Below the pieces are notes generated by a model. That model saw only the letters and a program-made list of their open reading frames with translations. It did not search any database and had not been told where the DNA came from. A DNA stretch of 64,000 nucleotides from Emcibacter sp. SYSU 3D8 (GTDB lineage Bacteria > Pseudomonadota > Alphaproteobacteria > SMXS01): the NCBI RefSeq assembly GCF_039655875.1, contig NZ_JBBYXK010000002.1:310001-374000 (forward strand), given 5' to 3'. Below are positions 1 through 64,000 of the stretch, one piece after another. The stretch's first letter is position 1, and each line of letters opens with the position of its first letter. The position numbers and the translations under genes were made by a program.

Positions 1-1506
1 GTCACCGGTACCAAACAGGACGTCGCCGGCGATGGTGCCCGTATTCAGGACGGATACGTCGACCGTCGACACGCTGAGGTCGATGGCCGTGCCGGTTGAC
101 GTGATCGGCAGACCCTTGATGTCGGCGCCAATGGTTTCGATCGACGAGATGGTGCCGGTGTTCTCGATGAACTTCAGCGTGTCCGACGCGTCGACGATGG
201 TAATGGCGTCGCCGTTCACCGATGTCGCCTCGGCCTCCAGCAAGCCCGAATTGGTCAGCTTGTCGAGTTGCGCGCTCTGCTCGATAGACAGGGCATAGGC
301 GTCGCCGGTCTCGGTGGTGGCCTTGATCGTGCCCACATTGTTCAACTCGGGCAGGATCGCGCCCGAGCCGATGGCAACGGAGGTGGACTTGCCGCTGTCG
401 GACTTGGTGGTGATGTCGCCGCCGTCGTTCAGGAAGCCGCCGACCACCGTGGTGGTGCCCGTGGCACCGGTCCCCGCGCCCAGACCGATGCGCACGGTCT
501 CGGCCGGGCCATTATCGGCGGTCGAGCTGCTGGTCATGTCGCCGCGATTGATGATGCCGTAGGCGTCCTCGTCCGCTCCCACCGCGCCGATGGTGAGATT
601 GCCGCCCACGGTGCCGCCGGCATCGGGGCCGACATGCAGCGCGTTTTCGGGGCCGATGATGGTGATCGTTGCGTCGACGCCGATGTCGTCTTTCTTCAGA
701 CCGCGAATGGTCTCGACCGTTCCGGCGGTGAGGCTCTTCTCCTCCACATCGGTAAGTCCGTCGCCCGTATTGACAATGCCACCGCTGACGCTACCCGCGA
801 TCGCCAGGCCGTCGCCGCCCGGCGTTTCCGGGATGGTGATCGTATTGCCCTTGCTGTCGAAGGACTGGCTCGAGCCGACGCCGGTACTGATCGAGCCGTT
901 GTTGGTGACGCTGCCGGAAACATTGCCGCTGACCAGCACGCCGACACCAGCCTCGCCGGTGGCGGTGATCTGGCCGTCGTTCTTGATGCTGCCGGTCAGC
1001 GATCCGGCGCTGAAGATGCCGGCCGATTCGAAACCGTCGACGGTGATCGTGCCGCCGGTGTCGTTGAGGATGTCGCCGGCCATGCTCGCGCCGGGCTGCA
1101 GATAGATACCGTAATTGCCGCCGTCCTTGGTGTCGTCGTCCGCATCGGTGCCGAGGGAGATGGTCCCCTTGTTGGTGATGTCGCTGGTCACCGATCCGCT
1201 GATCACGATCCCGCGGCTGTCGATGCCGCCGCTGGACTGGATGCGTCCGTTGTTCTCCACCGTGTTGTTGCTGTTGACGGTGACCGCGGTGCCCTTGTCG
1301 ACCGAAACCGCGCCGCCGGATTCGATGAGGATGTTGCCGGGACCGCTGCTGGCATTGGCGGTGTTGACCGGCTCGGTCACCGTTTTCGTGATGGTCAGGT
1401 CCGCGGCCTCCGAAAGATCGGGCACGCCCATGGTGCTGGCGACGACGAGGCCTCCAGCAATGGCGTAGCCGGCGCGCAATCGGCGGCGGGGTCGGACTTG
1501 ATACAT
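1..1506 (-). CDS. Autotransporter-type repetitive surface protein, N-terminal part (truncated by window edge)
   Basis: The minus-strand frame is open from the ATG at 1506 to the window edge, giving 502 codons without a stop. The first 35 residues are basic then hydrophobic (MYQVRPRRRLRAGYAIAGG...), ending near SEAADL, which fits a signal peptide. The rest is low in Cys and rich in Gly, Asn, Thr and Ser, with recurring units such as SGSVTNNGSIS, NNGRI, NTGTI and NVGTI. Such units are typical of beta-helical passenger domains of type V secreted proteins. A GAGAGG ribosome site lies about 9 bases upstream. The translocator barrel expected at the C-terminus is beyond the window, so the class is inferred. 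Its function could be adhesion or surface structure; nothing here decides. Confidence 0.75.
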   Translation of the reverse strand, partial: MYQVRPRRRLRAGYAIAGGLVVASTMGVPDLSEAADLTITKTVTEPVNTANASSGPGNILIESGGAVSVDKGTAVTVNSNNTVENNGRIQSSGGIDSRGIVISGSVTSDITNKGTISLGTDADDDTKDGGNYGIYLQPGASMAGDILNDTGGTITVDGFESAGIFSAGSLTGSIKNDGQITATGEAGVGVLVSGNVSGSVTNNGSISTGVGSSQSFDSKGNTITIPETPGGDGLAIAGSVSGGIVNTGDGLTDVEEKSLTAGTVETIRGLKKDDIGVDATITIIGPENALHVGPDAGGTVGGNLTIGAVGADEDAYGIINRGDMTSSSTADNGPAETVRIGLGAGTGATGTTTVVGGFLNDGGDITTKSDSGKSTSVAIGSGAILPELNNVGTIKATTETGDAYALSIEQSAQLDKLTNSGLLEAEATSVNGDAITIVDASDTLKFIENTGTISSIETIGADIKGLPITSTGTAIDLSVSTVDVSVLNTGTIAGDVLFGTGD

Positions 1507-1996
1507 TCAGAAGCCTCTCGGGTGATTCAACTGCGCGAGCGCAATCTCAACTGTTCACAGGGTAAATTGCAAGCGCCCAACTGTGCAAATCACGGTTGGG
1601 CAAGACGGATGGAACGGAAAACGGCCAGTGCCGACGATGACGCCTCCCTAGTCTTTCCCCTTTACACCCACGCGCCTACGTCCCGTGCGCGCGGCAGTGG
1701 TCGCACAGGACGTAGGCGTTGGGAAAGGCTTCGCCGCGTTTGGTGGAAAAGATTCCCCGGGTGTGGCGAAAACGCATCACCTTCAGGGTCATAGCCCGAT
1801 ACCGCTTGACATGGGCACGAAGCAGGCGCACTTACCCTGCAGACCTACCGTGACCGCGCGATACGCCCTGATGGCGTTTCCTTCCGGACAGGTCACCGAA
1901 AAACCCCGCTTGATTTCCAGGTGCGCGTGGAAAAGGCAACACGCTGAGAGCGTCCGCGATGACCGCGTGCGCCCGGCGCGGAAGGACTCTGTTTAA
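1507..1996. other. 490-bp intergenic region between divergent genes
   Basis: No convincing gene is seen here. It separates the start of the autotransporter-like gene (minus) from the helicase gene (plus), so it should hold both promoters. The clearest structure is a long hairpin at 1673-1718: an 11-bp perfect stem (1673-1683 with 1708-1718), one mismatch, then 5 more pairs (1685-1689 with 1702-1706). There is no T-run beside it, so it is not a simple terminator. A 38-codon minus-strand frame (1676-1792) ending in the hairpin has no good ribosome site and is not called. Confidence 0.5.
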
Positions 1997-3286
1997 GTGA
2001 CCCAATTTATTGATCTCGGGCTTATCGAGCCGCTGATGAAGGCTCTGGCCACCGAGAACTACACCACCCCCACCCCGATCCAGGCGCAGGCGATCCCGCT
2101 GCTGCTGCAGGGCCGCGATCTGCTGGGCATTGCCCAGACCGGCACCGGCAAGACCGCCGCGTTCACCTTGCCCATCCTGCAGCGCCTGGCCGCCGAGAAT
2201 ATCCAGGCCGCGCCGAAGACGGCGCGGACGCTGATCCTCGCCCCGACCCGCGAACTGGCGGTGCAGATCGCCGACAGCATCCGCGCCTATGGCGCCCATC
2301 TGAACCTGCGCCACACCGTCATTCTTGGCGGCGTCGGCCAGAACCCGCAGGTAAAGGCCATGGCCCGCGGCGTCGACATCCTCGTCGCCACGCCGGGCCG
2401 CCTGCTCGACCTGGTCAATCAGAAGCATGTCAACCTCTCGGGCACAGGCATTCTGGTGCTCGACGAGGCCGACCGGATGCTCGACATGGGCTTCATCCGC
2501 GACGTGCGCAAGATTGTTGCCCACATGCCGCGCAAGCGCCAGTCGCTGCTGTTCTCGGCCACCATGCCCGGAGACGTGGCCCGGCTTGCCCAGGACATGC
2601 TGATCGATCCGGTGCGTGTCGAGGTCACGCCCCAGGCGACCACCGTCGAGAAGATCAGCCAGAGCGTCTATTTCATCGAGTCCGCCGGCAAGCAGTCGCT
2701 GCTGACCACCCTGCTGCGTGACGAGGCCCTGTCCAAGGTGATCGTGTTCACCCGGACCAAGCACCGCGCCAACCGCGTCGCCGAGCAACTTGGCCGGTCG
2801 GGCCTGCCCGCCGATGCGATCCATGGCAACAAGTCACAAAGCGCCCGCCAGGGCGCCCTTGACCGCTTCAAGTCCGGCGCGTCCCGCGTGCTGGTCGCCA
2901 CCGACATCGCCGCCCGCGGCATCGACGTGGACGGCATCAGCCACGTGATCAACTTCGAATTGCCGAACGAGCCCGAGAGCTACGTCCACCGCATCGGCCG
3001 CACCGCGCGCGCCGGCGCCGGCGGCGTCGCCATCGCGTTCTGCGACCCGACCGAACGGGCCTATCTGAAAAGCATCGAGAAGCTGACCCGCGTACAACTC
3101 ACGGTCACGGGCACGCCGCCCCGCGAGGCCGGCGCCGATCAAAGCGACGCGAGGCCTGCCCGCGAGGCAAGGCCTCCCCGCGATGCACGGTCCGAGCCGG
3201 GCAACACGCGCAATACGACAGCGCAGCCGGATGCCCGCCGGAATCCCAATCGCCGCCGCCGCCGTCCCATGCGTCAGGCCGCCTGA
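1997..3286 (+). CDS. rhlE: DEAD-box ATP-dependent RNA helicase, RhlE-like
   Basis: 429 aa. All helicase motifs are present: Q-motif Gln29, Walker A AQTGTGKT at 46-53, PTREL at 83-87, TPGR at 132-135, DEAD at 156-159, SAT, then the C-terminal RecA-like lobe with RGIDVD and HRIGRTAR. The last 70 residues are basic and disordered (ending in an Arg-rich RRRRRP stretch), a usual RNA-binding tail in RhlE proteins. It would unwind RNA in ribosome assembly or RNA decay. The start is GTG: the codon just before it is an in-frame TAA, so translation cannot begin further upstream; AAGGA at 1982-1986 is the ribosome site. A GC hairpin (3308-3324) follows the gene but lacks a T-run. A cold-shock gene lies next. 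Confidence 0.93.
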
Positions 3287-3355
3287 GACTTTCGCAGCCC
3301 CTGGTCACGGCCGGTTTCCGGCCGGGATCAGGTCCGCGCGCCGGGTGAATTTTAT

Positions 3356-3384
3356 TTGTGTTCGCCAGATTGCGTGATTATATC
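3356..3384 (+). promoter_or_regulatory. Candidate sigma-70-type promoter of the cold-shock gene
   Basis: TTGTGT at 3356-3361 and TATATC at 3379-3384 are separated by 17 bases in a locally AT-rich stretch. If used, transcription would start near 3391 and leave a leader of about 135 bases before the csp start, as is usual for cspA-type genes. This is pattern-based only. Confidence 0.35.
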
Positions 3385-3471
3385 CGCAAGATCAGTGACC
3401 TAAGACCGGGCTCATCTGCTTCGTCACCGACCGAGCTATCGAATTCAGGACTTGAGCGAGCTGAGAAACTG

Positions 3472-3491
3472 TCCGCACCGGTTGGTGCGGA
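3472..3491 (+). promoter_or_regulatory. Hairpin in the csp 5' leader
   Basis: TCCGCACC (3472-3479) pairs perfectly with GGTGCGGA (3484-3491) around a GGTT loop, 35 bases before the csp start codon. Long structured leaders regulate cspA-type mRNAs by temperature in other bacteria; such a role here is inferred from position only. Confidence 0.4.
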
Positions 3492-3526
3492 TGGTCGTTA
3501 TGCCATCATTGAAGAAAGCACTCTCT

Positions 3527-3736
3527 ATGACCAACGGAACCGTGAAGTGGTTCAATTCGACCAAGGGCTATGGCTTCATCCAGCCGGACGATGGTTCGGC
3601 CGACGCCTTCGTCCACATCTCCGCCGTCGAGCGGGCCGGCCTGTCGGGCCTGCGTGAGGGGCAGAAAGTCTCTTACGAACTGACTCGTGGCCGCAACGGC
3701 AAAAGCTCAGCTGAAGAACTGAAGCCGCTCGACTAA
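3527..3736 (+). CDS. CspA-family cold-shock protein
   Basis: 69 aa, one cold-shock domain and nothing else. GTVKWFN opens strand 1, GYGFIQP is RNP1 and FVHIS is RNP2, the aromatic nucleic-acid-binding surface of the family. It binds single-stranded RNA/DNA and acts as an RNA chaperone in the cytoplasm. The frame is open upstream, but the ATG at 3527 matches the normal CspA N-terminus and has a GAAGAAAG purine tract before it; the longer version would add about 25 unrelated residues. It sits behind its own leader and candidate promoter and beside an RhlE-like helicase, a common partner in low-temperature RNA remodelling. Confidence 0.92.
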   Translation: MTNGTVKWFNSTKGYGFIQPDDGSADAFVHISAVERAGLSGLREGQKVSYELTRGRNGKSSAEELKPLD

Positions 3737-3846
3737 CAATCCGGCGAACTGCAGGGAGGGTCTCACTCGTGAGCCCTCCACATGCATCCCGGGCTCCACG
3801 GCCCGGGACGCCAAGAGACTGATTCCAGAAGTTCGCCTACCAAACT

Positions 3847-3870
3847 GCCTCGATTCGAGGCGTTTTTTTT
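3847..3870 (+). terminator. Rho-independent terminator after csp
   Basis: GCCTCG-ATT-CGAGGC stem-loop (3847-3861) followed by eight T residues (3863-3870). The T-run is on the plus strand, so it serves the csp transcript, not the facing P450 gene. Confidence 0.8.
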
Positions 3871-3886
3871 GGCCGAGGCATTGCGC

Positions 3887-5191
3887 TCAGCCTGGACCGC
3901 CGGGTTGTTGCCTTGGCGTGAACTCGACGAACAGCGTCGTCTTGATCCGCAGGGCGTAGTTGGGCAGGTGCCGGAAGGTGTTTTCGGGCGCCAATCGGAA
4001 ATCCTCGACCCGGTCGATGAAGGTCTTGAAGGCCCAGTAGAGCTCGCGCCGGGCGAGCGGCGCCCCCAGGCAATGGTGTGTACCCGAACTGAAGCCGAGA
4101 TGCGCGCCGGCGTTCTTGCGCTCCAGGTCCACCTGCCCGGGGCACTCGAACTTCTCCGGATCCCGATTGGCGGCGGCGAAGCGGATGCAGATGATCGACC
4201 CTTGCGGGATGGTCACGCCATGCATCTCCACGTCGCGCGTGGTGAGCCGGGTCAGTCCCTGCACCGGGCTTTCCAGCCGGACTACTTCCTCGCAGAACGT
4301 TTTGAGATACCGGTCCGGATCGGATTTCAGGCGGTTCCAGACATCCTTGTTCATGCCCAGCAGCATCAGCCCACCGGCGATGGCGTTGGTGGTGGTCTCC
4401 GACCCGCCGACGAAGGTGTCCTGCATCATCTCGGCATGCAGCTCGTTGTCGGTCAGCGGCCGGCCCCATTCGGGGATCACCGTGTTGACCAGCGCCGACA
4501 GCAGCGTGCCGTCGGGATTGCGGCGCAGCCGCTCGAAGATCGGCTGGAAATAGTGCTGGGCCTCGATCTCCTTGTCGATGGACCAGAGCAGTTCCTCCTC
4601 GGTCAGCCCGAAACCGCGCCCCTTGATCCAGGCATCGGTCCACTCCTTGATCCGCCAGATGTCCTCGTCCCGTGCGCCCATCTGCCTGCAGATGACGATC
4701 AACGGCAGCGGCGCGGCGTACTGGCCGACGAACTCGCAATGGCCGTCGCCGATGAACCCGTCGATCAACTGGCCGGCGACCTGCTCGACGAAGGAATCCA
4801 TCTCCTTGATCTTGCCCGCGGTGAACGCCTGGTCGAACATGGCGCGCATCTGCTTGTGCTCGGGGTCGTCGCGGCCCGCCAGCGAGATGCCCGGCACCCA
4901 GCCCTTATCACGGTACCTGTCGTGGACAAGACGCGCGGTGCCCGTTGCATTCTTGAAGTCCTCGCCCGGCCGGCGATTGGAGAAGGTGTCGGTGTCCCGC
5001 AGAATTTGCCGCAGGTCCTCGTAGCGGGTGATGTTGAAGATGCCCGTCAACGGATCCCGCCACACCGGCGCCTGTTCCCGAAGCAGGTCGTAGGTCGGGT
5101 AGGGACATTCCAGCACTTCGGGGTCGGCCAGCACCGCCTCGTCGAGGCTTCGCGGGCATACCGGATCCGCCATGCGGTTCACTTTGGCCAT
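3887..5191 (-). CDS. Cytochrome P450
   Basis: 434 aa soluble bacterial P450. The I-helix oxygen-activation motif GGSETTT, the K-helix EVVR (Glu302, Arg305) and the heme-binding FSSGTHHCLG with Cys374 as thiolate ligand are all seen. It should hydroxylate a hydrophobic substrate using electrons from a ferredoxin; no ferredoxin gene is near. Start: of two close ATGs (5197 and 5191), the second sits 9 bases after GGAG and is preferred; upstream open frame is rejected. The protein closely resembles the P450 at 40527 (shared blocks such as EAQHYFQPIFERLR and NTVIPEWGR), so they are paralogues. It is divergent from a LuxR-type regulator, a likely controller. Confidence 0.93.
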   Translation of the reverse strand: MAKVNRMADPVCPRSLDEAVLADPEVLECPYPTYDLLREQAPVWRDPLTGIFNITRYEDLRQILRDTDTFSNRRPGEDFKNATGTARLVHDRYRDKGWVPGISLAGRDDPEHKQMRAMFDQAFTAGKIKEMDSFVEQVAGQLIDGFIGDGHCEFVGQYAAPLPLIVICRQMGARDEDIWRIKEWTDAWIKGRGFGLTEEELLWSIDKEIEAQHYFQPIFERLRRNPDGTLLSALVNTVIPEWGRPLTDNELHAEMMQDTFVGGSETTTNAIAGGLMLLGMNKDVWNRLKSDPDRYLKTFCEEVVRLESPVQGLTRLTTRDVEMHGVTIPQGSIICIRFAAANRDPEKFECPGQVDLERKNAGAHLGFSSGTHHCLGAPLARRELYWAFKTFIDRVEDFRLAPENTFRHLPNYALRIKTTLFVEFTPRQQPGGPG

Positions 5192-5410
5192 GGACATTCG
5201 CTCCGTCAGCGCGTGGTGGCAATTGACCCGGACTTTAGTGGCAAGGGCGAGGCCGCACCCCTGTGTGAACTGACAGGTATCGGCGACGCGGCAGCGGGTG
5301 TAAGCAGGTCTGTCCCGCGCGGACCATCCTCGCGGCCACATTGAGTTGTGCTCAGGGGCGGGACAGGTCTTGCGACTTGCCCCAACCGAGCGAAGCGTAG
5401 GTGATGTGGA

Positions 5411-6148
5411 ATGATTGTCGTTGATTTCCCTGAAGTCTCCGATGTCGCGGGTTCGCGGATCCTGGACAACTACGCCGACAGCCGCGGCTGGTCCGGATAT
5501 ATCTGTTCGGTCGAAGGAGGCAGGAGCGGAACGCACATCCCGCTCAAGGCCTCCGGCGCGGTTTCATCCTCGGCGCGCAAGCTGATTGAGCAATACACCA
5601 GAGAGGAATTCGGCGACGAGGACCCGGTGCAGTGCTGGATCAGGGACAACGCCAAACCCGTCATATGGACCGTCGACGAGTTCCGCCACAACGGCAGCCC
5701 GCGCCAGCGCGAGCTTTTCACCATTGTCGCCGACGAGGGCTTCCATAGCGGCGTCTCAATCCCGCTGTTCGGACCGTCGAACATCCGCGGCACGCTCGTC
5801 GCGCTGGATTCCGCCGAGAGTATCGAGGTCGACCGCGCGATCGATGAAATCAAGGAGTCGATCCCGCTGGGAAACTCGCTCATCACCTGCGCCTGCCGGC
5901 AAGCGCCGCCGAGCCCCGCCGCGCCCGCGCTGACCGCGCGGGAGATCGAGTGCCTCAGGTGGGTGGCGATGGGAAAGACCTCGTGGGAAATTTCCCTGAT
6001 CCTGGCCATCAGCGCCCGTACCGCCGATTTTCACGTCCAGAACGCCATGGCCAAACTCGACGCCAGCTCCCGCCAGCAGGCCATCTACAACGCCATGGGA
6101 CTCGGCCTGTTGCCCCGGCCTATGCCGGCGCCGGAAACGATCGCATAA
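5411..6148 (+). CDS. LuxR-family transcriptional regulator with autoinducer-binding-type domain
   Basis: 245 aa. Residues about 20-160 match the autoinducer-binding fold: Y..EEFGDEDPV followed by PVIW and, later, GFHSGVSIPL. Residues about 175-235 form the LuxR helix-turn-helix, opening with LTAREIECLRW. The Asp-Pro pair, the later Trp and the Gly of the ligand pocket are present, but the position expected to carry the first conserved pocket Trp (four before the conserved Tyr) looks like Leu. No luxI synthase is in the window, so it is a 'solo' by local context and may sense a signal other than an AHL. It lies between a divergent P450 (219-bp gap) and a TonB-dependent receptor gene, both possible targets. 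Confidence 0.85.
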   Translation: MIVVDFPEVSDVAGSRILDNYADSRGWSGYICSVEGGRSGTHIPLKASGAVSSSARKLIEQYTREEFGDEDPVQCWIRDNAKPVIWTVDEFRHNGSPRQRELFTIVADEGFHSGVSIPLFGPSNIRGTLVALDSAESIEVDRAIDEIKESIPLGNSLITCACRQAPPSPAAPALTAREIECLRWVAMGKTSWEISLILAISARTADFHVQNAMAKLDASSRQQAIYNAMGLGLLPRPMPAPETIA

Positions 6149-6294
6149 CGGATCCGCCGCCACGAGGGCCGGAACCTCGTAAATCTATCAGGTAGTCACC
6201 CGCGCGCTCGCCAACTTACCATCCGGGAACGTGTCCATCGGCACGTCAGGGATGAATCTGCGGCCCATCCGCAGATGACGCGGGGGAGGAAACT

Positions 6295-8733
6295 ATGAAA
6301 AAGCTCATGAGACGCGGTGAAAAACCGCGCCGTGATGCCATCGCAAGATCGGCTTTGTCTATCGGATTGTTTGCCGGACTATTGTTGGCTCTTGCGCCGA
6401 TACAGGCATCCGCTCAGGACAAGCCTATCATATTGCGCGGCACCGAGACGGTGACGGTGACGGCGCGCAAGCAGACCGAGACGCTGCAGGAAGTGCCCGT
6501 GACCGTGACCGCCGTCGGCGCCGCGGAGATCGATCGCTTCAACTACGACAAGGTCGCGGACATCACCAGCCGCATTCCGACGCTGAACGTGCAAACCGGC
6601 GGCTCGGGCTCGGGCGCGTCGCTCAGCCTGCGCGGTGTCGGCTCGTCCTACATCTCGGCGGCGTTCGATTCCGCCGTGGCGCTGGACTTCGACGGCATGC
6701 AGGTCAGCTCCATGCGCGTGCTGCAGTCGGCCTTCATGGACGTTCGCCAGATCGAGGTGCTGAAGGGCCCGCAGTCGCTGTATTTCGGCAAGAGCGCCTC
6801 GGCCGGCGTGCTGTCGATCAAGTCCGCCGACCCCACCGACGACTGGGAGTTCGGCGGCAAGGTCGCCTACGAGTTCGAGGAGGACGGCCTCACCACGGAA
6901 GCGTCCGTTTCCGGCCCGGTCACCGACAAGTTCGGCTTCCGGCTGGCGGCCCGCTACAACGACATCAGGACGGTGTGGTTCAACACCGCGCCGGTGGCCG
7001 ATCCCCACCGCGGCGAGCGCAACCTCAACATCCGCGCCACGTTCGAGTTCGAACCCACCGACAACTTCACCGCCAACCTCAAGCTCAACTACATCCGTCA
7101 CGCCAATGACGGCGCCATCCAGCGCTCGGCCATGGATTGCGGGCCCAACGGCGTGCCCGATTCCGTCTTCCTGCTGAGCGGCGCGCTGCCAATTCCGGCG
7201 GGCTATCCGTGCTACGAGACAGGCAAGCAACCGGTGTTCTACCTCCCCGACATGGCGCCAGCCCTCTCGGCCCAGGCGCCGGCCGAAGGCCCCAGGCTGA
7301 AAGGGGGCATCCCCTATGGCCGCTCGGACATCTATTTCGGCGTGCTAAAGTGGGACTGGAACATCACCGGCAGCCTGACGCTGTCGTCGGTCAGCGGCTA
7401 CCTGGACCAGTCGGCCCAGGACAACGACAGCTATTCCTACGGCGGCGTCATCGCCGGCGTCGGCCAGGGCGCGGGCACTGGCCTGACCGACAACCAGCTG
7501 CGCCAGTTCAGCCAGGAAGTCCGCCTGCGCAGCGACTTCGACCACTGGTTCAACTTCATGGTCGGCGCCTTCTACGAGGACCGCCACATCGAGTTCAACA
7601 CCAGCCAGAACGCGGTCAACATCTCGTTCTTCAGCCCCGACCCGATCACCGGCAACAGCTTCGACTGGTACAAGGAGCATCCGACCGATACGAGCGCAGT
7701 CTCGGTGTTCGGCAGCGCCACCATCAACTTCACCGACGAGTTGGAGCTGTCGGGTGGCGTGCGCTGGACCCATGAAAAGAAGGTCAACCACATCCTGGTG
7801 CCCTATGTGCACACCTTCCTGGTGGCGACCGGCGCCTTCATCCAGAGCGGGTTCGATTCTGGCCCGATCGAATTCCGCGACAACAACATCTCGCCGGAAG
7901 TGACGCTGAGCTGGCAGGCGACGGACGACATCAAGCTCTACGCATCCTACAAGACCGGCTTCAAGTCGGGCGGCATCGACAATTCGGCACTGCCGTCGTC
8001 AAACCTGCTGGGCTTCGCCAGCCCGGATCCGGAGGTCCGACAGGCCACGGCCGATGCGCTGGTCTATGAGTCCGAGACCGCCAAGGGCGGCGAGATCGGC
8101 GTCAAGTCGCAATGGGCGGACCGCTCGCTGACCCTGAACCTGTCGGCCTTCTATTATGTGTTCAAGAACCTGCAGGTGCAGAACTTCGACGCCGTGGCCA
8201 TCCAGTTCCTGACCGCCAACGCTGGCGAGGTGACCACCAAGGGCGTCGACCTGGACTGGCGCTGGGCAACGCCGCTCGACGGCCTCAGCCTCTACGGATC
8301 GATGACGTTCCTGAGCAACAAGTACACGGCGTTCTTCGACCCCAACCCGCTGGACGGCGTGTCGCAGAACCTCGAGGGCCGGGACGGACTGCAGTCGCCG
8401 GACTTCTCCGGCAACGCCGCCTTCGACTGGCGCGTGCCGCTGGGCAACTCGCTGGAGCTCGGCCTGACCGGCAACGCCCGGTACAGCGGCTCGTTCTTCA
8501 CCAACTTCAGCAATTACCGGCAGAGGGCCTACTGGACGTTCGACCTGGCCGCCTCCATCGGCGATCCGGAGGGCCGCTGGCGCCTGTCGATGATTGGCAC
8601 CAACCTGACCGACAAGCACTACCTGCAAAGCTCCGGCCCGCGGCCGTTCCTGCAACCGGGCGTAGGCGACGACGAGATCTTCACCTTCGCGCGCGGCCGG
8701 CAGCTCACGGTGGAAGCGTCGTTCAGGTTCTAG
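6295..8733 (+). CDS. TonB-dependent outer-membrane receptor
   Basis: 812 aa. A basic N-terminus, a hydrophobic core (about 20-37) and an ASAQD cleavage region form a signal peptide. The plug follows, opening with TETVTVTARKQTETLQEVPVT and including VEVLKGPQSLYFGKSASAG, then a long beta-barrel with many DNF, SVSGY and YKTGFKSGG segments and a final aromatic Phe (SFRF). It imports a bulky ligand across the outer membrane using TonB energy. The substrate is unknown; this CirA/FecA-like type in degraders is not limited to siderophores. GGGGGAGGAAACT before the ATG is a strong ribosome site. A LuxR-type gene precedes it by 146 bp. It is clearly different from the three receptors at 19.7-28.5 kb. 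Confidence 0.93.
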   Translation: MKKLMRRGEKPRRDAIARSALSIGLFAGLLLALAPIQASAQDKPIILRGTETVTVTARKQTETLQEVPVTVTAVGAAEIDRFNYDKVADITSRIPTLNVQTGGSGSGASLSLRGVGSSYISAAFDSAVALDFDGMQVSSMRVLQSAFMDVRQIEVLKGPQSLYFGKSASAGVLSIKSADPTDDWEFGGKVAYEFEEDGLTTEASVSGPVTDKFGFRLAARYNDIRTVWFNTAPVADPHRGERNLNIRATFEFEPTDNFTANLKLNYIRHANDGAIQRSAMDCGPNGVPDSVFLLSGALPIPAGYPCYETGKQPVFYLPDMAPALSAQAPAEGPRLKGGIPYGRSDIYFGVLKWDWNITGSLTLSSVSGYLDQSAQDNDSYSYGGVIAGVGQGAGTGLTDNQLRQFSQEVRLRSDFDHWFNFMVGAFYEDRHIEFNTSQNAVNISFFSPDPITGNSFDWYKEHPTDTSAVSVFGSATINFTDELELSGGVRWTHEKKVNHILVPYVHTFLVATGAFIQSGFDSGPIEFRDNNISPEVTLSWQATDDIKLYASYKTGFKSGGIDNSALPSSNLLGFASPDPEVRQATADALVYESETAKGGEIGVKSQWADRSLTLNLSAFYYVFKNLQVQNFDAVAIQFLTANAGEVTTKGVDLDWRWATPLDGLSLYGSMTFLSNKYTAFFDPNPLDGVSQNLEGRDGLQSPDFSGNAAFDWRVPLGNSLELGLTGNARYSGSFFTNFSNYRQRAYWTFDLAASIGDPEGRWRLSMIGTNLTDKHYLQSSGPRPFLQPGVGDDEIFTFARGRQLTVEASFRF

Positions 8734-8745
8734 CGTTCCCCTGTA

Positions 8746-8793
8746 CTACGTGGCGATCCGGCTCGCGTCGCCGGATCGCCACGTAGATTTTTT
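8746..8793 (+). terminator. Strong rho-independent terminator after the TonB receptor
   Basis: A perfect 16-bp stem (8746-8761 with 8771-8786) around a 9-base loop, then TTTTTT at 8788-8793. The T-run is only on the plus side, so it terminates the receptor transcript rather than the converging squalene-hopene cyclase gene. Confidence 0.9.
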
Positions 8794-8798
8794 GGTCC

Positions 8799-10847
8799 CT
8801 ACAGGGCCTCGTTGCCGAGCCGTGCCAGGTATTTCCGCGCCCGGCCCATGGCCATCAGCGGGAAGTAGTGGCGGTAGAGGTTGTAGTTGATCATGAAGCC
8901 GCGGCTGAGCTCGATCGACTGGCCCAGAGTCTCGGCGGCGCCGGTGTCCAGGTCGATGTGGCGGCCAAGGCCGTAGCCTGGAAAGCCGGTCCCGGTATAT
9001 TCCGCCTCGTCCCAGCTGCCGTCTTTCTGGCGCGACGAGAGGAAACCGAGACCCTTCTCGATAACCGCACGGTCCTGGGGCCGGCCAACGGCGAGCAGCG
9101 ACATCAGCGCCCAGGCGGTTTGCGACGCCGTGCTGTCGCCCTTCCCCGCCAGCGACCGGTCCATGTACGAACCGCAGCTCTCGCCCCAGCCGCCATCCGC
9201 GTTCTGGTGGGCGATGGTCCAGTCGGCGGCGCGGGCGATATAGGCCTCGCGCATGTCCTCGCCCACCGCCCGCAGCGCCGGCAGCGCGGCCGAGGTGCCG
9301 TAGATGTAGTTGACGCCCCAGCGGCCCCACCAGCTGCCGTCCTTTTCCTGCTCCTTGCGCAGGAAGGCGACGCCGCGCGCAACGGCGGGATGATGCCGGT
9401 CGTAGCCGAGCACGCCGAGGGCTTCCAGCACATGGGCGGTGACGTCGACGCTGGGCGGATCGAGCGCCTCGCCGAAGTCGCTGAACGGGATGCGGGTGAG
9501 GATCGCGGCGTCGTTATCGCGGTCGAACGCCGCCCAGCCGCCGCCCCGGCACTGCATGGCCAGCACCCAGTTCACCGCCCGGGCGATCACCGCGCCGATG
9601 CCGCGCGCCTGCCATCCGGGATCGTGGCGGTGCCGCGCCAGCACGATCAGCGCCACGGCGGTATCATCCACGTCGGGATAGAACTGGTTGGCGTATTCGA
9701 ACGCCCAGCCGCCGGGTTCGACGCCCTTCACCTTTTGCGACCAGTCGCCGTAATGGCGCACCTCGTTGTCGAGCAGCCAGCCGATCGCCTTGCCGACCGC
9801 CTCCTTGTGCTCGTCCTGTGCCTCGCAATCTTCCATGGCGAGCAGGGTCAGCACCGTGTCCCACACCGGCGACACCGACGCCTGGATGTTGACGGCGACA
9901 CCGTCCTCGTCGGCGGTCTCGTAGGACCAGCGCGGATCGTTAAGCGCCGCCAGCCCCTTGGCCATCACCGGATGGCCCATGGGATAGCCCTCGATGTGCA
10001 GCGCCAGCAGGCTGTAGATCCAGGGCGGCTGGATGCCGCCCCAGGCGCCGTCTGCGTCCTGATGTTTGACGATCCATTCCAGCACACGGGCGATGGCCGC
10101 CTCGCGTCCCGGGACCAGGTTATGGGTCTGGGCGCCGTGCAGGATCCTGTCCGTGCCCATGAAGAACTGTTCCCAGGTGAACGGCCTGATCTTCTTCGGC
10201 AGCGAATAGTCGAATGACGCGCGGCCGCCGGGGAACAGCTCGTCGAGCGTGCGGCCCTTGCCGAGCGGCCGCGACGGCCGGCGCGCCGACAGCACGGCGA
10301 TGGGCATCAAGGTCGCCCGCGCCCAGGACGCGAAATTGTAGATGCTGAACGGGAACCACAGCGGGAAGCGGATCACCTCCGGCGGGATGTTCGGCGTCTT
10401 GTCCCACGGCCATTCGCCGATCAGCGCCAGCCAGTAGCGGGTGAACACCCGCACGTTGCGCAGGCCGCCCTTGGCGAAGATCCAGTCGCGCGCCTTCGCC
10501 ATCACCGGATCGTCGGCCGGCAGACCCATGCAGCGCAGCGCCGCATAGCTTTCCACGGTGGCGTTGATGTCGCCGGCGGGCGCGCCGTGATAGATGCACC
10601 ACGACCCGTCCTCGCGCTGGCCGCGCAGGATCGATCGCTTCAGGCCGGGCAGATGCGGGTGATCGTGCAGTCCCAGAAAGTGTAGCGCCAGCACCCATTC
10701 CGCTTCCATGCAGGCGTTGGTCTGCAGCTTGCCGACCCAGTAGCCGTCCGGATGCTGCGTCGAGACCGACCACGCGAACCCGTCGCGGATCGCGCCGCGC
10801 AATATGTCGTCCATGGCCTGGCCGGACAGCGGGGTTTCGACGTTCAT
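8799..10847 (-). CDS. shc: Squalene-hopene cyclase
   Basis: 682 aa. The DVDD at residues 392-395 is the DXDD acid that protonates squalene. Repeated QW-type motifs (QREDGSW, QDADGAWG, QNADGGWGES, QKDGSWDE) are spaced along the two alpha-barrel domains. The enzyme makes hopene/diplopterol from squalene at the cytoplasmic membrane, the first step to hopanoids. Length is at the upper end of the family. Start ATG 10847 gives an N-terminus that runs directly into the first helices (AIRDGFAWSVSTQHPDGYW). A small membrane-protein gene ends 54 bp upstream on the same strand, so the two may be co-transcribed. No other hopanoid genes (hpn) are seen in the window. Confidence 0.95.
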   Translation of the reverse strand: MNVETPLSGQAMDDILRGAIRDGFAWSVSTQHPDGYWVGKLQTNACMEAEWVLALHFLGLHDHPHLPGLKRSILRGQREDGSWCIYHGAPAGDINATVESYAALRCMGLPADDPVMAKARDWIFAKGGLRNVRVFTRYWLALIGEWPWDKTPNIPPEVIRFPLWFPFSIYNFASWARATLMPIAVLSARRPSRPLGKGRTLDELFPGGRASFDYSLPKKIRPFTWEQFFMGTDRILHGAQTHNLVPGREAAIARVLEWIVKHQDADGAWGGIQPPWIYSLLALHIEGYPMGHPVMAKGLAALNDPRWSYETADEDGVAVNIQASVSPVWDTVLTLLAMEDCEAQDEHKEAVGKAIGWLLDNEVRHYGDWSQKVKGVEPGGWAFEYANQFYPDVDDTAVALIVLARHRHDPGWQARGIGAVIARAVNWVLAMQCRGGGWAAFDRDNDAAILTRIPFSDFGEALDPPSVDVTAHVLEALGVLGYDRHHPAVARGVAFLRKEQEKDGSWWGRWGVNYIYGTSAALPALRAVGEDMREAYIARAADWTIAHQNADGGWGESCGSYMDRSLAGKGDSTASQTAWALMSLLAVGRPQDRAVIEKGLGFLSSRQKDGSWDEAEYTGTGFPGYGLGRHIDLDTGAAETLGQSIELSRGFMINYNLYRHYFPLMAMGRARKYLARLGNEAL

Positions 10848-10901
10848 GCTCGTCCCGGGCGTTTCCGTTGCGCCGGTTTTGGCGTCAGCGGATACCGCGT
10901 G

Positions 10902-11486
10902 TCAAGGGCGGCGCCTCCCGAACCGCTTCAGAACCTGCCCGACAAGCGCGACGAGTCCGCCGGCGGCGGCGAAAAACATTAGCCTGTTCCAGCCCGTCAG
11001 GAGTTGCGGTCTGGCCGCAAACCTCGCGATGACGAGCATGATCGACGTGCCGGCGCTGGCCAACTGATCCCAACTGGCTTTCGCTACCACCAGGTGGCGA
11101 ACCTTGGCGTGGGAACTCCGGTTTCTGGCGCGAGGCCGGTGAGCCAGCGCGCGCTCCGGCACATGCCAGAGAAAATGCCAGGAGCTGAGGCAGATGCCGG
11201 TCCAGATGGAGACGGACGTGAAGATCCAGCCCTTGTCGATGTAACCGCCGCGCGCACCGGCAAATCCCATCAGGCACAGCGCCGTTACCGGAACGCCCGC
11301 GAGAAGGAAGCGGGCCAGATAGCGCAGGCCTTTGTCGAACTCACGGATGAAGATCTCGCGCTCGCCCGCAGTCACCTTCCGGGCCGCGCCGCGCATATTC
11401 TTGCGATAGAGAAATGCCTCGCCGTCCGGCTGAAATTGCTCGGCAAATACGTGGCGGGAGCGGTCGAAAAAACGGTCGATGAACAT
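10902..11486 (-). CDS. Hypothetical membrane protein
   Basis: 194 aa, not recognised. The N-terminal 70 residues are charged (RRKVTAGEREIFIREF-like) and probably cytoplasmic. Then come about three hydrophobic segments (near residues 65-85, 95-115 and 170-188), the first two close together like a hairpin. The ATG at 11486 was chosen because nothing before it looks like protein of this family; the ribosome site is weak, so the start is uncertain. It lies just upstream of shc on the same strand, which hints at a membrane or hopanoid-related role, but no motif supports this. Confidence 0.55.
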   Translation of the reverse strand: MFIDRFFDRSRHVFAEQFQPDGEAFLYRKNMRGAARKVTAGEREIFIREFDKGLRYLARFLLAGVPVTALCLMGFAGARGGYIDKGWIFTSVSIWTGICLSSWHFLWHVPERALAHRPRARNRSSHAKVRHLVVAKASWDQLASAGTSIMLVIARFAARPQLLTGWNRLMFFAAAGGLVALVGQVLKRFGRRRP

Positions 11487-11606
11487 AAGGCGATCATGCA
11501 GCGGCGCCGGCGCTCGAACAAGCGCCGCCCGGAAGATTTTGAACGTTGAGCGCCTCGAAAAACTGCTACCTTGCTGACGGATTTCACTAAAAGGGGGAGA
11601 CCTTTC

Positions 11607-11990
11607 ATGCCGCGTTTCGTTCTCATCGGGCTCTGCGAGCCGCCCAGCGCCGACAAGCAGGCGCAGTTCGACGAATGGTTCGTCGACCAGCACATCGAGG
11701 ACACGGCCCATTGCCCGAACTTCGTGCGCGGCAGCGTGTTCAAGCTGGCGGGTGCCCATCTGGGCAGCGAGACCGTGTCCGGCTACCTGTCGCTCTACGA
11801 GGTCGAGGCGCCCAGCTATGAAGAGGCCGAGCGCGTCCTCAACGAGTGGCAGCGCGACCCAAAGGCATGGGAAGGCCGCCAGAAGCATCTGGACACGGCG
11901 GAAAAGTTCGATGGCATGCCCCTCGCCGTCAAGGGTTCGGGCTGGTACGAGCTGATCAAGTCGTTCGACGGACCGGCGGCGAAGAAATAA
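11607..11990 (+). CDS. Small dimeric alpha-beta barrel (EthD/ABM-like) protein
   Basis: 127 aa. The pattern is that of a ferredoxin-like dimeric alpha-beta barrel: strand PRFVLIGLCEPPS, helix AQFDEWFVDQHIEDTAHCPNFV, strands RGSVFKLAG and SGYLSLYEVEA, then a helix SYEEAERVLNEW. The DEWFxxxHIEDT segment is like that of EthD/DUF4286-type proteins. Such folds include small monooxygenases and decarboxylases, but no catalytic residue can be assigned. The ATG at 11607 follows a strong AGGGGGAG site; a longer frame upstream is rejected. It is a single gene transcribed away from the shc pair. Confidence 0.75.
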   Translation: MPRFVLIGLCEPPSADKQAQFDEWFVDQHIEDTAHCPNFVRGSVFKLAGAHLGSETVSGYLSLYEVEAPSYEEAERVLNEWQRDPKAWEGRQKHLDTAEKFDGMPLAVKGSGWYELIKSFDGPAAKK

Positions 11991-11997
11991 ACCGACC

Positions 11998-13191
11998 CTA
12001 TTCGGCTGGCGTTCCGAACAGCACGGCCATCAGGCCCAGGAACGCCAGCCCCAGATAGAGGCCGGCGCGGCCGTGCCGGCCGGTGCGCCGTGCCGCCAGC
12101 GCGGCGATCAGGCTCTGCAGGGCGTAGTAGAGCGCGAAGGCCCGCGAGGCATAGCTGATGATCTCGAACACATTGGCAGTCCAGGTCAGCAGCAGGCCCA
12201 CCGCCACCAGCAAGCTGTAGGCCCCGCGCGCCGGGATGCGTCCGCGGCTGAGTTCCTCGACCAGGCCGCCGGAGCCGTTGGTGTCCGCCACCGCCGCGCT
12301 GAGCTGGGCGGCGAGCGCGGCGACGACCAGCATGGCCGGCAGGACCGGCGCCACCACCCGCATCATGTCGATGATGGCGGTTTCCGTCAGCGCCACGCCA
12401 TTGGCGCGGAAGACGAAGGCGATCAGCAGGATGTAGGCCATGTAGATCGCGGCCGACAGCCACTGGGCCAGCTTCATGGAACGGATGCGCGTGGCTGCGT
12501 CGTAGTGATCCCGCAGATAGCGCGACGTTTCGAAACCCTGCACGGTGATCAGCAGGCCGAAGGCGAGGGTGACGCTGGCGACAGGCGTCAGTGTTGGCGG
12601 CGCGAAGACCAGGCTTGCGCCGGTGGCGCGGTCATGGAAATACCAGCAGAGGCCAACCAATAATCCGGCGATAATCGCCAGCTTGATGCCGACCGACACC
12701 TGCTCAAGGCGCTCCAGCGCCGAGAATCCGCGCAACCATCCCACGGCCAGGATCAACAGCAGCATGGCGCTGGTCAGCAGCCGGGCATAGCGGGTGTCGT
12801 CGAACGGCGTGAGGCTGACGCCGAACGAGCCGAACAGGTTGAGGTAATAGGCAACCGAAATAAAATAGGCGACCGCGAGCACCCATGACGCCGCGTCTTC
12901 GATCTCGGTCTCGGTTCTGGGGCGCGCGGCCCCCTCGGCGTCGAGCCGGCTGATGTTGAACCGGATTGCCGAGCCGAAGAGATAGGCGACGAGGCAAAGC
13001 AGCGCCATGACCAGCGGCGCCAGATAACCATAGGAGACGTTGAGGATCGGCCCCAGCACCAGAAAGCCGCTGCCAATGATCGATGCAAGCGGCGTTATCG
13101 TCGCCCGCCACATCCGCGAACGGGCCAGCCGGGGCATCAGCAGGAGTCCCGCGACCCCGGCAGTCACCAATGCGATGAGCGCGTTTTCCAT
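11998..13191 (-). CDS. Multi-pass membrane protein, APC-superfamily permease-like
   Basis: 397 aa with about ten strongly hydrophobic segments. TPLASIIGSGFLVLGPIL near the N-terminus resembles the glycine-rich first helix of amino-acid/polyamine/organocation permeases (GSGFL), and the helix order fits a shortened APC fold. A charged loop around residues 80-105 (SRLDAEGAARPRTETEIEDA) would be cytoplasmic. The substrate cannot be told. It converges on the small barrel protein gene with a 7-bp gap and starts 147 bp downstream of hemH on the same strand, so weak read-through from hemH is possible. Confidence 0.7.
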   Translation of the reverse strand: MENALIALVTAGVAGLLLMPRLARSRMWRATITPLASIIGSGFLVLGPILNVSYGYLAPLVMALLCLVAYLFGSAIRFNISRLDAEGAARPRTETEIEDAASWVLAVAYFISVAYYLNLFGSFGVSLTPFDDTRYARLLTSAMLLLILAVGWLRGFSALERLEQVSVGIKLAIIAGLLVGLCWYFHDRATGASLVFAPPTLTPVASVTLAFGLLITVQGFETSRYLRDHYDAATRIRSMKLAQWLSAAIYMAYILLIAFVFRANGVALTETAIIDMMRVVAPVLPAMLVVAALAAQLSAAVADTNGSGGLVEELSRGRIPARGAYSLLVAVGLLLTWTANVFEIISYASRAFALYYALQSLIAALAARRTGRHGRAGLYLGLAFLGLMAVLFGTPAE

Positions 13192-13338
13192 CCCGGCCTA
13201 CCGGCAAAGCCCCTGATTGCAGGGCAACAGGGCCCGCTGCTTCCCGAAGGATCAGGGGACCATTTCCGGCATCATTGCAAATACGTGCGGGACGTTCCAA
13301 CCAGGAAAAATTCGGCTTCGGCCATGCTCAGGGTCCGT

Positions 13339-14346
13339 TCAGCGGCCGGCCCAGCCGGCGATCTCGCGGCCGATCAGCCCGTCGAGCAGCGCGACGGCGG
13401 GCGGCGTATCGTTGAGGCAGGGGATATAGCTGAACTGCTCGCCGCCTGCTTCCAGAAAGGTCTCGCGGCCGCGTTCGGCCATTTCCTCCAGTGTTTCCAG
13501 GCAATCGGCGAGGAAGGCGGGCGCGATCACCGCCACCTTCTTCACACCTTCACCGGGGAGCGCGGCCAGCACCAAGTCGGTATAGGGTCGGAGCCATTCC
13601 ATGGCGCCGAAGCGGGACTGGAAGGTCATGCGCAGCCGGTCCTCACCCCAGCCCAGGCGCTCGCGCAGGCGCTGCGTCGTCAGCAGGCACTGATCGTAAT
13701 AGGGATCGCCCTCGTCGACATATTTTTGCGGCAGGCCGTGATAGGAGGCGATGATGACATCCGGCGGCGAGGACAACGCGGCGACATGGTCCTCGATGGA
13801 CCGGGCCAGCCCCTCGATATAGGTTCGGTCTTCCGGGAACGCCGCGGCGGTGCGCAATTCTGGCTGCCAGTCCAGGGCGCGAAGGCCGGCGGTGACGGCG
13901 TCATAGGCCGATGCCGTCGTGGTGCCGCTGTATTGCGGATAGAGCGCGATGGCCAGGATCCTCGTGCATCCCCGGGCTCGCAGGCTTTCCAGCTTGTCGC
14001 GCACCGATGGCGTGCCGTAGCGCATGGCCCAGTCGACGACGACATCGTTGCGCGTCTGGCCGGCGCGGGCGGCGACCGCCTCGGTCAAGGTGCGGGTAAA
14101 GTGGCGCAGCGGCGAGCCGTCGGCATCGTCGCGCCAGATCAGCTGGTAGGCCTTGGCGGCTTTCCTCGGCCGGAACGGTAGGATGAACAGGTTGAGAATG
14201 GGCTGCCAGATCAGCGGGTTGGTGGTGATCACCCGCCGGTCGCTGAGAAACTCGCGCAGATACCGCCGCACGGCCTGCGGCGTCGGCGCGTCGGGTGTGC
14301 CCAGATTGATGAGCAGCACACCGACGGTTGAATCGGTCTGGGTCAT
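13339..14346 (-). CDS. hemH: Ferrochelatase
   Basis: 335 aa, the normal length. It begins GVLLINLGTPDAPTPQAVRRYL, the family's signature opening, has SYHGLPQKYVDEGDPY with the metal-handling His, and SRFGAMEWLRPYTD near the C-terminus. It inserts Fe(II) into protoporphyrin IX to make protoheme, the last step of heme synthesis, at the inner membrane face. AGGAG lies 6 bases before the ATG. It begins 31 bp after the tandem MDR oxidoreductase genes, so it is probably read from their promoter. Heme supply would serve the P450s in the window, but that link is only suggestive. Confidence 0.96.
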   Translation of the reverse strand: MTQTDSTVGVLLINLGTPDAPTPQAVRRYLREFLSDRRVITTNPLIWQPILNLFILPFRPRKAAKAYQLIWRDDADGSPLRHFTRTLTEAVAARAGQTRNDVVVDWAMRYGTPSVRDKLESLRARGCTRILAIALYPQYSGTTTASAYDAVTAGLRALDWQPELRTAAAFPEDRTYIEGLARSIEDHVAALSSPPDVIIASYHGLPQKYVDEGDPYYDQCLLTTQRLRERLGWGEDRLRMTFQSRFGAMEWLRPYTDLVLAALPGEGVKKVAVIAPAFLADCLETLEEMAERGRETFLEAGGEQFSYIPCLNDTPPAVALLDGLIGREIAGWAGR

Positions 14347-14377
14347 GGCTCCTGTACGGCTGGCATGCCGCTCCGGT

Positions 14378-15391
14378 TCAGCCGATGCGGCACAGCTGCT
14401 TGCCCAAATTCTGGCCGTTGAACAGCCGCATCAGCGTGGCGGGCACGTTGTCGAAGCCTTCCTGTACATCAGCGGCGAAGCGAATCCGGCCGTCCCGGGT
14501 CCAGTCGGCCAGCCGGGTCCAGGCTTCGCCGAAGCGGGCGCTGAACTGACCGAGCAGGAATCCGCTCATGGTCGACGGGTTGTTGACGATGCGCATGTAG
14601 TTGCGCGGCCCCGGCCATTCGCCGTCGGCCACGTTGTAGCCCGAGATGCCGCCGCAGATGACGATGCGGCTGCCGAGGGCAATGTTGTCGAGCGCCGCCT
14701 CGAGGATTGCGCCGCCCACATTGTCGTAGAACACGTTGATGCCGGTCGGGCACAGGCGCTTGAGCTGGGCCGAGACGTCGTCGGTCTTGTAGTCGACGGC
14801 CGCATCGAAGCCCGCGTCCCCGGTCAGCCAGCGGCACTTATCCGCGCCGCCGGCGATGCCGATCACCCGGCAGCCTGAGATGCGCGCGATCTGGCCGGCA
14901 ATGGAGCCGGTCGCGCCCGCGGCGCCCGAGACCACGACCGTGTCGCCAGCCCGGGGTCTGCCCACGTCCAGCATTCCGAAATAGGCGGTCAGGCCGGTGA
15001 TGCCGAGGACCGACAGCGCCATCTCCTCGGTCACGCCGGTGGGCAGCTTCTTCACCGGCAGCAACTCGCCCGCCACGTCGACGACGGCATATTGCTGCCA
15101 GCCGAAGAAGCCGGTCACCCGGTCGCCGGGCTGGAAGTCCGGATGACGCGAGGCGATCACCTCACCCGCGCCCTGGGATCGCATGACGCCGTTCAGTTTG
15201 ACGTTGGAGCCCTGCCCCGGCACTTCGCGCACCCAGCCGCGCATGGCCGGTTCGTAGGCGATGTGGGTGACGCGGACGGCGACCTGTCCGTGCTTCGGCT
15301 CGGCCAGCTCGGCCGTGGCCTGCACGAAATTGGCCTCCGAGATCGCAGTCTCGGGACGGCTGGCGAGCAGCCATTGGCGGTTCTGGGTCAC
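14378..15391 (-). CDS. NADP-dependent MDR oxidoreductase (CurA/PTGR-like), copy 1
   Basis: 337 aa zinc-independent medium-chain reductase. An N-terminal substrate domain opens NRQWLLASRP; the Rossmann domain has SGAAGATGSIAGQIA, then the INVFYDNVGG strand. Members reduce the double bond of enones with NADPH (leukotriene B4 dehydrogenase, CurA types). GTG 15391 is preferred since it aligns with the neighbour's ATG and has a GAGGCAGG site; a longer frame would run into the upstream gene. It follows the paralogue at 15402-16418 with a 10-base gap and precedes hemH. The two proteins share most blocks, a tandem duplication with later divergence. Confidence 0.9.
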   Translation of the reverse strand: MTQNRQWLLASRPETAISEANFVQATAELAEPKHGQVAVRVTHIAYEPAMRGWVREVPGQGSNVKLNGVMRSQGAGEVIASRHPDFQPGDRVTGFFGWQQYAVVDVAGELLPVKKLPTGVTEEMALSVLGITGLTAYFGMLDVGRPRAGDTVVVSGAAGATGSIAGQIARISGCRVIGIAGGADKCRWLTGDAGFDAAVDYKTDDVSAQLKRLCPTGINVFYDNVGGAILEAALDNIALGSRIVICGGISGYNVADGEWPGPRNYMRIVNNPSTMSGFLLGQFSARFGEAWTRLADWTRDGRIRFAADVQEGFDNVPATLMRLFNGQNLGKQLCRIG

Positions 15392-15401
15392 GGCGCCTGC
15401 C

Positions 15402-16418
15402 TCAACCGACACGGTTGAGTTGCTTGCCCAGGTTCTGGCCGTGGAACAGACGCAGGAACGTGGACGGCACATTCTCGAAGCCGTCCTGCACGTCGACGGC
15501 GAATTTCAGCTTGCCGTCACGCACCCAGGCGCCCAGCTCGGCCGACGCCTCGCCGAACCGCTTCGAATATTGGCCGAGCAGGAATCCCGCCATGCTGGAG
15601 GATTTCAGGATCAGCGCCATGTAATTCTTCGGCGGTTGCGGCACCGAGCCGGTGTTGTAGCCCGAGATGGCGCCGCACAGGGTGATGCGCGCGCCCACCG
15701 CCAAATTGTCCAGCGCGGCTTCGAGAATCTCGCCGCCCACATTATCGTAGAACACGTTGATGCCGTCGGGCGCCAGCTCGCGCAGGCGCTTGCGGACGTT
15801 CTCGGACTTGTAGTCGATGGCCGCGTCGAAGCCGGCAGTCTCGGTCAGCCACGTGCATTTGTCGGGGCCTCCGGCGATGCCGATGACCTTGCACCCTTTG
15901 ATTTTCGCGATCTGGCCGGCGATGGAGCCGGTGGCGCCCGCCGCGCCCGACACGGCGACCGTATCGCCCGGCTGGGGTTTGCCCACATCAAGCATGCCGA
16001 AATAGGCGGTCAGGCCGGTAATGCCGAGCACGCTCAAGGCCATTTCCTCGGTCACGCCCGGCGCGAGCTTCTGCACCGGCAGCAACGCGCCCTTGGCGTC
16101 GACCACAGCATATTCCTGCCAGCCGAACATGCCCGAGACCTTGTCGCCCGGCTGGAAGTCGCGATGGCGGGACTGGATCACCTCGCCTGCCGCCATCGAC
16201 CGCATAACGCCGCCGATCGGAATCGCGGCCATGTAGCCCGGATTGTCGGCCATCCAGCCGCGCATGGCCGGCTCGAACGCAATATAGGTGATCTTGACCA
16301 GGATCTGGCCGTCGCCCGGATCGGGCACCGGCGCCTCGGCCAGTTTGAAATTGTCGGGGCTGACCATGGCGGACGGCCGGCTCGCCAGGGTCCATTGCCG
16401 ATTGACCAGATTGCTCAT
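15402..16418 (-). CDS. NADP-dependent MDR oxidoreductase (CurA/PTGR-like), copy 2
   Basis: 338 aa, same architecture as the next gene: NRQWTLASRPS opening, GDKVSGMFGWQEYAVVD, LGITGLTAYFGMLDVGKPQPGD, then the nucleotide-binding SGAAGATGSIAGQIAK and a closing FHGQNLGKQLNRVG. No zinc ligands are seen, as expected for this group. It probably reduces an alpha,beta-unsaturated carbonyl with NADPH. GGGAGGATGTC precedes the ATG. It is first of a likely MDR-MDR-hemH transcription unit. A third member, at 30940, is more distant. Confidence 0.91.
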   Translation of the reverse strand: MSNLVNRQWTLASRPSAMVSPDNFKLAEAPVPDPGDGQILVKITYIAFEPAMRGWMADNPGYMAAIPIGGVMRSMAAGEVIQSRHRDFQPGDKVSGMFGWQEYAVVDAKGALLPVQKLAPGVTEEMALSVLGITGLTAYFGMLDVGKPQPGDTVAVSGAAGATGSIAGQIAKIKGCKVIGIAGGPDKCTWLTETAGFDAAIDYKSENVRKRLRELAPDGINVFYDNVGGEILEAALDNLAVGARITLCGAISGYNTGSVPQPPKNYMALILKSSSMAGFLLGQYSKRFGEASAELGAWVRDGKLKFAVDVQDGFENVPSTFLRLFHGQNLGKQLNRVG

Positions 16419-16545
16419 GACATCCTCCCGTTGTGTTCGGGTAGGACCATATCAGAGCCGGCCGCGAGGAACAGCCGTTTGACGCGTCGGCGTCAGACCG
16501 ACCGTCTTCGCCGGTCCCTGGCGCCGGGACGTCGGCCCGCGCCGA

Positions 16546-17334
16546 TTACCCGTAGAACAGTGCCCTGAACCCGCCCCGGTCGAACTGCTGCCAGCCGTCC
16601 TCGGGCAGCGCCAGCCGATCAGCGACGGCGTAGAGCACCAGCGGATTGAAGCCGAGCCCGGTGTGGCTGCCGACCACCTGGATGTTGTCGGTATCGGGAC
16701 CGGGCTCCTCGGAGCAGACCTGCCACGCGGCAACGCCGTCGGTTTTCGAGAAAATCGCCGTGCACGGCACCGGCGGACGCGAACGGTGCACGGCGCGGAT
16801 GTGCTCGGGTGCATGGCCGATCATGTCGCCGGACAGCACTTCATACAGCTCGGCGATCTCCCTGTTGGTGCCACCCTGTCCGGCGCTGCCGAACGGACTG
16901 CCCATGGTGATCACCTGGCGGATAGCGTCGGGAATATCGCGGGCGATCTGCCGGGCGAAGATGCCGCCCAGGCTCCAGCCGACAAGGCTGACCTTGCGTT
17001 CATAACGGGCGGCGAGGTGATTGGCGCGCTCGACCATGCGCTCCTCGATGTCGCCGCGCGGGCCGACATTGCGCCCCAGCGCCCAGGGATGTACCGCGTA
17101 GCCCAGCGCCTGCAGATAGGTGCGGAGCACGGCCGTCGAGGTATCGGTGCCCATGAAGCCGGGAATCACCATGACGGGATGGCCGTCGCCGCGCGGCGCC
17201 TGCCCCAGGCAGGGCGCCGCGAAGGGCAGCAGGCCCATCTCCATCATGGCCCGGGCAGGCTCGAGCATGGACCATATTGCAGGAGGTGGGTCGTAGTGCC
17301 GTGCGCCCAGCGTCACATGCGCATCCGCATTCAT
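16546..17334 (-). CDS. Alpha/beta hydrolase
   Basis: 262 aa. VMVIPGFMGTDTST near the N-terminus gives the oxyanion strand-turn and GWSLGG the nucleophile elbow with Ser121; a SHTGLGFNP segment near the C-terminus supplies the likely catalytic His. The spacing fits a lipase/esterase-type fold, perhaps acting on lipid or polyester. No signal peptide is seen, so it is probably cytoplasmic. GAGGAAACAAT before ATG 17334 fixes the start; a frame 18 codons longer lacks such a site. It is divergent from a phasin gene 254 bp away, so a role in polyester or lipid granule turnover is possible but not shown by motifs (no PhaZ signature). Confidence 0.82.
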   Translation of the reverse strand: MNADAHVTLGARHYDPPPAIWSMLEPARAMMEMGLLPFAAPCLGQAPRGDGHPVMVIPGFMGTDTSTAVLRTYLQALGYAVHPWALGRNVGPRGDIEERMVERANHLAARYERKVSLVGWSLGGIFARQIARDIPDAIRQVITMGSPFGSAGQGGTNREIAELYEVLSGDMIGHAPEHIRAVHRSRPPVPCTAIFSKTDGVAAWQVCSEEPGPDTDNIQVVGSHTGLGFNPLVLYAVADRLALPEDGWQQFDRGGFRALFYG

Positions 17335-17483
17335 ATTGTTTCCTCGCCGTTGCGCCCATTCACTGGGCGTCTCTCCCAAGGGCACCACTATACCTAGTTA
17401 AAGGGCTTCGTCACCAATCAGTAACATATCTGGGTCGAAGTGGTTCAAAGGCGAACTCGACGATTTGTGCGAGCACGCTTGCT

Positions 17484-17528
17484 TTTTGCGGTTGCAAAAT
17501 AAACCCTGGCAGATATATTGCAGTGCAA
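17484..17528 (+). promoter_or_regulatory. Paired TTGC/GCAA palindromes upstream of phasin
   Basis: TTTTGC-GGTT-GCAAAA (17484-17499) and TTGCA-G-TGCAA (17518-17528) are two perfect inverted repeats with the same TTGC/GCAA core, 61-105 bases before the phasin start. TGC/GCA-rich palindromes are the kind of site bound by the PHB-sensing repressor PhaR, so these are candidate operators. phaR itself is not in the window. Confidence 0.45.
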
Positions 17529-17588
17529 CAAGGACGGGATAATCCCGCAACACCGATAACTGGCAGCTTACCGAGTTAGGAGATCACC

Positions 17589-18017
17589 ATGTCGCAGACC
17601 AATCCGTTCGCCGATGTGTTCGAGAACTGGACCAAGGGCTTTTCGCAGTTCACGGGCGCCGTCCCGGGCATGAACGTCGATGGCCTGATGAAGGCCGGCC
17701 AGGCGAATATCGCCGCCCTGACCGAAGCCAACCGCATCGCGCTGGAAGGCCTGCAGGCCGTCGCCAAGCGTCAGCAGGAAATGGCTGTCGAAGCGTTCGG
17801 CGAATTCCAGGAAACCGCCAAGACCATCGGCGCCGGCAAGGGTGCCGAAGTCTTCGCCAAGCCCGTCGAACTGGCCCGTGGCAGCTTCGAGAAGTCGGTC
17901 GCGAACATGAAGGAACTGGCCGAGCTGGCCGGCAAGTCGCAGACCGAGGCGTGGGGCATCATCGGCCGCCGCGTTCAGGAAAGCATTTCCGAAGTGCAGA
18001 CCTCCACCAAGAAGTAA
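17589..18017 (+). CDS. phaP: Phasin-family granule-associated protein
   Basis: 142 aa, almost wholly amphipathic alpha-helix, rich in Ala, Glu and Gln and lacking Cys. NPFADVFENWTKGF opens it; ALEGLQAVAKRQQEMAVEA and ELAGKSQTEAW are typical of the TIGR01841 phasins of alphaproteobacteria. Phasins coat polyhydroxyalkanoate granules and control their size. TTAGGAGATCACC before the ATG is a strong ribosome site. Two palindromes upstream may bind a polymer-sensing repressor. No phaC/phaA/phaB is nearby, and some phasins act outside granules, so the symbol is given by family resemblance. Confidence 0.85.
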   Translation: MSQTNPFADVFENWTKGFSQFTGAVPGMNVDGLMKAGQANIAALTEANRIALEGLQAVAKRQQEMAVEAFGEFQETAKTIGAGKGAEVFAKPVELARGSFEKSVANMKELAELAGKSQTEAWGIIGRRVQESISEVQTSTKK

Positions 18018-18150
18018 TACCGGTGCACGTAGCCGCCGGCGCATGGGCCTAGACTCGTGCGCTGGGCGGCTCGCATGCGCCCCTTATGGCGGCGACATCG
18101 GCAGCCGGCATCCGGACTGCCCGATTCCCCGGGGAACGCTCCCCTGGCTG

Positions 18151-19515
18151 TCAGGCTGACGCCGTCTGCGCCTCGATCCGCGCCAGGCTGGCGCGGTAGT
18201 GCTTCAGGCCCAGGATCAGCAGGATCACCCCGAACGGGATGCCGATGCAGTTGATCAGCGCCAGCGCCTCGCCCAGCATCTGCTCGTTACGGAAAACGTA
18301 GGTGGTGAGAAATCCCACCATCGTGCTGCCCAGGCTGATCCCCACCACACTCGACAGGAACACATAGAGCGCGCCGATCTTGGCGCGCATCTGGTTGGGC
18401 GTGATCGACAGCAGGGACGCGCCCGCCAGGCCCGCCGGGACCGCGCCCATGAACTGGCACGGACCGAGCAGGAACACCGCCCAGTCCAGGGTCGGCGACC
18501 ACAGGAAAGTCAGGGCGGCGACCGGTCCCAGCGGCGCAGTGCAGATCAGGCTGGCGCGAAGCATGGCGTCGGCATGACCCCGGCGCGCCAGATATCCGGC
18601 GAACCATCCCCCGAAGAATGTCCCCGAGGTGCCGCAGATCAGCAGCACCACGCCATACCAGTACCCGGCATGAATCTGGGTGGTGCCGAACTCGCGCACC
18701 AGATGCTGCACGACCCAGCCGAAATTGGCGTAGGCCACCAGAACCATGGTGGTGAAGGCGACGAGAATATGGGTGAACGTGCGGCCGTGGGATCGCAGGT
18801 GGCGGAAGAACTCGCCCATCTGGGCAGCGCCGCCGACCGCCTCCTCGCTGCGGATTCGGCCGCGGCGGAACGGCTCGCGAATGGTCAGGATCAGCACGGT
18901 CAGCAGCAAGCCGGGCAGGCCGACGCAGATGAAGGCGAGTTGCCACGGCCGCACTTCGCCCAGCAGCCAGACTTCGGTGATGCCGACGGTATTGATCGCG
19001 CCAAGCAGCGTGGCGCCCAGCATCAGCGCCAGGCCGATACCCGTGAGATTGCCCATGGTGAAGACGCTCATGGCCATGGCCAGCTTCTGCCGGGGAAAGT
19101 AGTCGCTGATGATCGAATAGGCCGATGGGCCCAGCGTCGCCTCGCCCACGCCGACGGTGATGCGGGCGACGAACAGATGGACAAAGTTCCCGGCGAGGCC
19201 GCAGGCGGCGGTGGCGAGGCTCCAGAACGTGACGCCCAGGGCGATGATATTGCGCCGGTTGAGCTGGTCCGCAGCCAGCGCGATGGGTACCGACATCAGC
19301 GCATAGAAGATGCCGAAGGGCGGACCCTGCAGCAGGCCGATCTCGAAATCGTTGAGACCCAGATCGGCTTTGATGTCGCTGACCATGATGGCGATGATCT
19401 GCCGATCGAGGAACGACACGATCGAGGCGATGAACAGGATGATGACCACATACCAGGCATAGGCCGGGTTAGGCCATGACGGCTCCGGCGGCCGGGCGGT
19501 GGGGGGTGCCTGCAT
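18151..19515 (-). CDS. Major facilitator superfamily transporter
   Basis: 454 aa with 12 predicted membrane segments. SFLDRQIIAIMVSDIKADLGL after helix 1 and ADQLNRRN in the loop 2-3 region are MFS marks; RITVGVGEATLGPSAYSIISDYFP resembles the spinster-like group often found beside degradation genes in sphingomonad-like bacteria. It would move a small organic compound across the inner membrane by proton coupling; the direction and substrate are unknown. It lies downstream of the TonB receptor array on the same strand, separated by a terminator, so it could form an outer/inner membrane uptake pair with the receptors. Confidence 0.88.
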   Translation of the reverse strand: MQAPPTARPPEPSWPNPAYAWYVVIILFIASIVSFLDRQIIAIMVSDIKADLGLNDFEIGLLQGPPFGIFYALMSVPIALAADQLNRRNIIALGVTFWSLATAACGLAGNFVHLFVARITVGVGEATLGPSAYSIISDYFPRQKLAMAMSVFTMGNLTGIGLALMLGATLLGAINTVGITEVWLLGEVRPWQLAFICVGLPGLLLTVLILTIREPFRRGRIRSEEAVGGAAQMGEFFRHLRSHGRTFTHILVAFTTMVLVAYANFGWVVQHLVREFGTTQIHAGYWYGVVLLICGTSGTFFGGWFAGYLARRGHADAMLRASLICTAPLGPVAALTFLWSPTLDWAVFLLGPCQFMGAVPAGLAGASLLSITPNQMRAKIGALYVFLSSVVGISLGSTMVGFLTTYVFRNEQMLGEALALINCIGIPFGVILLILGLKHYRASLARIEAQTASA

Positions 19516-19618
19516 GGGGGGCCTTCGGTTTGGCGGACGGTGCCGGAACGGCCCGCCCTTTTACTCGAGTTTGACCGAGCGGAAAAGTGGCTGGAGCCGT
19601 TGCCGGTCTCGTGGCCCC

Positions 19619-19648
19619 AAAAACAAGAACGGGCGCCGAAGCGCCCGT
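19619..19648 (-). terminator. UUCG-loop terminator after receptor copy A
   Basis: On the minus strand an 8-bp perfect stem (19629-19636 with 19641-19648) closes a TTCG tetraloop and is followed by TCTTGTTTTT. It terminates the receptor gene ending at 19672 before the MFS gene. Confidence 0.85.
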
Positions 19649-19662
19649 CCAGGTCGAGAATA

Positions 19663-22217
19663 ATGCGGCGTCTAGAAGTGGTAGGCCACTTCCAGGCCAT
19701 AGGTCCGCGGGCGACCATAGATGGTCATGTTCCACAGGCCGGCCACCGAGTTGGCGCCGATCCGCTTGTATTCGTTCAGGATGTTCTTCACGAACGCCGT
19801 CACGCGGTAACGGGAGTCGCGATCTTCCCAGGTGGCCGAGAAGTCCCACAGGAACCGGCTCTCCATCTGGGTGTTGAGCGAGTTGAACACCGAGGTTTCG
19901 GCGGTCGACTGGTAGTTGCCCGTCGTGTTCAGGGCCAGATGGCCACTGTCGGCGAGATCGATGTCATAGGTGATCGAGCCACCGATCTTCCACTTCGGCG
20001 AATACGGCACCTTCAGGTGCCTCAGGTCTTCGTTGATGAACCAGCCATTGGCCAGCGTGTAGCCGGTGTACAGACCGTCGCCGTTCCGGTCGAGCAGGAA
20101 CTGCTTGTACTTGTGGTCCATGTAGGCGGCCGAGAGGTCGATGTGCAACGCGTCGGTGGGCTGCCAGTTGATTTCAGCCTCGACGCCGATGTTGCGCGAC
20201 TTGCCGGCGTTCACGTTGATGGTTTCCTGGGTGGTGTTGCCGGCCACGTCGGTGTAGGGCACCACCTGCGAGCGGATCAGGTCGCTGTACTGGGTGTAGA
20301 ACACCGAGATGTTGGTCTGCAGCGAGTTGTCCAGCCAGCGGGCCTTCAGGCCCAGTTCCGCGTTCCAGTTCTTTTCGGGCTGGAAGGGAATGCAGGTTGT
20401 GGGGCTGGAGCAGGTCTCGGTGTAGCCGCCCGAGATGAAGCCGGTCGCGTAGCTGGCATAGACCATGGCTTCGTCGGTGACCTTGTAATCCACCACGGCG
20501 CGCCAGGTGATCCGGTCCCAATTGTCCTTGGTGTTGACGACCAGGCCGTACTGCTCGTCGGGAAGCGGGAGGACCCGGGGGTCGATGTCGACAGGCTCCA
20601 GACCACCACGCGAGATGACGTTGGAGCGGATGTCGCGGCAGGCGCCGTTGACGTCCGTCGACATGTGCTCGAACGGCGTGTACTGGTTGCACAGGCCGCC
20701 TGCATTGGCGCGGCGGAAGAAGCTCTTCTCGTCGAGCGTCCAGCGGACGCCGGCGGTGAAGCGCAGGCGATCGGTGACGTCATAGCTGCCGTCGAAATAG
20801 ACCGCGTATGTGGTCCGGTCCTGGCTGGCGCCGCCCGTGGCGGGATCGGTCAGATAGGACAGGTCGAGATTGATGAAGCCGCGGTCGTCCAGGAACGGAT
20901 TGCCGTTGATCGGCCGGCCGTAATAGTCATCGGTCTTCGGCAGCAGGCCGGACAGGCCCACGGTCGAGAACGCCCGCATGTCGACGTTGTCTTCCTGATA
21001 GGTGGCGCCGGCGACGAAGTTGAACGGACCGTCGAAATGGGTGGCGGCGCGCAACTCGACCTGGATCTGCTCGCGCTCCAGGTTGCGGCTGGCGTCGAAC
21101 AGGCTGTTGAAGGGCTCGCCCGGATAGGTGCTGGGCAGGATTTCCTTCTGCTCGCGATAGGCGGTGATCAGCTTGAAGTCGACGTCCTCGAGCTTCAGGG
21201 TCTGCTGCAGGTTGTAGCCCATCACCTTGACGTCATGGCCCGACGGGATGCAAAGCCCCTTGGTGTTGTTGTCGAGGCACTGGTTGTCGATGGCCGACAC
21301 CCACTTGCCCGGCTGGTTCACATCACGGCCATCGAAGCCCAGCAGCGGCATTAGCATGGATTGCGGGCCGCCATCCGGATCGATGGCGCCGATGGCCGGC
21401 GAATCGTTCTCGCTGACCACGGACTCCGAATTGTCCCGCAGCATTTCCACGATCAGGTAGGCTTCGTAATTGTCGGTCGGCGTGAACAGCACCTTGAACT
21501 TGCCGGCGAACACTTCGGTGCCGTTGGCACGGCCACCCGCCGCGCGGCCGCTGGTGCCGGGCAGCGCGAACAGTTCCGGCGGGAGCTGCGACGGCGACAA
21601 ACCGAACAGGCCATAGAACGGCACGTTGTTCGGCCAGCCGCTGGCGTCCTTGGTGTTGCTGTAATAGCCGTCGTCGTAGTCGTAGATGGCGGTCATGCGG
21701 ATCGCCAGCTTGTCCTCGACCACCGGCACGTTCACGGCGACCTTGCCCTTGCCGATCTTGCCGTTGTTGCTGTCGAACATGCCGATCTGGAATTCGATGT
21801 CGCCGGTGAATTCGTTCATCTCCGGACGCTTGGTGATGATCGAGATCGCGCCGCCGGTGGCATTCTTGCCGAACAGGGTGCCCTGCGGACCGCGGTAGAC
21901 CTCGACCCGTTCCACGTCGAACAGTTCGACGAACTGGGCCTGCACGTTGTTGAGGCCAAACTCGTCGACCAGGATGGCGACGGAACTGTCCTGGGTCACC
22001 AGGATGCCGTTCTGGCCGGTGCCGCGGATACCGCCCGAGACAGCGCGGAAGCCGGCCATCTGGCCAAGCGCCACACCGGCCGACATGTCCGATACCGCGA
22101 GAATATCGTTACGGAAGGTCTGCGCCAGGGCGGTTTCCGTGATCGCCGTGATGGCGATCGGCACTTCCTGGACGGATTCTTCGCGCTTGGTGCCCGACAC
22201 GGTGACGGACTCGAGGC
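19663..22217. repeat. Tandem duplicated block, copy A (about 2,555 bp)
   Basis: This block corresponds base for base to 22722-25276 (offset 3,059). No difference was seen in the rows compared directly, and the translations of both strands agree throughout. The match starts 9 bases past the stop codon and ends inside the codons after the signal peptide, where differences begin at 22218 and 22222. Both edges therefore lie at functional boundaries rather than in intergenic DNA. Confidence 0.9.
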
Positions 22218-22353
22218 CCTTCGCCATCGGCGCGCCAACGTTGGCGACAGGCGGCGGGACATTGTCCTGCGCGAATGCCGGTCCGGCAAGCATCCCTACG
22301 CCCATGGCCACGGCCATGGCGTAAGTGCTCGCCCTTGTTCTGATGTCCCTCAT
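19672..22353 (-). CDS. TonB-dependent outer-membrane receptor, tandem copy A
   Basis: 893 aa. Signal peptide of about 28 residues (core YAMAVAMGVGMLAGPA, cut after AFA-QD), then a linker and the plug beginning LESVTVSGTKREESVQEVP, containing VEVYRGPQGTLFGKNATGG, and a large beta-barrel ending in GLEVAYHF. From Leu47 to the end (847 residues) it appears identical to copy B, while the first 46 residues, the leader and the promoter differ. It is the OMR-type receptor with an iron-complex-receptor-like fold; the ligand is unknown. GGGGAGG lies just before the ATG. The identical part suggests a very recent duplication or gene conversion. Confidence 0.94.
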   Translation of the reverse strand: MRDIRTRASTYAMAVAMGVGMLAGPAFAQDNVPPPVANVGAPMAKGLESVTVSGTKREESVQEVPIAITAITETALAQTFRNDILAVSDMSAGVALGQMAGFRAVSGGIRGTGQNGILVTQDSSVAILVDEFGLNNVQAQFVELFDVERVEVYRGPQGTLFGKNATGGAISIITKRPEMNEFTGDIEFQIGMFDSNNGKIGKGKVAVNVPVVEDKLAIRMTAIYDYDDGYYSNTKDASGWPNNVPFYGLFGLSPSQLPPELFALPGTSGRAAGGRANGTEVFAGKFKVLFTPTDNYEAYLIVEMLRDNSESVVSENDSPAIGAIDPDGGPQSMLMPLLGFDGRDVNQPGKWVSAIDNQCLDNNTKGLCIPSGHDVKVMGYNLQQTLKLEDVDFKLITAYREQKEILPSTYPGEPFNSLFDASRNLEREQIQVELRAATHFDGPFNFVAGATYQEDNVDMRAFSTVGLSGLLPKTDDYYGRPINGNPFLDDRGFINLDLSYLTDPATGGASQDRTTYAVYFDGSYDVTDRLRFTAGVRWTLDEKSFFRRANAGGLCNQYTPFEHMSTDVNGACRDIRSNVISRGGLEPVDIDPRVLPLPDEQYGLVVNTKDNWDRITWRAVVDYKVTDEAMVYASYATGFISGGYTETCSSPTTCIPFQPEKNWNAELGLKARWLDNSLQTNISVFYTQYSDLIRSQVVPYTDVAGNTTQETINVNAGKSRNIGVEAEINWQPTDALHIDLSAAYMDHKYKQFLLDRNGDGLYTGYTLANGWFINEDLRHLKVPYSPKWKIGGSITYDIDLADSGHLALNTTGNYQSTAETSVFNSLNTQMESRFLWDFSATWEDRDSRYRVTAFVKNILNEYKRIGANSVAGLWNMTIYGRPRTYGLEVAYHF

Positions 22354-22730
22354 GGAACCTCCCCAAATGTTTGTTACAGCGTTCCGGCTTGTGCCGGTCC
22401 TTGATTTCGTTTTCCGTGGAGAATCCCAGCAGCGGCAGCGCGTAAAAGTATCCAGTTCAGATGCTTTTTTAGCCCCTGTCTTCCGGCTAGTTTACGCGCA
22501 ATCCGGGCCCTTCGGCTGCCCCACGCCCTATGGACGTCTGTTGAGTTTCCCCACTTCCATTGGCTCACGCACCAAAAAAATCAGCCTGTGCGGTTACCAA
22601 TCGATCTGACGATAATTCAAATCGCGGCGGGCGTCACCTCAAAAATCAAGCGTGATTGTATGATGCCGACGAGCGGAAAAGAAAGCGGGCGCCGAAGCGC
22701 CCGCCGGTAGCAAAGCAAAGGATGCGGCGT
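22354..22730. other. 377-bp gap between receptor copies A and B
   Basis: No gene is seen. Near 22354-22364 is the GGGGAGG ribosome site of copy A. The middle is unrelated to the gap upstream of copy B and should contain the copy A promoter. The far end (22677-22704) holds the terminator of copy B. Composition is less GC-rich than in the genes, mostly around 22560-22660. Confidence 0.6.
22677..22704 (-). terminator. UUCG-loop terminator after receptor copy B
   Basis: Minus-strand stem GCGGGCGC / GCGCCCGC (22685-22692 with 22697-22704) with a TTCG loop, then TTTCTTTT. The stem differs in sequence from that after copy A although the loop and layout are the same. Confidence 0.82.
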
Positions 22731-25276
22731 CTAGAAGTGGTAGGCCACTTCCAGGCCATAGGTCCGCGGGCGACCATAGATGGTCATGTTCCACAGGCCG
22801 GCCACCGAGTTGGCGCCGATCCGCTTGTATTCGTTCAGGATGTTCTTCACGAACGCCGTCACGCGGTAACGGGAGTCGCGATCTTCCCAGGTGGCCGAGA
22901 AGTCCCACAGGAACCGGCTCTCCATCTGGGTGTTGAGCGAGTTGAACACCGAGGTTTCGGCGGTCGACTGGTAGTTGCCCGTCGTGTTCAGGGCCAGATG
23001 GCCACTGTCGGCGAGATCGATGTCATAGGTGATCGAGCCACCGATCTTCCACTTCGGCGAATACGGCACCTTCAGGTGCCTCAGGTCTTCGTTGATGAAC
23101 CAGCCATTGGCCAGCGTGTAGCCGGTGTACAGACCGTCGCCGTTCCGGTCGAGCAGGAACTGCTTGTACTTGTGGTCCATGTAGGCGGCCGAGAGGTCGA
23201 TGTGCAACGCGTCGGTGGGCTGCCAGTTGATTTCAGCCTCGACGCCGATGTTGCGCGACTTGCCGGCGTTCACGTTGATGGTTTCCTGGGTGGTGTTGCC
23301 GGCCACGTCGGTGTAGGGCACCACCTGCGAGCGGATCAGGTCGCTGTACTGGGTGTAGAACACCGAGATGTTGGTCTGCAGCGAGTTGTCCAGCCAGCGG
23401 GCCTTCAGGCCCAGTTCCGCGTTCCAGTTCTTTTCGGGCTGGAAGGGAATGCAGGTTGTGGGGCTGGAGCAGGTCTCGGTGTAGCCGCCCGAGATGAAGC
23501 CGGTCGCGTAGCTGGCATAGACCATGGCTTCGTCGGTGACCTTGTAATCCACCACGGCGCGCCAGGTGATCCGGTCCCAATTGTCCTTGGTGTTGACGAC
23601 CAGGCCGTACTGCTCGTCGGGAAGCGGGAGGACCCGGGGGTCGATGTCGACAGGCTCCAGACCACCACGCGAGATGACGTTGGAGCGGATGTCGCGGCAG
23701 GCGCCGTTGACGTCCGTCGACATGTGCTCGAACGGCGTGTACTGGTTGCACAGGCCGCCTGCATTGGCGCGGCGGAAGAAGCTCTTCTCGTCGAGCGTCC
23801 AGCGGACGCCGGCGGTGAAGCGCAGGCGATCGGTGACGTCATAGCTGCCGTCGAAATAGACCGCGTATGTGGTCCGGTCCTGGCTGGCGCCGCCCGTGGC
23901 GGGATCGGTCAGATAGGACAGGTCGAGATTGATGAAGCCGCGGTCGTCCAGGAACGGATTGCCGTTGATCGGCCGGCCGTAATAGTCATCGGTCTTCGGC
24001 AGCAGGCCGGACAGGCCCACGGTCGAGAACGCCCGCATGTCGACGTTGTCTTCCTGATAGGTGGCGCCGGCGACGAAGTTGAACGGACCGTCGAAATGGG
24101 TGGCGGCGCGCAACTCGACCTGGATCTGCTCGCGCTCCAGGTTGCGGCTGGCGTCGAACAGGCTGTTGAAGGGCTCGCCCGGATAGGTGCTGGGCAGGAT
24201 TTCCTTCTGCTCGCGATAGGCGGTGATCAGCTTGAAGTCGACGTCCTCGAGCTTCAGGGTCTGCTGCAGGTTGTAGCCCATCACCTTGACGTCATGGCCC
24301 GACGGGATGCAAAGCCCCTTGGTGTTGTTGTCGAGGCACTGGTTGTCGATGGCCGACACCCACTTGCCCGGCTGGTTCACATCACGGCCATCGAAGCCCA
24401 GCAGCGGCATTAGCATGGATTGCGGGCCGCCATCCGGATCGATGGCGCCGATGGCCGGCGAATCGTTCTCGCTGACCACGGACTCCGAATTGTCCCGCAG
24501 CATTTCCACGATCAGGTAGGCTTCGTAATTGTCGGTCGGCGTGAACAGCACCTTGAACTTGCCGGCGAACACTTCGGTGCCGTTGGCACGGCCACCCGCC
24601 GCGCGGCCGCTGGTGCCGGGCAGCGCGAACAGTTCCGGCGGGAGCTGCGACGGCGACAAACCGAACAGGCCATAGAACGGCACGTTGTTCGGCCAGCCGC
24701 TGGCGTCCTTGGTGTTGCTGTAATAGCCGTCGTCGTAGTCGTAGATGGCGGTCATGCGGATCGCCAGCTTGTCCTCGACCACCGGCACGTTCACGGCGAC
24801 CTTGCCCTTGCCGATCTTGCCGTTGTTGCTGTCGAACATGCCGATCTGGAATTCGATGTCGCCGGTGAATTCGTTCATCTCCGGACGCTTGGTGATGATC
24901 GAGATCGCGCCGCCGGTGGCATTCTTGCCGAACAGGGTGCCCTGCGGACCGCGGTAGACCTCGACCCGTTCCACGTCGAACAGTTCGACGAACTGGGCCT
25001 GCACGTTGTTGAGGCCAAACTCGTCGACCAGGATGGCGACGGAACTGTCCTGGGTCACCAGGATGCCGTTCTGGCCGGTGCCGCGGATACCGCCCGAGAC
25101 AGCGCGGAAGCCGGCCATCTGGCCAAGCGCCACACCGGCCGACATGTCCGATACCGCGAGAATATCGTTACGGAAGGTCTGCGCCAGGGCGGTTTCCGTG
25201 ATCGCCGTGATGGCGATCGGCACTTCCTGGACGGATTCTTCGCGCTTGGTGCCCGACACGGTGACGGACTCGAGGC
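22722..25276. repeat. Tandem duplicated block, copy B (about 2,555 bp)
   Basis: Partner of 19663-22217, direct orientation, start-to-start distance 3,059 bp. The lack of visible differences over this length at synonymous as well as coding positions means either a very young duplication or ongoing gene conversion. It also makes this spot prone to assembly collapse or copy-number change by recombination. Confidence 0.9.
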
Positions 25277-25421
25277 GCTTGGCCATCGGCGCGCCGGCAG
25301 GCGCCGCCGCGGCAGGACCGGGCGGAGGGTTCTGCGCCAGGGCCGGCGCGGCAATCAAGGGTGCGCCCATGGCCACGGCCAAGGCGCACACGCTTATGGT
25401 GTGTCTGATTGAAAGCTTCAT
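22731..25421 (-). CDS. TonB-dependent outer-membrane receptor, tandem copy B
   Basis: 896 aa. Signal peptide with core TISVCALAVAMGAPLIAAPALA and cut near ALAQ-N, then a Pro/Ala-rich linker (PPPGPAAAAPAGAP) and, from Leu50 on, 847 residues that appear identical to copy A. The plug has DSSVAILVDEFGLNNVQAQF and the TLFGKNATGG turn. Being identical in the ligand-binding barrel, the two copies should import the same compound; only export signal and expression can differ. GGGGGGAG precedes the ATG. It lies between copy A and the diverged third receptor on the same strand, each behind its own gap of 380-400 bp. Confidence 0.94.
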   Translation of the reverse strand: MKLSIRHTISVCALAVAMGAPLIAAPALAQNPPPGPAAAAPAGAPMAKRLESVTVSGTKREESVQEVPIAITAITETALAQTFRNDILAVSDMSAGVALGQMAGFRAVSGGIRGTGQNGILVTQDSSVAILVDEFGLNNVQAQFVELFDVERVEVYRGPQGTLFGKNATGGAISIITKRPEMNEFTGDIEFQIGMFDSNNGKIGKGKVAVNVPVVEDKLAIRMTAIYDYDDGYYSNTKDASGWPNNVPFYGLFGLSPSQLPPELFALPGTSGRAAGGRANGTEVFAGKFKVLFTPTDNYEAYLIVEMLRDNSESVVSENDSPAIGAIDPDGGPQSMLMPLLGFDGRDVNQPGKWVSAIDNQCLDNNTKGLCIPSGHDVKVMGYNLQQTLKLEDVDFKLITAYREQKEILPSTYPGEPFNSLFDASRNLEREQIQVELRAATHFDGPFNFVAGATYQEDNVDMRAFSTVGLSGLLPKTDDYYGRPINGNPFLDDRGFINLDLSYLTDPATGGASQDRTTYAVYFDGSYDVTDRLRFTAGVRWTLDEKSFFRRANAGGLCNQYTPFEHMSTDVNGACRDIRSNVISRGGLEPVDIDPRVLPLPDEQYGLVVNTKDNWDRITWRAVVDYKVTDEAMVYASYATGFISGGYTETCSSPTTCIPFQPEKNWNAELGLKARWLDNSLQTNISVFYTQYSDLIRSQVVPYTDVAGNTTQETINVNAGKSRNIGVEAEINWQPTDALHIDLSAAYMDHKYKQFLLDRNGDGLYTGYTLANGWFINEDLRHLKVPYSPKWKIGGSITYDIDLADSGHLALNTTGNYQSTAETSVFNSLNTQMESRFLWDFSATWEDRDSRYRVTAFVKNILNEYKRIGANSVAGLWNMTIYGRPRTYGLEVAYHF

Positions 25422-25822
25422 TCGGATTCTCCCCCCGATACGCTTTGTGACACTGGCGGCTTCCGGACTCTCTGCTCCGGTTACCCCCCAGTAAGCGGAC
25501 GATACAAAGCAGACACTGCGGCGTCATCAACAAAGATCAGACATGAATGTATTTTTTCTGTTTTCCGCCTTTCGTGCTCTTTATGCAACACCCCCAGACA
25601 TCTTCGAGCCTAAAACCACTGATGACCCAAGGGGTATCCTGTGTTTTCCGGAACCATGCAAACTCGCACCTCATTTGCGGAAACATCACATTAAAACAGT
25701 CCCTAATGTTCTTTTCTTTCGTCTCTCTAGGTCACGAAAAAAGGGCGGACGCCGAAGCGCCCGCCCTAAAGTGTCAGTCGGATTCGTAAGGCGCGGCGTC
25801 GCCGCCGCACCCTTCGAACGGC
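25422..25822. other. 401-bp gap between receptor copy B and receptor C
   Basis: No gene is seen. It contains the GGGGGGAG ribosome site of copy B near 25430-25437, a CCGGA/TCCGG inverted repeat close by (25464-25481), and a markedly AT-rich stretch about 25535-25735 in an otherwise GC-rich window. The AT-rich part is likely the copy B promoter region. The far end holds the terminator of receptor C. Confidence 0.55.
25737..25766 (-). terminator. UUCG-loop terminator after receptor C
   Basis: Minus-strand stem GGGCGG plus CGC with one mismatch (25743-25752 with 25757-25766), TTCG loop, then TTTTTT (25737-25742). It is the third terminator of this layout in the receptor array. Confidence 0.85.
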
Positions 25823-28480
25823 TTAGAACTTGACGCCGAATTCAGCGCCGAATTCACGCGGACGGCCCCACATGGTGAAGTTCCACAGGCCGGCCACCGA
25901 ATTGGCGCCTGTGCGATACCGCTCGTCGAGGATGTTCTTGACGTAGGCGGTCACGCGGTACCGTTCGTTGAGGTCGCGCCAGGTGACACTGGCGTCCCAC
26001 AGGGTGCGGTCGCTGTACTGGGTGTACAGCGAGTTGAACACCGACGATTCGGATTCCGACGTGTAGTTGACGGAGGTGTTCCAGGTCAGCGTGCCCGCAT
26101 TGCCGACCAGCATGTCGTAGGTCACGCCGGCGCTGACTTTCCAGCGCGGCGAGAACGGCACCGACAGGTCCGACAGATCCTGGCCGCCCAGCATGAACTC
26201 CAGGTACTTGTGGTCCATGAAGCCCACGGTGAAGTCGAACCGCAGATCGTTGGTCGGCACCCAGGTGGCTTCCAGCTCGACGCCCAGGTTGCGCGACTTG
26301 CCGGCGTTAATGTTGGTGGTTTCCTGGGTGGTCAGGCCGAACGGATCGGTGAACGGCACCACCTGCGAGCGCACCAGGTTGGAGTAGCGGGTGTAGTAGA
26401 ACGAGAGGTTGGTCTGCAGGGTCTGGTCGAAGAACCGCGCCTTGATGCCGGTTTCGGCATTCCAGTTGGTTTCCGACTCATAAGGCGCGCAGGTGGTGAT
26501 GCTGGAGCAGGTCTCGGTGAAACCGCCGGGGATGAAACCGGTCGAATAGCTGGCATAGACCATGGCGTCGTCCCAGGCCTGATAATCCAGCACCGCACGC
26601 CAGGTGAGCTTGTCCCAGTTGTCGTGGAAGGTGTTGTTGATGCCGAAGGCGCTGTCCGGCAGCGGCAGATTGTGCGGATCCGCATCGGCGATGGTGAAGC
26701 CGCCGCCCACGCGGGAGATGGTGTTCGAGCGCTTGTCGAGACAGACGCCGCCCACGGTCACCTGGTCGCGCGCCGGCGTATTGGCGGTGCACGGACCGCC
26801 CGCATTGGCCCGGCGGAAGAACGTCTTCTCGTCGAACGTGTAGCGGCCGCCCAGGGTGAAGCGGAGCCGGTCGGTGATGTCGTAATGGCCGTCGGCGTAG
26901 ATCGCGTAGGTGTTACGCTTCTGGCGGGCGCCGGTCATGGTCGGGTCGTTGATGTAGTCGAGGTTCAGATTGATGAACCCGCGGTCGTCCAGGAACGGGT
27001 TGCCGTTGGCCGGGTTGCCCAGCGCCGTGTCGGTCTGGGGCAGCAGGCTCGAGAGGCCGACCGTCGAGTAGGCCAGCATGTCGGTCTTGTCGTAGGTGTA
27101 GACCAGGCCGGATACGAAGTTGAACGGACCGTCGAAGGTGGTCGATCCGCGCAGCTCGACCTGGACCGAGTTGCGGGTGGTGTTGCGCGAGCTGTCGAAC
27201 AGCGACAGGAAGGCTTCGCCCGTATAGGTGTCCGGCAGGATTTCCGTGGTGTGGCGATAGGCCGTGATGAGCTTCAGGTTGAAGCTGTCATAGGTCAGCT
27301 GCTGCTGCAGATTGTAGGCCTCGACACTGACCCGGTGCCCCTTGGTCTGGCAAAACGCGCTGCCGCCGGGGCAGTTGTTCGTTGTGCCGGTGCTGTAGAC
27401 GTCGGTCTGGCCCGTGGTGTGGATACCGTCGAAGCCCAGCCGCGCCAGCGTGAACACCGACGGATTGTTGCGCACGAAGGTGCCGTTGGAAAGACGCGTC
27501 ACGCCCGAATCGATCTGGCCCAGTGCCGGCGTTTCGTTGACGCCGGGCACGGCCTCGGACCGGTCGCGCAGGAACTCGAAGATGAAATAGGCTTCGTAGT
27601 GATCGGTCGGCGTGAACAGCACCTTGAACTTCGAGGCGAAGGTATCGGTGCCGTTGAGGCGCTCGCCGCCACCCTTCTTGGCGGTGTTCAGCTCGGGCGG
27701 CAGCGGCGGATTGGCCGTCGGCAACCCATAGAGCGAATAGATCGGAATGTTGTCGGGAAACGCACTGGCGGCCTTGTCGTTGCGGAAAAAGCCGTCATCG
27801 TAGTCGTAGAGAGCGGTAAAGCGGAACGCCAGCTTGTCGTCGACGACCGGAATGTTCAGGGCCAGCTTGCCCTTGCCGATCATGCCGCCGCCCTTGCTGT
27901 CGAACTTGCCGATCTGGCCCTCGATCGCACCGGAGAATTCGTTCATCTCCGGCCGCTTGGTGACGATGGAAATGGCGCCGCCGGTGGCCGACTTGCCGAA
28001 CAGGGTGCCCTGCGGACCGCGATAGATCTCGACCCGATCGACGTCGAACATCTCGACGAACTGCGACTGGACGCTGGTCAGCGCGAAATCGTCGAGCAAC
28101 AGCACGACCGAGCTGTCCTGGGTGGTCAGAATGCCGTTCTGGCCCGTGCCGCGGATACCGCCGGCGACCGCGCGGAAGCCCGGCACCTGGCCAAGCTGCA
28201 CGCCAGGCGACAGGTCGGATACGGCCAGGATGTCGGTGCGGAAGGTATTGGCCAACTGCGACGCGGAAATCGCCGACAGGGCGATCGGCACGTCCTGCGC
28301 CAACTCATCGCGCTTGGTGCCCGAGACGGTCACCGATTCCAGCGAGCCGACAGACGCACGGTCAGGTGCGGCGGACGGAAGCGCGGCAGGCGCGTCGCTC
28401 TGGGCGAAAACCGGTGACCATGCACCCGCAATAGCCAATGCTATAGACGCGCACAGCGCGCGCCTTGATGAAGCACTCAT
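25823..28480 (-). CDS. TonB-dependent outer-membrane receptor, diverged third member
   Basis: 885 aa. Signal peptide (core LCASIALAIAGAWSPVFA, cut before QSD), a plug with LESVTVSGTKRDELAQDVPIALSA and VEIYRGPQGTLFGKSATGG, and a barrel with many blocks parallel to copies A and B (such as NVFSFRRANAGG-like and YASYSTGFIPGG). The C-terminus is FGVKF. It is a clear but diverged paralogue, with different extracellular loops (for example around residues 320-400), so its ligand may differ or be related. It is first in the receptor array and faces the ABM/P450 cluster across a 349-bp shared promoter region. Confidence 0.94.
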   Translation of the reverse strand: MSASSRRALCASIALAIAGAWSPVFAQSDAPAALPSAAPDRASVGSLESVTVSGTKRDELAQDVPIALSAISASQLANTFRTDILAVSDLSPGVQLGQVPGFRAVAGGIRGTGQNGILTTQDSSVVLLLDDFALTSVQSQFVEMFDVDRVEIYRGPQGTLFGKSATGGAISIVTKRPEMNEFSGAIEGQIGKFDSKGGGMIGKGKLALNIPVVDDKLAFRFTALYDYDDGFFRNDKAASAFPDNIPIYSLYGLPTANPPLPPELNTAKKGGGERLNGTDTFASKFKVLFTPTDHYEAYFIFEFLRDRSEAVPGVNETPALGQIDSGVTRLSNGTFVRNNPSVFTLARLGFDGIHTTGQTDVYSTGTTNNCPGGSAFCQTKGHRVSVEAYNLQQQLTYDSFNLKLITAYRHTTEILPDTYTGEAFLSLFDSSRNTTRNSVQVELRGSTTFDGPFNFVSGLVYTYDKTDMLAYSTVGLSSLLPQTDTALGNPANGNPFLDDRGFINLNLDYINDPTMTGARQKRNTYAIYADGHYDITDRLRFTLGGRYTFDEKTFFRRANAGGPCTANTPARDQVTVGGVCLDKRSNTISRVGGGFTIADADPHNLPLPDSAFGINNTFHDNWDKLTWRAVLDYQAWDDAMVYASYSTGFIPGGFTETCSSITTCAPYESETNWNAETGIKARFFDQTLQTNLSFYYTRYSNLVRSQVVPFTDPFGLTTQETTNINAGKSRNLGVELEATWVPTNDLRFDFTVGFMDHKYLEFMLGGQDLSDLSVPFSPRWKVSAGVTYDMLVGNAGTLTWNTSVNYTSESESSVFNSLYTQYSDRTLWDASVTWRDLNERYRVTAYVKNILDERYRTGANSVAGLWNFTMWGRPREFGAEFGVKF

Positions 28481-28829
28481 TAAGGAACCCCCTTCGGTTC
28501 TGGTGGTTGTCGCGCCCGGTTGACCCGGGTCGCCTTGCTACGCGGCGGACAATAGTCGCGTGAAATCAATCACGTCACGCAAAACCGTTCACGCGTGACT
28601 TTTGAAAACGACAAACCTGAACCGTGTGGCGGCAAAGCAACAAATCGACAATCGGGCCTATTTGTTTCCGGCAGTGCGGCGCCCTCGCCGGCAGCCCGCA
28701 AGCACACCCGTTAACGCTTGACTTGGCGGTGCGCGCAGCCCCACACTCGCCACAACAATCACGCATGAAGGTTTCATGGGGCGACGGGAAGCGCCCTGGG
28801 GAGCCCCAGAAAAAACGGGGACGGCAGGC
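28481..28829. promoter_or_regulatory. Divergent promoter region between receptor C and the ABM/P450 cluster
   Basis: 349 bp with no gene seen. It contains an inverted repeat GTCACGC/GCGTGAC (28574-28580 with 28593-28599) overlapping a perfect palindrome TCACGCGTGA (28589-28598). The 17-base segment there, CCGTTCACGCGTGACTT (28585-28601), recurs with two mismatches as CCGTTAACGCTTGACTT at 28708-28724. Such a repeated palindromic site between divergent operons is what a shared regulator would need. No regulator gene lies directly beside it. Confidence 0.4.
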
Positions 28830-29237
28830 ATGGCGACGATTCTGGCGCACATCCAGATCAGGCCGGGCAAGGAAGCCCGGTTCGAGGAATTGCAGGGCGC
28901 GCTGTGGCGCAGCACGCATGCGAACGAGCCGGACACCACCCGCTACGAGTTCTTCCGCGGCGAAAAGGAAGGCTGGTACTACGGCCTGCTGTCGTTCAAG
29001 GACTTTCAGGCTTTCCTGGTGCACCAGTCCAGTGATGCCCACGAGGAATTCGGCGGCCAGTTCGGCGACGTGGTGCAGGACATCCGTATCGAATGGGTCG
29101 ACGCCATCGAGGGCGCCAACGCGCTTGCACCGACCGCGCCGCAGGACGCCCCGCCGGGCGCCAGCGACCTGGTCCGGAAATACAGCAAGGACTATGCGGT
29201 GCGCATGGCCGACTGGTGGAAAGCGCTGCGCAACTAG
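28830..29237 (+). CDS. ABM-like small protein 1 (dimeric alpha-beta barrel)
   Basis: 135 aa. MATILAHIQIRPGKEARFEELQ opens like antibiotic-biosynthesis-monooxygenase/quinol monooxygenase proteins; TRYEFFRGEKEGWYYGLLSF and a HQSSDAH segment fit the barrel's later strands and His-rich helix. After residue 100 there is a tail, PPGASDLVRKYSKDY...DWWKALRN, longer than in normal ABM proteins and shared with the next gene. Function is unknown; the family includes cofactor-free monooxygenases and isomerase-like proteins. The ATG at 28830 aligns with the next gene's start. It is first in the P450 cluster, 20 bp before its paralogue. Confidence 0.82.
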   Translation: MATILAHIQIRPGKEARFEELQGALWRSTHANEPDTTRYEFFRGEKEGWYYGLLSFKDFQAFLVHQSSDAHEEFGGQFGDVVQDIRIEWVDAIEGANALAPTAPQDAPPGASDLVRKYSKDYAVRMADWWKALRN

Positions 29238-29257
29238 GGGATCAGGGGAGACAGGCC

Positions 29258-29662
29258 ATGGCGACATTCTTCGCCCACATCAAGATTTTCGACGGCAAGG
29301 AAGCCGAGTTCGAGAAGGTCGCCCGGGAGCTGTGGAAAAACACCCACACGCTCGAAAAGGACGTGCTGCGCTACGAATATTTTCGGTCGCAGACGCCGGG
29401 CCACTATTACTGCCTGCTGTCGTTCAAGGATTTCAATTCCTTCATGGTCCACCAGACCAGCGATCACCATGAAGCGCCCGACTTCGGCGCGCTGCTCGAG
29501 AGCAACCGGCTGGAATGGCTCGACCCGGTCGACGGCGCCTCCGACCTGCCGGCGACCAATCCGCAACCGCTGCCGCCGGGCGCCAGCGAATTGGCCCGGC
29601 GCTATTCGCAGGACCACGGCGTGGTCATGCAGGACTGGTGGCTGAAGCTGCGCAACCGGTGA
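29258..29662 (+). CDS. ABM-like small protein 2 (paralogue of gene 28830)
   Basis: 134 aa. Same layout as the preceding gene: MATFFAHIKIFDGKEAEFEKVA, then LRYEYFRSQTPGHYYCLLSF, a HQTSDHHE segment and the tail LPPGASELARRYSQDH...DWWLKLRN. GGGGAG lies before the ATG. Two adjacent paralogues in a fold that normally dimerises suggests a heterodimer, though two separate homodimers are as likely. It precedes the P450 gene by 34 bp and is surely in the same operon. Confidence 0.82.
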   Translation: MATFFAHIKIFDGKEAEFEKVARELWKNTHTLEKDVLRYEYFRSQTPGHYYCLLSFKDFNSFMVHQTSDHHEAPDFGALLESNRLEWLDPVDGASDLPATNPQPLPPGASELARRYSQDHGVVMQDWWLKLRNR

Positions 29663-29696
29663 GGTGCGCCGCGGCCGAAGAGACAGCGAGGAAGCC

Positions 29697-30935
29697 ATGA
29701 ACCAGGAAAAAATCGACATTCGCCTGCTTGATCCGGCCAGTGTCGAGTGCCCCTATCACGACTACCAGCGGCTGCGCGAGGAAGCGCCGGTCTACCGGAT
29801 GCCGGAGACCGGCTGGTACGTGGTCACGGCCTACGATCTGTGCCGCAAGGTGGCGAAGGACTGGGAGACGTTCTCGGATCAGCTCAGCGACTGGTCGCAG
29901 GAAACCCTGTGGAAGAACCCGGAAATCCCGGCGATCTTCGAGAACGAGGGCTGGCCCCGCGACCAGATCCTGTCGCGCGATCCACCGCTGCACGACATGT
30001 ACCGGAGCCTGGTGGACGTCTCGTTCACCAAGAGCCGGATCGACGCCGTGGAGCCGTTCATCACCGGCCTGGTCAATGAGCTGATCGACAAGTTCATCGA
30101 CAAGGGCGAGTGCGACTTCATCATGGATTTCGCCTACCCCCTGCCCATGCACGTCATCGCCGACCGGCTGGGCCTGCCGGCCGAGGACCTGCCCAGACTG
30201 AAATTCTGGTCCGAGGAATGGGTGCTGCCGCACGCCCACACCATGAGCGAGCAGCGCGAGGTGGAATGCGCCCGCAACATCGTCGAACTGCAGCGCTACC
30301 TGGCCGAAAAGTTCGAGGAAAAGCGGCTGAACCGCGACGACCGGATCATCAGCGACCTGGTGCACGGCAAGTTCAACGGCGAGCGCGACCTGACCACCCG
30401 CGAGATCATGTCCATGGTCGAGCAACTGCTCGTGGGCGGCAACGAAACCACCACCAACGCCATGTCGTCGGGCATGATGCTGCTGATCCAGAATCCGGAC
30501 CAGTATGCGCTGGTCCAGGAAGACCCGAAGCTGATCAAGAACTTCGTCGAGGAAGTGCTGCGGGTCGAAAGCCCGACCCAGGGCATCTTCCGTGTCGCCG
30601 TGAAGGATGTTGAACTGGGCGGCGTGATGATCCCGCGCGGCTCCATGATCAACATGCGCTTCGGGGCCGCCAACCGCGATCCCAAGGTATTCGCCGAACC
30701 GGACCGGCTCGACGTCTGCCGCAAGAACGCCGGCGCGCATCTGGCCTTCAGCACGGCCGAGCATCATTGTGTGGGTGCGCCTTTGACCCGGCAGGAAATG
30801 AACATCGCCTTCAAGATCCTGTTCCAGCGGATGAAGAACTTCCGCTTCGCCGAGGGCAAGAACGACTTCCAGCACCAGGGCAATTTCATGGTGCGCGCCC
30901 TGAAGCACCTGCACGTCACTTTCGAGAAGCGTTGA
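29697..30935 (+). CDS. Cytochrome P450
   Basis: 412 aa. I-helix GGNETTTN, K-helix EVLR, and the heme loop FSTAEHHCVG with Cys358. The usual Phe-x-x-Gly opening of the heme loop is FSTA here, a mild departure from its two paralogues. PIMH-type N-terminal blocks CPYHDYQRLREEAPVYR place it with the P450s at 3887 and 40527, but it is the most distant of the three. GAGGAA before ATG 29697 fixes the start. The next gene begins 4 bases after its stop, so it is tightly coupled with an MDR reductase. No ferredoxin or reductase is encoded nearby. Confidence 0.93.
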   Translation: MNQEKIDIRLLDPASVECPYHDYQRLREEAPVYRMPETGWYVVTAYDLCRKVAKDWETFSDQLSDWSQETLWKNPEIPAIFENEGWPRDQILSRDPPLHDMYRSLVDVSFTKSRIDAVEPFITGLVNELIDKFIDKGECDFIMDFAYPLPMHVIADRLGLPAEDLPRLKFWSEEWVLPHAHTMSEQREVECARNIVELQRYLAEKFEEKRLNRDDRIISDLVHGKFNGERDLTTREIMSMVEQLLVGGNETTTNAMSSGMMLLIQNPDQYALVQEDPKLIKNFVEEVLRVESPTQGIFRVAVKDVELGGVMIPRGSMINMRFGAANRDPKVFAEPDRLDVCRKNAGAHLAFSTAEHHCVGAPLTRQEMNIAFKILFQRMKNFRFAEGKNDFQHQGNFMVRALKHLHVTFEKR

Positions 30936-30939
30936 TCCC

Positions 30940-31971
30940 ATGACCACACTCCGCAATGACAGCCGCAACCGCCAGCTCTTCATGACCCGGTTTCCCAAGG
31001 GCGAAGCCGGGCCCGGCGACTTCGAGGTGCGCGAGGCGCCGATGCCGGAGCCCAAGGATGGCGAGGTGCTGGTCGAGATCCAGTACCTGTCCGTCGACGC
31101 GGCGCTGCGGCTGATCATGCGCGACAGCAAGGACTTCCTGTTCCGGGTCCAGCCCGGCGACCTGGTGCGCGGCGGCGTGGCCGGCAAGGTGGTCGAATCC
31201 CGCAACCCCAAATTCAAGCAGGGCGACTATGTCACCGGCGGTCTGGGCGTACAGAATTATGCCGTCTCCGACGGCACCGGTCTCGAGAAGGTCGACACCT
31301 CCATCGCACCGCTCCCGCAATGGCTGGGCGGCATGGGCGTATCCGGCCTGACCGCCTATTTCGCCGTCACCGAGGAATGCAAGCCGGGCCCCGGCCACAC
31401 CATGGTGGTGAACGGCGCGGCCGGCGCCGTCGGCTCCATCGCCGGGCAGATCGGCCGGATCATGGGCGCCAGGGTGATCGGCATCACCGGCAGCGATGAG
31501 AAGGCCCGCTGGCTGACCGACGAACTGGGGTTCGACGTGGCCATCAACTACAAGAAGGGCGACCTTTACGAGCAATTGGTGGAAGCCGCGCCCGACCGCA
31601 TCAATTCGATCTTCGACAATGTGGGCGGCGATATCCTCAACGAGAGCCTGCGCTGGATTGCCCTGCGCGGCACGGTTCTGCTGTGCGGCTCGACGTCGCA
31701 ATACACACAGGAAAAGATGGAAGGCCCCAGCAATTATATCTGGCTGGGCACCATGCGCGCCCGGATGCAGGGCTTCGTGGTCTACGACTATGCGGACAAA
31801 TTCGCCGCCGCCCAGCAGCAACTCGCGGCCTGGGTAAAGGACGGCAAGCTGGTGATGCGGGAAAATATCGTCGACGGCGACGTTGGCGACTTTCCGGACG
31901 TATTCCAGCGGCTCTATCATGGCGAGAACCGGGGCAAGATGGTGATCCGCCTGCCGGCGGCGACCGCCTAG
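30940..31971 (+). CDS. NADP-dependent MDR oxidoreductase, enone reductase-like
   Basis: 343 aa zinc-independent MDR protein. FEVREAPMPEPKDGEVLVEIQYLSVD, a Rossmann VNGAAGAVGSIAGQIGRIMG and SIFDNVGGDILNESL are seen. It belongs with the pair at 14378-16418 but is clearly distinct (RLIMRDSKDF instead of AMRGWM). Likely role: NADPH reduction of a carbon-carbon double bond next to a carbonyl, within the P450 operon. The stop is followed 36 bp later by an SDR gene. Confidence 0.9.
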   Translation: MTTLRNDSRNRQLFMTRFPKGEAGPGDFEVREAPMPEPKDGEVLVEIQYLSVDAALRLIMRDSKDFLFRVQPGDLVRGGVAGKVVESRNPKFKQGDYVTGGLGVQNYAVSDGTGLEKVDTSIAPLPQWLGGMGVSGLTAYFAVTEECKPGPGHTMVVNGAAGAVGSIAGQIGRIMGARVIGITGSDEKARWLTDELGFDVAINYKKGDLYEQLVEAAPDRINSIFDNVGGDILNESLRWIALRGTVLLCGSTSQYTQEKMEGPSNYIWLGTMRARMQGFVVYDYADKFAAAQQQLAAWVKDGKLVMRENIVDGDVGDFPDVFQRLYHGENRGKMVIRLPAATA

Positions 31972-32007
31972 AAACAATCCACAGGGAAGTTGAAAGGAAC
32001 AAACGGG

Positions 32008-32787
32008 ATGGGTGCTCTCGATCTATTCAAGCTGGACGGCAAGGTTGCCGTCATCACGGGTGCGGGCAAGGGCATCGGCCGGGGCATCGCGCTCGCGCTG
32101 GCCGAAGCGGGCGCCGACATCGCCGTTGCCTCGCGCAGCAAGGACGAACTGGACCGGGTGGTCAAGGAAGTGCAGGAGCGCGGCCGCCGCGCCATCGCGG
32201 TGCCGACCGATGTGACCAAGATGGAATTCCTCGAGAACCTGGCCAAGCGCACCCAGGACGAACTGGGCGGTCTCGATATCTGGGTGAACAATGCCGGCGG
32301 CCTGCCCGACGGCATTCCGCGCTGGCTGACCCGCACGTCGGAAGAGCAGTTCATGGCGCAGATTGACCTGAACATCAAAGCGGTGTGGGCGGGCTGCGTG
32401 GTCGCGGCCAAGGCCATGGGCGACAAGGGCGGCGCCATCGTCAACATCTCGTCGCGCGCGGCCAAGGACATGGGCCCGAACCTGAAGAATGGTCCGTACG
32501 GCGCATCGAAGTCGGCAGTGAACAGCCTGACCGCCACCTTCTCGCGCGAATTGGCCCCGAAGATCCGCGTCAACGCGGTGGCGCCGGGCCCGATCCCGAC
32601 CGAGAACTTCATCGATTCCATGAAGATGCACACGCCCGAGCGCGAGGCCGAGCTGAAGGAATATATCAAGCTCCCGCTCGAGCGCTGGGGCACGCCCGAG
32701 GACATCGGCGCCGCCGTACTCTACATGTCCTCGCCCGCGTCGGGCTGGGTGACCGGCCAGTGCCTCTATGTCACCGGCGGCTCCTGA
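32008..32787 (+). CDS. Short-chain dehydrogenase/reductase
   Basis: 259 aa classical SDR. Cofactor loop TGAGKGIGRG, NNAGG after strand 4, catalytic Ser of NISSRAA and the Y-x-x-x-K pair in PYGASKSAV. The start ATG 32008 follows AAAGGAACAAACGGG; a TTG further upstream in frame is less likely. It would oxidise an alcohol or reduce a ketone with NAD(P). The C-terminus ends VTGGS as in most SDRs. It is followed 7 bp later by an iron-type alcohol dehydrogenase, so two dehydrogenases may act in sequence. It closely resembles the SDR at 41866, suggesting the P450-SDR set was duplicated. Confidence 0.92.
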   Translation: MGALDLFKLDGKVAVITGAGKGIGRGIALALAEAGADIAVASRSKDELDRVVKEVQERGRRAIAVPTDVTKMEFLENLAKRTQDELGGLDIWVNNAGGLPDGIPRWLTRTSEEQFMAQIDLNIKAVWAGCVVAAKAMGDKGGAIVNISSRAAKDMGPNLKNGPYGASKSAVNSLTATFSRELAPKIRVNAVAPGPIPTENFIDSMKMHTPEREAELKEYIKLPLERWGTPEDIGAAVLYMSSPASGWVTGQCLYVTGGS

Positions 32788-32794
32788 GCCACGC

Positions 32795-33961
32795 ATGCCT
32801 TCGGGCAGCTACGACTACATTCCGCAGGAACGCATCGTCTTCGGCCGCCCGTCGGCCGAGGCGATCGCGGCGGAAGCGGCGCGCCTGGGCAAGAATCGCC
32901 TGTTCATCGTCACCGCCAGGTCGCTGAACCGCAAAACGCCGGCCATCGCCGACCTGCGGGCGGCGCTGGGCGACCTCGTCGTCGGTCTCTATGACGACTG
33001 CATCGCGCACACGCCGCGCGAGACCGTGCTTGACTGCGCCGACGCGGTCCGCGCCGCGAACGCCGACCTGATCGTCACCATCGGCGGCGGCACCGCCATC
33101 GACATGGTCAAGACGGTGCAGATCTGCATCGCCGAGGACGTGCGCACCATCGAGGGCATGGACGCGTGGCATACACGGGTCAATCCGGACGGCACCTATG
33201 TCACGCCGAAGACGAAGCCGTCGACCGTGCGGCAGATCATCGTGCCGACGACCCTGTCGGGTGCCGAGTTCAGCACCATCGCCGGCGTCACCGACCTCAG
33301 GAAGCATTTCAAGGACGGCTTCGTCGGCACCAACTCGGCCGGCCAGGTCATCATCCTCGATCCGGCGATGACGGTGCACACGCCGGAATGGCTGTGGCTG
33401 TCGACCGGCATCCGCGGCTTCGATCACGCGGTCGAGGGCATCTGCTCGATCAAGGCCAATCCGTTCATCACCGGCTGCTGCCGCCAGGCGATCGAGATGT
33501 TCCGCGTCAACCTGCCGCGCACCAAGGCCGACCCGAACGACCTCGAGGCCCGTCTCGCCTGCCAGCAGGCCACCTGGATCGCCGGCCACGGCATCGACCG
33601 CGCGCCCTACGGCGCGTCCCACGGCATCGGCGGCGTGCTGGGCGGCATGAAGGAGGTGCCGCACGGCTATACCTCCTGCATCCTGCTGCCGCACGTGCTG
33701 CGCTACAACAAGCCGGTGACCGAAGAGGCGCAGCGCTATGTCGCGGCCGCCTTCGGCAAGCCCGAAGAAGACGCCGCCGACTTGGTGCACGATTTCATCG
33801 GCAGTCTCGGCCTGCCCCAGACGCTGCGCGACGTGGGCGTGAGCCGCGGCGATTTCGACGGCATCGCCAGCCGGAGCGTGGCCAGCATGTGGGTGCGCAC
33901 CAACCCGCGCCCGTTGCCCGACGTGGAGTCGGTGAAAGCCATACTCGAAGCTGCCTATTGA
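32795..33961 (+). CDS. Iron-containing alcohol dehydrogenase / maleylacetate reductase-like
   Basis: 388 aa group III dehydrogenase. IGGGTAIDMVK binds NAD(P); the metal site Asp is in LDPAMTVHTP and the His ligands in FDHAVEG and ASHGIGG. The central segment VPTTLSGAEFST is close to maleylacetate reductases and other GGGTA-type members. It may oxidise an alcohol made by the P450 or reduce a ring-cleavage product. No ring-cleavage dioxygenase is in the window. The start at 32795 has no strong ribosome site but sits 7 bases after the SDR stop, consistent with coupling. Confidence 0.88.
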   Translation: MPSGSYDYIPQERIVFGRPSAEAIAAEAARLGKNRLFIVTARSLNRKTPAIADLRAALGDLVVGLYDDCIAHTPRETVLDCADAVRAANADLIVTIGGGTAIDMVKTVQICIAEDVRTIEGMDAWHTRVNPDGTYVTPKTKPSTVRQIIVPTTLSGAEFSTIAGVTDLRKHFKDGFVGTNSAGQVIILDPAMTVHTPEWLWLSTGIRGFDHAVEGICSIKANPFITGCCRQAIEMFRVNLPRTKADPNDLEARLACQQATWIAGHGIDRAPYGASHGIGGVLGGMKEVPHGYTSCILLPHVLRYNKPVTEEAQRYVAAAFGKPEEDAADLVHDFIGSLGLPQTLRDVGVSRGDFDGIASRSVASMWVRTNPRPLPDVESVKAILEAAY

Positions 33962-34015
33962 CTTGCGCCGTGCCCCGGGCACGCTGCGCCTCAAGAAACT
34001 CTCAGGGATCAGACG

Positions 34016-35587
34016 ATGCTCACGCAGTTCGAACGGGAAGCCAACCTCTCCGACCTCATGGACTTCCAGGCGCGCACGCGCCCGGACGCAGAAATGCTGG
34101 TGTTCAACGACCGGCGCTACAGCTGGGGCGAGGGCGATAAAATCATCAACCGGGTGGCGAACGGCCTGATCGCGCTCGGCATCGGCCGGGGCGACAAGGT
34201 CGCCATCCTGGCCGACACCTCGGCCGAGTACTTCTTCACCTTCTGGGGGATCATCCGCGCCGGCGCCTGCGCCGTGCCGCTGTCCGGCATGGCGAGCGCC
34301 GAAAGCCTCGAGGCGATGATCGCCGACAGCGGCTCGAAAGCGTTGTTCGTGTCGAAGAAGACCATGGATCTGGTGGGCCAGATCGACACACGGCTCGCCA
34401 CCATCGTGCCTGGCGGGCGCATCGCCTATGATTTCTCCGACGACCGCTGGACCGGCTTCGAGAACTGGATCGCCCAGTATCCCGGCACCAATCCGGGCGT
34501 CGAGATCGACAAGCTGGATGACTTCAACATCATCTATTCGTCGGGCACGACAGGTGTGCCCAAGGGCATCCTGCACGATCACCGCACCCGCATCTCCTAC
34601 TGGGCGACGCGCGACGCGTTCGGCTATGGGCCGGACACGCGGCTGATCGTCTCGACGCCGCTCTATTCCAACACCACCCTGTTCGCATTGCTGCCGGCGC
34701 TGGCCTGGGGCGGCTGCACCATCCTGCTGCCGCGCTCGGACACCGAGAACTATCTGCGCCTCGCCGAGAAGGAGCGCGCCACCCACACCATGCAGGTGCC
34801 GGTGCAGTATCACCGGCTGCACGATCACCCGGATTTCGGCAAATACGACCTGTCGAGCTTCGTGTGGAAGTTCTGCACCTCGGCGCCGCTGCGGCCCAAG
34901 TTCAAGACCTGGCTGATCACCGACTGGCCGGGCGGCTTCACCGAGGTCTACGGCATGACCGAGGGCGGCGTGGGCTGTTTCCTCAACGCCCATGAACGGC
35001 CGGACAAGGTGCATACTGTCGGCTATGCCCGCGAGGGCACCGAAATCCGCGTGGTCGACGAGACCATGAAGGAAGTGCCCCGCGGCGAGACCGGCGAGTT
35101 GATCGGCTGGTCCGGCTTCATGATGTCCGGCTATTACAACAAGCCCGACAAGACGTCGGAATCCCGCTGGACCGACGCCGAGGGCCGCGTCTGGCAGCGC
35201 AGCGGCGACATGGGCAAGATGGACGAGGAAGGCTTCATCGTCCTGCTCGACCGCGCCAAGGACATGATCATCTCGGGCGGCTTCAACATCTACGCCGCCG
35301 ACCTGGAGACCGAATTGCTGAAGCATCCGGCGGTGGATGATGCCGCCGTCATCGCCATCCCCAGCAACGAATGGGGCGAGAGCCCGCTGGGCCTTGTGGT
35401 GCTGAAGCCCGGCGCCAGGGCCACCGGCGAGGAAATCCGCACCTGGGCCAACGAGCGCCTTGGCAAGCTGCAGCGCCTGCACAAGGTCGAGCTGCGCGAC
35501 GACCTGCCGCGCAGCACCATCGGCAAGCTGCTCAAGCGCGAGCTGCGCGAGCCCTATTGGGCGGGGATGGACACGCGGGTGGGGTAG
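34016..35587 (+). CDS. AMP-forming acyl-CoA synthetase/ligase
   Basis: 523 aa ANL-superfamily enzyme. The phosphate loop SSGTTGVPKG, YGMTEGG, SGDMGKMDEEGF and DRAKDMIISGGFNIY are all in order, with the C-terminal Lys in TIGKLLKREL. It activates a carboxylic acid to acyl-AMP then acyl-CoA, in the cytoplasm. The acid is unknown. As last gene of the P450 cluster it supports a pathway in which an oxidised product is fed to beta-oxidation; an enoyl-CoA hydratase at 43833 and an acyl-CoA dehydrogenase at 52955 lie further on. Confidence 0.93.
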   Translation: MLTQFEREANLSDLMDFQARTRPDAEMLVFNDRRYSWGEGDKIINRVANGLIALGIGRGDKVAILADTSAEYFFTFWGIIRAGACAVPLSGMASAESLEAMIADSGSKALFVSKKTMDLVGQIDTRLATIVPGGRIAYDFSDDRWTGFENWIAQYPGTNPGVEIDKLDDFNIIYSSGTTGVPKGILHDHRTRISYWATRDAFGYGPDTRLIVSTPLYSNTTLFALLPALAWGGCTILLPRSDTENYLRLAEKERATHTMQVPVQYHRLHDHPDFGKYDLSSFVWKFCTSAPLRPKFKTWLITDWPGGFTEVYGMTEGGVGCFLNAHERPDKVHTVGYAREGTEIRVVDETMKEVPRGETGELIGWSGFMMSGYYNKPDKTSESRWTDAEGRVWQRSGDMGKMDEEGFIVLLDRAKDMIISGGFNIYAADLETELLKHPAVDDAAVIAIPSNEWGESPLGLVVLKPGARATGEEIRTWANERLGKLQRLHKVELRDDLPRSTIGKLLKRELREPYWAGMDTRVG

Positions 35588-35590
35588 ACC

Positions 35591-36016
35591 TCAGTCCGCC
35601 TGAACCCGCGTCCCGCGCCGCACCAGGTGGTGGCGGGCGATTTTCCATTCGCCGTTGATGCGCTTCATCTGGGTTTCGTAGGTGGCCCACAAGGTCATCG
35701 TGGTGCTGGCCGCGTCCTTCAGATAGTGGGTGGCCTGCACGTCGGTGCGGCACTCGGCGGTGTCGCCGTCGATGGTGGCGAGCTGCGGGCCGAGCATGTG
35801 CTGGGTGGGTCCGAAGCGGCCCAGCGCCTCGACGACATAGGCGGTCCAGGCGTCGCCGCCGTCGTAGGTGACGTCGCCGAAGCCGGTGATCACCGCGTCG
35901 TCGGCGAAGCACGAGCGGTAGAGCGCCAGGTCGCGGTTGTCGCAGCCCTTGGCGTATTTCAGCATCACGTCCATCAGCGCCATGCGGTCGGCGACATATT
36001 GCGCGGTATCAGCCAT
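35591..36016 (-). CDS. SnoaL/NTF2-like protein
   Basis: 141 aa, a single NTF2-like domain: helix ALMDVMLKYAKGCDNRDLALYRSCFADDAVI, then strands GPQLATIDGDTAECRTDVQATH and the closing ETQMKRINGEWKIARHHLVRRG. Aspartates and His in the cavity resemble limonene-epoxide-hydrolase and steroid-isomerase relatives, but this fold is used for many jobs. AAGGGGAAG before ATG 36016 fixes the start. It converges on the acyl-CoA ligase gene and is divergent from a DapB-like gene. Its function is not assigned. Confidence 0.82.
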   Translation of the reverse strand: MADTAQYVADRMALMDVMLKYAKGCDNRDLALYRSCFADDAVITGFGDVTYDGGDAWTAYVVEALGRFGPTQHMLGPQLATIDGDTAECRTDVQATHYLKDAASTTMTLWATYETQMKRINGEWKIARHHLVRRGTRVQAD

Positions 36017-36162
36017 GAATCTTCCCCTTGTGCACATGGTCCCTGCAACCGGAATGGCATGTTCCGGCCTGCAGTTCAACTCCGCCACCGCTTGACCCTC
36101 TGGTAACATCGTCCGCTGCTGTCTATCGTGCCCGTTTGGGGCAGCGACGAGGGGAGCCTTCC

Positions 36163-37245
36163 ATGGCCTACAAAGTGATCCAGTGGTCGAGCGGCAATGT
36201 CGGCAAGCATGCCGCGCGCGCCGTCGCCGAGCGGGCCGACATGAAGCTGGTCGGCATGTATGTGTTCTCCGACGCCAAGGCCGGGCAGGACGCGGGCAAG
36301 GTCGCCGGCATCGGCAAGCTGGGCGTCAAGGCGACGAACGATGCCGAGAAGATCGTCGCCATGGATGCCGACGTGGTCATCCACACCGCGCTGCCATCGC
36401 TGGTCTATGGCGCCGATCCCATGGCCGACATCGACCTGTTCTGCCGGCTGCTGGCGTCGGGCAAGGACGTCATCACCACCGTCGGCTACATGTATCCGAA
36501 GGTGTACGGGCCGAAGCTGAACAAGCGGCTGGAAGAAGCCTGCCGCAAGGGCGGCTCGACGTTTCACTCCACCGGCCTCAACCCCGGCTGGCTGGGCGAC
36601 CTGCTGCCCATGACGATGACCGCGCTGTCCAGGCGGGTCGACAAGATCTATGTCCGGGAAATCTCCAACTTCCAGCATTATCCGTCGCCCGAGATCATGT
36701 TCGACATGATGGGATTCTCGAAGACGCCAACCCAGTTCAAGAAGGATGCCGAGCGCTATTCCTTCTGGCTGTCCGGCCTGTTCCGCGAGAACATCCAGAT
36801 GATCGCCGACGCCCTTGGGGTGAAGCTCGACGACATCAGGGAAAGCACCGTGCGCGAGCTGGCCGCGACCGATCTGGAGACGGCCTCGGGCACGGTCAGG
36901 AAGGGCACGGTCGCGGGCCAGCACTGGACATGGGCCGGTGTCGCCGGCGGCAACGACGTGATCGTCCACGAAACCGTCTGGCGCATTCATGAGAGCGTCG
37001 CGCCGGAATGGCCCACGGGCGACCATTCCGTGGCCATCGAGGGCGAGCCGCGCATGCATGTCAACTTCGACGCCCAGTGGATCAGCGACGGCCTGCAGGG
37101 CACGGCCATGCACGCGGTGAACGCGGTGCCCTATGTCTGCGACGCGCCCTCGGGCGTGAAGACATTTCTCGACCTGCCCTGGATCATCGGCAAGGGCACG
37201 GTGCAGGTGCCGAAGAAGGCCGCGAAGAAGAAAAAGAAGAAGTAA
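36163..37245 (+). CDS. DapB-like NAD(P)-dependent oxidoreductase with Lys-rich C-terminus
   Basis: 360 aa. VIQWSSGNVGKHAARAVAE is a Rossmann opening as in dihydrodipicolinate reductase-like proteins; AMDADVVIHTA and a central STGLNPGWLGDLLP follow. Relatives occur in steroid and terpenoid degradation clusters and in mycobacteria, where their reactions are poorly known. The last residues are PKKAAKKKKKK, an unusual poly-Lys tail that could bind nucleic acid or acidic surfaces or slow termination. GAGGGGAGCC before ATG 36163 fixes the start. It converges with emrB after 2 bases. Confidence 0.85.
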   Translation: MAYKVIQWSSGNVGKHAARAVAERADMKLVGMYVFSDAKAGQDAGKVAGIGKLGVKATNDAEKIVAMDADVVIHTALPSLVYGADPMADIDLFCRLLASGKDVITTVGYMYPKVYGPKLNKRLEEACRKGGSTFHSTGLNPGWLGDLLPMTMTALSRRVDKIYVREISNFQHYPSPEIMFDMMGFSKTPTQFKKDAERYSFWLSGLFRENIQMIADALGVKLDDIRESTVRELAATDLETASGTVRKGTVAGQHWTWAGVAGGNDVIVHETVWRIHESVAPEWPTGDHSVAIEGEPRMHVNFDAQWISDGLQGTAMHAVNAVPYVCDAPSGVKTFLDLPWIIGKGTVQVPKKAAKKKKKK

Positions 37246-37247
37246 CC

Positions 37248-38786
37248 CTAATCGCTGGCCGCGGCCTGGGGTGGTGGTTTCAACATGTCCTTCGGCATCT
37301 TCACCAGCAGCAGCAGCGGGAAGATGCAGATGGTGGCGACCATCACCAGCTGGAAGTCGGTGGTGAACGCCATCATCGCCGCCTGCCGGCCCAGTTCGAT
37401 GTCGAGCGCCGCACGGCCGGCGGCCGTGCCCAGGTCCCAGATGTCGGGGCGCATGATCTCGAATGATTTATTCGACATCGTGTAGTGCTCGGCGAGCGTC
37501 GCGTGGTTGATTCCGGCGGCGCGCGACTGGAAGGCAAACACCACGGCGATGCCCATGCTGGAGCCGAAGCTGCGCATGGTGTTGGCAAAGGCCGCTGCCT
37601 CGGTGCGCAGCCGCGCCTCGAGCGTCGCATAGGAAATCAGGTTCAGCGACACGAATGTCATGCCGATGCCGACGCCCTGCACCACCCCCAGCCAGATGAA
37701 CTCGCCCGAACTGGTGTAGAGATTGAAGCGTGACATTTCCCACAGCGAATAGACCGTCAGCAGCAGGCCGACGGCGATGAACCCGCGCGCGCTGTAGCCG
37801 CGCTGCGCCAGGCGGCCCACCACGGTCATGCCCAGCATCATGCCGAAGCCGCGCGGCGCGATCAGGAAGCCGGTGGTGAGCACCGGATAATGCATCAGGT
37901 TCTGGAGCATCACCGGCACCATGGCCATGGAGGTGTAGAGCACCATCGCCACGGCGAAATAGAAGATCGATCCGGCGACGAAATTCCGGTCCTTCAGCAC
38001 CGCCCGGGTGATGAAGGGTTGCTTGGAAAACACCATGTGATGGAGGAACAGGAACAGGCCGATAAACGCCAGCGCCGCCCACATGAGGATCTCGTCGGAC
38101 TCGAACCAGTCGGCGCGCTCGCCCCGGTCGAGCATGAGCTGGGATGCAAGGATGGCGAGCGCCAGCATGGCGTAGCCATAGCCCGAGAACTTGCGGGTTC
38201 GGTCGATGACGGTGTCGGCCGAAAACAGCGCCAGGCCCGCGAAGGCGGCGATGCCGAACGGCACGTTGATGTAGAAGATCCAGCGCCAGTTGTACGATTC
38301 GGTGAGCCAGCCGCCCAGCGTCGGCCCCAGGATCGGGCCGACCATGACGCCCACGCCCCAGATCGCCATGGCCTTGCCGCGCTCGTGATCGGGATAGGCG
38401 TCCAGCATCAGCGACTGGGACAGCGGTATGAGGGCCGCGCCCATCACGCCCTGCAGCAGGCGGAACGCCAGCATCTCGTCCAGCGAGGTGGCGATGCCGC
38501 ACAGCGCCGAGGCCATGGTGAAGCCGGCGATGGACAGCAGATAAAGCTTCTTGCGGCCGTATCGGAAGGTCAGCACGCCGGTCAGCGGGATCATCACCGC
38601 CGAGGCGATGATGTAGGAGGTCAGCACCCAGGCGATCTGGTCCGGTGTCGCCGACAGGCTCGCCTGCATGTGCGGCAAGGCCACGTTGGCAATGGTGCCG
38701 TCAATGGCCTGCATCGTGGTCGCCATCATGGCGGAGACCGACACGATGCCGCGATAGGGCATCGGCTTGTGGCCGGAATCGCTCAT
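37248..38786 (-). CDS. emrB: DHA2-family multidrug efflux MFS permease (EmrB-like)
   Basis: 512 aa with 14 membrane segments. MMATTMQAIDGTIANVALPHMQASL, GWLTESYNWRWIFYINVPFG and FRYGRKKLYLL are the DHA2 marks. With its EmrA partner and an outer-membrane channel it exports hydrophobic compounds by proton exchange. It begins 4 bases after emrA. The marR-emrA-emrB order points to induction by a substrate or intermediate of the neighbouring degradation genes. Confidence 0.93.
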   Translation of the reverse strand: MSDSGHKPMPYRGIVSVSAMMATTMQAIDGTIANVALPHMQASLSATPDQIAWVLTSYIIASAVMIPLTGVLTFRYGRKKLYLLSIAGFTMASALCGIATSLDEMLAFRLLQGVMGAALIPLSQSLMLDAYPDHERGKAMAIWGVGVMVGPILGPTLGGWLTESYNWRWIFYINVPFGIAAFAGLALFSADTVIDRTRKFSGYGYAMLALAILASQLMLDRGERADWFESDEILMWAALAFIGLFLFLHHMVFSKQPFITRAVLKDRNFVAGSIFYFAVAMVLYTSMAMVPVMLQNLMHYPVLTTGFLIAPRGFGMMLGMTVVGRLAQRGYSARGFIAVGLLLTVYSLWEMSRFNLYTSSGEFIWLGVVQGVGIGMTFVSLNLISYATLEARLRTEAAAFANTMRSFGSSMGIAVVFAFQSRAAGINHATLAEHYTMSNKSFEIMRPDIWDLGTAAGRAALDIELGRQAAMMAFTTDFQLVMVATICIFPLLLLVKMPKDMLKPPPQAAASD

Positions 38787-38790
38787 GGGG

Positions 38791-39906
38791 TTAGCCGAAC
38801 ACGCTTTCGATCAGTCGCGCCAGCCCGCTGCGGTGGCCGGTGTCGACCTTGACCTGGGCGCTGAGACCGGCTGGCAGCGGTACGTCGCCCTTGTAGTCCA
38901 GCAGATAGAGCCGGACCGGCACGCGCTGCACCACCTTCACCCAGTTGCCCGACGCATTCTGCGGCGGGATCAGCGAGAATTCGGCGCCGGTCGCCGGGCT
39001 GAGGCTGCCCACCGTAGCGTGCCATTCCCGCCCAGGATAGATGTCGACCGTGATCGTCGCGGTCTGGCCCGGATGCACATTGGTGAGCTGGGTCTCCTTG
39101 AAATTGGCGGTGATCCACAGCGAATTCTTCGACACCAGGCTCACCACCGGCTTGTCGGGCACGACCTGCTCGCCAAGCTGCACATCGACCGAGGCGACGA
39201 TGCTTTCTTCGGGCGCGCGCACCACGGTGTGGTCGAGGTCGAGCCTGGCCTGGTCGCGCACCGCGATGGCGTGGCGCACTTCAGGGTTCTGGTCGACCGC
39301 AGGACCGACTCTCTGGCCCAGCCGGGCCGTGGTCGCAGCCAGATCCTGCTGCGCCTGGGCCACCCTCTGGCGGGCGACCGACAGCTCGTGCTCGGCCTGG
39401 TCGAGTTTGACCCTGGAGACCACGCCGCGGGCCGTCAGCTCTTTCTGCCGGTCGTATTCCTTCTGGGCGAAGGCAAGGTTGGCCTTGGCGGCACCGACCG
39501 CAGCGCTTTTTTCGCCGACAGAGGCGTTGAGCGAGCCCAGGTCGTTGCGTGTGGTCTCCACATCGGCCTCGGCCTTGGCCAGGGCGATCCGGTACGAGGC
39601 GTCATCGAGACGGAACAACACGTCGCCGGCCTTCACGGTCTGGTTGGTGTGCGCCATCACCTCGACGGCCCGCCCCTGCACCTGGGCGCTGATATAGGAC
39701 TTGTTCGCCTGCACATAGGCGTTGTCGGTGGTCTCGTAGCGCCCCGACAGCAGGTAGAAGACGAGTCCGGTCAGCACGGCCACGCCCAGCAGCACCAGCA
39801 GGCCGACGCGAAGGCCTTCGCGCATGCGGGTCTTCCAGGAGGCCCCCGACCGGCTTGTGTCGACAGGCGAGGCGTCCGCCTCGTCGATGCGCGCCACCTT
39901 ATTCAT
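38791..39906 (-). CDS. emrA: HlyD/EmrA-type membrane fusion protein
   Basis: 371 aa. A short cytoplasmic N-terminus, one membrane helix (GLLVLLGVAVLTGLVFYLL, about 30-50), then a biotinyl-lipoyl half-domain DNAYVQANKSYISAQVQGR, a long coiled coil (about 105-205) and the second half-domain beginning LDHTVVRAPEE. It bridges the inner pump and the outer channel. GGAGG lies 9 bases before ATG 39906, inside the 3' end of marR; the genes overlap by 8 bases, so translation is coupled. Confidence 0.93.
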   Translation of the reverse strand: MNKVARIDEADASPVDTSRSGASWKTRMREGLRVGLLVLLGVAVLTGLVFYLLSGRYETTDNAYVQANKSYISAQVQGRAVEVMAHTNQTVKAGDVLFRLDDASYRIALAKAEADVETTRNDLGSLNASVGEKSAAVGAAKANLAFAQKEYDRQKELTARGVVSRVKLDQAEHELSVARQRVAQAQQDLAATTARLGQRVGPAVDQNPEVRHAIAVRDQARLDLDHTVVRAPEESIVASVDVQLGEQVVPDKPVVSLVSKNSLWITANFKETQLTNVHPGQTATITVDIYPGREWHATVGSLSPATGAEFSLIPPQNASGNWVKVVQRVPVRLYLLDYKGDVPLPAGLSAQVKVDTGHRSGLARLIESVFG

Positions 39907-40369
39907 GGGCCGCAACCTCCAGCAGTTTCTCGGTGGTCTTGTTGGTCATCCGGGACTTGATCCGCATCAGCAGGTCGATGAGGACGTCGCGCTCGGCGGC
40001 GTTCAGATCACCCAGCATCTCTTCACGCAGCTCGACCGAGATCGCCTCGAGCCGTTCGATCAGCGGCCCGGCCTTTTCGGTCAGGTAGAGCAGGTAGGCG
40101 CGGCGGTCCTGGGGGTCCTGGCGGCGCTGTACGTAGCCGGCGGCTTCCAGCTTGTCGAGCAGGCGCACCAGCGCGATCGGCTCCACGTCCATGCGGTCGG
40201 CGAGCTGGCTCTGGTTGATGCCGTCGATCCGGCGCAGATGGGCAAGAACGCGCCACTGATTGCGCGTAAAGCTCATGTCGCGCACGCGGCGCTCGAAGTC
40301 GCGCCGCATCAGCCTGCCGATGTCGTGCACCAGAAACCCGAAGGTGCGGTCCAGATCCTCGTTTTGCAT
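39899..40369 (-). CDS. MarR-family transcriptional regulator
   Basis: 156 aa with the winged helix-turn-helix: RNQWRVLAHLRRIDGINQSQLADRMDVEPIALVRLLDKLEAAGYVQRRQDPQDRRAYLLYLT is the family core (about residues 45-108, quoted here in part as QLADRMDVEP and DPQDRRAYLL). Such proteins repress efflux genes until a phenolic or hydrophobic ligand binds. The start is ATG 40369; a frame 12 codons longer is less like the family. It is first of marR-emrA-emrB and divergent from a P450 gene; a palindrome in the shared promoter region may be its operator. Confidence 0.9.
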   Translation of the reverse strand: MQNEDLDRTFGFLVHDIGRLMRRDFERRVRDMSFTRNQWRVLAHLRRIDGINQSQLADRMDVEPIALVRLLDKLEAAGYVQRRQDPQDRRAYLLYLTEKAGPLIERLEAISVELREEMLGDLNAAERDVLIDLLMRIKSRMTNKTTEKLLEVAAHE

Positions 40370-40409
40370 AGGATGACATCTATCCCGGCGGCAAATAGTA
40401 TACAAGGTA

Positions 40410-40424
40410 CATTAATGCATAATG
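40410..40424. promoter_or_regulatory. Candidate MarR operator
   Basis: CATTA-ATGCA-TAATG is a perfect inverted repeat of 5-bp arms in an AT-rich patch, between the marR start (40369) and the divergent P450 start (40527). A second short GTATAC palindrome lies at 40398-40403. MarR proteins often bind 15-20 bp AT-rich palindromes in their own promoter. It could control both directions. Confidence 0.45.
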
Positions 40425-40526
40425 CAGCTACCTTAAACGCTGAATTTTTTCTTCATCCTTCAGTGCCCTTTACCGGCGCGCCGGAAGGGTTGTACAAACA
40501 CTCACAGATGACTTTGGGGAGCACCG

Positions 40527-41783
40527 ATGAGCACCACCGCCAAGACGCCCGAGTTCAACTTCTTCGAACCGGATTTGCAGGAATGCCCGTATGACGCCTA
40601 TCGCACCCTGCGCGACGACGCGCCGGTGTGGAAGGACGGGGTGACGGGCTTCTATTTCATCACCCGCTACGACGACCTGCGCAAGGTGCTGCTCGACACC
40701 GAGAGCTTCAGCAATGTGCGTCCCAAGGCGACGCTCGTCCCCGAGCGCACCCAGCGGATGCGCAAGCTTTACGAGGAAAAGGGCTGGCTTCCCGAGCCCA
40801 CCCTGGCCGGCCGCGACGATCCCAATCACAAGCAGATGCGCGCCATGTTCGACGCGGCGTTCCGCGCGGGCAAGATCAAGGAAGTCGATCCGGCCGTCGA
40901 GCAGACCGCCTACAAGCTGATCGACGCATTCCTTGCCGACGGCCATTGCGAATGGGTCCATCAGTTCGCCGTGCCGCTGCCGCTGATCATCATCGGCAGG
41001 CAGATGGGCGCCAAGGAAGAGGATATCTGGCGGATCAAGGCCTGGACCGACGCCTGGGTGCAACGCCTCGGCATGATGCTCAGCGAGGAAGAAGAACGCT
41101 GGTCGGTCGAGATGGAGATCGAAGCCCAGCATTATTTCCAGCCCATCTTCGAGCGGCTGCGCAAGGAGCCGGACGACACCCTGCTGTCCGATCTGGTGAA
41201 TACCGTGATCCCCGAATGGGGCCGCACGCTGAACGACAACGAACTGCATGCCGAGATGATGGCCGACACCTTCGTCGGCGGCTCGGAGACCAGCACCAAC
41301 GCCCTGTCGGCCGGCATGATGCTGGCGATCCAGAACCAGGATGTGTGGGCGCGGCTGAAGCAGGGCGTGGAAAAGGACCTGCGCACCTTCGTCGAGGAGG
41401 TGCTGCGGCTCGAAAGCCCGGTGCAGAGCCTGTTCCGGATCGCCTCCAAGGACATCGAAATCCACGGCGTGCACATCCCCAAGGGCAGCATGATCAACAC
41501 CCGCTACGCCTCGGCCAACCGTGACGAGCGGCATTTCGACAATCCCGAGAAGCTCGACCTGGACCGCAAGAACGCCGGCAGCCACATGGCCTTCGGCTCG
41601 GGCATCCATCACTGCCTGGGTGCGCCTTTGGCCCGCCGCGAACTGTATTGGGGCTTCAAGGCCATGATCGACCGGTTCGACCATATCCAGTTCGCCGAAG
41701 GCAAGAACGACTTCAAGCATGGACCGACCTTCGCGCTGCGCGCGCTGAAGGAACTGCACATCGAGTTCACGCCGAAGAAGTAA
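40527..41783 (+). CDS. Cytochrome P450
   Basis: 418 aa. I-helix GGSETSTN, K-helix EVLR and heme loop FGSGIHHCLG with Cys363. It is strongly similar to the P450 at 3887 through most of its length (EAQHYFQPIFERLR, NTVIPEWGR, AGRDDP.HKQMRAMFD), so both probably act on related substrates. TTTGGGGAGCACCG before the ATG is a good ribosome site. It is divergent from marR-emrAB and followed by an SDR and an SMP-30-like gene, a second P450-SDR set. The I-helix has Ser in place of the middle Thr but keeps the catalytic Thr. Confidence 0.93.
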   Translation: MSTTAKTPEFNFFEPDLQECPYDAYRTLRDDAPVWKDGVTGFYFITRYDDLRKVLLDTESFSNVRPKATLVPERTQRMRKLYEEKGWLPEPTLAGRDDPNHKQMRAMFDAAFRAGKIKEVDPAVEQTAYKLIDAFLADGHCEWVHQFAVPLPLIIIGRQMGAKEEDIWRIKAWTDAWVQRLGMMLSEEEERWSVEMEIEAQHYFQPIFERLRKEPDDTLLSDLVNTVIPEWGRTLNDNELHAEMMADTFVGGSETSTNALSAGMMLAIQNQDVWARLKQGVEKDLRTFVEEVLRLESPVQSLFRIASKDIEIHGVHIPKGSMINTRYASANRDERHFDNPEKLDLDRKNAGSHMAFGSGIHHCLGAPLARRELYWGFKAMIDRFDHIQFAEGKNDFKHGPTFALRALKELHIEFTPKK

Positions 41784-41811
41784 AAGTCACCCGCGCAGGC
41801 AAACGTCTGGA

Positions 41812-41834
41812 CATGGCCCAGGGGATGGGCCATG
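41812..41834. other. Hairpin between P450 and SDR genes
   Basis: CATGGCCCA (41812-41820) and TGGGCCATG (41826-41834) form a perfect 9-bp stem around GGGGA, 28 bases after the P450 stop and 31 before the SDR start. No T-run follows, so it is not a terminator; it may act in mRNA stability or attenuate expression within the operon. Confidence 0.5.
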
Positions 41835-41865
41835 GATGGATCAGTTTGTGACAACGGGGAACATC

Positions 41866-42633
41866 ATGAGCATCATCGACAAGTTTCGCCTGGACGGCCA
41901 GGTGGCTGTAGTAACGGGCGCGGGCCGCGGCATCGGCCGCGCCATCGCGCTGGCGCTCGCCGAGGCCGGCGCCGATGTGGCCGTGGCTGCCCGGCGGACA
42001 GGGGAAATCGAGGCCGTGGCCGACGAAATTCGCGCCCTGGGGCGCAAGTCCGCGGCGATCACCACCGACATGATGGACATGGCCGCCATCGACAATCTGG
42101 CCGAAGAGACCGTGAAGCAGCTCGGCAAGCTGACCTTGTGGGTCAACAATGCCGGCGGCGCCGACGACCGCACCATGCGCACCTTCATGGACCTGCCTGA
42201 ATATCAGTGGGACTACCAGCTCGGCCTCAACCTGAAGGCGGTCTGGGCGGGCAGTATCGCTGCCGCCAAGCGCATGCCGGAGGGTGGCTCGATCATCAAC
42301 ATCTCGTCGATCGCCGCGTTCAAGCCGGCGCCGATGAACGGACCCTACGGAGCGGCCAAGGCGGGCGTGAACAGCCTCACCAAGACGCTGGCGACCGAAC
42401 TGGCGCCGAAGATCCGGGTGAATGCGGTCGCGCCCGGCCCGATCCCCACCGAAGTGTTCATGGAAGCCCTCAAGCTGACCGAAGAGCAGCTTCCCGGCCT
42501 TGTCGACATGATCAAGATCCCCATGCAGCGCATGGGCAAGGAGGAAGACATCTGCGGCGCCACCGTCTACCTGGCCTCGCCCGCCGCGGCGTGGGTGACC
42601 GGCGAGATCATCACCGTCGCCGGCGGCCTTTGA
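41866..42633 (+). CDS. Short-chain dehydrogenase/reductase
   Basis: 255 aa classical SDR: TGAGRGIGRA, NNAGG, catalytic Ser in NISSIAA and Tyr/Lys in GPYGAAKAGV, ending ITVAGGL. The N-terminus IIDKFRLDGQVAVVTGAG has ACGGGGA before ATG 41866; a frame ten codons longer is less likely. Shared phrases with the SDR at 32008 (VNAVAPGPIPTE, LAPKIRVNAVAPGP) show the two are paralogues. It likely oxidises the hydroxyl made by the upstream P450. Confidence 0.92.
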   Translation: MSIIDKFRLDGQVAVVTGAGRGIGRAIALALAEAGADVAVAARRTGEIEAVADEIRALGRKSAAITTDMMDMAAIDNLAEETVKQLGKLTLWVNNAGGADDRTMRTFMDLPEYQWDYQLGLNLKAVWAGSIAAAKRMPEGGSIINISSIAAFKPAPMNGPYGAAKAGVNSLTKTLATELAPKIRVNAVAPGPIPTEVFMEALKLTEEQLPGLVDMIKIPMQRMGKEEDICGATVYLASPAAAWVTGEIITVAGGL

Positions 42634-42705
42634 CCGTCGCCGCCACTGGACCGTGCCGGGGTCTCTGCTAGGCTCCTCGCACCGATCATAGAAGGGGGGA
42701 GAGTC

Positions 42706-43722
42706 ATGGGGACCCGGGAAAGACGCGCGCCCGCCGCGCAGAGCCTGATCGACGCCTGCCGGGCGACGCCGGTCTATACGCCGCCGACGACTGTCGTACC
42801 GGCCGTCAACTACCGGGTGATCGCGGAAGGGCTGCGCTTTCCCGAAGGCCCGGTGGTGATGAACGACGGCAGCGTGCTGGTCACCGAAATCCAGGGCCAG
42901 GCGCTGGCCAAGTGCTGGCCCGATGGCACCGTCGAGGTTGTCGCCGAGGTGCCGGGCGGCCCCAACGGCGCGGCGATCGGCCCGGACGGCGCCTGTTACG
43001 TCACCAACAATGGCGGCTTCGAGTTCCACACCCTGCCCAGCGGCCTCGTGCTGCCCGGACACCAGGCCAACAACTACAAGGGCGGCTCCATCGACCGGGT
43101 CGACCTGAAGACCGGCAAGGTGACGCGGCTCTACGACACGGTGAACGGCCACGCGCTGACCGGCCCCAACGACCTGATGTTCGACCGCAATGGCGGCTTC
43201 TGGTTCACCGATCTGGGCCAGGGCCGCGCGCGCGACCAGGATCGCGGCGGCCTGTATTACGGCAGGCCCGACGGTTCACTGGTAAAGGAAGCGGTGTTCG
43301 GCCTGCTGACGCCCAATGGCTGCGGCATCTCACCCGACGGCAAGACGGTGTACGCGGCCGAGTCCATGAGCGCCCACCTGCTCGCTTTCGACATCACCGG
43401 CGAGGGCGAGATCGCCAAGGCACCGGGCCTGTTCCAGGGCCGCACCGTGGCCTCGCCTGGCGGCAATACCTACTGGGATTCGCTGGCCATCGAGGAAGAC
43501 GGCAGCATCGTCATCGCCACGCCGGTGAAGGGCGGGCTGACCCGCATTACGCCGGACGGCCAGACCATCGAGCACACGCCGATAAACACGGACTTTCTTG
43601 CGACCAACGTGGCGTTCGGCGGCCCGGACATGAAGACGGCCTATGTGACGTTGTCCGGTTTGGGCCAGCTGATCGCCATCGACTGGCCGCGTCCGGGATT
43701 GCGGCTGCCGTACACGGCGTAA
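42706..43722 (+). CDS. SMP-30/gluconolactonase/LRE-family protein
   Basis: 338 aa six-bladed beta-propeller. The metal-site Glu is in GLRFPEGPVV; GPNDLMFDRNGGFWFTDLG carries the Asn and Asp ligands and PNGCGISPDGKTVYAAES the later Asp. Members hydrolyse sugar lactones or other lactones with a divalent metal. In this cluster it may open a lactone made by oxidation, but no direct evidence shows the substrate. GAAGGGGGGAGAG precedes the ATG. No signal peptide is seen, so it is probably cytoplasmic. Confidence 0.87.
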   Translation: MGTRERRAPAAQSLIDACRATPVYTPPTTVVPAVNYRVIAEGLRFPEGPVVMNDGSVLVTEIQGQALAKCWPDGTVEVVAEVPGGPNGAAIGPDGACYVTNNGGFEFHTLPSGLVLPGHQANNYKGGSIDRVDLKTGKVTRLYDTVNGHALTGPNDLMFDRNGGFWFTDLGQGRARDQDRGGLYYGRPDGSLVKEAVFGLLTPNGCGISPDGKTVYAAESMSAHLLAFDITGEGEIAKAPGLFQGRTVASPGGNTYWDSLAIEEDGSIVIATPVKGGLTRITPDGQTIEHTPINTDFLATNVAFGGPDMKTAYVTLSGLGQLIAIDWPRPGLRLPYTA

Positions 43723-43729
43723 TTCCTAT

Positions 43730-43823
43730 CCGTCATTGCGAGCCGCGAAGCGGTGCGGCAACCCAGAAACGGCAGTGCGGCAGCACCAACGCTTGGGTTG
43801 CTTCGCTGCGCTCGCAATGACGG
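43730..43823. repeat. Palindromic intergenic repeat element
   Basis: CCGTCATTGCGAG (43730-43742) is mirrored perfectly by CTCGCAATGACGG (43811-43823), and the inside holds further imperfect pairing (GAAGC/GCTTC). CGTCATTGCGAGC-type dispersed repeats are common between genes in alphaproteobacteria. It lies between the ends of two convergent genes and may act as a two-way transcription end. Confidence 0.7.
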
Positions 43824-43832
43824 GAAAAGCAG

Positions 43833-44648
43833 CTACTTCCCCTTGAACACCGGGGCGCGCTTTTCCATGAAGGCCTTGATGCCCTCGCCGAAATCCTCGG
43901 TCTTCAGCAGCGGCAGCAGCTGCAGGAAGACATGGTGGACGTGCTCGTCGAACGGCTCCTTCAGGCCCATGCGCATCATGCGCTTGGCGGCGCGGACGGC
44001 GAGCGGGGCGTTGGCGGCGATTTCCTCGGCCAGCGCACGCGCAGCCGACTGAACCTCGGCGTCGGCCACGACCTTGTTGACCAGTCCCAGTTCCAGACAA
44101 TCGGCGGCGCCCAGCGTGCGGCCGGTGAACACCAGCTCGGCGGCCTTGGCCCAGCCCAGCAGCCGCGGCAGGATCCAGGTGCCGCCCGATTCCGGCAGCA
44201 GGCCGCGCTTGGTGAAGGCGGCGGCCAGCTTGCCGCCCTCGCCCATGATTCGCATGTCGCAGCCCATGGCCATGTCCATGCCGTAACCGGCTGCGCCGCC
44301 GTTCAGCGCGCAGATCACCGGTGTATCCATGTTGTGCAGCACGGTCGGCGGCGTATCGCGCAGGCTGATGGTGCTGGACGTGGACGCGCCGGACATGCCG
44401 GTGCCGCCCTGCTTGGCGCCGCCAAGGTCGAGGCCGGCGCAGAAGGCGCGCCCCGCGCCGGTGAGAATCACCACGCGCACATCCGCATTGGCGTCGACCT
44501 CGACCAGGGTCCTGGCCAGCAGATCGAGCATGGGCCCGGAAATGGTGTTCATCCGGTGCGGCGCGTTGAGCGTGATGGTGGCGATATGATCCCGGATATC
44601 CAGCAGGACTTCAGGGTCGGTCTTGGTGGCGGTGGCTTCTTGTGACAT
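43833..44648 (-). CDS. Enoyl-CoA hydratase/isomerase family protein
   Basis: 271 aa crotonase fold. The oxyanion hole is built from GAGRAFCAGLDLGG and ALNGGAAGYGMDMAMGCDMRI, and the later acid is the Glu of LLPESGG. It would hydrate an enoyl-CoA or act as an isomerase in beta-oxidation. GGGAGA before ATG 44648 fixes the start; the frame is open upstream but antisense to the next gene. The central 75-105 stretch (KQGGTGMSGASTSSTI) is longer and Gly/Ser-rich compared with standard hydratases, so the exact reaction is uncertain. Confidence 0.9.
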   Translation of the reverse strand: MSQEATATKTDPEVLLDIRDHIATITLNAPHRMNTISGPMLDLLARTLVEVDANADVRVVILTGAGRAFCAGLDLGGAKQGGTGMSGASTSSTISLRDTPPTVLHNMDTPVICALNGGAAGYGMDMAMGCDMRIMGEGGKLAAAFTKRGLLPESGGTWILPRLLGWAKAAELVFTGRTLGAADCLELGLVNKVVADAEVQSAARALAEEIAANAPLAVRAAKRMMRMGLKEPFDEHVHHVFLQLLPLLKTEDFGEGIKAFMEKRAPVFKGK

Positions 44649-44726
44649 CCGAGAAATCTCCCGTTTTGGAATAGGTCCGTTTATGGTTGGGCACATCATG
44701 TCGTGTCCACCCGGTAACTTCCAGCC

Positions 44727-45707
44727 ATGATCTATCAAATCAGAGCCGAACGCTGGCCGGTTGCCGGCGTGTTTCGCATTTCCCGCCGTTCCGCCACCGA
44801 GACCGACGTGGTGGTGGTGGAAGTGCAGGATGGCGGGTTCACCGGGCGCGGCGAATGCGGCCCCAATGTGCGCTATGGCGAAAGCGCCGCGAGCGTGACC
44901 AGCCAGCTTGAAGGGCTGCGAGAAGCGGTCGAGGCAGGCATCCGGCGCGAGGTCATGCAGGCGCGGTTGCCCCACGGCGCAGCCCGCAATGCGCTCGATT
45001 GCGCGCTGTGGGATCTGGACGCAAAACGGTCCGGGACACCCGCATGGCGCCTTGCCGGACGGTCCCGGCCGGGACCGCTGGTCACCGCCTTTACCCTCAG
45101 CATCGACACGCCCGAGAACCTGCTGGCTGCCGCCGGGGCAGTCGCCGACCGGCCCCTGCTGAAAATCAAGCTGGCCGGCGACGAGCACGATCTGGCCCGT
45201 ATCCGCGCGGTGAACGCCGCCGCCCCGCAGGCGCGGCTCATTGTCGACGCCAACGAGGCGCTGACCATCGGGGCGCTGCAGCACCTGGCGCCGCTTTTTG
45301 CCGGGCTGCGGGTCGACCTGATCGAGCAGCCGCTACCGGCCGGCAAGGACGACGCGCTGCGCGGCTATTCCTGCCCGGTCCCGCTGTGTGCCGACGAGAG
45401 CCTGCATACGCGAGGCAGCCTCGACGACATCGCCGGCAAATACCAGGCCGTGAACATCAAGCTCGACAAGGCCGGCGGCCTGACCGAGGCGCTGGCCACG
45501 GCGGCCGCCGCCCGCGAGCGCGGCCTGAAGCTGATGGTAGGCTGCATGCTCGGCACCTCGCTGGCGATGGCGCCGGCCATGCTGGTCGCGCAGGACGCGT
45601 CCTGGGTCGATCTCGACGGCCCGCTGCTGCTGGCGAAGGACCGGGAGAATGGCATCCGTTACGACCGGGGCGTGATGCAGCCCGCCGACACGGCCCTGTG
45701 GGGCTGA
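44727..45707 (+). CDS. Dipeptide epimerase-like enolase-superfamily enzyme
   Basis: 326 aa. An N-terminal capping domain (about 1-110) is followed by a barrel with the K-x-K acid/base pair in LLKIKLAG, metal ligands Asp (VDANEAL), Glu (LIEQPL) and Asp (CADESLH), and the opposite Lys in NIKLDKAGG. This set is that of L-Ala-D/L-Glu epimerases and related N-acyl amino acid racemases of the muconate-lactonizing subgroup. It probably helps recycle murein peptides; other substrates are possible. It diverges from the hydratase gene. Confidence 0.87.
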   Translation: MIYQIRAERWPVAGVFRISRRSATETDVVVVEVQDGGFTGRGECGPNVRYGESAASVTSQLEGLREAVEAGIRREVMQARLPHGAARNALDCALWDLDAKRSGTPAWRLAGRSRPGPLVTAFTLSIDTPENLLAAAGAVADRPLLKIKLAGDEHDLARIRAVNAAAPQARLIVDANEALTIGALQHLAPLFAGLRVDLIEQPLPAGKDDALRGYSCPVPLCADESLHTRGSLDDIAGKYQAVNIKLDKAGGLTEALATAAAARERGLKLMVGCMLGTSLAMAPAMLVAQDASWVDLDGPLLLAKDRENGIRYDRGVMQPADTALWG

Positions 45708-45804
45708 CGGGCCCGTTTCAGCCTCGACCGCGGGACGTGCTCTGGCACATGCGCTGACGGCCTGCCATGATGCGGCCCGACGTCCGCATCAGAGGGGAAT
45801 ACCG

Positions 45805-47040
45805 GTGGCCGGCACCTATATCGACATCCAATCCGCCGACGGCGGCACGTTCAAGGCCTATATGGCGCTGCCTGAAAAGGGCACCGGACCGGGCCTCGTG
45901 CTGCTGCAGGAAATTCTCGGCATCAATGTCTTCATGCGGTCCATGGCCGGCCGCTTCGCCGAGGAAGGCTATGTGGTGCTGGTGCCCGACCTGTTCTGGC
46001 GGCTGGAGCCGGGCGTGGACCTGGGGTATTCGGACGCTGAGATCGCCACGGCATTCGACCTGTATGGCCGGTTCGACGCCGACAAGGCGGTCGAGGATAT
46101 TGCCGCCACCATCGACACCCTGCGGGCCCGGCCCGAGCAGGCCGGCGGCGTCGCCACGGTCGGCTACTGCCTGGGTGGACGGCTCGCCTTCCTGACGGCG
46201 GCGCGGACCGATGTGGACGCCGCCATTGGCTATTATGGGGTGGGCATCGAAAACGACCTGCACGAGATCGGCGCGATCCGCTGTCCCGTGGTGTTGCACA
46301 TCCCCGGCAAGGACAAGATGTGTCCGCCGGAAGCGCAGGCAAAAATCAGCGCGGCGTTCGAGGGCAAGCCAGGTTTCGCGGCCTTCGTCTACCCCGATGC
46401 GGACCATGTCTTCGCCGCGCCCGCCCGGCCCCAGTTCGACAAGCCGGCCACCATGATGGCCTATTCGCGCACCCTTACCGTGCTGCGCGGCGCGATCGGG
46501 CCAGTCTATGATCTGGGCGCCCTGTGGGATGCCCATTGCTATTACGAATTCGGCACCCGGGACGTCGACGCGACCATGGCGACCATGGTCGCCGAGCCTT
46601 ACGTCAATCATATCCCGACCATGACAGGCGGCGTCGGGCACGATCATTTGAAGCGGTTCTACAAGAACCATTTTGTCCACGCCAACCCGGACGACACCAG
46701 GCTGATTCCGATCTCCCGCACCATCGGCGCCGACCGGGTGGTGGACGAGATGCTGTTCTGTTTCACCCATACGCGCGAGATCGACTGGATGCTGCCCGGC
46801 GTCGCGCCCACCGGCAAATATGTCGAGGTGCCGCTGATCGCCATCGTCTGCTTCCGCGGCGACAAGCTGTACAACGAACACATCTACTGGGATCAGGCCT
46901 CGGTGCTGGTGCAGATCGGCAAGCTGGATCCCTCGCTGCTGCCAGTCGCTGGGCGCGAAACCGCCCGTAAGCTGGTCGACGAAACCCTGCCGTCCAACAC
47001 CATGATGGCGGCCTGGGCGACCAGCGAGGCCAAGGCGTAG
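45805..47040 (+). CDS. Dienelactone hydrolase fused to a SnoaL-like domain
   Basis: 411 aa, two domains. Residues 1-230 are a dienelactone-hydrolase fold with triad Cys122 (GYCLGG), Asp170 and His201 and the gating Glu36 in LLQEILGIN. Residues about 235-405 are an NTF2/SnoaL-like domain (ALWDAHCYYEFGTRDVDATM, VDEMLFCFTHTREIDWMLPG). Usual dienelactone hydrolases are about 230 aa, so the second domain is an addition. The first would open a lactone or ester; the second may bind the product. The start is GTG 45805 with GAGGGGAAT before it. It lies 97 bp after the epimerase gene. Confidence 0.87.
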   Translation: MAGTYIDIQSADGGTFKAYMALPEKGTGPGLVLLQEILGINVFMRSMAGRFAEEGYVVLVPDLFWRLEPGVDLGYSDAEIATAFDLYGRFDADKAVEDIAATIDTLRARPEQAGGVATVGYCLGGRLAFLTAARTDVDAAIGYYGVGIENDLHEIGAIRCPVVLHIPGKDKMCPPEAQAKISAAFEGKPGFAAFVYPDADHVFAAPARPQFDKPATMMAYSRTLTVLRGAIGPVYDLGALWDAHCYYEFGTRDVDATMATMVAEPYVNHIPTMTGGVGHDHLKRFYKNHFVHANPDDTRLIPISRTIGADRVVDEMLFCFTHTREIDWMLPGVAPTGKYVEVPLIAIVCFRGDKLYNEHIYWDQASVLVQIGKLDPSLLPVAGRETARKLVDETLPSNTMMAAWATSEAKA

Positions 47041-47065
47041 AACCCGCCTGGCCTCGGCGCTTCGG

Positions 47066-47305
47066 TCAGAGCGCGATAAGCAGGAACACGAGAAGCAGGG
47101 CGAGAGCCGGGCCGCCGAAGAAGATGAAGCGTCGGGCGCGCGTCTTCAGGATGATCTCGGCGCCCCGGGCCTTGTCGGAGGGATAGGCGGACGGCGCGGC
47201 ACGGCGTCCGGCAGGCTGCGGCTCGGGACGGGCGTCCTCTGGTCGTCGGCCTGCGCCAGTCTGGCCCGAGTCAGGTCCGACAGAATTGTTGTTGGCTGGG
47301 ATCAT
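47066..47305 (-). CDS. Small single-pass membrane protein, hypothetical
   Basis: 79 aa, not recognised. The first 50 residues are polar and Pro/Gly/Arg-rich (GPDSGQTGAGRRPEDARPEP), then a basic patch (KTRARR) and one C-terminal membrane helix FIFFGGPALALLLVFLLIAL. The basic patch before the helix predicts the N-terminus inside. GGGGAGG 8 bases before ATG 47305 fixes the start; a frame nine codons longer is less likely. It lies between the DLH fusion and the cotransporter-like gene. Confidence 0.6.
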   Translation of the reverse strand: MIPANNNSVGPDSGQTGAGRRPEDARPEPQPAGRRAAPSAYPSDKARGAEIILKTRARRFIFFGGPALALLLVFLLIAL

Positions 47306-47440
47306 GACAGGTGCCTCCCCATGGTTCGGCAAATGGCTGTACAGCTCCTCAACCCGGCAACCGCCTGTCTTGTTCCGGCCTGTCGGATAAGCGGCAAAGC
47401 CGGCGCGCCGACCCTGTGCTGGCGGCGCGTCGCCTCGGCA

Positions 47441-49687
47441 TCAGACGTCGAGGTCGATGCCGCCGGCGCTTGAGACCATGATCATCGTATGGGCCTTGCT
47501 GCCCATCGCCTCATACTGATCGAGAAACGCCTTTTCCGCGCCCTTTTCCGGTGGCTCGAACGGCAGGAACACAATCCCGTCGCGGCTTCCCCGCACGCCG
47601 AGCGCGCTTTGCAGATCGCCGCTGACCAGGGCCTCGGCCGTGGCGTCGATGCGCGCCCCCTGGATGATGTTGTTCATGTATCCCAGCGCGCTGTCCCGTC
47701 CCGCGAGATGCGGCACGACCTGGATGACCTTGATCGGGTGTTGCCGGAATTCGCGGTTCTGGGTCAACAGATGCGCCAGGATCAGCATCAGCGGCCCATG
47801 TTGACGGTCACGCCACCAGACCTCGATATTGCCCGCCGGCACCGTCCACAATTCGTGGCCCGGCCGGCATTTGATAACGATGGCGCTGCGGCCCAGCTGA
47901 CGCGTGAGTCTCAGCATGTCGCCGAATTGTTCGGCGTGGCTGATGTCGCGCGGCCAGCCCAGCACGATGGCGTTCGGCCTGATGCCACCGATGCCGTGGC
48001 ATTGCAGCATGGCCTTGATGCCCTCGACCACGTCGTCTTCGGCGACGACGCAGGGGAACGCGGCGAGTCCCTCCGAGCGGATGACCTCGCGCAGGCTGTT
48101 CTCGGCGAACTTGACCCGCTGCAGGCGCTCGCCGATGGCGCCGCTGATCACCTGCCCCAGAGTGAGCACGCCGTTGCCGGCGCCGAGCCAGTAGCCGAAT
48201 TCCGCCGCGATGTAGCCGCTGGACTTGCCCGCCACCAGCGCCAGCATCCGCGGCCGCCAGTTCTTGGGATGCTGTTCCTCTTCCTCGAGGCGCAGCAACG
48301 CGCGCCGGGCCCGCTCGAATGCCATGCCGCCCTTGACGTCGCCCCACCGGGTCTTGACCTCGGACAGGGCGATGATCTTGTAGAGCCCGACCATGGTCAG
48401 CGCGGCGGCGATGGCCCATAGCGGCGCGATCAGCAGCATCACGATGGCGCAGCCGATGGCGCCCGCCAGGCTGACGGTCCAGTGGTTGAACTTGAACCGC
48501 GGCCGATAACTGGGATTACGGGAATAGGCCTCGTAGAAACAGGCCAGGTTGAGCGTGCCGTAGGTCACGATGAAGAACATGGTAATGATGGGCGCGATGA
48601 TATCCAGGTCGCCGAGCATCACCGCCGCCTCGGTCACCAGGAAGGTCAGCACGATGGCGGTGCGCGGCTCGTTGTTGGGGCCCCAGCCCCGGCCCAGAAA
48701 GCGCAGCCACGGATAGATGTCATCCTTGGCGAAGGCCTGCAATATGCGCGGTGCCCCCATCATGCTGCCGAGCGCCGACGACAGGGTCGCGGCGAACACG
48801 CCGGCGACGATCAGCGTCCCGCTCACGGCGATATCGCGCATGATGAAGTTGTTGTCGATCAGGGTCTCGCTCGTGCTCGCCCCCGCCAGCAGGACGATGA
48901 TGCTGAGATAGACCAGCGTGGTCACGCCGATCGCGCCGAAGGTGCCCTTTGGAATTGCGGCGGCAGGATCGCGCAGGTCCCCGGACATGTTCGCGCCGGC
49001 CATGATTCCGGTTACGGCGGGGAAAAACAGCGCGAACATGGTGAAGAAGCTCTGGTCGAACTCGTAATTGGCAGGCAGGTTCGACATGAATGTCGCCGTC
49101 GAAAACGAAAGCCCTGCGCCGACATAGAACGACACGAGGGCGAGGGCGAGCACGGCCAAGATAAAGAACTGCAACCGGATCGCCCATCCCGCGCCGACGA
49201 ACACGCTGATGAAGACCACCACGTTGGTGATCGTCCCGATCACCTGCGACGACCAGGGAATCGCGGGGAACGCCTGCTTGATCGCCTCGGTAAAGCCGAT
49301 GATGTACATGGCCGTCGCGATCGCCTGGGCGAGATAGAACACGATGGCGATGGCGCCGCCGAATTCCATGCCCAGGCTTCGGCTGATGAGGTAATACGCG
49401 CCGCCGCCCTTGACCTTGGTGTTGGTCGCGACCGCCGAGAGCGAGAACGCCGTCAGCAGGGATATGGACGTCGCCAGCAACACGATGATCACCACATCGT
49501 GGATGCCGGCCTGCCCGATGACCTGCCCGAAGCGCAGGAACATGATCACGCCGAGGATGGTCAGCACATTGGGCGTGAACACGCCAGCCAGAGCGCCGAA
49601 CTTGCCGTCCGGCGATGCCTCGAAAGCCTTGCGCAGCAATCGCGGGACTAGCGACACGCTGGTGGGCGCAGTCGGTTGATTATCCAT
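47441..49687 (-). CDS. Cation-chloride cotransporter-like (SLC12/APC-type) permease
   Basis: 748 aa. About twelve membrane helices (residues about 25-450) begin with GVFTPNVLTILGVIMFLRFG, the phrase typical of Na-K-Cl cotransporter-type APC proteins, with KGGGAYYLISRSLG and FFPAVTGIMAGANMSGDLRDP. A long cytoplasmic C-terminal part (450-748) has alternating hydrophobic strands (IVLGWPR, SAIVIKCRPGHELW) like the regulatory domain of eukaryotic relatives. It would move ions or amino acids across the inner membrane. Bacterial members are little studied, so the substrate is open. Confidence 0.88.
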   Translation of the reverse strand: MDNQPTAPTSVSLVPRLLRKAFEASPDGKFGALAGVFTPNVLTILGVIMFLRFGQVIGQAGIHDVVIIVLLATSISLLTAFSLSAVATNTKVKGGGAYYLISRSLGMEFGGAIAIVFYLAQAIATAMYIIGFTEAIKQAFPAIPWSSQVIGTITNVVVFISVFVGAGWAIRLQFFILAVLALALVSFYVGAGLSFSTATFMSNLPANYEFDQSFFTMFALFFPAVTGIMAGANMSGDLRDPAAAIPKGTFGAIGVTTLVYLSIIVLLAGASTSETLIDNNFIMRDIAVSGTLIVAGVFAATLSSALGSMMGAPRILQAFAKDDIYPWLRFLGRGWGPNNEPRTAIVLTFLVTEAAVMLGDLDIIAPIITMFFIVTYGTLNLACFYEAYSRNPSYRPRFKFNHWTVSLAGAIGCAIVMLLIAPLWAIAAALTMVGLYKIIALSEVKTRWGDVKGGMAFERARRALLRLEEEEQHPKNWRPRMLALVAGKSSGYIAAEFGYWLGAGNGVLTLGQVISGAIGERLQRVKFAENSLREVIRSEGLAAFPCVVAEDDVVEGIKAMLQCHGIGGIRPNAIVLGWPRDISHAEQFGDMLRLTRQLGRSAIVIKCRPGHELWTVPAGNIEVWWRDRQHGPLMLILAHLLTQNREFRQHPIKVIQVVPHLAGRDSALGYMNNIIQGARIDATAEALVSGDLQSALGVRGSRDGIVFLPFEPPEKGAEKAFLDQYEAMGSKAHTMIMVSSAGGIDLDV

Positions 49688-49829
49688 GGGGACGGCCCTT
49701 CTCCGCTCGCCCCGCCTTCCCTCTGTCCGGTTGGCGCGCGACTTCGAAATCTATACGACTGCGTGGCCGGAATCGAGACGGCGCGAGACCGTCGCGGCGT
49801 GACCCTGAACAGGCTATGCGCCGGCGATG

Positions 49830-51812
49830 TTAGATCCCGCGGCCCTTGAACCAGTCCGGATCGTCGTCGTCGGGAATCTCCGAGCGGCCCCACAGGATGC
49901 GGGCGACGATGTGCTCGGCGGCCTGATCCGGCGTCATCTGTTGGGTGTCGATGGTGAGTTCCGGCTTTGCCGGCGGCTCGTAGGGGCTGTCGATGCCGGT
50001 GAAGTTCTTGAGTTCGCCGGCGCGCGCCTTCTTGTAGAGCCCCTTCACGTCGCGCCTCTCAGCCTCGGCCAGCGGCGTGTCGACGTAGATCTCGATGAAC
50101 TCGCCTTCCGGCAGCATGGCACGGACCATGTCGCGCTCGGCGCGGAACGGACTGATGAAGGCGGCCAGCACGATCAGGCCGGCATCGGACATCAGTTTCG
50201 CCACTTCGCCGACGCGCCGGATGTTCTCGACCCTGTCGGCGTCGGTAAAGCCGAGATCCTTGTTGAGGCCGTGGCGGACATTGTCGCCGTCGAGCAGGAA
50301 CGAGTGCTTGCCCAGGGCGAACAACCGCTTCTCGACCAGGTTGGCGATGGTCGATTTGCCCGAGCCCGACAGGCCGGTGAACCACAGCAGCCTGGGACGC
50401 TGGCCTTTCTGTGCGGCGTGGGCGTCGCGGTCGATGTCGATGGCCTGCCAGTGCACGTTCTGTGCCCGGCGCAGCGAGAAGTTGACCAGACCGGCGGCGA
50501 CCGTGGCGTTGGTCATCTTGTCGATCAGGATGAAACCGCCCAGGTCGCGCGATGTCTCGTAGGGCTCGAACACCAGCGGCCGGTCGGTGGACATGTTGGC
50601 CACGCCGATGGCGTTCAGCCCCAGCGTCTTTGCCGCAAGGTGTTCCATGGTGTTGACGTTCACCTGGTACTTCGGCGGCTGCACCGTGGCTGTTGCCATC
50701 TGGGTGCCGAGCTTCAGCCAGTAGGGCCGGCCGGGCAGCATTTCCTCGTCGGCCATCCAGATGATGGTGGTCTCGAACTGATCGGCCACCTGCGGCGGCG
50801 CACCGGCGGCGGCGATGACGTCGCCGCGCGAACAATCGACCTCGTCGGTCAGGGTGACGGTGACCGACTGGCCGGTGACGGCCTTGGGCAGATCGCCGTC
50901 GAAAGTAACGACGCGGGCGACCGTCGAGGTACGTCCGGACGGCAGCACGCGGACCGTGTCGCCCGGCGAGACGGTGCCGCCGGTGATCAGGCCCGAGAAG
51001 CCGCGAAAATCCAGGTTCGGCCGGTTGACCCATTGTACCGGCATGCGGAACGGGCCGGTCGAGGCGGGATCATCGCCGATCTCGACCGTCTCGAGATGCT
51101 CGAGCAGCGTCGGGCCGCTGTACCAGGGCGTCGCATCGCTGTTCGCCGTGATGTTGTCGCCGCGCAGGCCCGAGATCGGGATGGCAAGGAACTGGTCGAT
51201 GCCGATGCTCTCGGCGAACGCCCGGTATTCCTCGACGATCCGGTTGAATACCGCCAGGTCGTAGTTCACCAGGTCCATCTTGTTGATGGCCAGCACGATG
51301 TGGCGGATGCCGATCAGCTTGGTCAGATAGGAATGGCGCCGCGTCTGGATCAGCACGCCCTTGCGCGCATCGATCAGAATGACGGCGAGGTCGGCGGTCG
51401 AGGCGCCGGTCACCATGTTGCGGGTGTATTGCTCGTGGCCGGGCGTGTCGGCGACGATGAATTTGCGCCGGTCGGTCGAGAAGAACCGGTAGGCCACATC
51501 AATGGTGATGCCCTGCTCGCGCTCGGCGGCGAGGCCATCGACCAGAAGCGCGAAATCGATCTCGTCGCCCTGGGTGCCGACGCGCCTGCTGTCGGCCTCG
51601 AGGGCCGCAAGCTGATCCTCGAAGATCATCTTCGAATCATAGAGCAGCCGGCCGATCAGGGTGGACTTGCCATCGTCGACGCTGCCGCAGGTGATGAAGC
51701 GCAGCAGGCTCTTGTGCTGGTGCTGCAGCAGATAGGCGTCGATATCCTCGGCGATGAGATCCTGGGCCTTGTAGGCGCTGGCCTTGGAGGCATCCGACAG
51801 GGGCGTAGCCAT
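49830..51812 (-). CDS. cysNC: Bifunctional sulfate adenylyltransferase large subunit / APS kinase
   Basis: 660 aa fusion. The N-terminal GTPase has GSVDDGKS at 43-50, DTPGHEQY and NKMD; two beta-barrel domains follow. The APS kinase part starts near residue 470 with GLSGSGKST (about 480) and includes [10 protein letters not shown]. It makes APS from sulfate and ATP with CysD, then PAPS. Start ATG 51812 overlaps the cysD stop by one base (TGATG), so the two are coupled. The fused form is common in alphaproteobacteria. The C-terminus ends in an Asp-rich [13 protein letters not shown]. Confidence 0.96.
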
Positions 51813-52756
51813 CAGAAATAGCCCTCCTGCTTCTTCTTCTCCATGCTGGCCGCCTGGTCGTGGTCGATGGCGCGGCCCTGGCGCTCCGAGGTGGTGGTCA
51901 GCAACATTTCCTGAATCACTTCCGGCAAAGTCGCGGCCTCGCTGACCACGGCGCCGGTGAGCGGATAGCAGCCCAGCGTCCGGAAGCGGATCGGCCGCAT
52001 CACGGGTTCTTCGCCCGGCTCCAGCGGAAAGCGTTCGTCGTCCACCATCAGGATCAGGCCGTCGCGCTCCACGGTCGGGCGCATGTCCGAGAAATAAAGC
52101 GGCACGATGGGGATGCTCTCCAGGTGGATGTACTGCCAGATGTCCAGTTCGGTCCAGTTGGAGATGGGGAACACGCGAATGCTCTCGCTCTTGGCCTTGC
52201 GGGCGTTGTAGAGCCGCCACAGTTCGGGGCGCTGGTTCTTGGGGTTCCAGCGGTGGTTGGCCGAGCGGAACGAGAAGATGCGTTCCTTGGCGCGGCTCTT
52301 CTCCTCGTCGCGGCGGGCGCCGCCAAAGGCCACGTCGAAACCGTACTTGTCGAGCGCCTGCTTCAGGCCCTCGGTCTTCCACATGTCGGTGTGCAGCGAC
52401 CCGTGGTCGAAGGGGTTGATCCCCTTTTCCTTGGCGTCCGGATTCTGGTGGACGATCAGGTCCATACCGCTTTCCCTGGCCATGCGGTCTCGAAGCTCGT
52501 ACATGGCCTTGAACTTCCACGTGGTGTCCACGTGAAGCAGCGGGAATGGCGGCGGCGACGGATAGAACGCCTTGCGCGCCAGGTGCAGCATGCAGGCGCT
52601 GTCCTTGCCGACCGAATAGAGCATCACCGGATTTTCTGCCTCGGCGACCACTTCGCGAAGGATGTGGATGGACTCAGCCTCCAGTCTCTGGAGATGGGTC
52701 AGCCGCGCGGCGGAAATCTGCACCCCGCTGCTGGTCGCCTTTGCCGTCGTGCTCAC
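51812..52756 (-). CDS. cysD: Sulfate adenylyltransferase small subunit
   Basis: 314 aa. [19 protein letters not shown], the PP-loop [28 protein letters not shown] and the C-terminal [12 protein letters not shown] match CysD throughout. With the CysN part it forms APS from ATP and sulfate. GTG 52756 gives a length close to the normal 300 aa; an in-frame ATG at 52834 would add 26 residues unlike the family. The first 15 residues ([16 protein letters not shown]) are also extra relative to E. coli. No cysH/cysI genes are near. Confidence 0.94.
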
Positions 52757-52954
52757 GCCTTCAAATCCCGTTGGTTTCCGGTGTCCGCCGCATATAGCCG
52801 CATTGGCGTCTTCCGACAACCTGACGGCTCCCATGCACGGCGCGAATGGACCGCCTCATGACAGTTGAGCGACAAACAGCCGGGAACAGTGGATGGAGTC
52901 AACAGTAAGTTGTCCTCCAGCCGCTGCGCGGGTGTTGCCGCGGGCAGCGCTCGG

Positions 52955-54193
52955 CTACGCCGCCTTGCCGCCGGTCGGGATCTGGTTGAACGGCAGGTCC
53001 TTGTCGACGCGGATGTCGCCCGGCATGCCGAGGACGCGCTCGGCAATGATGTTGCGCATGATCTCGTCGGTGCCGCCGGCGATGCGGCCAGCCGGCGCCC
53101 CCAGCAGCGTCCACGGATAGGCGGCGCGCTGCACCGCGAGATCGGGGTCCGAGATACCGCCGGCCATGTCCGCCAGGTCCATGCCGTAAGAGGCCATGTT
53201 CTGCTTCTGCGGCCCCTGGATCAGCTTGGCGATGGACGATTCGGGACCGGGGGTGTCGCCGCGCGACAGCGCCGACAGGGTGCGGGCGTTGACGTTACGC
53301 ACGCCCGCCTCGCGCACATACCAGTCGGCCAGCTTCTCGCGCACCGCCTGGTTGTTGATCAGCGGGCCGTCGTCGTCCTCAAGCGAACGCGCCAGCTCGA
53401 ACAGGCCGTCCCAGCTCACGCCGCCGCCGGCCGCGCCGCCCGAGGCGCCCACCGCGAGACGCTCGTTCATCAGCAGGGTCATGGCCACGTTCCAGCCATT
53501 GCCCACCGCGCTGATACGGTTCGAATCGGGGATGCGCACGTCGGTCAGGTACACCTCGTTGAAGTGGGCCGCGCCCGAGATCTGCTTGATCGGCCGGGGC
53601 TCGATGCCCGGCGTCTTCATGTCGACGATGAAGAAGGTCAGGCCCTTGTGCTTCGGCACGGTCGGGTCGGTGCGGGTAACCAGGATCGCCCAGTCGGACT
53701 GGTGCGCGCCCGAGGACCAGATTTTCTGGCCATTGACCACCCACTCATCGCCATCCTTCACCGCGCGGGTGCGGAGTGCGGCGAGATCGGAACCGCCGGC
53801 CGGTTCCGAGAACAACTGGCACCAGATGATGTCGGCGCGCGCCATCGGCGGCAGATGGGTCTGCTTCTGTTCCTCGGTGCCGTGGACCATCAGCATGGGA
53901 CCGGTCATGCCCAGGCCGACGACCAGCATGGCGGCGGACGGCGGGGCGACCTTGGATTCTTCCTGCGACCAGATCACCGACTTGATCGGGCTCAGGCCCT
54001 GCCCGCCATATTCCTTCGGCCAGCTCAGGCAGGCCCAGCCGGCGTCATACTTCACCCGCTGCCATTCCTTGCAGACTTCCTGCACCTGACCCGCGGCCAT
54101 GCGCTCGCGCCAGCCTTCCGGGGCGTTCTTGGCCAGCCAGGCGCGCACTTCGGCGCGGAACTCGGCTTCTTCCGGTGAGTCGTTGAAATCCAT
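52955..54193 (-). CDS. Acyl-CoA dehydrogenase
   Basis: 412 aa. N-terminal helices (FNDSPEEAEFRAEVRAWL), then the FAD-binding beta domain with QLFSEPAGGSDLAALRTRA, and the C-terminal helices with IAGGTDEIMRNIIAERVLG. The usual catalytic base position is near the end and cannot be set by eye. It oxidises acyl-CoA at the alpha-beta carbons, passing electrons to ETF. ATG 54193 follows GAGAGGAATGGGGAC. It lies 198 bp before cysD on the same strand. It may serve the degradation genes, though not next to them. Confidence 0.92.
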   Translation of the reverse strand: MDFNDSPEEAEFRAEVRAWLAKNAPEGWRERMAAGQVQEVCKEWQRVKYDAGWACLSWPKEYGGQGLSPIKSVIWSQEESKVAPPSAAMLVVGLGMTGPMLMVHGTEEQKQTHLPPMARADIIWCQLFSEPAGGSDLAALRTRAVKDGDEWVVNGQKIWSSGAHQSDWAILVTRTDPTVPKHKGLTFFIVDMKTPGIEPRPIKQISGAAHFNEVYLTDVRIPDSNRISAVGNGWNVAMTLLMNERLAVGASGGAAGGGVSWDGLFELARSLEDDDGPLINNQAVREKLADWYVREAGVRNVNARTLSALSRGDTPGPESSIAKLIQGPQKQNMASYGMDLADMAGGISDPDLAVQRAAYPWTLLGAPAGRIAGGTDEIMRNIIAERVLGMPGDIRVDKDLPFNQIPTGGKAA

Positions 54194-54318
54194 GTCCCCA
54201 TTCCTCTCGATCTTCAAACGCCAGACAACGCGCTTGTTACTATCCGGTCCTGTGGGGCAAGACGCTAGCACGGTCCGCGCGGCGGATGCAGTTGAAAAAG
54301 CACCCGCGCAGGCGGCAT

Positions 54319-55227
54319 TCAGCGAGCGCCGCGCACGGCAACGGCGGTATCCGGAAAGTCGGTGAACAGACCGTCGATGCCGAGCGCCAGGAACGCCCGC
54401 AACTCGGCGTCGATATCGGCGAAGCCGGTGCCCACCAAGTCGTCGCGAAAGGTGTAGGGGTGAACCAGGAGCCCCAGTTCGTGGGCACGTCTTACATAAC
54501 CGGTGTCCGCGCCCTGCGGGTCGATCAGCAGGGCCTTGGCCGGGGCAACGCCATCGGCGAATTCGGCCGCCTGATCGAGGCTGACGCTTTCGGACCCGGC
54601 CACCCCGTAGACCAGCATCATCAGCGGGATCCGCGTCCGGTTTCGCAGGCTGCGCAGAAAGCCGGGGTCGAAGGACTGGATGAACACCGGCAGCCCACCC
54701 GGGCCGAAGCCGTACCGGCCGAGCGCATCGAGCAGCGGTTCGGCGAAGTCGTGGCCCAGCGCGGCCAGCGCCGCCGGAGCCTTCGCTTCCGGATAGACGC
54801 CGACCCTCGCATCGCGGGCAAGCTCCAGGATCTCCTCGAGGCGCGGGATCAGGAATGTGCCGTCATCGGTCTTGCTGCGGCCGGGAAACGCCTGGCGCGC
54901 CCGCAAGGTGCGCAGTTCCGCGAAGGTGAAGTCTTCGGCGTACCAGTCTGGCTCGGCCTTGCCGGGCTTGATCACGCGCCGATCGGCGAACTCTGGGCGA
55001 TCGGCCACATCCGTCGACAGGCTCAGCCAGCGATTGTGCCGGGCGACCAGCACGCCGTCCTTGGTGAACACCAAATCGGGCTCGATGAAGTCGGCGCCCA
55101 TGTCGATGGCCCTGGCATAGGCTTCGAGCGTGTGTTCGGGCAGGTAGCCGCTCGCCCCGCGATGGGCGATGACGGCGGGCGTGCCTCCAGCGCCGGCAGC
55201 CGCCACGGCGGGCAACAGCGTCAGCAT
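54319..55227 (-). CDS. Glycerophosphodiester phosphodiesterase, probably exported
   Basis: 302 aa from ATG 55227. The GDPD core opens AHRGASGYLPEHT with the catalytic His22/Arg23, metal Glu49 and Asp51 in IEPDL, and a second His in ARHN. It splits glycerophosphodiesters to glycerol 3-phosphate and alcohol. The N-terminus from this ATG is only half a signal peptide (LTLLPAVAAAG). In the same frame an AUA codon at 55260, six bases after AAGGGAG, would give a full signal peptide (KRLSVFLLWVMLTLLPAVAAA). The true start may therefore be 55260. It follows a second GDPD gene on the same strand. Confidence 0.85.
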   Translation of the reverse strand: MLTLLPAVAAAGAGGTPAVIAHRGASGYLPEHTLEAYARAIDMGADFIEPDLVFTKDGVLVARHNRWLSLSTDVADRPEFADRRVIKPGKAEPDWYAEDFTFAELRTLRARQAFPGRSKTDDGTFLIPRLEEILELARDARVGVYPEAKAPAALAALGHDFAEPLLDALGRYGFGPGGLPVFIQSFDPGFLRSLRNRTRIPLMMLVYGVAGSESVSLDQAAEFADGVAPAKALLIDPQGADTGYVRRAHELGLLVHPYTFRDDLVGTGFADIDAELRAFLALGIDGLFTDFPDTAVAVRGAR

Positions 55228-55307
55228 GACCCAGAGCAGAAATACGGATAGCCGCTTTATCGGATGCTCCCTTGGCTGGCGGGCAGGTTGGAGGCCATGC
55301 AGGCCCG

Positions 55308-56234
55308 TTACAGGCTGCCGATGAACTCGTCACGGACCGCCAGCGCCGTGTCGGTGAAATCGGAAAACCCGCCGTCGATACCCGCGGCGAAATACGCCAG
55401 CATCTCCTCGCGCACATCGGCGAAGCCCGGACCGACCGCATCGTCGCGGAATGTCCACGTATGGACCTGCAAGCCAAGCGCATGAGCCTGCTCGATGAGT
55501 CGGGTCGGCTGCCTGGTCGCGGGATCGAGGAGCAATGACTTCTGCGGCCCGATCGCCGCCGCCAGGGTGGCGGCCTGCGCCAGCGATACATGGGGCGCGC
55601 CGTGTCCGTCATCCACCAGCAACTGGGTGAGGCATATCTCGGTCAGCGGCCGCAGCCGCTTCAGGAATGCATGGTCGAAGGATTGGACGTACAAATCGCC
55701 GCGATCCGCGCCGTAACCGTGATCGGCCAGCGCCTTCAGCAAGGGCGGGATGAAGTCGAACCCCATCTCCAGCAGAGTGTCCGGATGCTTGATCTCCGGG
55801 TGGAAGCCGATGGTCGAACCTCGGCGCGCCTCGCGGTCACGCAGCAATTGCAGCAACTCCTCGAAGGTCATGACCGGGTAGAGGCCATCCATGTCCTTCG
55901 GCCGGCCGGGAAACGGCTGGCGGGCACGCAATCGCCGGATTTCGGCCAGGGTGAAATCTTCGGCATACCATTCGGGCTCGGCCTTGCCGGGCTTGACCAC
56001 GCGGCGGCCGGCGAATTCGGGATGCCCGGCCACATCTGTCGTGGTGCCCAGATAGCGGTCGTGGCGGACGATCAGCCGTGCATCCCGCGTCATCACCAGG
56101 TCGGGCTCGACCGCGTCGGCGCCCATATCGAGCGCCAGGGCATAGGCCGCAGCGGTGTGCTCGGGCGCATAGCCGCTGGCGCCGCGATGGGCGATGACGA
56201 TGGGCTTGCGCCCGGTGAGGGTCTTGAGCTTCAT
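55308..56234 (-). CDS. Glycerophosphodiester phosphodiesterase, cytosolic type
   Basis: 308 aa. AHRGASGYAPEHTAAAY, VEPDLVMTRDARL and VRHDRYLGTTTD are the GDPD opening; FHPEIKHP and YVQSFDHAFLKRLRP follow. No signal peptide is seen when read from ATG 56234, which follows GGGGAAACCC. Unlike its neighbour it should therefore work in the cytoplasm, a division known for GlpQ/UgpQ-type pairs. The two genes are tandem with an 80-bp gap. A substrate from lipid turnover is likely. Confidence 0.88.
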   Translation of the reverse strand: MKLKTLTGRKPIVIAHRGASGYAPEHTAAAYALALDMGADAVEPDLVMTRDARLIVRHDRYLGTTTDVAGHPEFAGRRVVKPGKAEPEWYAEDFTLAEIRRLRARQPFPGRPKDMDGLYPVMTFEELLQLLRDREARRGSTIGFHPEIKHPDTLLEMGFDFIPPLLKALADHGYGADRGDLYVQSFDHAFLKRLRPLTEICLTQLLVDDGHGAPHVSLAQAATLAAAIGPQKSLLLDPATRQPTRLIEQAHALGLQVHTWTFRDDAVGPGFADVREEMLAYFAAGIDGGFSDFTDTALAVRDEFIGSL

Positions 56235-56329
56235 GGGTTTCCCCGGCGGTACGGTGGGAAAGGTAGCGGCGAACGGGCTTCGTGCCCATATCATTGTCCG
56301 TAACGATTGCATTCATGCGGGAGGCTGAT

Positions 56330-56950
56330 TTGAGAACCCTCGTCGTCGCTGGTCTTGCCACCATCGCCATGGCATCCTGCGCGCAGGCTGCCGAGCCGGT
56401 GAAGATGTACCCGTTCGAGAAAGCGACCCTGACCTACGCGGTCACGGGCGCGCAGCAAGGCACCCAGACCATCACCATCAAGGATTTCGGCCGCACCACC
56501 GCCCAGCATTACGAGGCGACCGTGCCTTCGGCGGAAGGTCCGCAGCAGATCAACGTATCGACCTTTACCGACCCGCAATGGATCTACACCTACGACTTTG
56601 CCGCGAAGCAGGGCACGCGGGTGCCCAACGAGGAAGCGGCGGCCGCCGCGAGCGCCGGAAGCGGCCGGGAGTTCTTCGAGCAACTGACGCTGGCGCAGGG
56701 CGGCAAGCGGGTCGGCATGGACACGTTCAACGGTACGCCCTGCACCATCTGGGACATGGGCGGCAACACCGGCACGCGGCTGTGCATCGACGACCGCATG
56801 GTGATGCAATACATGCGCACCAGCACCGACATGATGCAGGGTTCCGTGGAGTTGCAGAGCGCCCGCATCGGCATGGCCGACGAAAGCAGCTTCGAGCGGC
56901 CGCAGGCGATCTACGAGGACGTCGACATGTCACGCCGCCGGGAGAATTAG
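56330..56950 (+). CDS. Secreted hypothetical protein
   Basis: 206 aa, not recognised. TTG 56330 follows GGGAGG by five bases; an ATG at 56315 in the same frame has no such site but is possible. The first 20 residues (RTLVVAGLATIAMASCAQAA) are a signal peptide, with a Cys that could also be a lipobox, though ASC-A is not ideal. The mature part is mostly beta (TLTYAVTGAQQGTQTITIKDFG, WDMGGNTGTRLCI) with two Cys (CTIWD, LCIDD) that may form a disulfide. It lies alone between a divergent GDPD gene and the SUF operon. Confidence 0.65.
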   Translation: MRTLVVAGLATIAMASCAQAAEPVKMYPFEKATLTYAVTGAQQGTQTITIKDFGRTTAQHYEATVPSAEGPQQINVSTFTDPQWIYTYDFAAKQGTRVPNEEAAAAASAGSGREFFEQLTLAQGGKRVGMDTFNGTPCTIWDMGGNTGTRLCIDDRMVMQYMRTSTDMMQGSVELQSARIGMADESSFERPQAIYEDVDMSRRREN

Positions 56951-57061
56951 TCCCCGCGGTCGCCGCGAACCCGCCGCTTTCGCGAGCGATTCTCAGCTGC
57001 ACCCGGAAAACGCCCGGAATCTTGACAAGATCGCTCCGATTTAGTCAAACGCCGTTGACTC

Positions 57062-57080
57062 ATGGGGCGTCATGCCCCAT
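57062..57080. promoter_or_regulatory. Inverted repeat in the SUF operon promoter region
   Basis: ATGGGGC-GTCAT-GCCCCAT is a perfect 7-bp-arm inverted repeat 63 bases before the Rrf2 start. A TATAGT box at 57105-57110 lies downstream and TTGACT (57055-57060) beside it. An Fe-S or iron regulator site would be expected here; which protein binds is not shown. Confidence 0.35.
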
Positions 57081-57142
57081 CTCACGCATTCCGTACCAAA
57101 ACGGTATAGTATGATCGGTGCAATGGAGCGAGGACCAGTTTC

Positions 57143-57616
57143 ATGATCCGCCTGACGCGGCTGGCAGACTATGCGGTGTTGCTGATGACCCATCTGGGTC
57201 ATGAGTTCGCCCGTCATCCGGACCGCATCCACAATGCGGGCGGATTGTCGGTCGAGACGCATATTCCCATGCCGACGGTCAGCAAGCTGCTGGGCGTGAT
57301 GTCGCGCGGCGGTCTGTTGACCTCGCACCGGGGGCAGGCCGGCGGCTACACGCTGGCGCGCCCGCCGGCCGCCATCTCCGTGGCCGATATCGTCGGCGCC
57401 GTCGATGGCCCCATCGCCCTCACCGACTGCCTGACCGACGACAGCGGGTGTGGCATCGAGTCGCTCTGCGGCGTGCGCACCTCCTGGCAGAAGATCAACA
57501 AGGCGGTCAGCGGCGCGCTGAGCGAGATCAGTCTCGCGGAATTGTGCGCCGATCAGATTGCCATGTTCCCGCCGCGCACTCCCGCGCCGCGGCAGACCAT
57601 CGCAGACGTGCAGTAA
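57143..57616 (+). CDS. Rrf2-family SUF operon regulator
   Basis: 157 aa. A winged helix-turn-helix (MIRLTRLADYAVLLMTHL, then SVSKLLGV-like PTVSKLLGVMSRGGLL and HRGQAGGYTLAR) and three Cys (96, 103, 109) in DCLTDDSGCGIESLC that can hold an Fe-S cluster. Such proteins sense cluster supply and repress the SUF genes, like IscR. It is 15 bases before sufB and surely in the operon, so it regulates itself. Confidence 0.92.
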   Translation: MIRLTRLADYAVLLMTHLGHEFARHPDRIHNAGGLSVETHIPMPTVSKLLGVMSRGGLLTSHRGQAGGYTLARPPAAISVADIVGAVDGPIALTDCLTDDSGCGIESLCGVRTSWQKINKAVSGALSEISLAELCADQIAMFPPRTPAPRQTIADVQ

Positions 57617-57631
57617 GGAAGTCCGAACACC

Positions 57632-59101
<1,470 letters not shown>

Positions 59102-59126
59102 GACGCTGAAGGAAACGGAACAGACA

Positions 59127-59876
59127 ATGTTGGAAATCAAGAATCTGCACGCCGCCGTCGACGGCAAGCAAATCCTCAACGGCATCGACCTGACGGTCAA
59201 CGCCGGCGAAGTGCACGCAATCATGGGGCCGAACGGCTCGGGCAAATCGACCCTGGCCTATGTGCTCGCCGGCCGCGCCGGCTATGAAGTCACCGAAGGA
59301 TCGGTGAGCTATCAGGGCAAGGACCTGCTGGAGATGGAGGCCGACGAGCGTGCCCGCGAGGGTGTGTTCCTGGGCTTCCAGTATCCGGTCGAACTTCCCG
59401 GGGTGAACGGCATGACGTTCCTTCGCACCGCCGCCAACGCCGTGCGCCGGCACCGGGATCTGCCGGAACTGGACGGCATCGACTTCCTGAAGCTGCTGCG
59501 CCAGAAAGCCACGATGCTGGAGATGGACGACGCGCTGCTGAAGCGGTCGGTCAATGTCGGCTTCTCGGGAGGAGAGAAGAAGCGCAACGAGATCGCCCAG
59601 ATGGCCGTGCTCGACCCGAACCTGATGATCCTGGACGAAACCGATTCCGGCCTCGACATCGACGCGCTGAAGGTTGTGTCGAAGGGCATCAACGCCCTGC
59701 GCGGCGCGGACAAGGCCACCGTTCTGGTCACCCATTACCAGCGGCTGCTGTCCTATGTGGAGCCGGATTTCGTCCACATCCTGGCGCGCGGCAAGATCGT
59801 CGCCTCGGGCGGCAAGGAGCTGGCGCTGGAACTGGAGCGCGACGGCTACGTGAACTACGTGCCGGAGGCGGCGTAA
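59127..59876 (+). CDS. sufC: Fe-S cluster assembly ATPase SufC
   Basis: 249 aa ABC-type ATPase without membrane domain. Walker A GPNGSGKST, the signature FSGGEKKRNE, Walker B MILDETDSGLD and the switch His in VLVTHYQRLL. It drives shape change of SufBCD. The start ATG 59127 follows GAAGGAAACGG; a frame 15 codons longer runs back into sufB and is rejected. The gap to sufD is 3 bases. Confidence 0.96.
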   Translation: MLEIKNLHAAVDGKQILNGIDLTVNAGEVHAIMGPNGSGKSTLAYVLAGRAGYEVTEGSVSYQGKDLLEMEADERAREGVFLGFQYPVELPGVNGMTFLRTAANAVRRHRDLPELDGIDFLKLLRQKATMLEMDDALLKRSVNVGFSGGEKKRNEIAQMAVLDPNLMILDETDSGLDIDALKVVSKGINALRGADKATVLVTHYQRLLSYVEPDFVHILARGKIVASGGKELALELERDGYVNYVPEAA

Positions 59877-59879
59877 GCC

Positions 59880-61157
59880 ATGACCGCCATTCCCTATGCC
59901 GAACAGTTCGAGCGACTGAAGCCTGCCCTTCCCGGCGCGGCTGGCCTGCGCGAGCAGGCGTTCGCCCGCTATGCGGCGCACGGCTTCCCCGGCGTGAAAC
60001 GCGAGGCGTGGCGCCATACCAAGCTGACGCCGATCAGCTCCGCCGACCTTGAGCCGGCAGATGCATCGGACGTGTCGCCCGCCGACATCGCCGCCCACCT
60101 GATCCCCGACGCGCTCACACTGGTCTTCGTCAACGGCCGCATGGACGCGGCGCTGTCAAATGTCGAGCAGGCGCCCAAGGGCGTTACCATCGAGAGCCTG
60201 GCCGACGTGCTGGCGCGGGGTGACGATTTGTCGCCCTGGCTGACCCAGGCTGCCGGCGACAGCCCTGATGACGCGCTGGTATCGCTGAACACGGCGCTGA
60301 TGAATGACGGCGCGGTGATCCGCGTGGCCGACGGCGTCCAGGTCGAGGCGCCCATCCACCTGCTGTTCTTCGCCAAGCGCGGCGGGATGAACCAGGTGCG
60401 CAACGTGATCGTCGCCGGCAAGGGCGCCAGCGTCACTGTCGCCGAAGGCTATTTCGGCACCCGGGACGTCTACTGGAACAATGTGGTGAACCAGTTCTTC
60501 GTGGCCGAGGGCGCCAGCGTCGAGCATGCGCGCCAGCAGAGCGAAGGCCTTGCCGCCTATCATATCGGCTCCAGCCGCGTCCGGCTGGCGGCCGATGCGC
60601 GCTTCAACAGCGTCGCGATCATGCTGGGCGGCGTCGTCGCCCGCAACGAGGTCCAGGTCACCATCGCGGGCGAGCGTGCCCAATGCCATCTGGCCGGCGT
60701 GTCGCTGGGCCGCAGCAGGCAGCTGCATGACAGCGTGACCGTGCTGGACCACGCAGTGCCGAACAGCATCAGCGACCAGATGTTCAAGGCGGTGCTCGAC
60801 GACCAGTCCCACGCCGTCTATCAGGGCAAGGTGATTGTGCGGCAAGACGCGCAGAAGACCGACGCGCGCCAGGCCAACCACAACATCCTGCTGGCACGCT
60901 CGGCCGAGGCAAGCAGCAAGCCCGAGCTGGAGATCTTCGCCGACGACGTGAAATGCGCCCATGGCGCCACGGTGGGCGAACTCGACAAGGACATGCTGTT
61001 CTACATGCAGGCGCGCGGCCTGGAGCCGAAAGCCGCCCGGGCGCTGCTGGTCGAGGGCTTCGTGCTGGAAGTGCTCGAACGTATCGTCTCGCCCGAAATC
61101 CGCGACATGTTCCGCACCGACATCGGCGGCTGGCTGCGGGGGAGGCCGCTGTCGTGA
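59880..61157 (+). CDS. sufD: Fe-S cluster assembly protein SufD
   Basis: 425 aa. Low similarity at the N-terminus, then the SufB/D core with IVAGKGASVTVAEGYFG, HLAGVSLGRSRQLHDSVTVLDHAVP and the C-terminal FADDVKCAHGATVGELDKDMLFYMQARGL block. It partners SufB in SufBC2D. Its last 4 bases overlap sufS, so translation is coupled. Confidence 0.95.
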   Translation: MTAIPYAEQFERLKPALPGAAGLREQAFARYAAHGFPGVKREAWRHTKLTPISSADLEPADASDVSPADIAAHLIPDALTLVFVNGRMDAALSNVEQAPKGVTIESLADVLARGDDLSPWLTQAAGDSPDDALVSLNTALMNDGAVIRVADGVQVEAPIHLLFFAKRGGMNQVRNVIVAGKGASVTVAEGYFGTRDVYWNNVVNQFFVAEGASVEHARQQSEGLAAYHIGSSRVRLAADARFNSVAIMLGGVVARNEVQVTIAGERAQCHLAGVSLGRSRQLHDSVTVLDHAVPNSISDQMFKAVLDDQSHAVYQGKVIVRQDAQKTDARQANHNILLARSAEASSKPELEIFADDVKCAHGATVGELDKDMLFYMQARGLEPKAARALLVEGFVLEVLERIVSPEIRDMFRTDIGGWLRGRPLS

Positions 61158-62413
61158 ACGCGCCCACCGAAACCCGCGTCGCGCCTGCGGCCAGCCTGGA
61201 CATTGCGCGCATCCGCGCCGATTTCCCCATCCTGCAATTGCCCAGCAACGGCAAGCGGCTGGTGTTCCTCGACTCGGCGGCCAGCGCCCAGAAGCCGCGC
61301 CAGGTCATCGATGCCCAGAGCCATGTCTACGAAGCCGAATACGCCAACATCCACCGCGGCGTCTACGACCTCAGCCAGCGCGCCACCGCCGCCTTCGACA
61401 AGGCGCGGACCAAGGTGCGCAAGTTCATCAACGCCGCCAGCGACCGCGAGATCGTGTTCGTGCGCAACGCCACCGAAGGCATCAACCTGGTGGCGCAGAC
61501 CTGGGGCCGCAAGAATCTGAAGCAGGGCGACCAGATCATCCTGTCCGAGATGGAGCATCACGCCAACATCGTGCCGTGGCAGATGCTGCGCGAGGAGACC
61601 GGGCTGGAACTGGTGGTGATCCCGATCACGGATTCCGGCGAACTCGTCTGGGAAGCCTACGAGAAGGCGTTCACGTCGAAAACCAGGCTGGTCGCCATGA
61701 CCCATGTGTCGAACGCCCTGGGCACCATTACGCCCATGGCCGAGATCATCAAGGTCGCCCATTCGCACGGCGTGCCCGTGCTCGTCGACGGCTGCCAGGC
61801 CGTGCCGCACATGCCGGTCGACGTTCAGGCGCTGGACGCGGACTTCTACGTCTTTTCCGCCCACAAGCTCTATGGGCCGACCGGCGTCGGCGTGCTCTAC
61901 GCCAAGGCGAAGATCCTGGAAGCCATGCCGCCCTATCAGGGCGGCGGCGACATGATCTCGTCGGTGACCTTCGCCAAGACGACCTATGCGGATATTCCAC
62001 AGCGGTTCGAGGCAGGCACTCCCAACATCGCCGGCACCATCGCTCTGGGCGCGGCCATCGACTACCTTGAGGGCTTCGACCGGCAGGCCCTGCTGGCGCA
62101 TGAACAGGCGCTGCTGGAATACGCCACCGAGCGGTTGCAGGCGCTGAACACCATCACCATCTACGGCACCGCGAAGAACAAGGCGGCGGTGATCTCATTC
62201 GCCATCCAGGGCGTGCATCCGCACGACGTGGGCACGATCCTGGATTTCGAAGGCATCGCGGTGCGCGCCGGGCATCACTGCGCCCAGCCGGTAATGGACC
62301 GGTTCGGCGTGCCGGCGACGACCCGGGCGTCCTTCGGCATCTATAACGACTTCGATGACGTGGACGCACTGATCCACGGCATCGCCAAGGTTCAGGAGAT
62401 ATTCGGCTCATGA
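61154..62413 (+). CDS. sufS: Cysteine desulfurase SufS
   Basis: 419 aa PLP enzyme. Lys238 in VFSAHKLYGPTG holds PLP; Cys376 in RAGHHCAQP takes the sulfur from cysteine. NIHRGVYDLSQRAT and the FEAGTPNIAG loop are typical of SufS. GTG 61154 is chosen as it overlaps the sufD stop and has GGGGGAGG before it; a longer frame lies within sufD. Sulfur is passed to SufU next. Confidence 0.95.
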   Translation: MNAPTETRVAPAASLDIARIRADFPILQLPSNGKRLVFLDSAASAQKPRQVIDAQSHVYEAEYANIHRGVYDLSQRATAAFDKARTKVRKFINAASDREIVFVRNATEGINLVAQTWGRKNLKQGDQIILSEMEHHANIVPWQMLREETGLELVVIPITDSGELVWEAYEKAFTSKTRLVAMTHVSNALGTITPMAEIIKVAHSHGVPVLVDGCQAVPHMPVDVQALDADFYVFSAHKLYGPTGVGVLYAKAKILEAMPPYQGGGDMISSVTFAKTTYADIPQRFEAGTPNIAGTIALGAAIDYLEGFDRQALLAHEQALLEYATERLQALNTITIYGTAKNKAAVISFAIQGVHPHDVGTILDFEGIAVRAGHHCAQPVMDRFGVPATTRASFGIYNDFDDVDALIHGIAKVQEIFGS

Positions 62414-62865
62414 ACGACCTGCGCGAGCTTTATCAGGAAGTGATCCTGGATCACGGCCGCAAGCCGCGGAATTTCGGCGCGCTGCCGGACGCGAACCGGG
62501 AGGCGCATGGCCACAATCCGCTGTGCGGCGACAAGCTGGACGTGCACGTGAAGGTAAAGGACGGCATCGTCGAGGACGTGAAGTTCGAGGGCGCGGGCTG
62601 CGCCATCTCGGTGGCCAGCGCCTCGTTGATGACCGAAGCGCTGAAGGGCATGACCGAGGTCGATGCCAGAAACCTGTTCGAGAAGTTCCACGCAATGATC
62701 ACCGGTGACGAAGGCGTGACACCGGCACAGCTCGAGGATCTTGATAAACTGGCCGTGTTCTCCGGCGTGCGCGACTATCCCTTGCGGGTAAAATGCGCCA
62801 CGCTGGGCTGGCACACGATGAACGCGGCCCTGGAAAATGTCGGCGAAACAGTGGTGACGGAATGA
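62410..62865 (+). CDS. sufU: SufU-type sulfur relay protein
   Basis: 151 aa. Cys39 (NPLCGD), Cys64 (GAGCAIS) and Cys129 (VKCATLGWH) are the three ligands of the zinc-type SufU fold, with a SufU-like insert between Cys64 and Cys129. It takes persulfide from SufS, replacing SufE. It overlaps sufS by 4 bases (ATGA) and sufT by 4. Confidence 0.94.
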   Translation: MNDLRELYQEVILDHGRKPRNFGALPDANREAHGHNPLCGDKLDVHVKVKDGIVEDVKFEGAGCAISVASASLMTEALKGMTEVDARNLFEKFHAMITGDEGVTPAQLEDLDKLAVFSGVRDYPLRVKCATLGWHTMNAALENVGETVVTE

Positions 62866-63221
62866 GCGAGACCTTTCTGAACGAGTTCCTCGACGGCCCG
62901 GCAGAGGCCGCCCCGGACAATGCGCTTCGCGAACAGATCGTCGACAAGCTTAAGACGATCTATGATCCGGAGATTCCGGTTAACATTTACGAACTTGGTC
63001 TTATCTATGGACTGGACGTATCGGCCGAGAACGACATCAAGGTCACCATGACCCTGACGACGCCCATGTGCCCCGTCGCCGAATCCATGCCCGGCGAGGT
63101 GGAGAGCAAGGTGCGAGAGGTCGACGGCGTGAATGAGGTCGAGGTCGAGCTCGTATGGGAGCCTGCCTGGGACATGAGCAAGTTGTCCGAGGCGGCCAAG
63201 CTCGAACTGGGCATGTTGTAG
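62862..63221 (+). CDS. sufT: SufT-like MIP18/DUF59 Fe-S maturation protein
   Basis: 119 aa. LKTIYDPEIPVNIYELGLIYGLDV and MTLTTPMCPVAESMP (with the conserved Cys) define the DUF59 family. Such proteins help mature Fe-S targets. It overlaps sufU by ATGA; a longer upstream frame is within sufU and is rejected. The last gene, a SufA-like carrier, begins 10 bases on. Confidence 0.93.
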   Translation: MSETFLNEFLDGPAEAAPDNALREQIVDKLKTIYDPEIPVNIYELGLIYGLDVSAENDIKVTMTLTTPMCPVAESMPGEVESKVREVDGVNEVEVELVWEPAWDMSKLSEAAKLELGML

Positions 63222-63231
63222 GAGGCAGACG

Positions 63232-63564
63232 ATGGCAGCAGGCATCATTACCCTGACCGACCGCGCGGTGGACCGCGTGAAGACGCTCATGGCCAAGCGC
63301 CCGGATGCGGCGGGCCTGCGCGTGTGGATCAAGGAAGCCGGCTGTTCGGGCCTGAGCTACAAGGTGGACTTCACCGACGAGGCCAAGCCCGGCGACGACG
63401 TGGTCGAAACCGATGGCGGTAAGGTCTACGTCGACCCCAAGGCGGTGATGTACATTCTGGGCTCGGAGATGGACTACCAGGAAGACAAGTTCTTCTCGGG
63501 CTTCCTGTTCATGAACCCCAACGAAAAAGGCCGCTGCGGCTGCGGCGAGAGCTTTACCGTCTGA
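63232..63564 (+). CDS. sufA: SufA/HesB-type Fe-S carrier protein
   Basis: 110 aa A-type carrier. The first ligand is the Cys in KEAGCSGLSYK and the last two are in GRCGCGESF at the C-terminus. It receives clusters from SufBCD and passes them on. GTAGGAGGCAGACG lies before the ATG. It closes the operon; a repeat element follows. Confidence 0.94.
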   Translation: MAAGIITLTDRAVDRVKTLMAKRPDAAGLRVWIKEAGCSGLSYKVDFTDEAKPGDDVVETDGGKVYVDPKAVMYILGSEMDYQEDKFFSGFLFMNPNEKGRCGCGESFTV

Positions 63565-63598
63565 CGCAAGGTTCAGTTCGGCCTTCAATCCCCACTAT

Positions 63599-63747
63599 CG
63601 TCATCCCGCGCATGCGGGAGTCCAGTCGGGGCCGTCACGTGGCCCCTCAACCCGCTCGGTCACGAAGACTCCTCTTTCGTTGTAGAAGGCTGGCCGCAGT
63701 CAACCAGCCCTACGAAGAGCCGGGTTCCCGCGTGCGCGGGAATGACG
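63599..63747. repeat. Dispersed-type inverted repeat element
   Basis: CGTCAT (63599-63604) is mirrored by ATGACG (63742-63747). Inside each end lies a hairpin: TCCCGC-GCAT-GCGGGA (63604-63619) and TTCCCGCG-TG-CGCGGGAA (63725-63742). The middle has GGCTGG/CCAGCC. CGTCATTCCCGCG-type elements are widespread in alphaproteobacteria. It separates sufA from the last gene and may end the SUF transcript. Confidence 0.65.
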
Positions 63748-63773
63748 CCGATGGGGAACATTTGAGTAATCTC

Positions 63774-64000
63774 ATGTCCCTCGACGTTTTCCTCGCGCTT
63801 CTCCTGTTCGCCTTCGTGTCCTCGATCACGCCCGGCCCCAACAATTTGATGCTGCTGGCGTCCGGGGTGAATTTCGGTTTCGTGCGGACCATCCCGCACA
63901 TGCTGGGGATCGGCGTCGGCTTCCTCGTCCTGCTGCTGGCGGTCGGGTTCGGGCTCGGCGCGCTGCTGATGGCATACCCGCCGATCCACATTGCGTTGAA
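63774..64000 (+). CDS. LysE-family exporter, N-terminal part (truncated by window edge)
   Basis: 75 codons to the window edge. LALLLFAFVSSITPGPNNLMLLASG is the LysE/RhtB signature, with helix 1 and the TPGPNN loop; helices 2 and 3 follow (MLGIGVGFLVLLLAVGFGLGALL in part). The full family length is about 200 aa. It exports amino acids or related small molecules. ATG 63774 is chosen, although an in-frame TTG at 63762 lies closer to GGGGA. Confidence 0.85.
   Translation, partial: MSLDVFLALLLFAFVSSITPGPNNLMLLASGVNFGFVRTIPHMLGIGVGFLVLLLAVGFGLGALLMAYPPIHIAL

Follow-up and report, generated by a model that had tools for sequence, protein, structure and literature searches.

The window analysed here, a 64,000-nt stretch of one Emcibacter contig, contains an array of three genes for TonB-dependent receptors, A, B and C, all encoded on the minus strand. 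Receptor A (19672-22353; 893 aa) has a body identical to that of receptor B (22731-25421; 896 aa), which carries a B-type leader like the single copies of two relatives (G004 and G001), and receptor C (25823-28480; 885 aa) combines a C-type leader with a body that has 61.1% amino acid identity to A/B. Pfam assigns to B a plug domain (PF07715, 49.0 bits with a cut-off of 23.9) and a barrel domain (PF00593, 135.1 bits with a cut-off of 27), and both families are likewise above the gathering score in C. In the translations of A and B a putative signal peptide, ending in ALAQ in B, can be recognised by eye, followed by the sequence LESVTVSGT, which we take to be the TonB box.

The array is bordered on the A side by a conserved MFS transporter gene (18151-19515, minus strand; PF07690), which has a match in all seven relative loci compared, and on the C side by a conserved cytochrome P450 gene (29664-30935, plus strand; PF00067), matched in five of the seven. 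A gene for an ABM-domain protein (28776-29237, plus strand; PF03992) is divergent from C, and genes for a zinc-type reductase, an SDR, an Fe-ADH and an AMP-binding, acyl-CoA synthetase-like protein lie downstream of the P450 gene (30940-35587, plus strand). With respect to the substrate of the receptors, the NCBIfam matches listed did not reach their cut-offs, and PDB matches to solved siderophore, heme and B12 receptors are only partial (best E 9.8e-16). The predicted structure of B, built from six sequences, has a mean pLDDT of 38.4 and is used for no conclusion. Rfam at gathering thresholds gave no RNA families in the window.

A reading of the sequence alone had noted that A and B share about 2,555 bp in which no difference was seen. 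Base-by-base alignment bears this out: 2,555 of 2,555 bp are identical between copy A (19663-22217) and copy B (22722-25276), both on the minus strand, with zero silent differences across the repeat, and the exact match extends no further at its 5' or 3' end. The identity starts just before LESVTVSGT, continues through the body and the TAG stop codon, and ends 9 bp beyond it. At the 5' edge a homologous linker of 19 bp (22218-22236 in A and its counterpart 25277-25295 in B, both minus strand) contains 2 mismatches, and the chance that both would land in this edge is 5e-5. Both ends of the repeat lie at or near the limit of homology, an outcome hardly expected of a single unequal crossover or of simple tandem duplication.

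The same reading regarded the leaders, promoters and terminator stems of the two genes as unrelated, and here it requires correction. The signal peptides of A (29 codons, 22267-22353) and B (30 codons, 25332-25421), both on the minus strand and with cleavage assumed from the sequence after AFAQ and ALAQ, respectively, align with 68% DNA identity over 87 nt, and their alignment score of 27 compares with scores of at most 11 among 500 codon shuffles. Judged by these alignments they are diverged homologues, in contrast to the 0 differences over 2,555 bp of the bodies that follow them. For the promoters, full-length similarity is indeed absent (z 0.6), but A, B and C are each preceded by one operator-like element of the pattern TCAYGNNTGA..TGACG, located on the minus strand 302 nt upstream of the start of A (22632-22655), 125 nt upstream of B (25522-25546), and 118 nt upstream of C (28573-28598), in the last case between the divergent C and ABM-domain genes. 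The terminator-like hairpins after A (19627-19650) and B (22684-22705) share the core GGGCGCTTCGGCGCCC, and the hairpin after C (25742-25767) has a one-base variant of it (all minus strand). The same core follows 8 of the 16 receptors examined, near variants (by eye) follow five more, and resembling fragments occur elsewhere in these genomes, so that it represents a common terminator type and only a weak sign of descent.

The three elements are the only exact matches of the pattern in the window and in the whole 4.07-Mb genome. In first-order Markov resamples of the A upstream region an element was present in 4 of 200,000, and across ten family genomes nine of the 10 exact matches are found just upstream of receptors in the array, with none for the reversed-pattern control, a count that is partly circular because the pattern was derived from the same sequences. 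The upstream regions of B and G002_1 (z 12.8) share an 80-bp block with a degenerate copy of the element; upstream of G003_4 the element is absent. A consensus sigma-70 scan of 19400-28800 gave no promoter-like sites. The common element points to a partly common control of A, B and C, and different expression from the A and B leaders is possible. As all three genes are intact open reading frames with an upstream element, they do not look like silent donors of an antigenic or phase-variation cassette system.

Comparison with related genomes allows us to trace the leaders and the bodies separately. A class-wide search of 385 genomes (E<=1e-130) identified outside the genus four relatives with 41-43% identity, and the number of receptor copies per locus varies from 1 to 4. 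Based on z-scores from 40 mononucleotide shuffles each, the upstream DNA of B groups with G002_2, G004 and G001 (z 28.5, 18.4 and 12.6), and a second, C-type group connects C with G003_2 (27.9), G003_2 with G006_1 (14.9) and C with G006_1 (8.1). The bodies follow a different pattern: G002_2 has a B-type leader and a body in the C clade, and G003_2 has a C-type leader and a body in the A/B clade, the C and A/B clades being supported at 100/100 and 100/99 in a body tree that left out G007_1 and G003_3. AU tests on this tree rejected the leader-type clades (p 0.0009 and 0.0006), although these p-values do not refer to blind groups, because the body identities were already known when leader types were set on the basis of translations and z-scores; in the second test the identical rows A and B, which stand on both sides, were left free. 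The comparison of G002 with G004 is the clearest case: six flanking genes are 90.5-96.5% identical and a B-type leader is present in both genomes, but the bodies that follow it belong to different paralogue types (69.5% identical). By all these comparisons, the type of a leader is decoupled from the type of the body behind it in the relatives.

The recurrence of leader and upstream types in different genomes indicates that they are older than the species split, and position-specific orthology of this kind was found for the B and C types. None of the relatives compared has a leader that corresponds specifically to that of A. A leader type could be assigned for 8 of the 16 receptors; among these, A counts as B-like only through its signal peptide. 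In G003_4 a B-type signal peptide occurs without B-type upstream DNA, and the remaining receptors (G002_1, G006_2, G003_1, G003_3, G003_r, G008_1 and G007_1) have no type. The upstream region of G007_1 gives unexplained cross-type values against three C-type upstreams (z 5.6-6.9). Several other high cross-type upstream z-scores (G003_3, G003_4 and G006_2) stem from the hairpin that terminates the preceding gene and were not counted as leader types.

Bodies tend to be most similar within one genome. The amino acid identities of the same-genome pairs A/B, G002_1/2, G003_2/4 and G006_1/2 are 100, 91.7, 82.2 and 80.9%, all above the best cross-genome values for their members (90.6, 78.3, 78.5 and 79.6, respectively). 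Receptor C is not nearest to A/B, its closest body being that of G006_1 (79.6). In the body tree, besides the identical A/B, sisterhood within a genome is strong for G002 (100/100) and reaches 74/79 for G006_1/G006_2; G003_2 and G003_4 are not resolved as sisters, and C does not pair with A/B.

Conversion-like tracts were sought as the longest runs of identical silent sites, with A (identical to B) and the remote bodies G007_1, G003_3, G003_1, G008_1 and G003_r left out. Significant runs were obtained for three of four same-genome pairs (p 0.003, 0.0035 and 0.0085, uncorrected), which are all three of the other same-genome pairs inside one body clade besides A/B; B and C show no such tract (p 0.08). 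Among cross-genome pairs, the longest run was significant in one of 41 (B with G004_1, p 0.0075), and a sum-of-squares measure gave 3 of 41 under 0.05. Another receptor array of the genus behaves similarly: 4 of 16 same-genome pairs and 2 of 75 cross-genome pairs have p<=0.05, and for two of the four same-genome pairs the outcome was 0 of 1,000 permutations. We also looked for copies whose upstream regions share the divergence of their bodies, which the earlier reading had named as evidence against its own explanation. None of the three relatives with several copies showed this: the upstream regions score z 0.2 in G003_2/G003_4 and z 0.1 in G006_1/G006_2, and G002_1/G002_2 have only a diverged upstream block in common (z 10.0) as compared to 93.5% DNA identity of their bodies.

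Together, the leader/body decoupling and the silent-site runs in all three other same-genome pairs support the initial suggestion that the mature part was copied by gene conversion. Its premise that the 5' parts are unrelated fails: the signal peptides are homologous, and the two genes have an operator-like element in common. The data are better described by conversion that recurred within an old tandem array than by a single event onto a foreign neighbour.

Four other explanations were weighed. It seems improbable that bodies are exchanged mainly between cells, by lateral replacement of alleles with the flanks as anchors, and not between neighbours in one genome. This would suit G004, whose body is closer to that of the source genome G000 (88.5% DNA identity) than to G001 (82.1%), contrary to its leader (94%) and flanks (91.9-96.1%), which pair with G001, and it would suit the significant run between B and G004_1. 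The conflict in G004 indicates that lateral replacement or paralogue sorting also acts, but import alone fails to make same-genome paralogues nearest by identity, as they are in G000 (A/B), G002, G003 and G006, and gives no same-genome silent-site runs.

A recent duplication, in which a copy of the B body reached another site and acquired a different leader and terminator there, is distinctly unlikely, even though zero differences between A and B suit a very recent copy and the 250 bp upstream of A reach z <=2.9 at most with any other in the set. When the spacer and leader of A were searched against ten family genomes, the matches listed comprised, besides the query itself, the B leader and short fragments, of which many lay at the terminator hairpin; the best other match in its own genome among them is the B leader, with 70% identity including the linker. 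This match and the presence of the array's own operator-like element at A show that the ends of A belong to the array. Moreover, a difference at both ends with breaks at the limits of homology is what conversion would leave, whereas one crossover would presumably bring one flank, and older, non-identical copies in the relatives show the same decoupling.

It is slightly less likely still that the assembly wrote a single body twice or smoothed out small differences. The copy number of A and B is based on one assembly of 17 contigs, and an assembler could pass twice along one repeat edge or collapse small bubbles. A 16S gene was not found in this assembly, which may be a metagenome bin, but this absence is weak evidence because the identical search was positive in only 9 of 14 control genomes. 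Against an artefact, the copies sit between three different unique stretches in a 1.06-Mb contig, and the spacer has its own leader, element and terminator. Same-place arrays of separate genomes (G002, G003 on two contigs, and G006) contain non-identical copies and thus are not one copy written twice. Least likely are tandem duplications that took place separately in each lineage, with only the leaders diverging fast. These would fit the within-genome similarity of bodies and the variable copy number, but same-type leaders and upstreams that predate the species recur in different genomes and matching body clades are rejected by the AU tests.

We therefore favour, with considerable confidence, recurrent intra-array conversion: an old array in which leaders stay with their gene, bodies are repeatedly overwritten from within the array, and several control regions supply the receptor. 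A and B, and further back C, would have arisen by tandem duplications spanning promoter, signal peptide and receptor. The promoters and signal peptides would then have diverged, each staying with its own gene, while the operator-like element remained common. Bodies would have been overwritten repeatedly by homologous repair off a neighbouring copy, halting where homology ends, in the linker on one side and beyond the stop codon on the other, and the most recent round in the window would have left no difference between the bodies of A and B. The same process may have placed, in relatives, i) a C-clade body behind the B-type leader of G002_2, and ii) an A/B-clade body behind the C-type leader of G003_2. 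Several co-regulated control regions would supply the receptor for a substrate of the adjacent P450, dehydrogenase and acyl-CoA synthetase-like genes, and conversion could raise dosage or spread an improved receptor. We infer homologous recombination as the enzyme route, and likewise the regulator, the substrate and the benefit.

More tentatively, the array might be a set of fixed, co-regulated expression slots, each with its own promoter, signal peptide and terminator and all with one common operator, between which bodies are copied from neighbour to neighbour both ways, even where the paralogue types differ. A lineage could thereby quickly change the receptor in each slot, and other arrays of the genus might be alike.

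Neighbouring outer-membrane receptor genes here and in relatives thus appear to keep their control regions and export signals while their bodies are copied over, and one receptor can come to stand behind several control regions. Annotation and comparison of TonB-dependent receptors rely on whole-gene similarity, and their substrate and regulation are guessed from orthology; here the history of leader and promoter differs from that of the receptor, so that whole-gene orthology would mislead on both. The array-specific operator-like element should lead to the regulator, and hence to the substrate.

Events of this kind are already known from the bab/hom genes of Helicobacter pylori and from tuf, and a case involving TonB-dependent receptors was not found in the literature searched. 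As far as the accessible part of PMC3960876 describes them, babA/babB and homA/homB are outer-membrane paralogues in which gene conversion gives chimeras and, as in our array, one segment is alike within a strain and another is not; they differ in being adhesins at separate loci with a homogenised 3' segment, whereas in our array conversion would cover almost all of the mature part of adjacent TonB-dependent receptors and spare the leader. Conversion between tufA and tufB of Salmonella similarly yields near-identical coding regions, but these are housekeeping genes of one type, and in the available portion of PMC5485169 a paralogue type is never replaced by another. The 26 genes with long-lasting concerted evolution in prokaryotes also have same-genome paralogues closer than orthologues, according to the available portion of PMC6053082; the word TonB is absent from its main text, and, unlike the cases it presents there, our copies are in tandem and their leaders mark position. 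With adjacent copies and independent 5' markers, the array offers a tractable natural case for measuring gene conversion beyond tuf and H. pylori.

The array comprises three TonB-dependent receptor genes on the minus strand, transcribed in the order C (25823-28480), B (22731-25421) and A (19672-22353), and is flanked by an MFS transporter gene on the A side (18151-19515) and by divergently oriented ABM and P450 genes on the C side (from 28776). As the sequence-only reading had claimed, A and B have a stretch in common that includes the stop codon: 19663-22217 and 22722-25276 are identical over all 2,555 bp, so that the divergence is at most 0.12% (95% upper bound from 0/2,555). The exact match, which is known from one assembly, extends from a point just ahead of LESVTVSGT, a putative TonB box identified by eye, to 9 bp past the stop codon. 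A protein search of the same genome returned 98-100% matches at two places only, followed by C at 60%.

The same reading held the leaders, promoters and terminator stems to be unrelated, which cannot be maintained for the leaders. A and B are 68% identical over 87 nt of signal-peptide DNA, which aligns with a score of 27, compared with a maximum of 11 among 500 codon shuffles; the best other match listed in the genome for the spacer and leader of A was the B leader (70%, linker included). For the promoters, the upstream regions indeed show no alignment over their full length (z 0.6 relative to shuffled sequence), but both contain an operator-like element. The terminator stems have a hairpin core in common, which is weak evidence against their independence because hairpins of this kind are widespread in these genomes; judged by eye, the core follows 8 of 16 receptors and near variants follow five more.

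As relatives, six genomes from the genus and three from the wider family were compared (G001-G009; G000 is the genome of the window, and suffixes denote receptors). The corresponding locus, examined in seven family genomes, carries one receptor in G001, G004, G007 and G008, two in G002 and G006, and four in G003, while no close match was found in G005 (genus; 78% complete) or G009 (wider family). The receptor bodies, i.e. the mature parts, include an A/B clade (G000A, G000B, G004, G001, G003_2 and G003_4; support 100/99) and a C clade (G000C and both receptors of G002 and G006; support 100/100). Leader type could be assigned to 8 of 16 receptors: B-type in G000B, G004, G001, G002_2 and, by signal peptide only, G003_4, and C-type in G000C, G003_2 and G006_1. 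The two partitions disagree because G002_2 combines a B-type leader with a C-clade body and G003_2 a C-type leader with an A/B-clade body, and leader-type clades forced on the body tree were rejected (p-AU 0.0009 and 0.0006). G002 and G004 give the sharpest case: identity is 90.5-96.5% across six flanking genes, 66% for the B-type signal peptides and 69.5% for the bodies behind them. G004 and G001 (L016 and L017) have signal peptides 94% identical and nearly identical upstream regions, yet the G004 body is nearer to those of G000, a further body exchange, perhaps between lineages. By eye, an N-terminal extension of ~80-100 residues after the signal peptide is common to three receptors with different bodies (L046 gene 1 in G003, L051 gene 1 in G006 and L023:4768-7590 in G007), and seems to be a module moving between bodies.

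Amino acid identity within genomes reaches 100% for A/B, 91.7% for G002_1/2, 82.2% for G003_2/4 and 80.9% for G006_1/2, in each case above every cross-genome identity of the pair members, and G000C is nearest to G006_1 (79.6%) rather than to A/B. On the body tree, same-genome pairing is strong for G002 only, reaches 74/79 for G006 and is not resolved for G003. Conversion tracts were sought as the longest run of identical silent sites per gene pair against 2,000 permutations (10 genes, 45 pairs; raw p). Same-genome pairs were significant in G003 (2~4, p 0.003), G002 (p 0.0035) and G006 (p 0.0085), and G000B~G000C was not (p 0.08); among 41 cross-genome pairs only G000B~G004_1 was (p 0.0075), with three of 41 below 0.05 by the sum of squared runs. 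The test covered five of 12 retrieved receptor stretches outside this locus, as a second array near 1.00 Mb on contig 2 of G000 and similar ones in G001, G002, G003 and G006 (14 genes, 91 pairs, 1,000 permutations; raw p). There p was at most 0.05 in 4/16 same-genome pairs, two of them with 0/1,000 permutations, and in 2/75 cross-genome pairs. Conversion-like tracts lie in G000:C2:999500-1011500 (L044) and in L048 of G002, where the two copies are alike over 111 consecutive silent sites.

The 2,555 identical bases of A and B are preceded at their 5' end by a homologous 19-bp linker with two mismatches, and the probability of both falling there by chance is 5e-5. We infer that this linker may mark where the last conversion round stopped within the bounds of an older one. 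According to PMC5485169, conversion of tuf genes proceeds processively, is lowered by mismatch repair and is blocked where the sequences differ greatly; the breaks at the limits of A/B homology fit such a block. These findings would make frequent rounds between already similar copies likelier than a single jump onto a strongly diverged neighbour.

Silent versus replacement codon differences between same-genome copies number 62:70 in G002, 184:150 in G003_2/4 and 123:160 in G006, compared with 164:80 for G000B versus G004. Replacements are densest at residues 560-579 (B numbering) in G002 and at 460-539 and 560-619 in G006, and are spread in G003. Some dense bins may be surface loops, and certain differences may be preserved by selection as the remainder is homogenised, which we regard as a lead.

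The operator-like element, TCAYGNNTGA..TGACG, occurs once upstream of A (-302), B (-125) and C (-118). Its distance to the start is ~180 nt longer in A than in B or C; this A upstream region (22354-22630) contains a small inverted repeat (22384-22397) close to the ribosome-binding site and matches no Rfam family. Ten exact matches were found in the ten family genomes, nine immediately upstream of receptor genes belonging to this array (three in G000, two in G006, one each in G001, G002, G003 and G004) and one elsewhere in G009, a count that is partly circular because the pattern was derived from these same sequences; the reversed pattern had no match in these genomes. The element appeared in 4 of 200,000 first-order Markov resamples of the A upstream region. 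It lies within 400 bp upstream of 9/16 receptors examined and is absent from seven, including G002_1, which has a degenerate copy. One putative regulator could act at this shared element.

The divergent genes encode a P450, a zinc-type reductase, an SDR, an Fe-ADH and an AMP-binding enzyme, a set that suggests breakdown of a hydrophobic compound, which the receptors would take up; no database match names a substrate for them. Two adjacent zinc-type oxidoreductase ORFs at 14378-16418, both with PF16884 and PF00107, are a tandem pair overlapping at 15402-15472; one of the starts may have been set too far upstream. Several receptor copies under related but distinct control might increase dosage or propagate an improved receptor, and dosage is argued as a reason for other concerted genes in the Discussion of PMC6053082.

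Gene conversion is an established route to concerted evolution, with outer-membrane protein genes noted among its frequent short-term cases (PMC6053082, PMC3960876). Our title and abstract searches found no description of gene conversion, intragenomic recombination or concerted evolution of TonB-dependent receptors, which does not prove absence, and no tandem-duplicated TonB-dependent receptors in Sphingomon- taxa in the literature searched.
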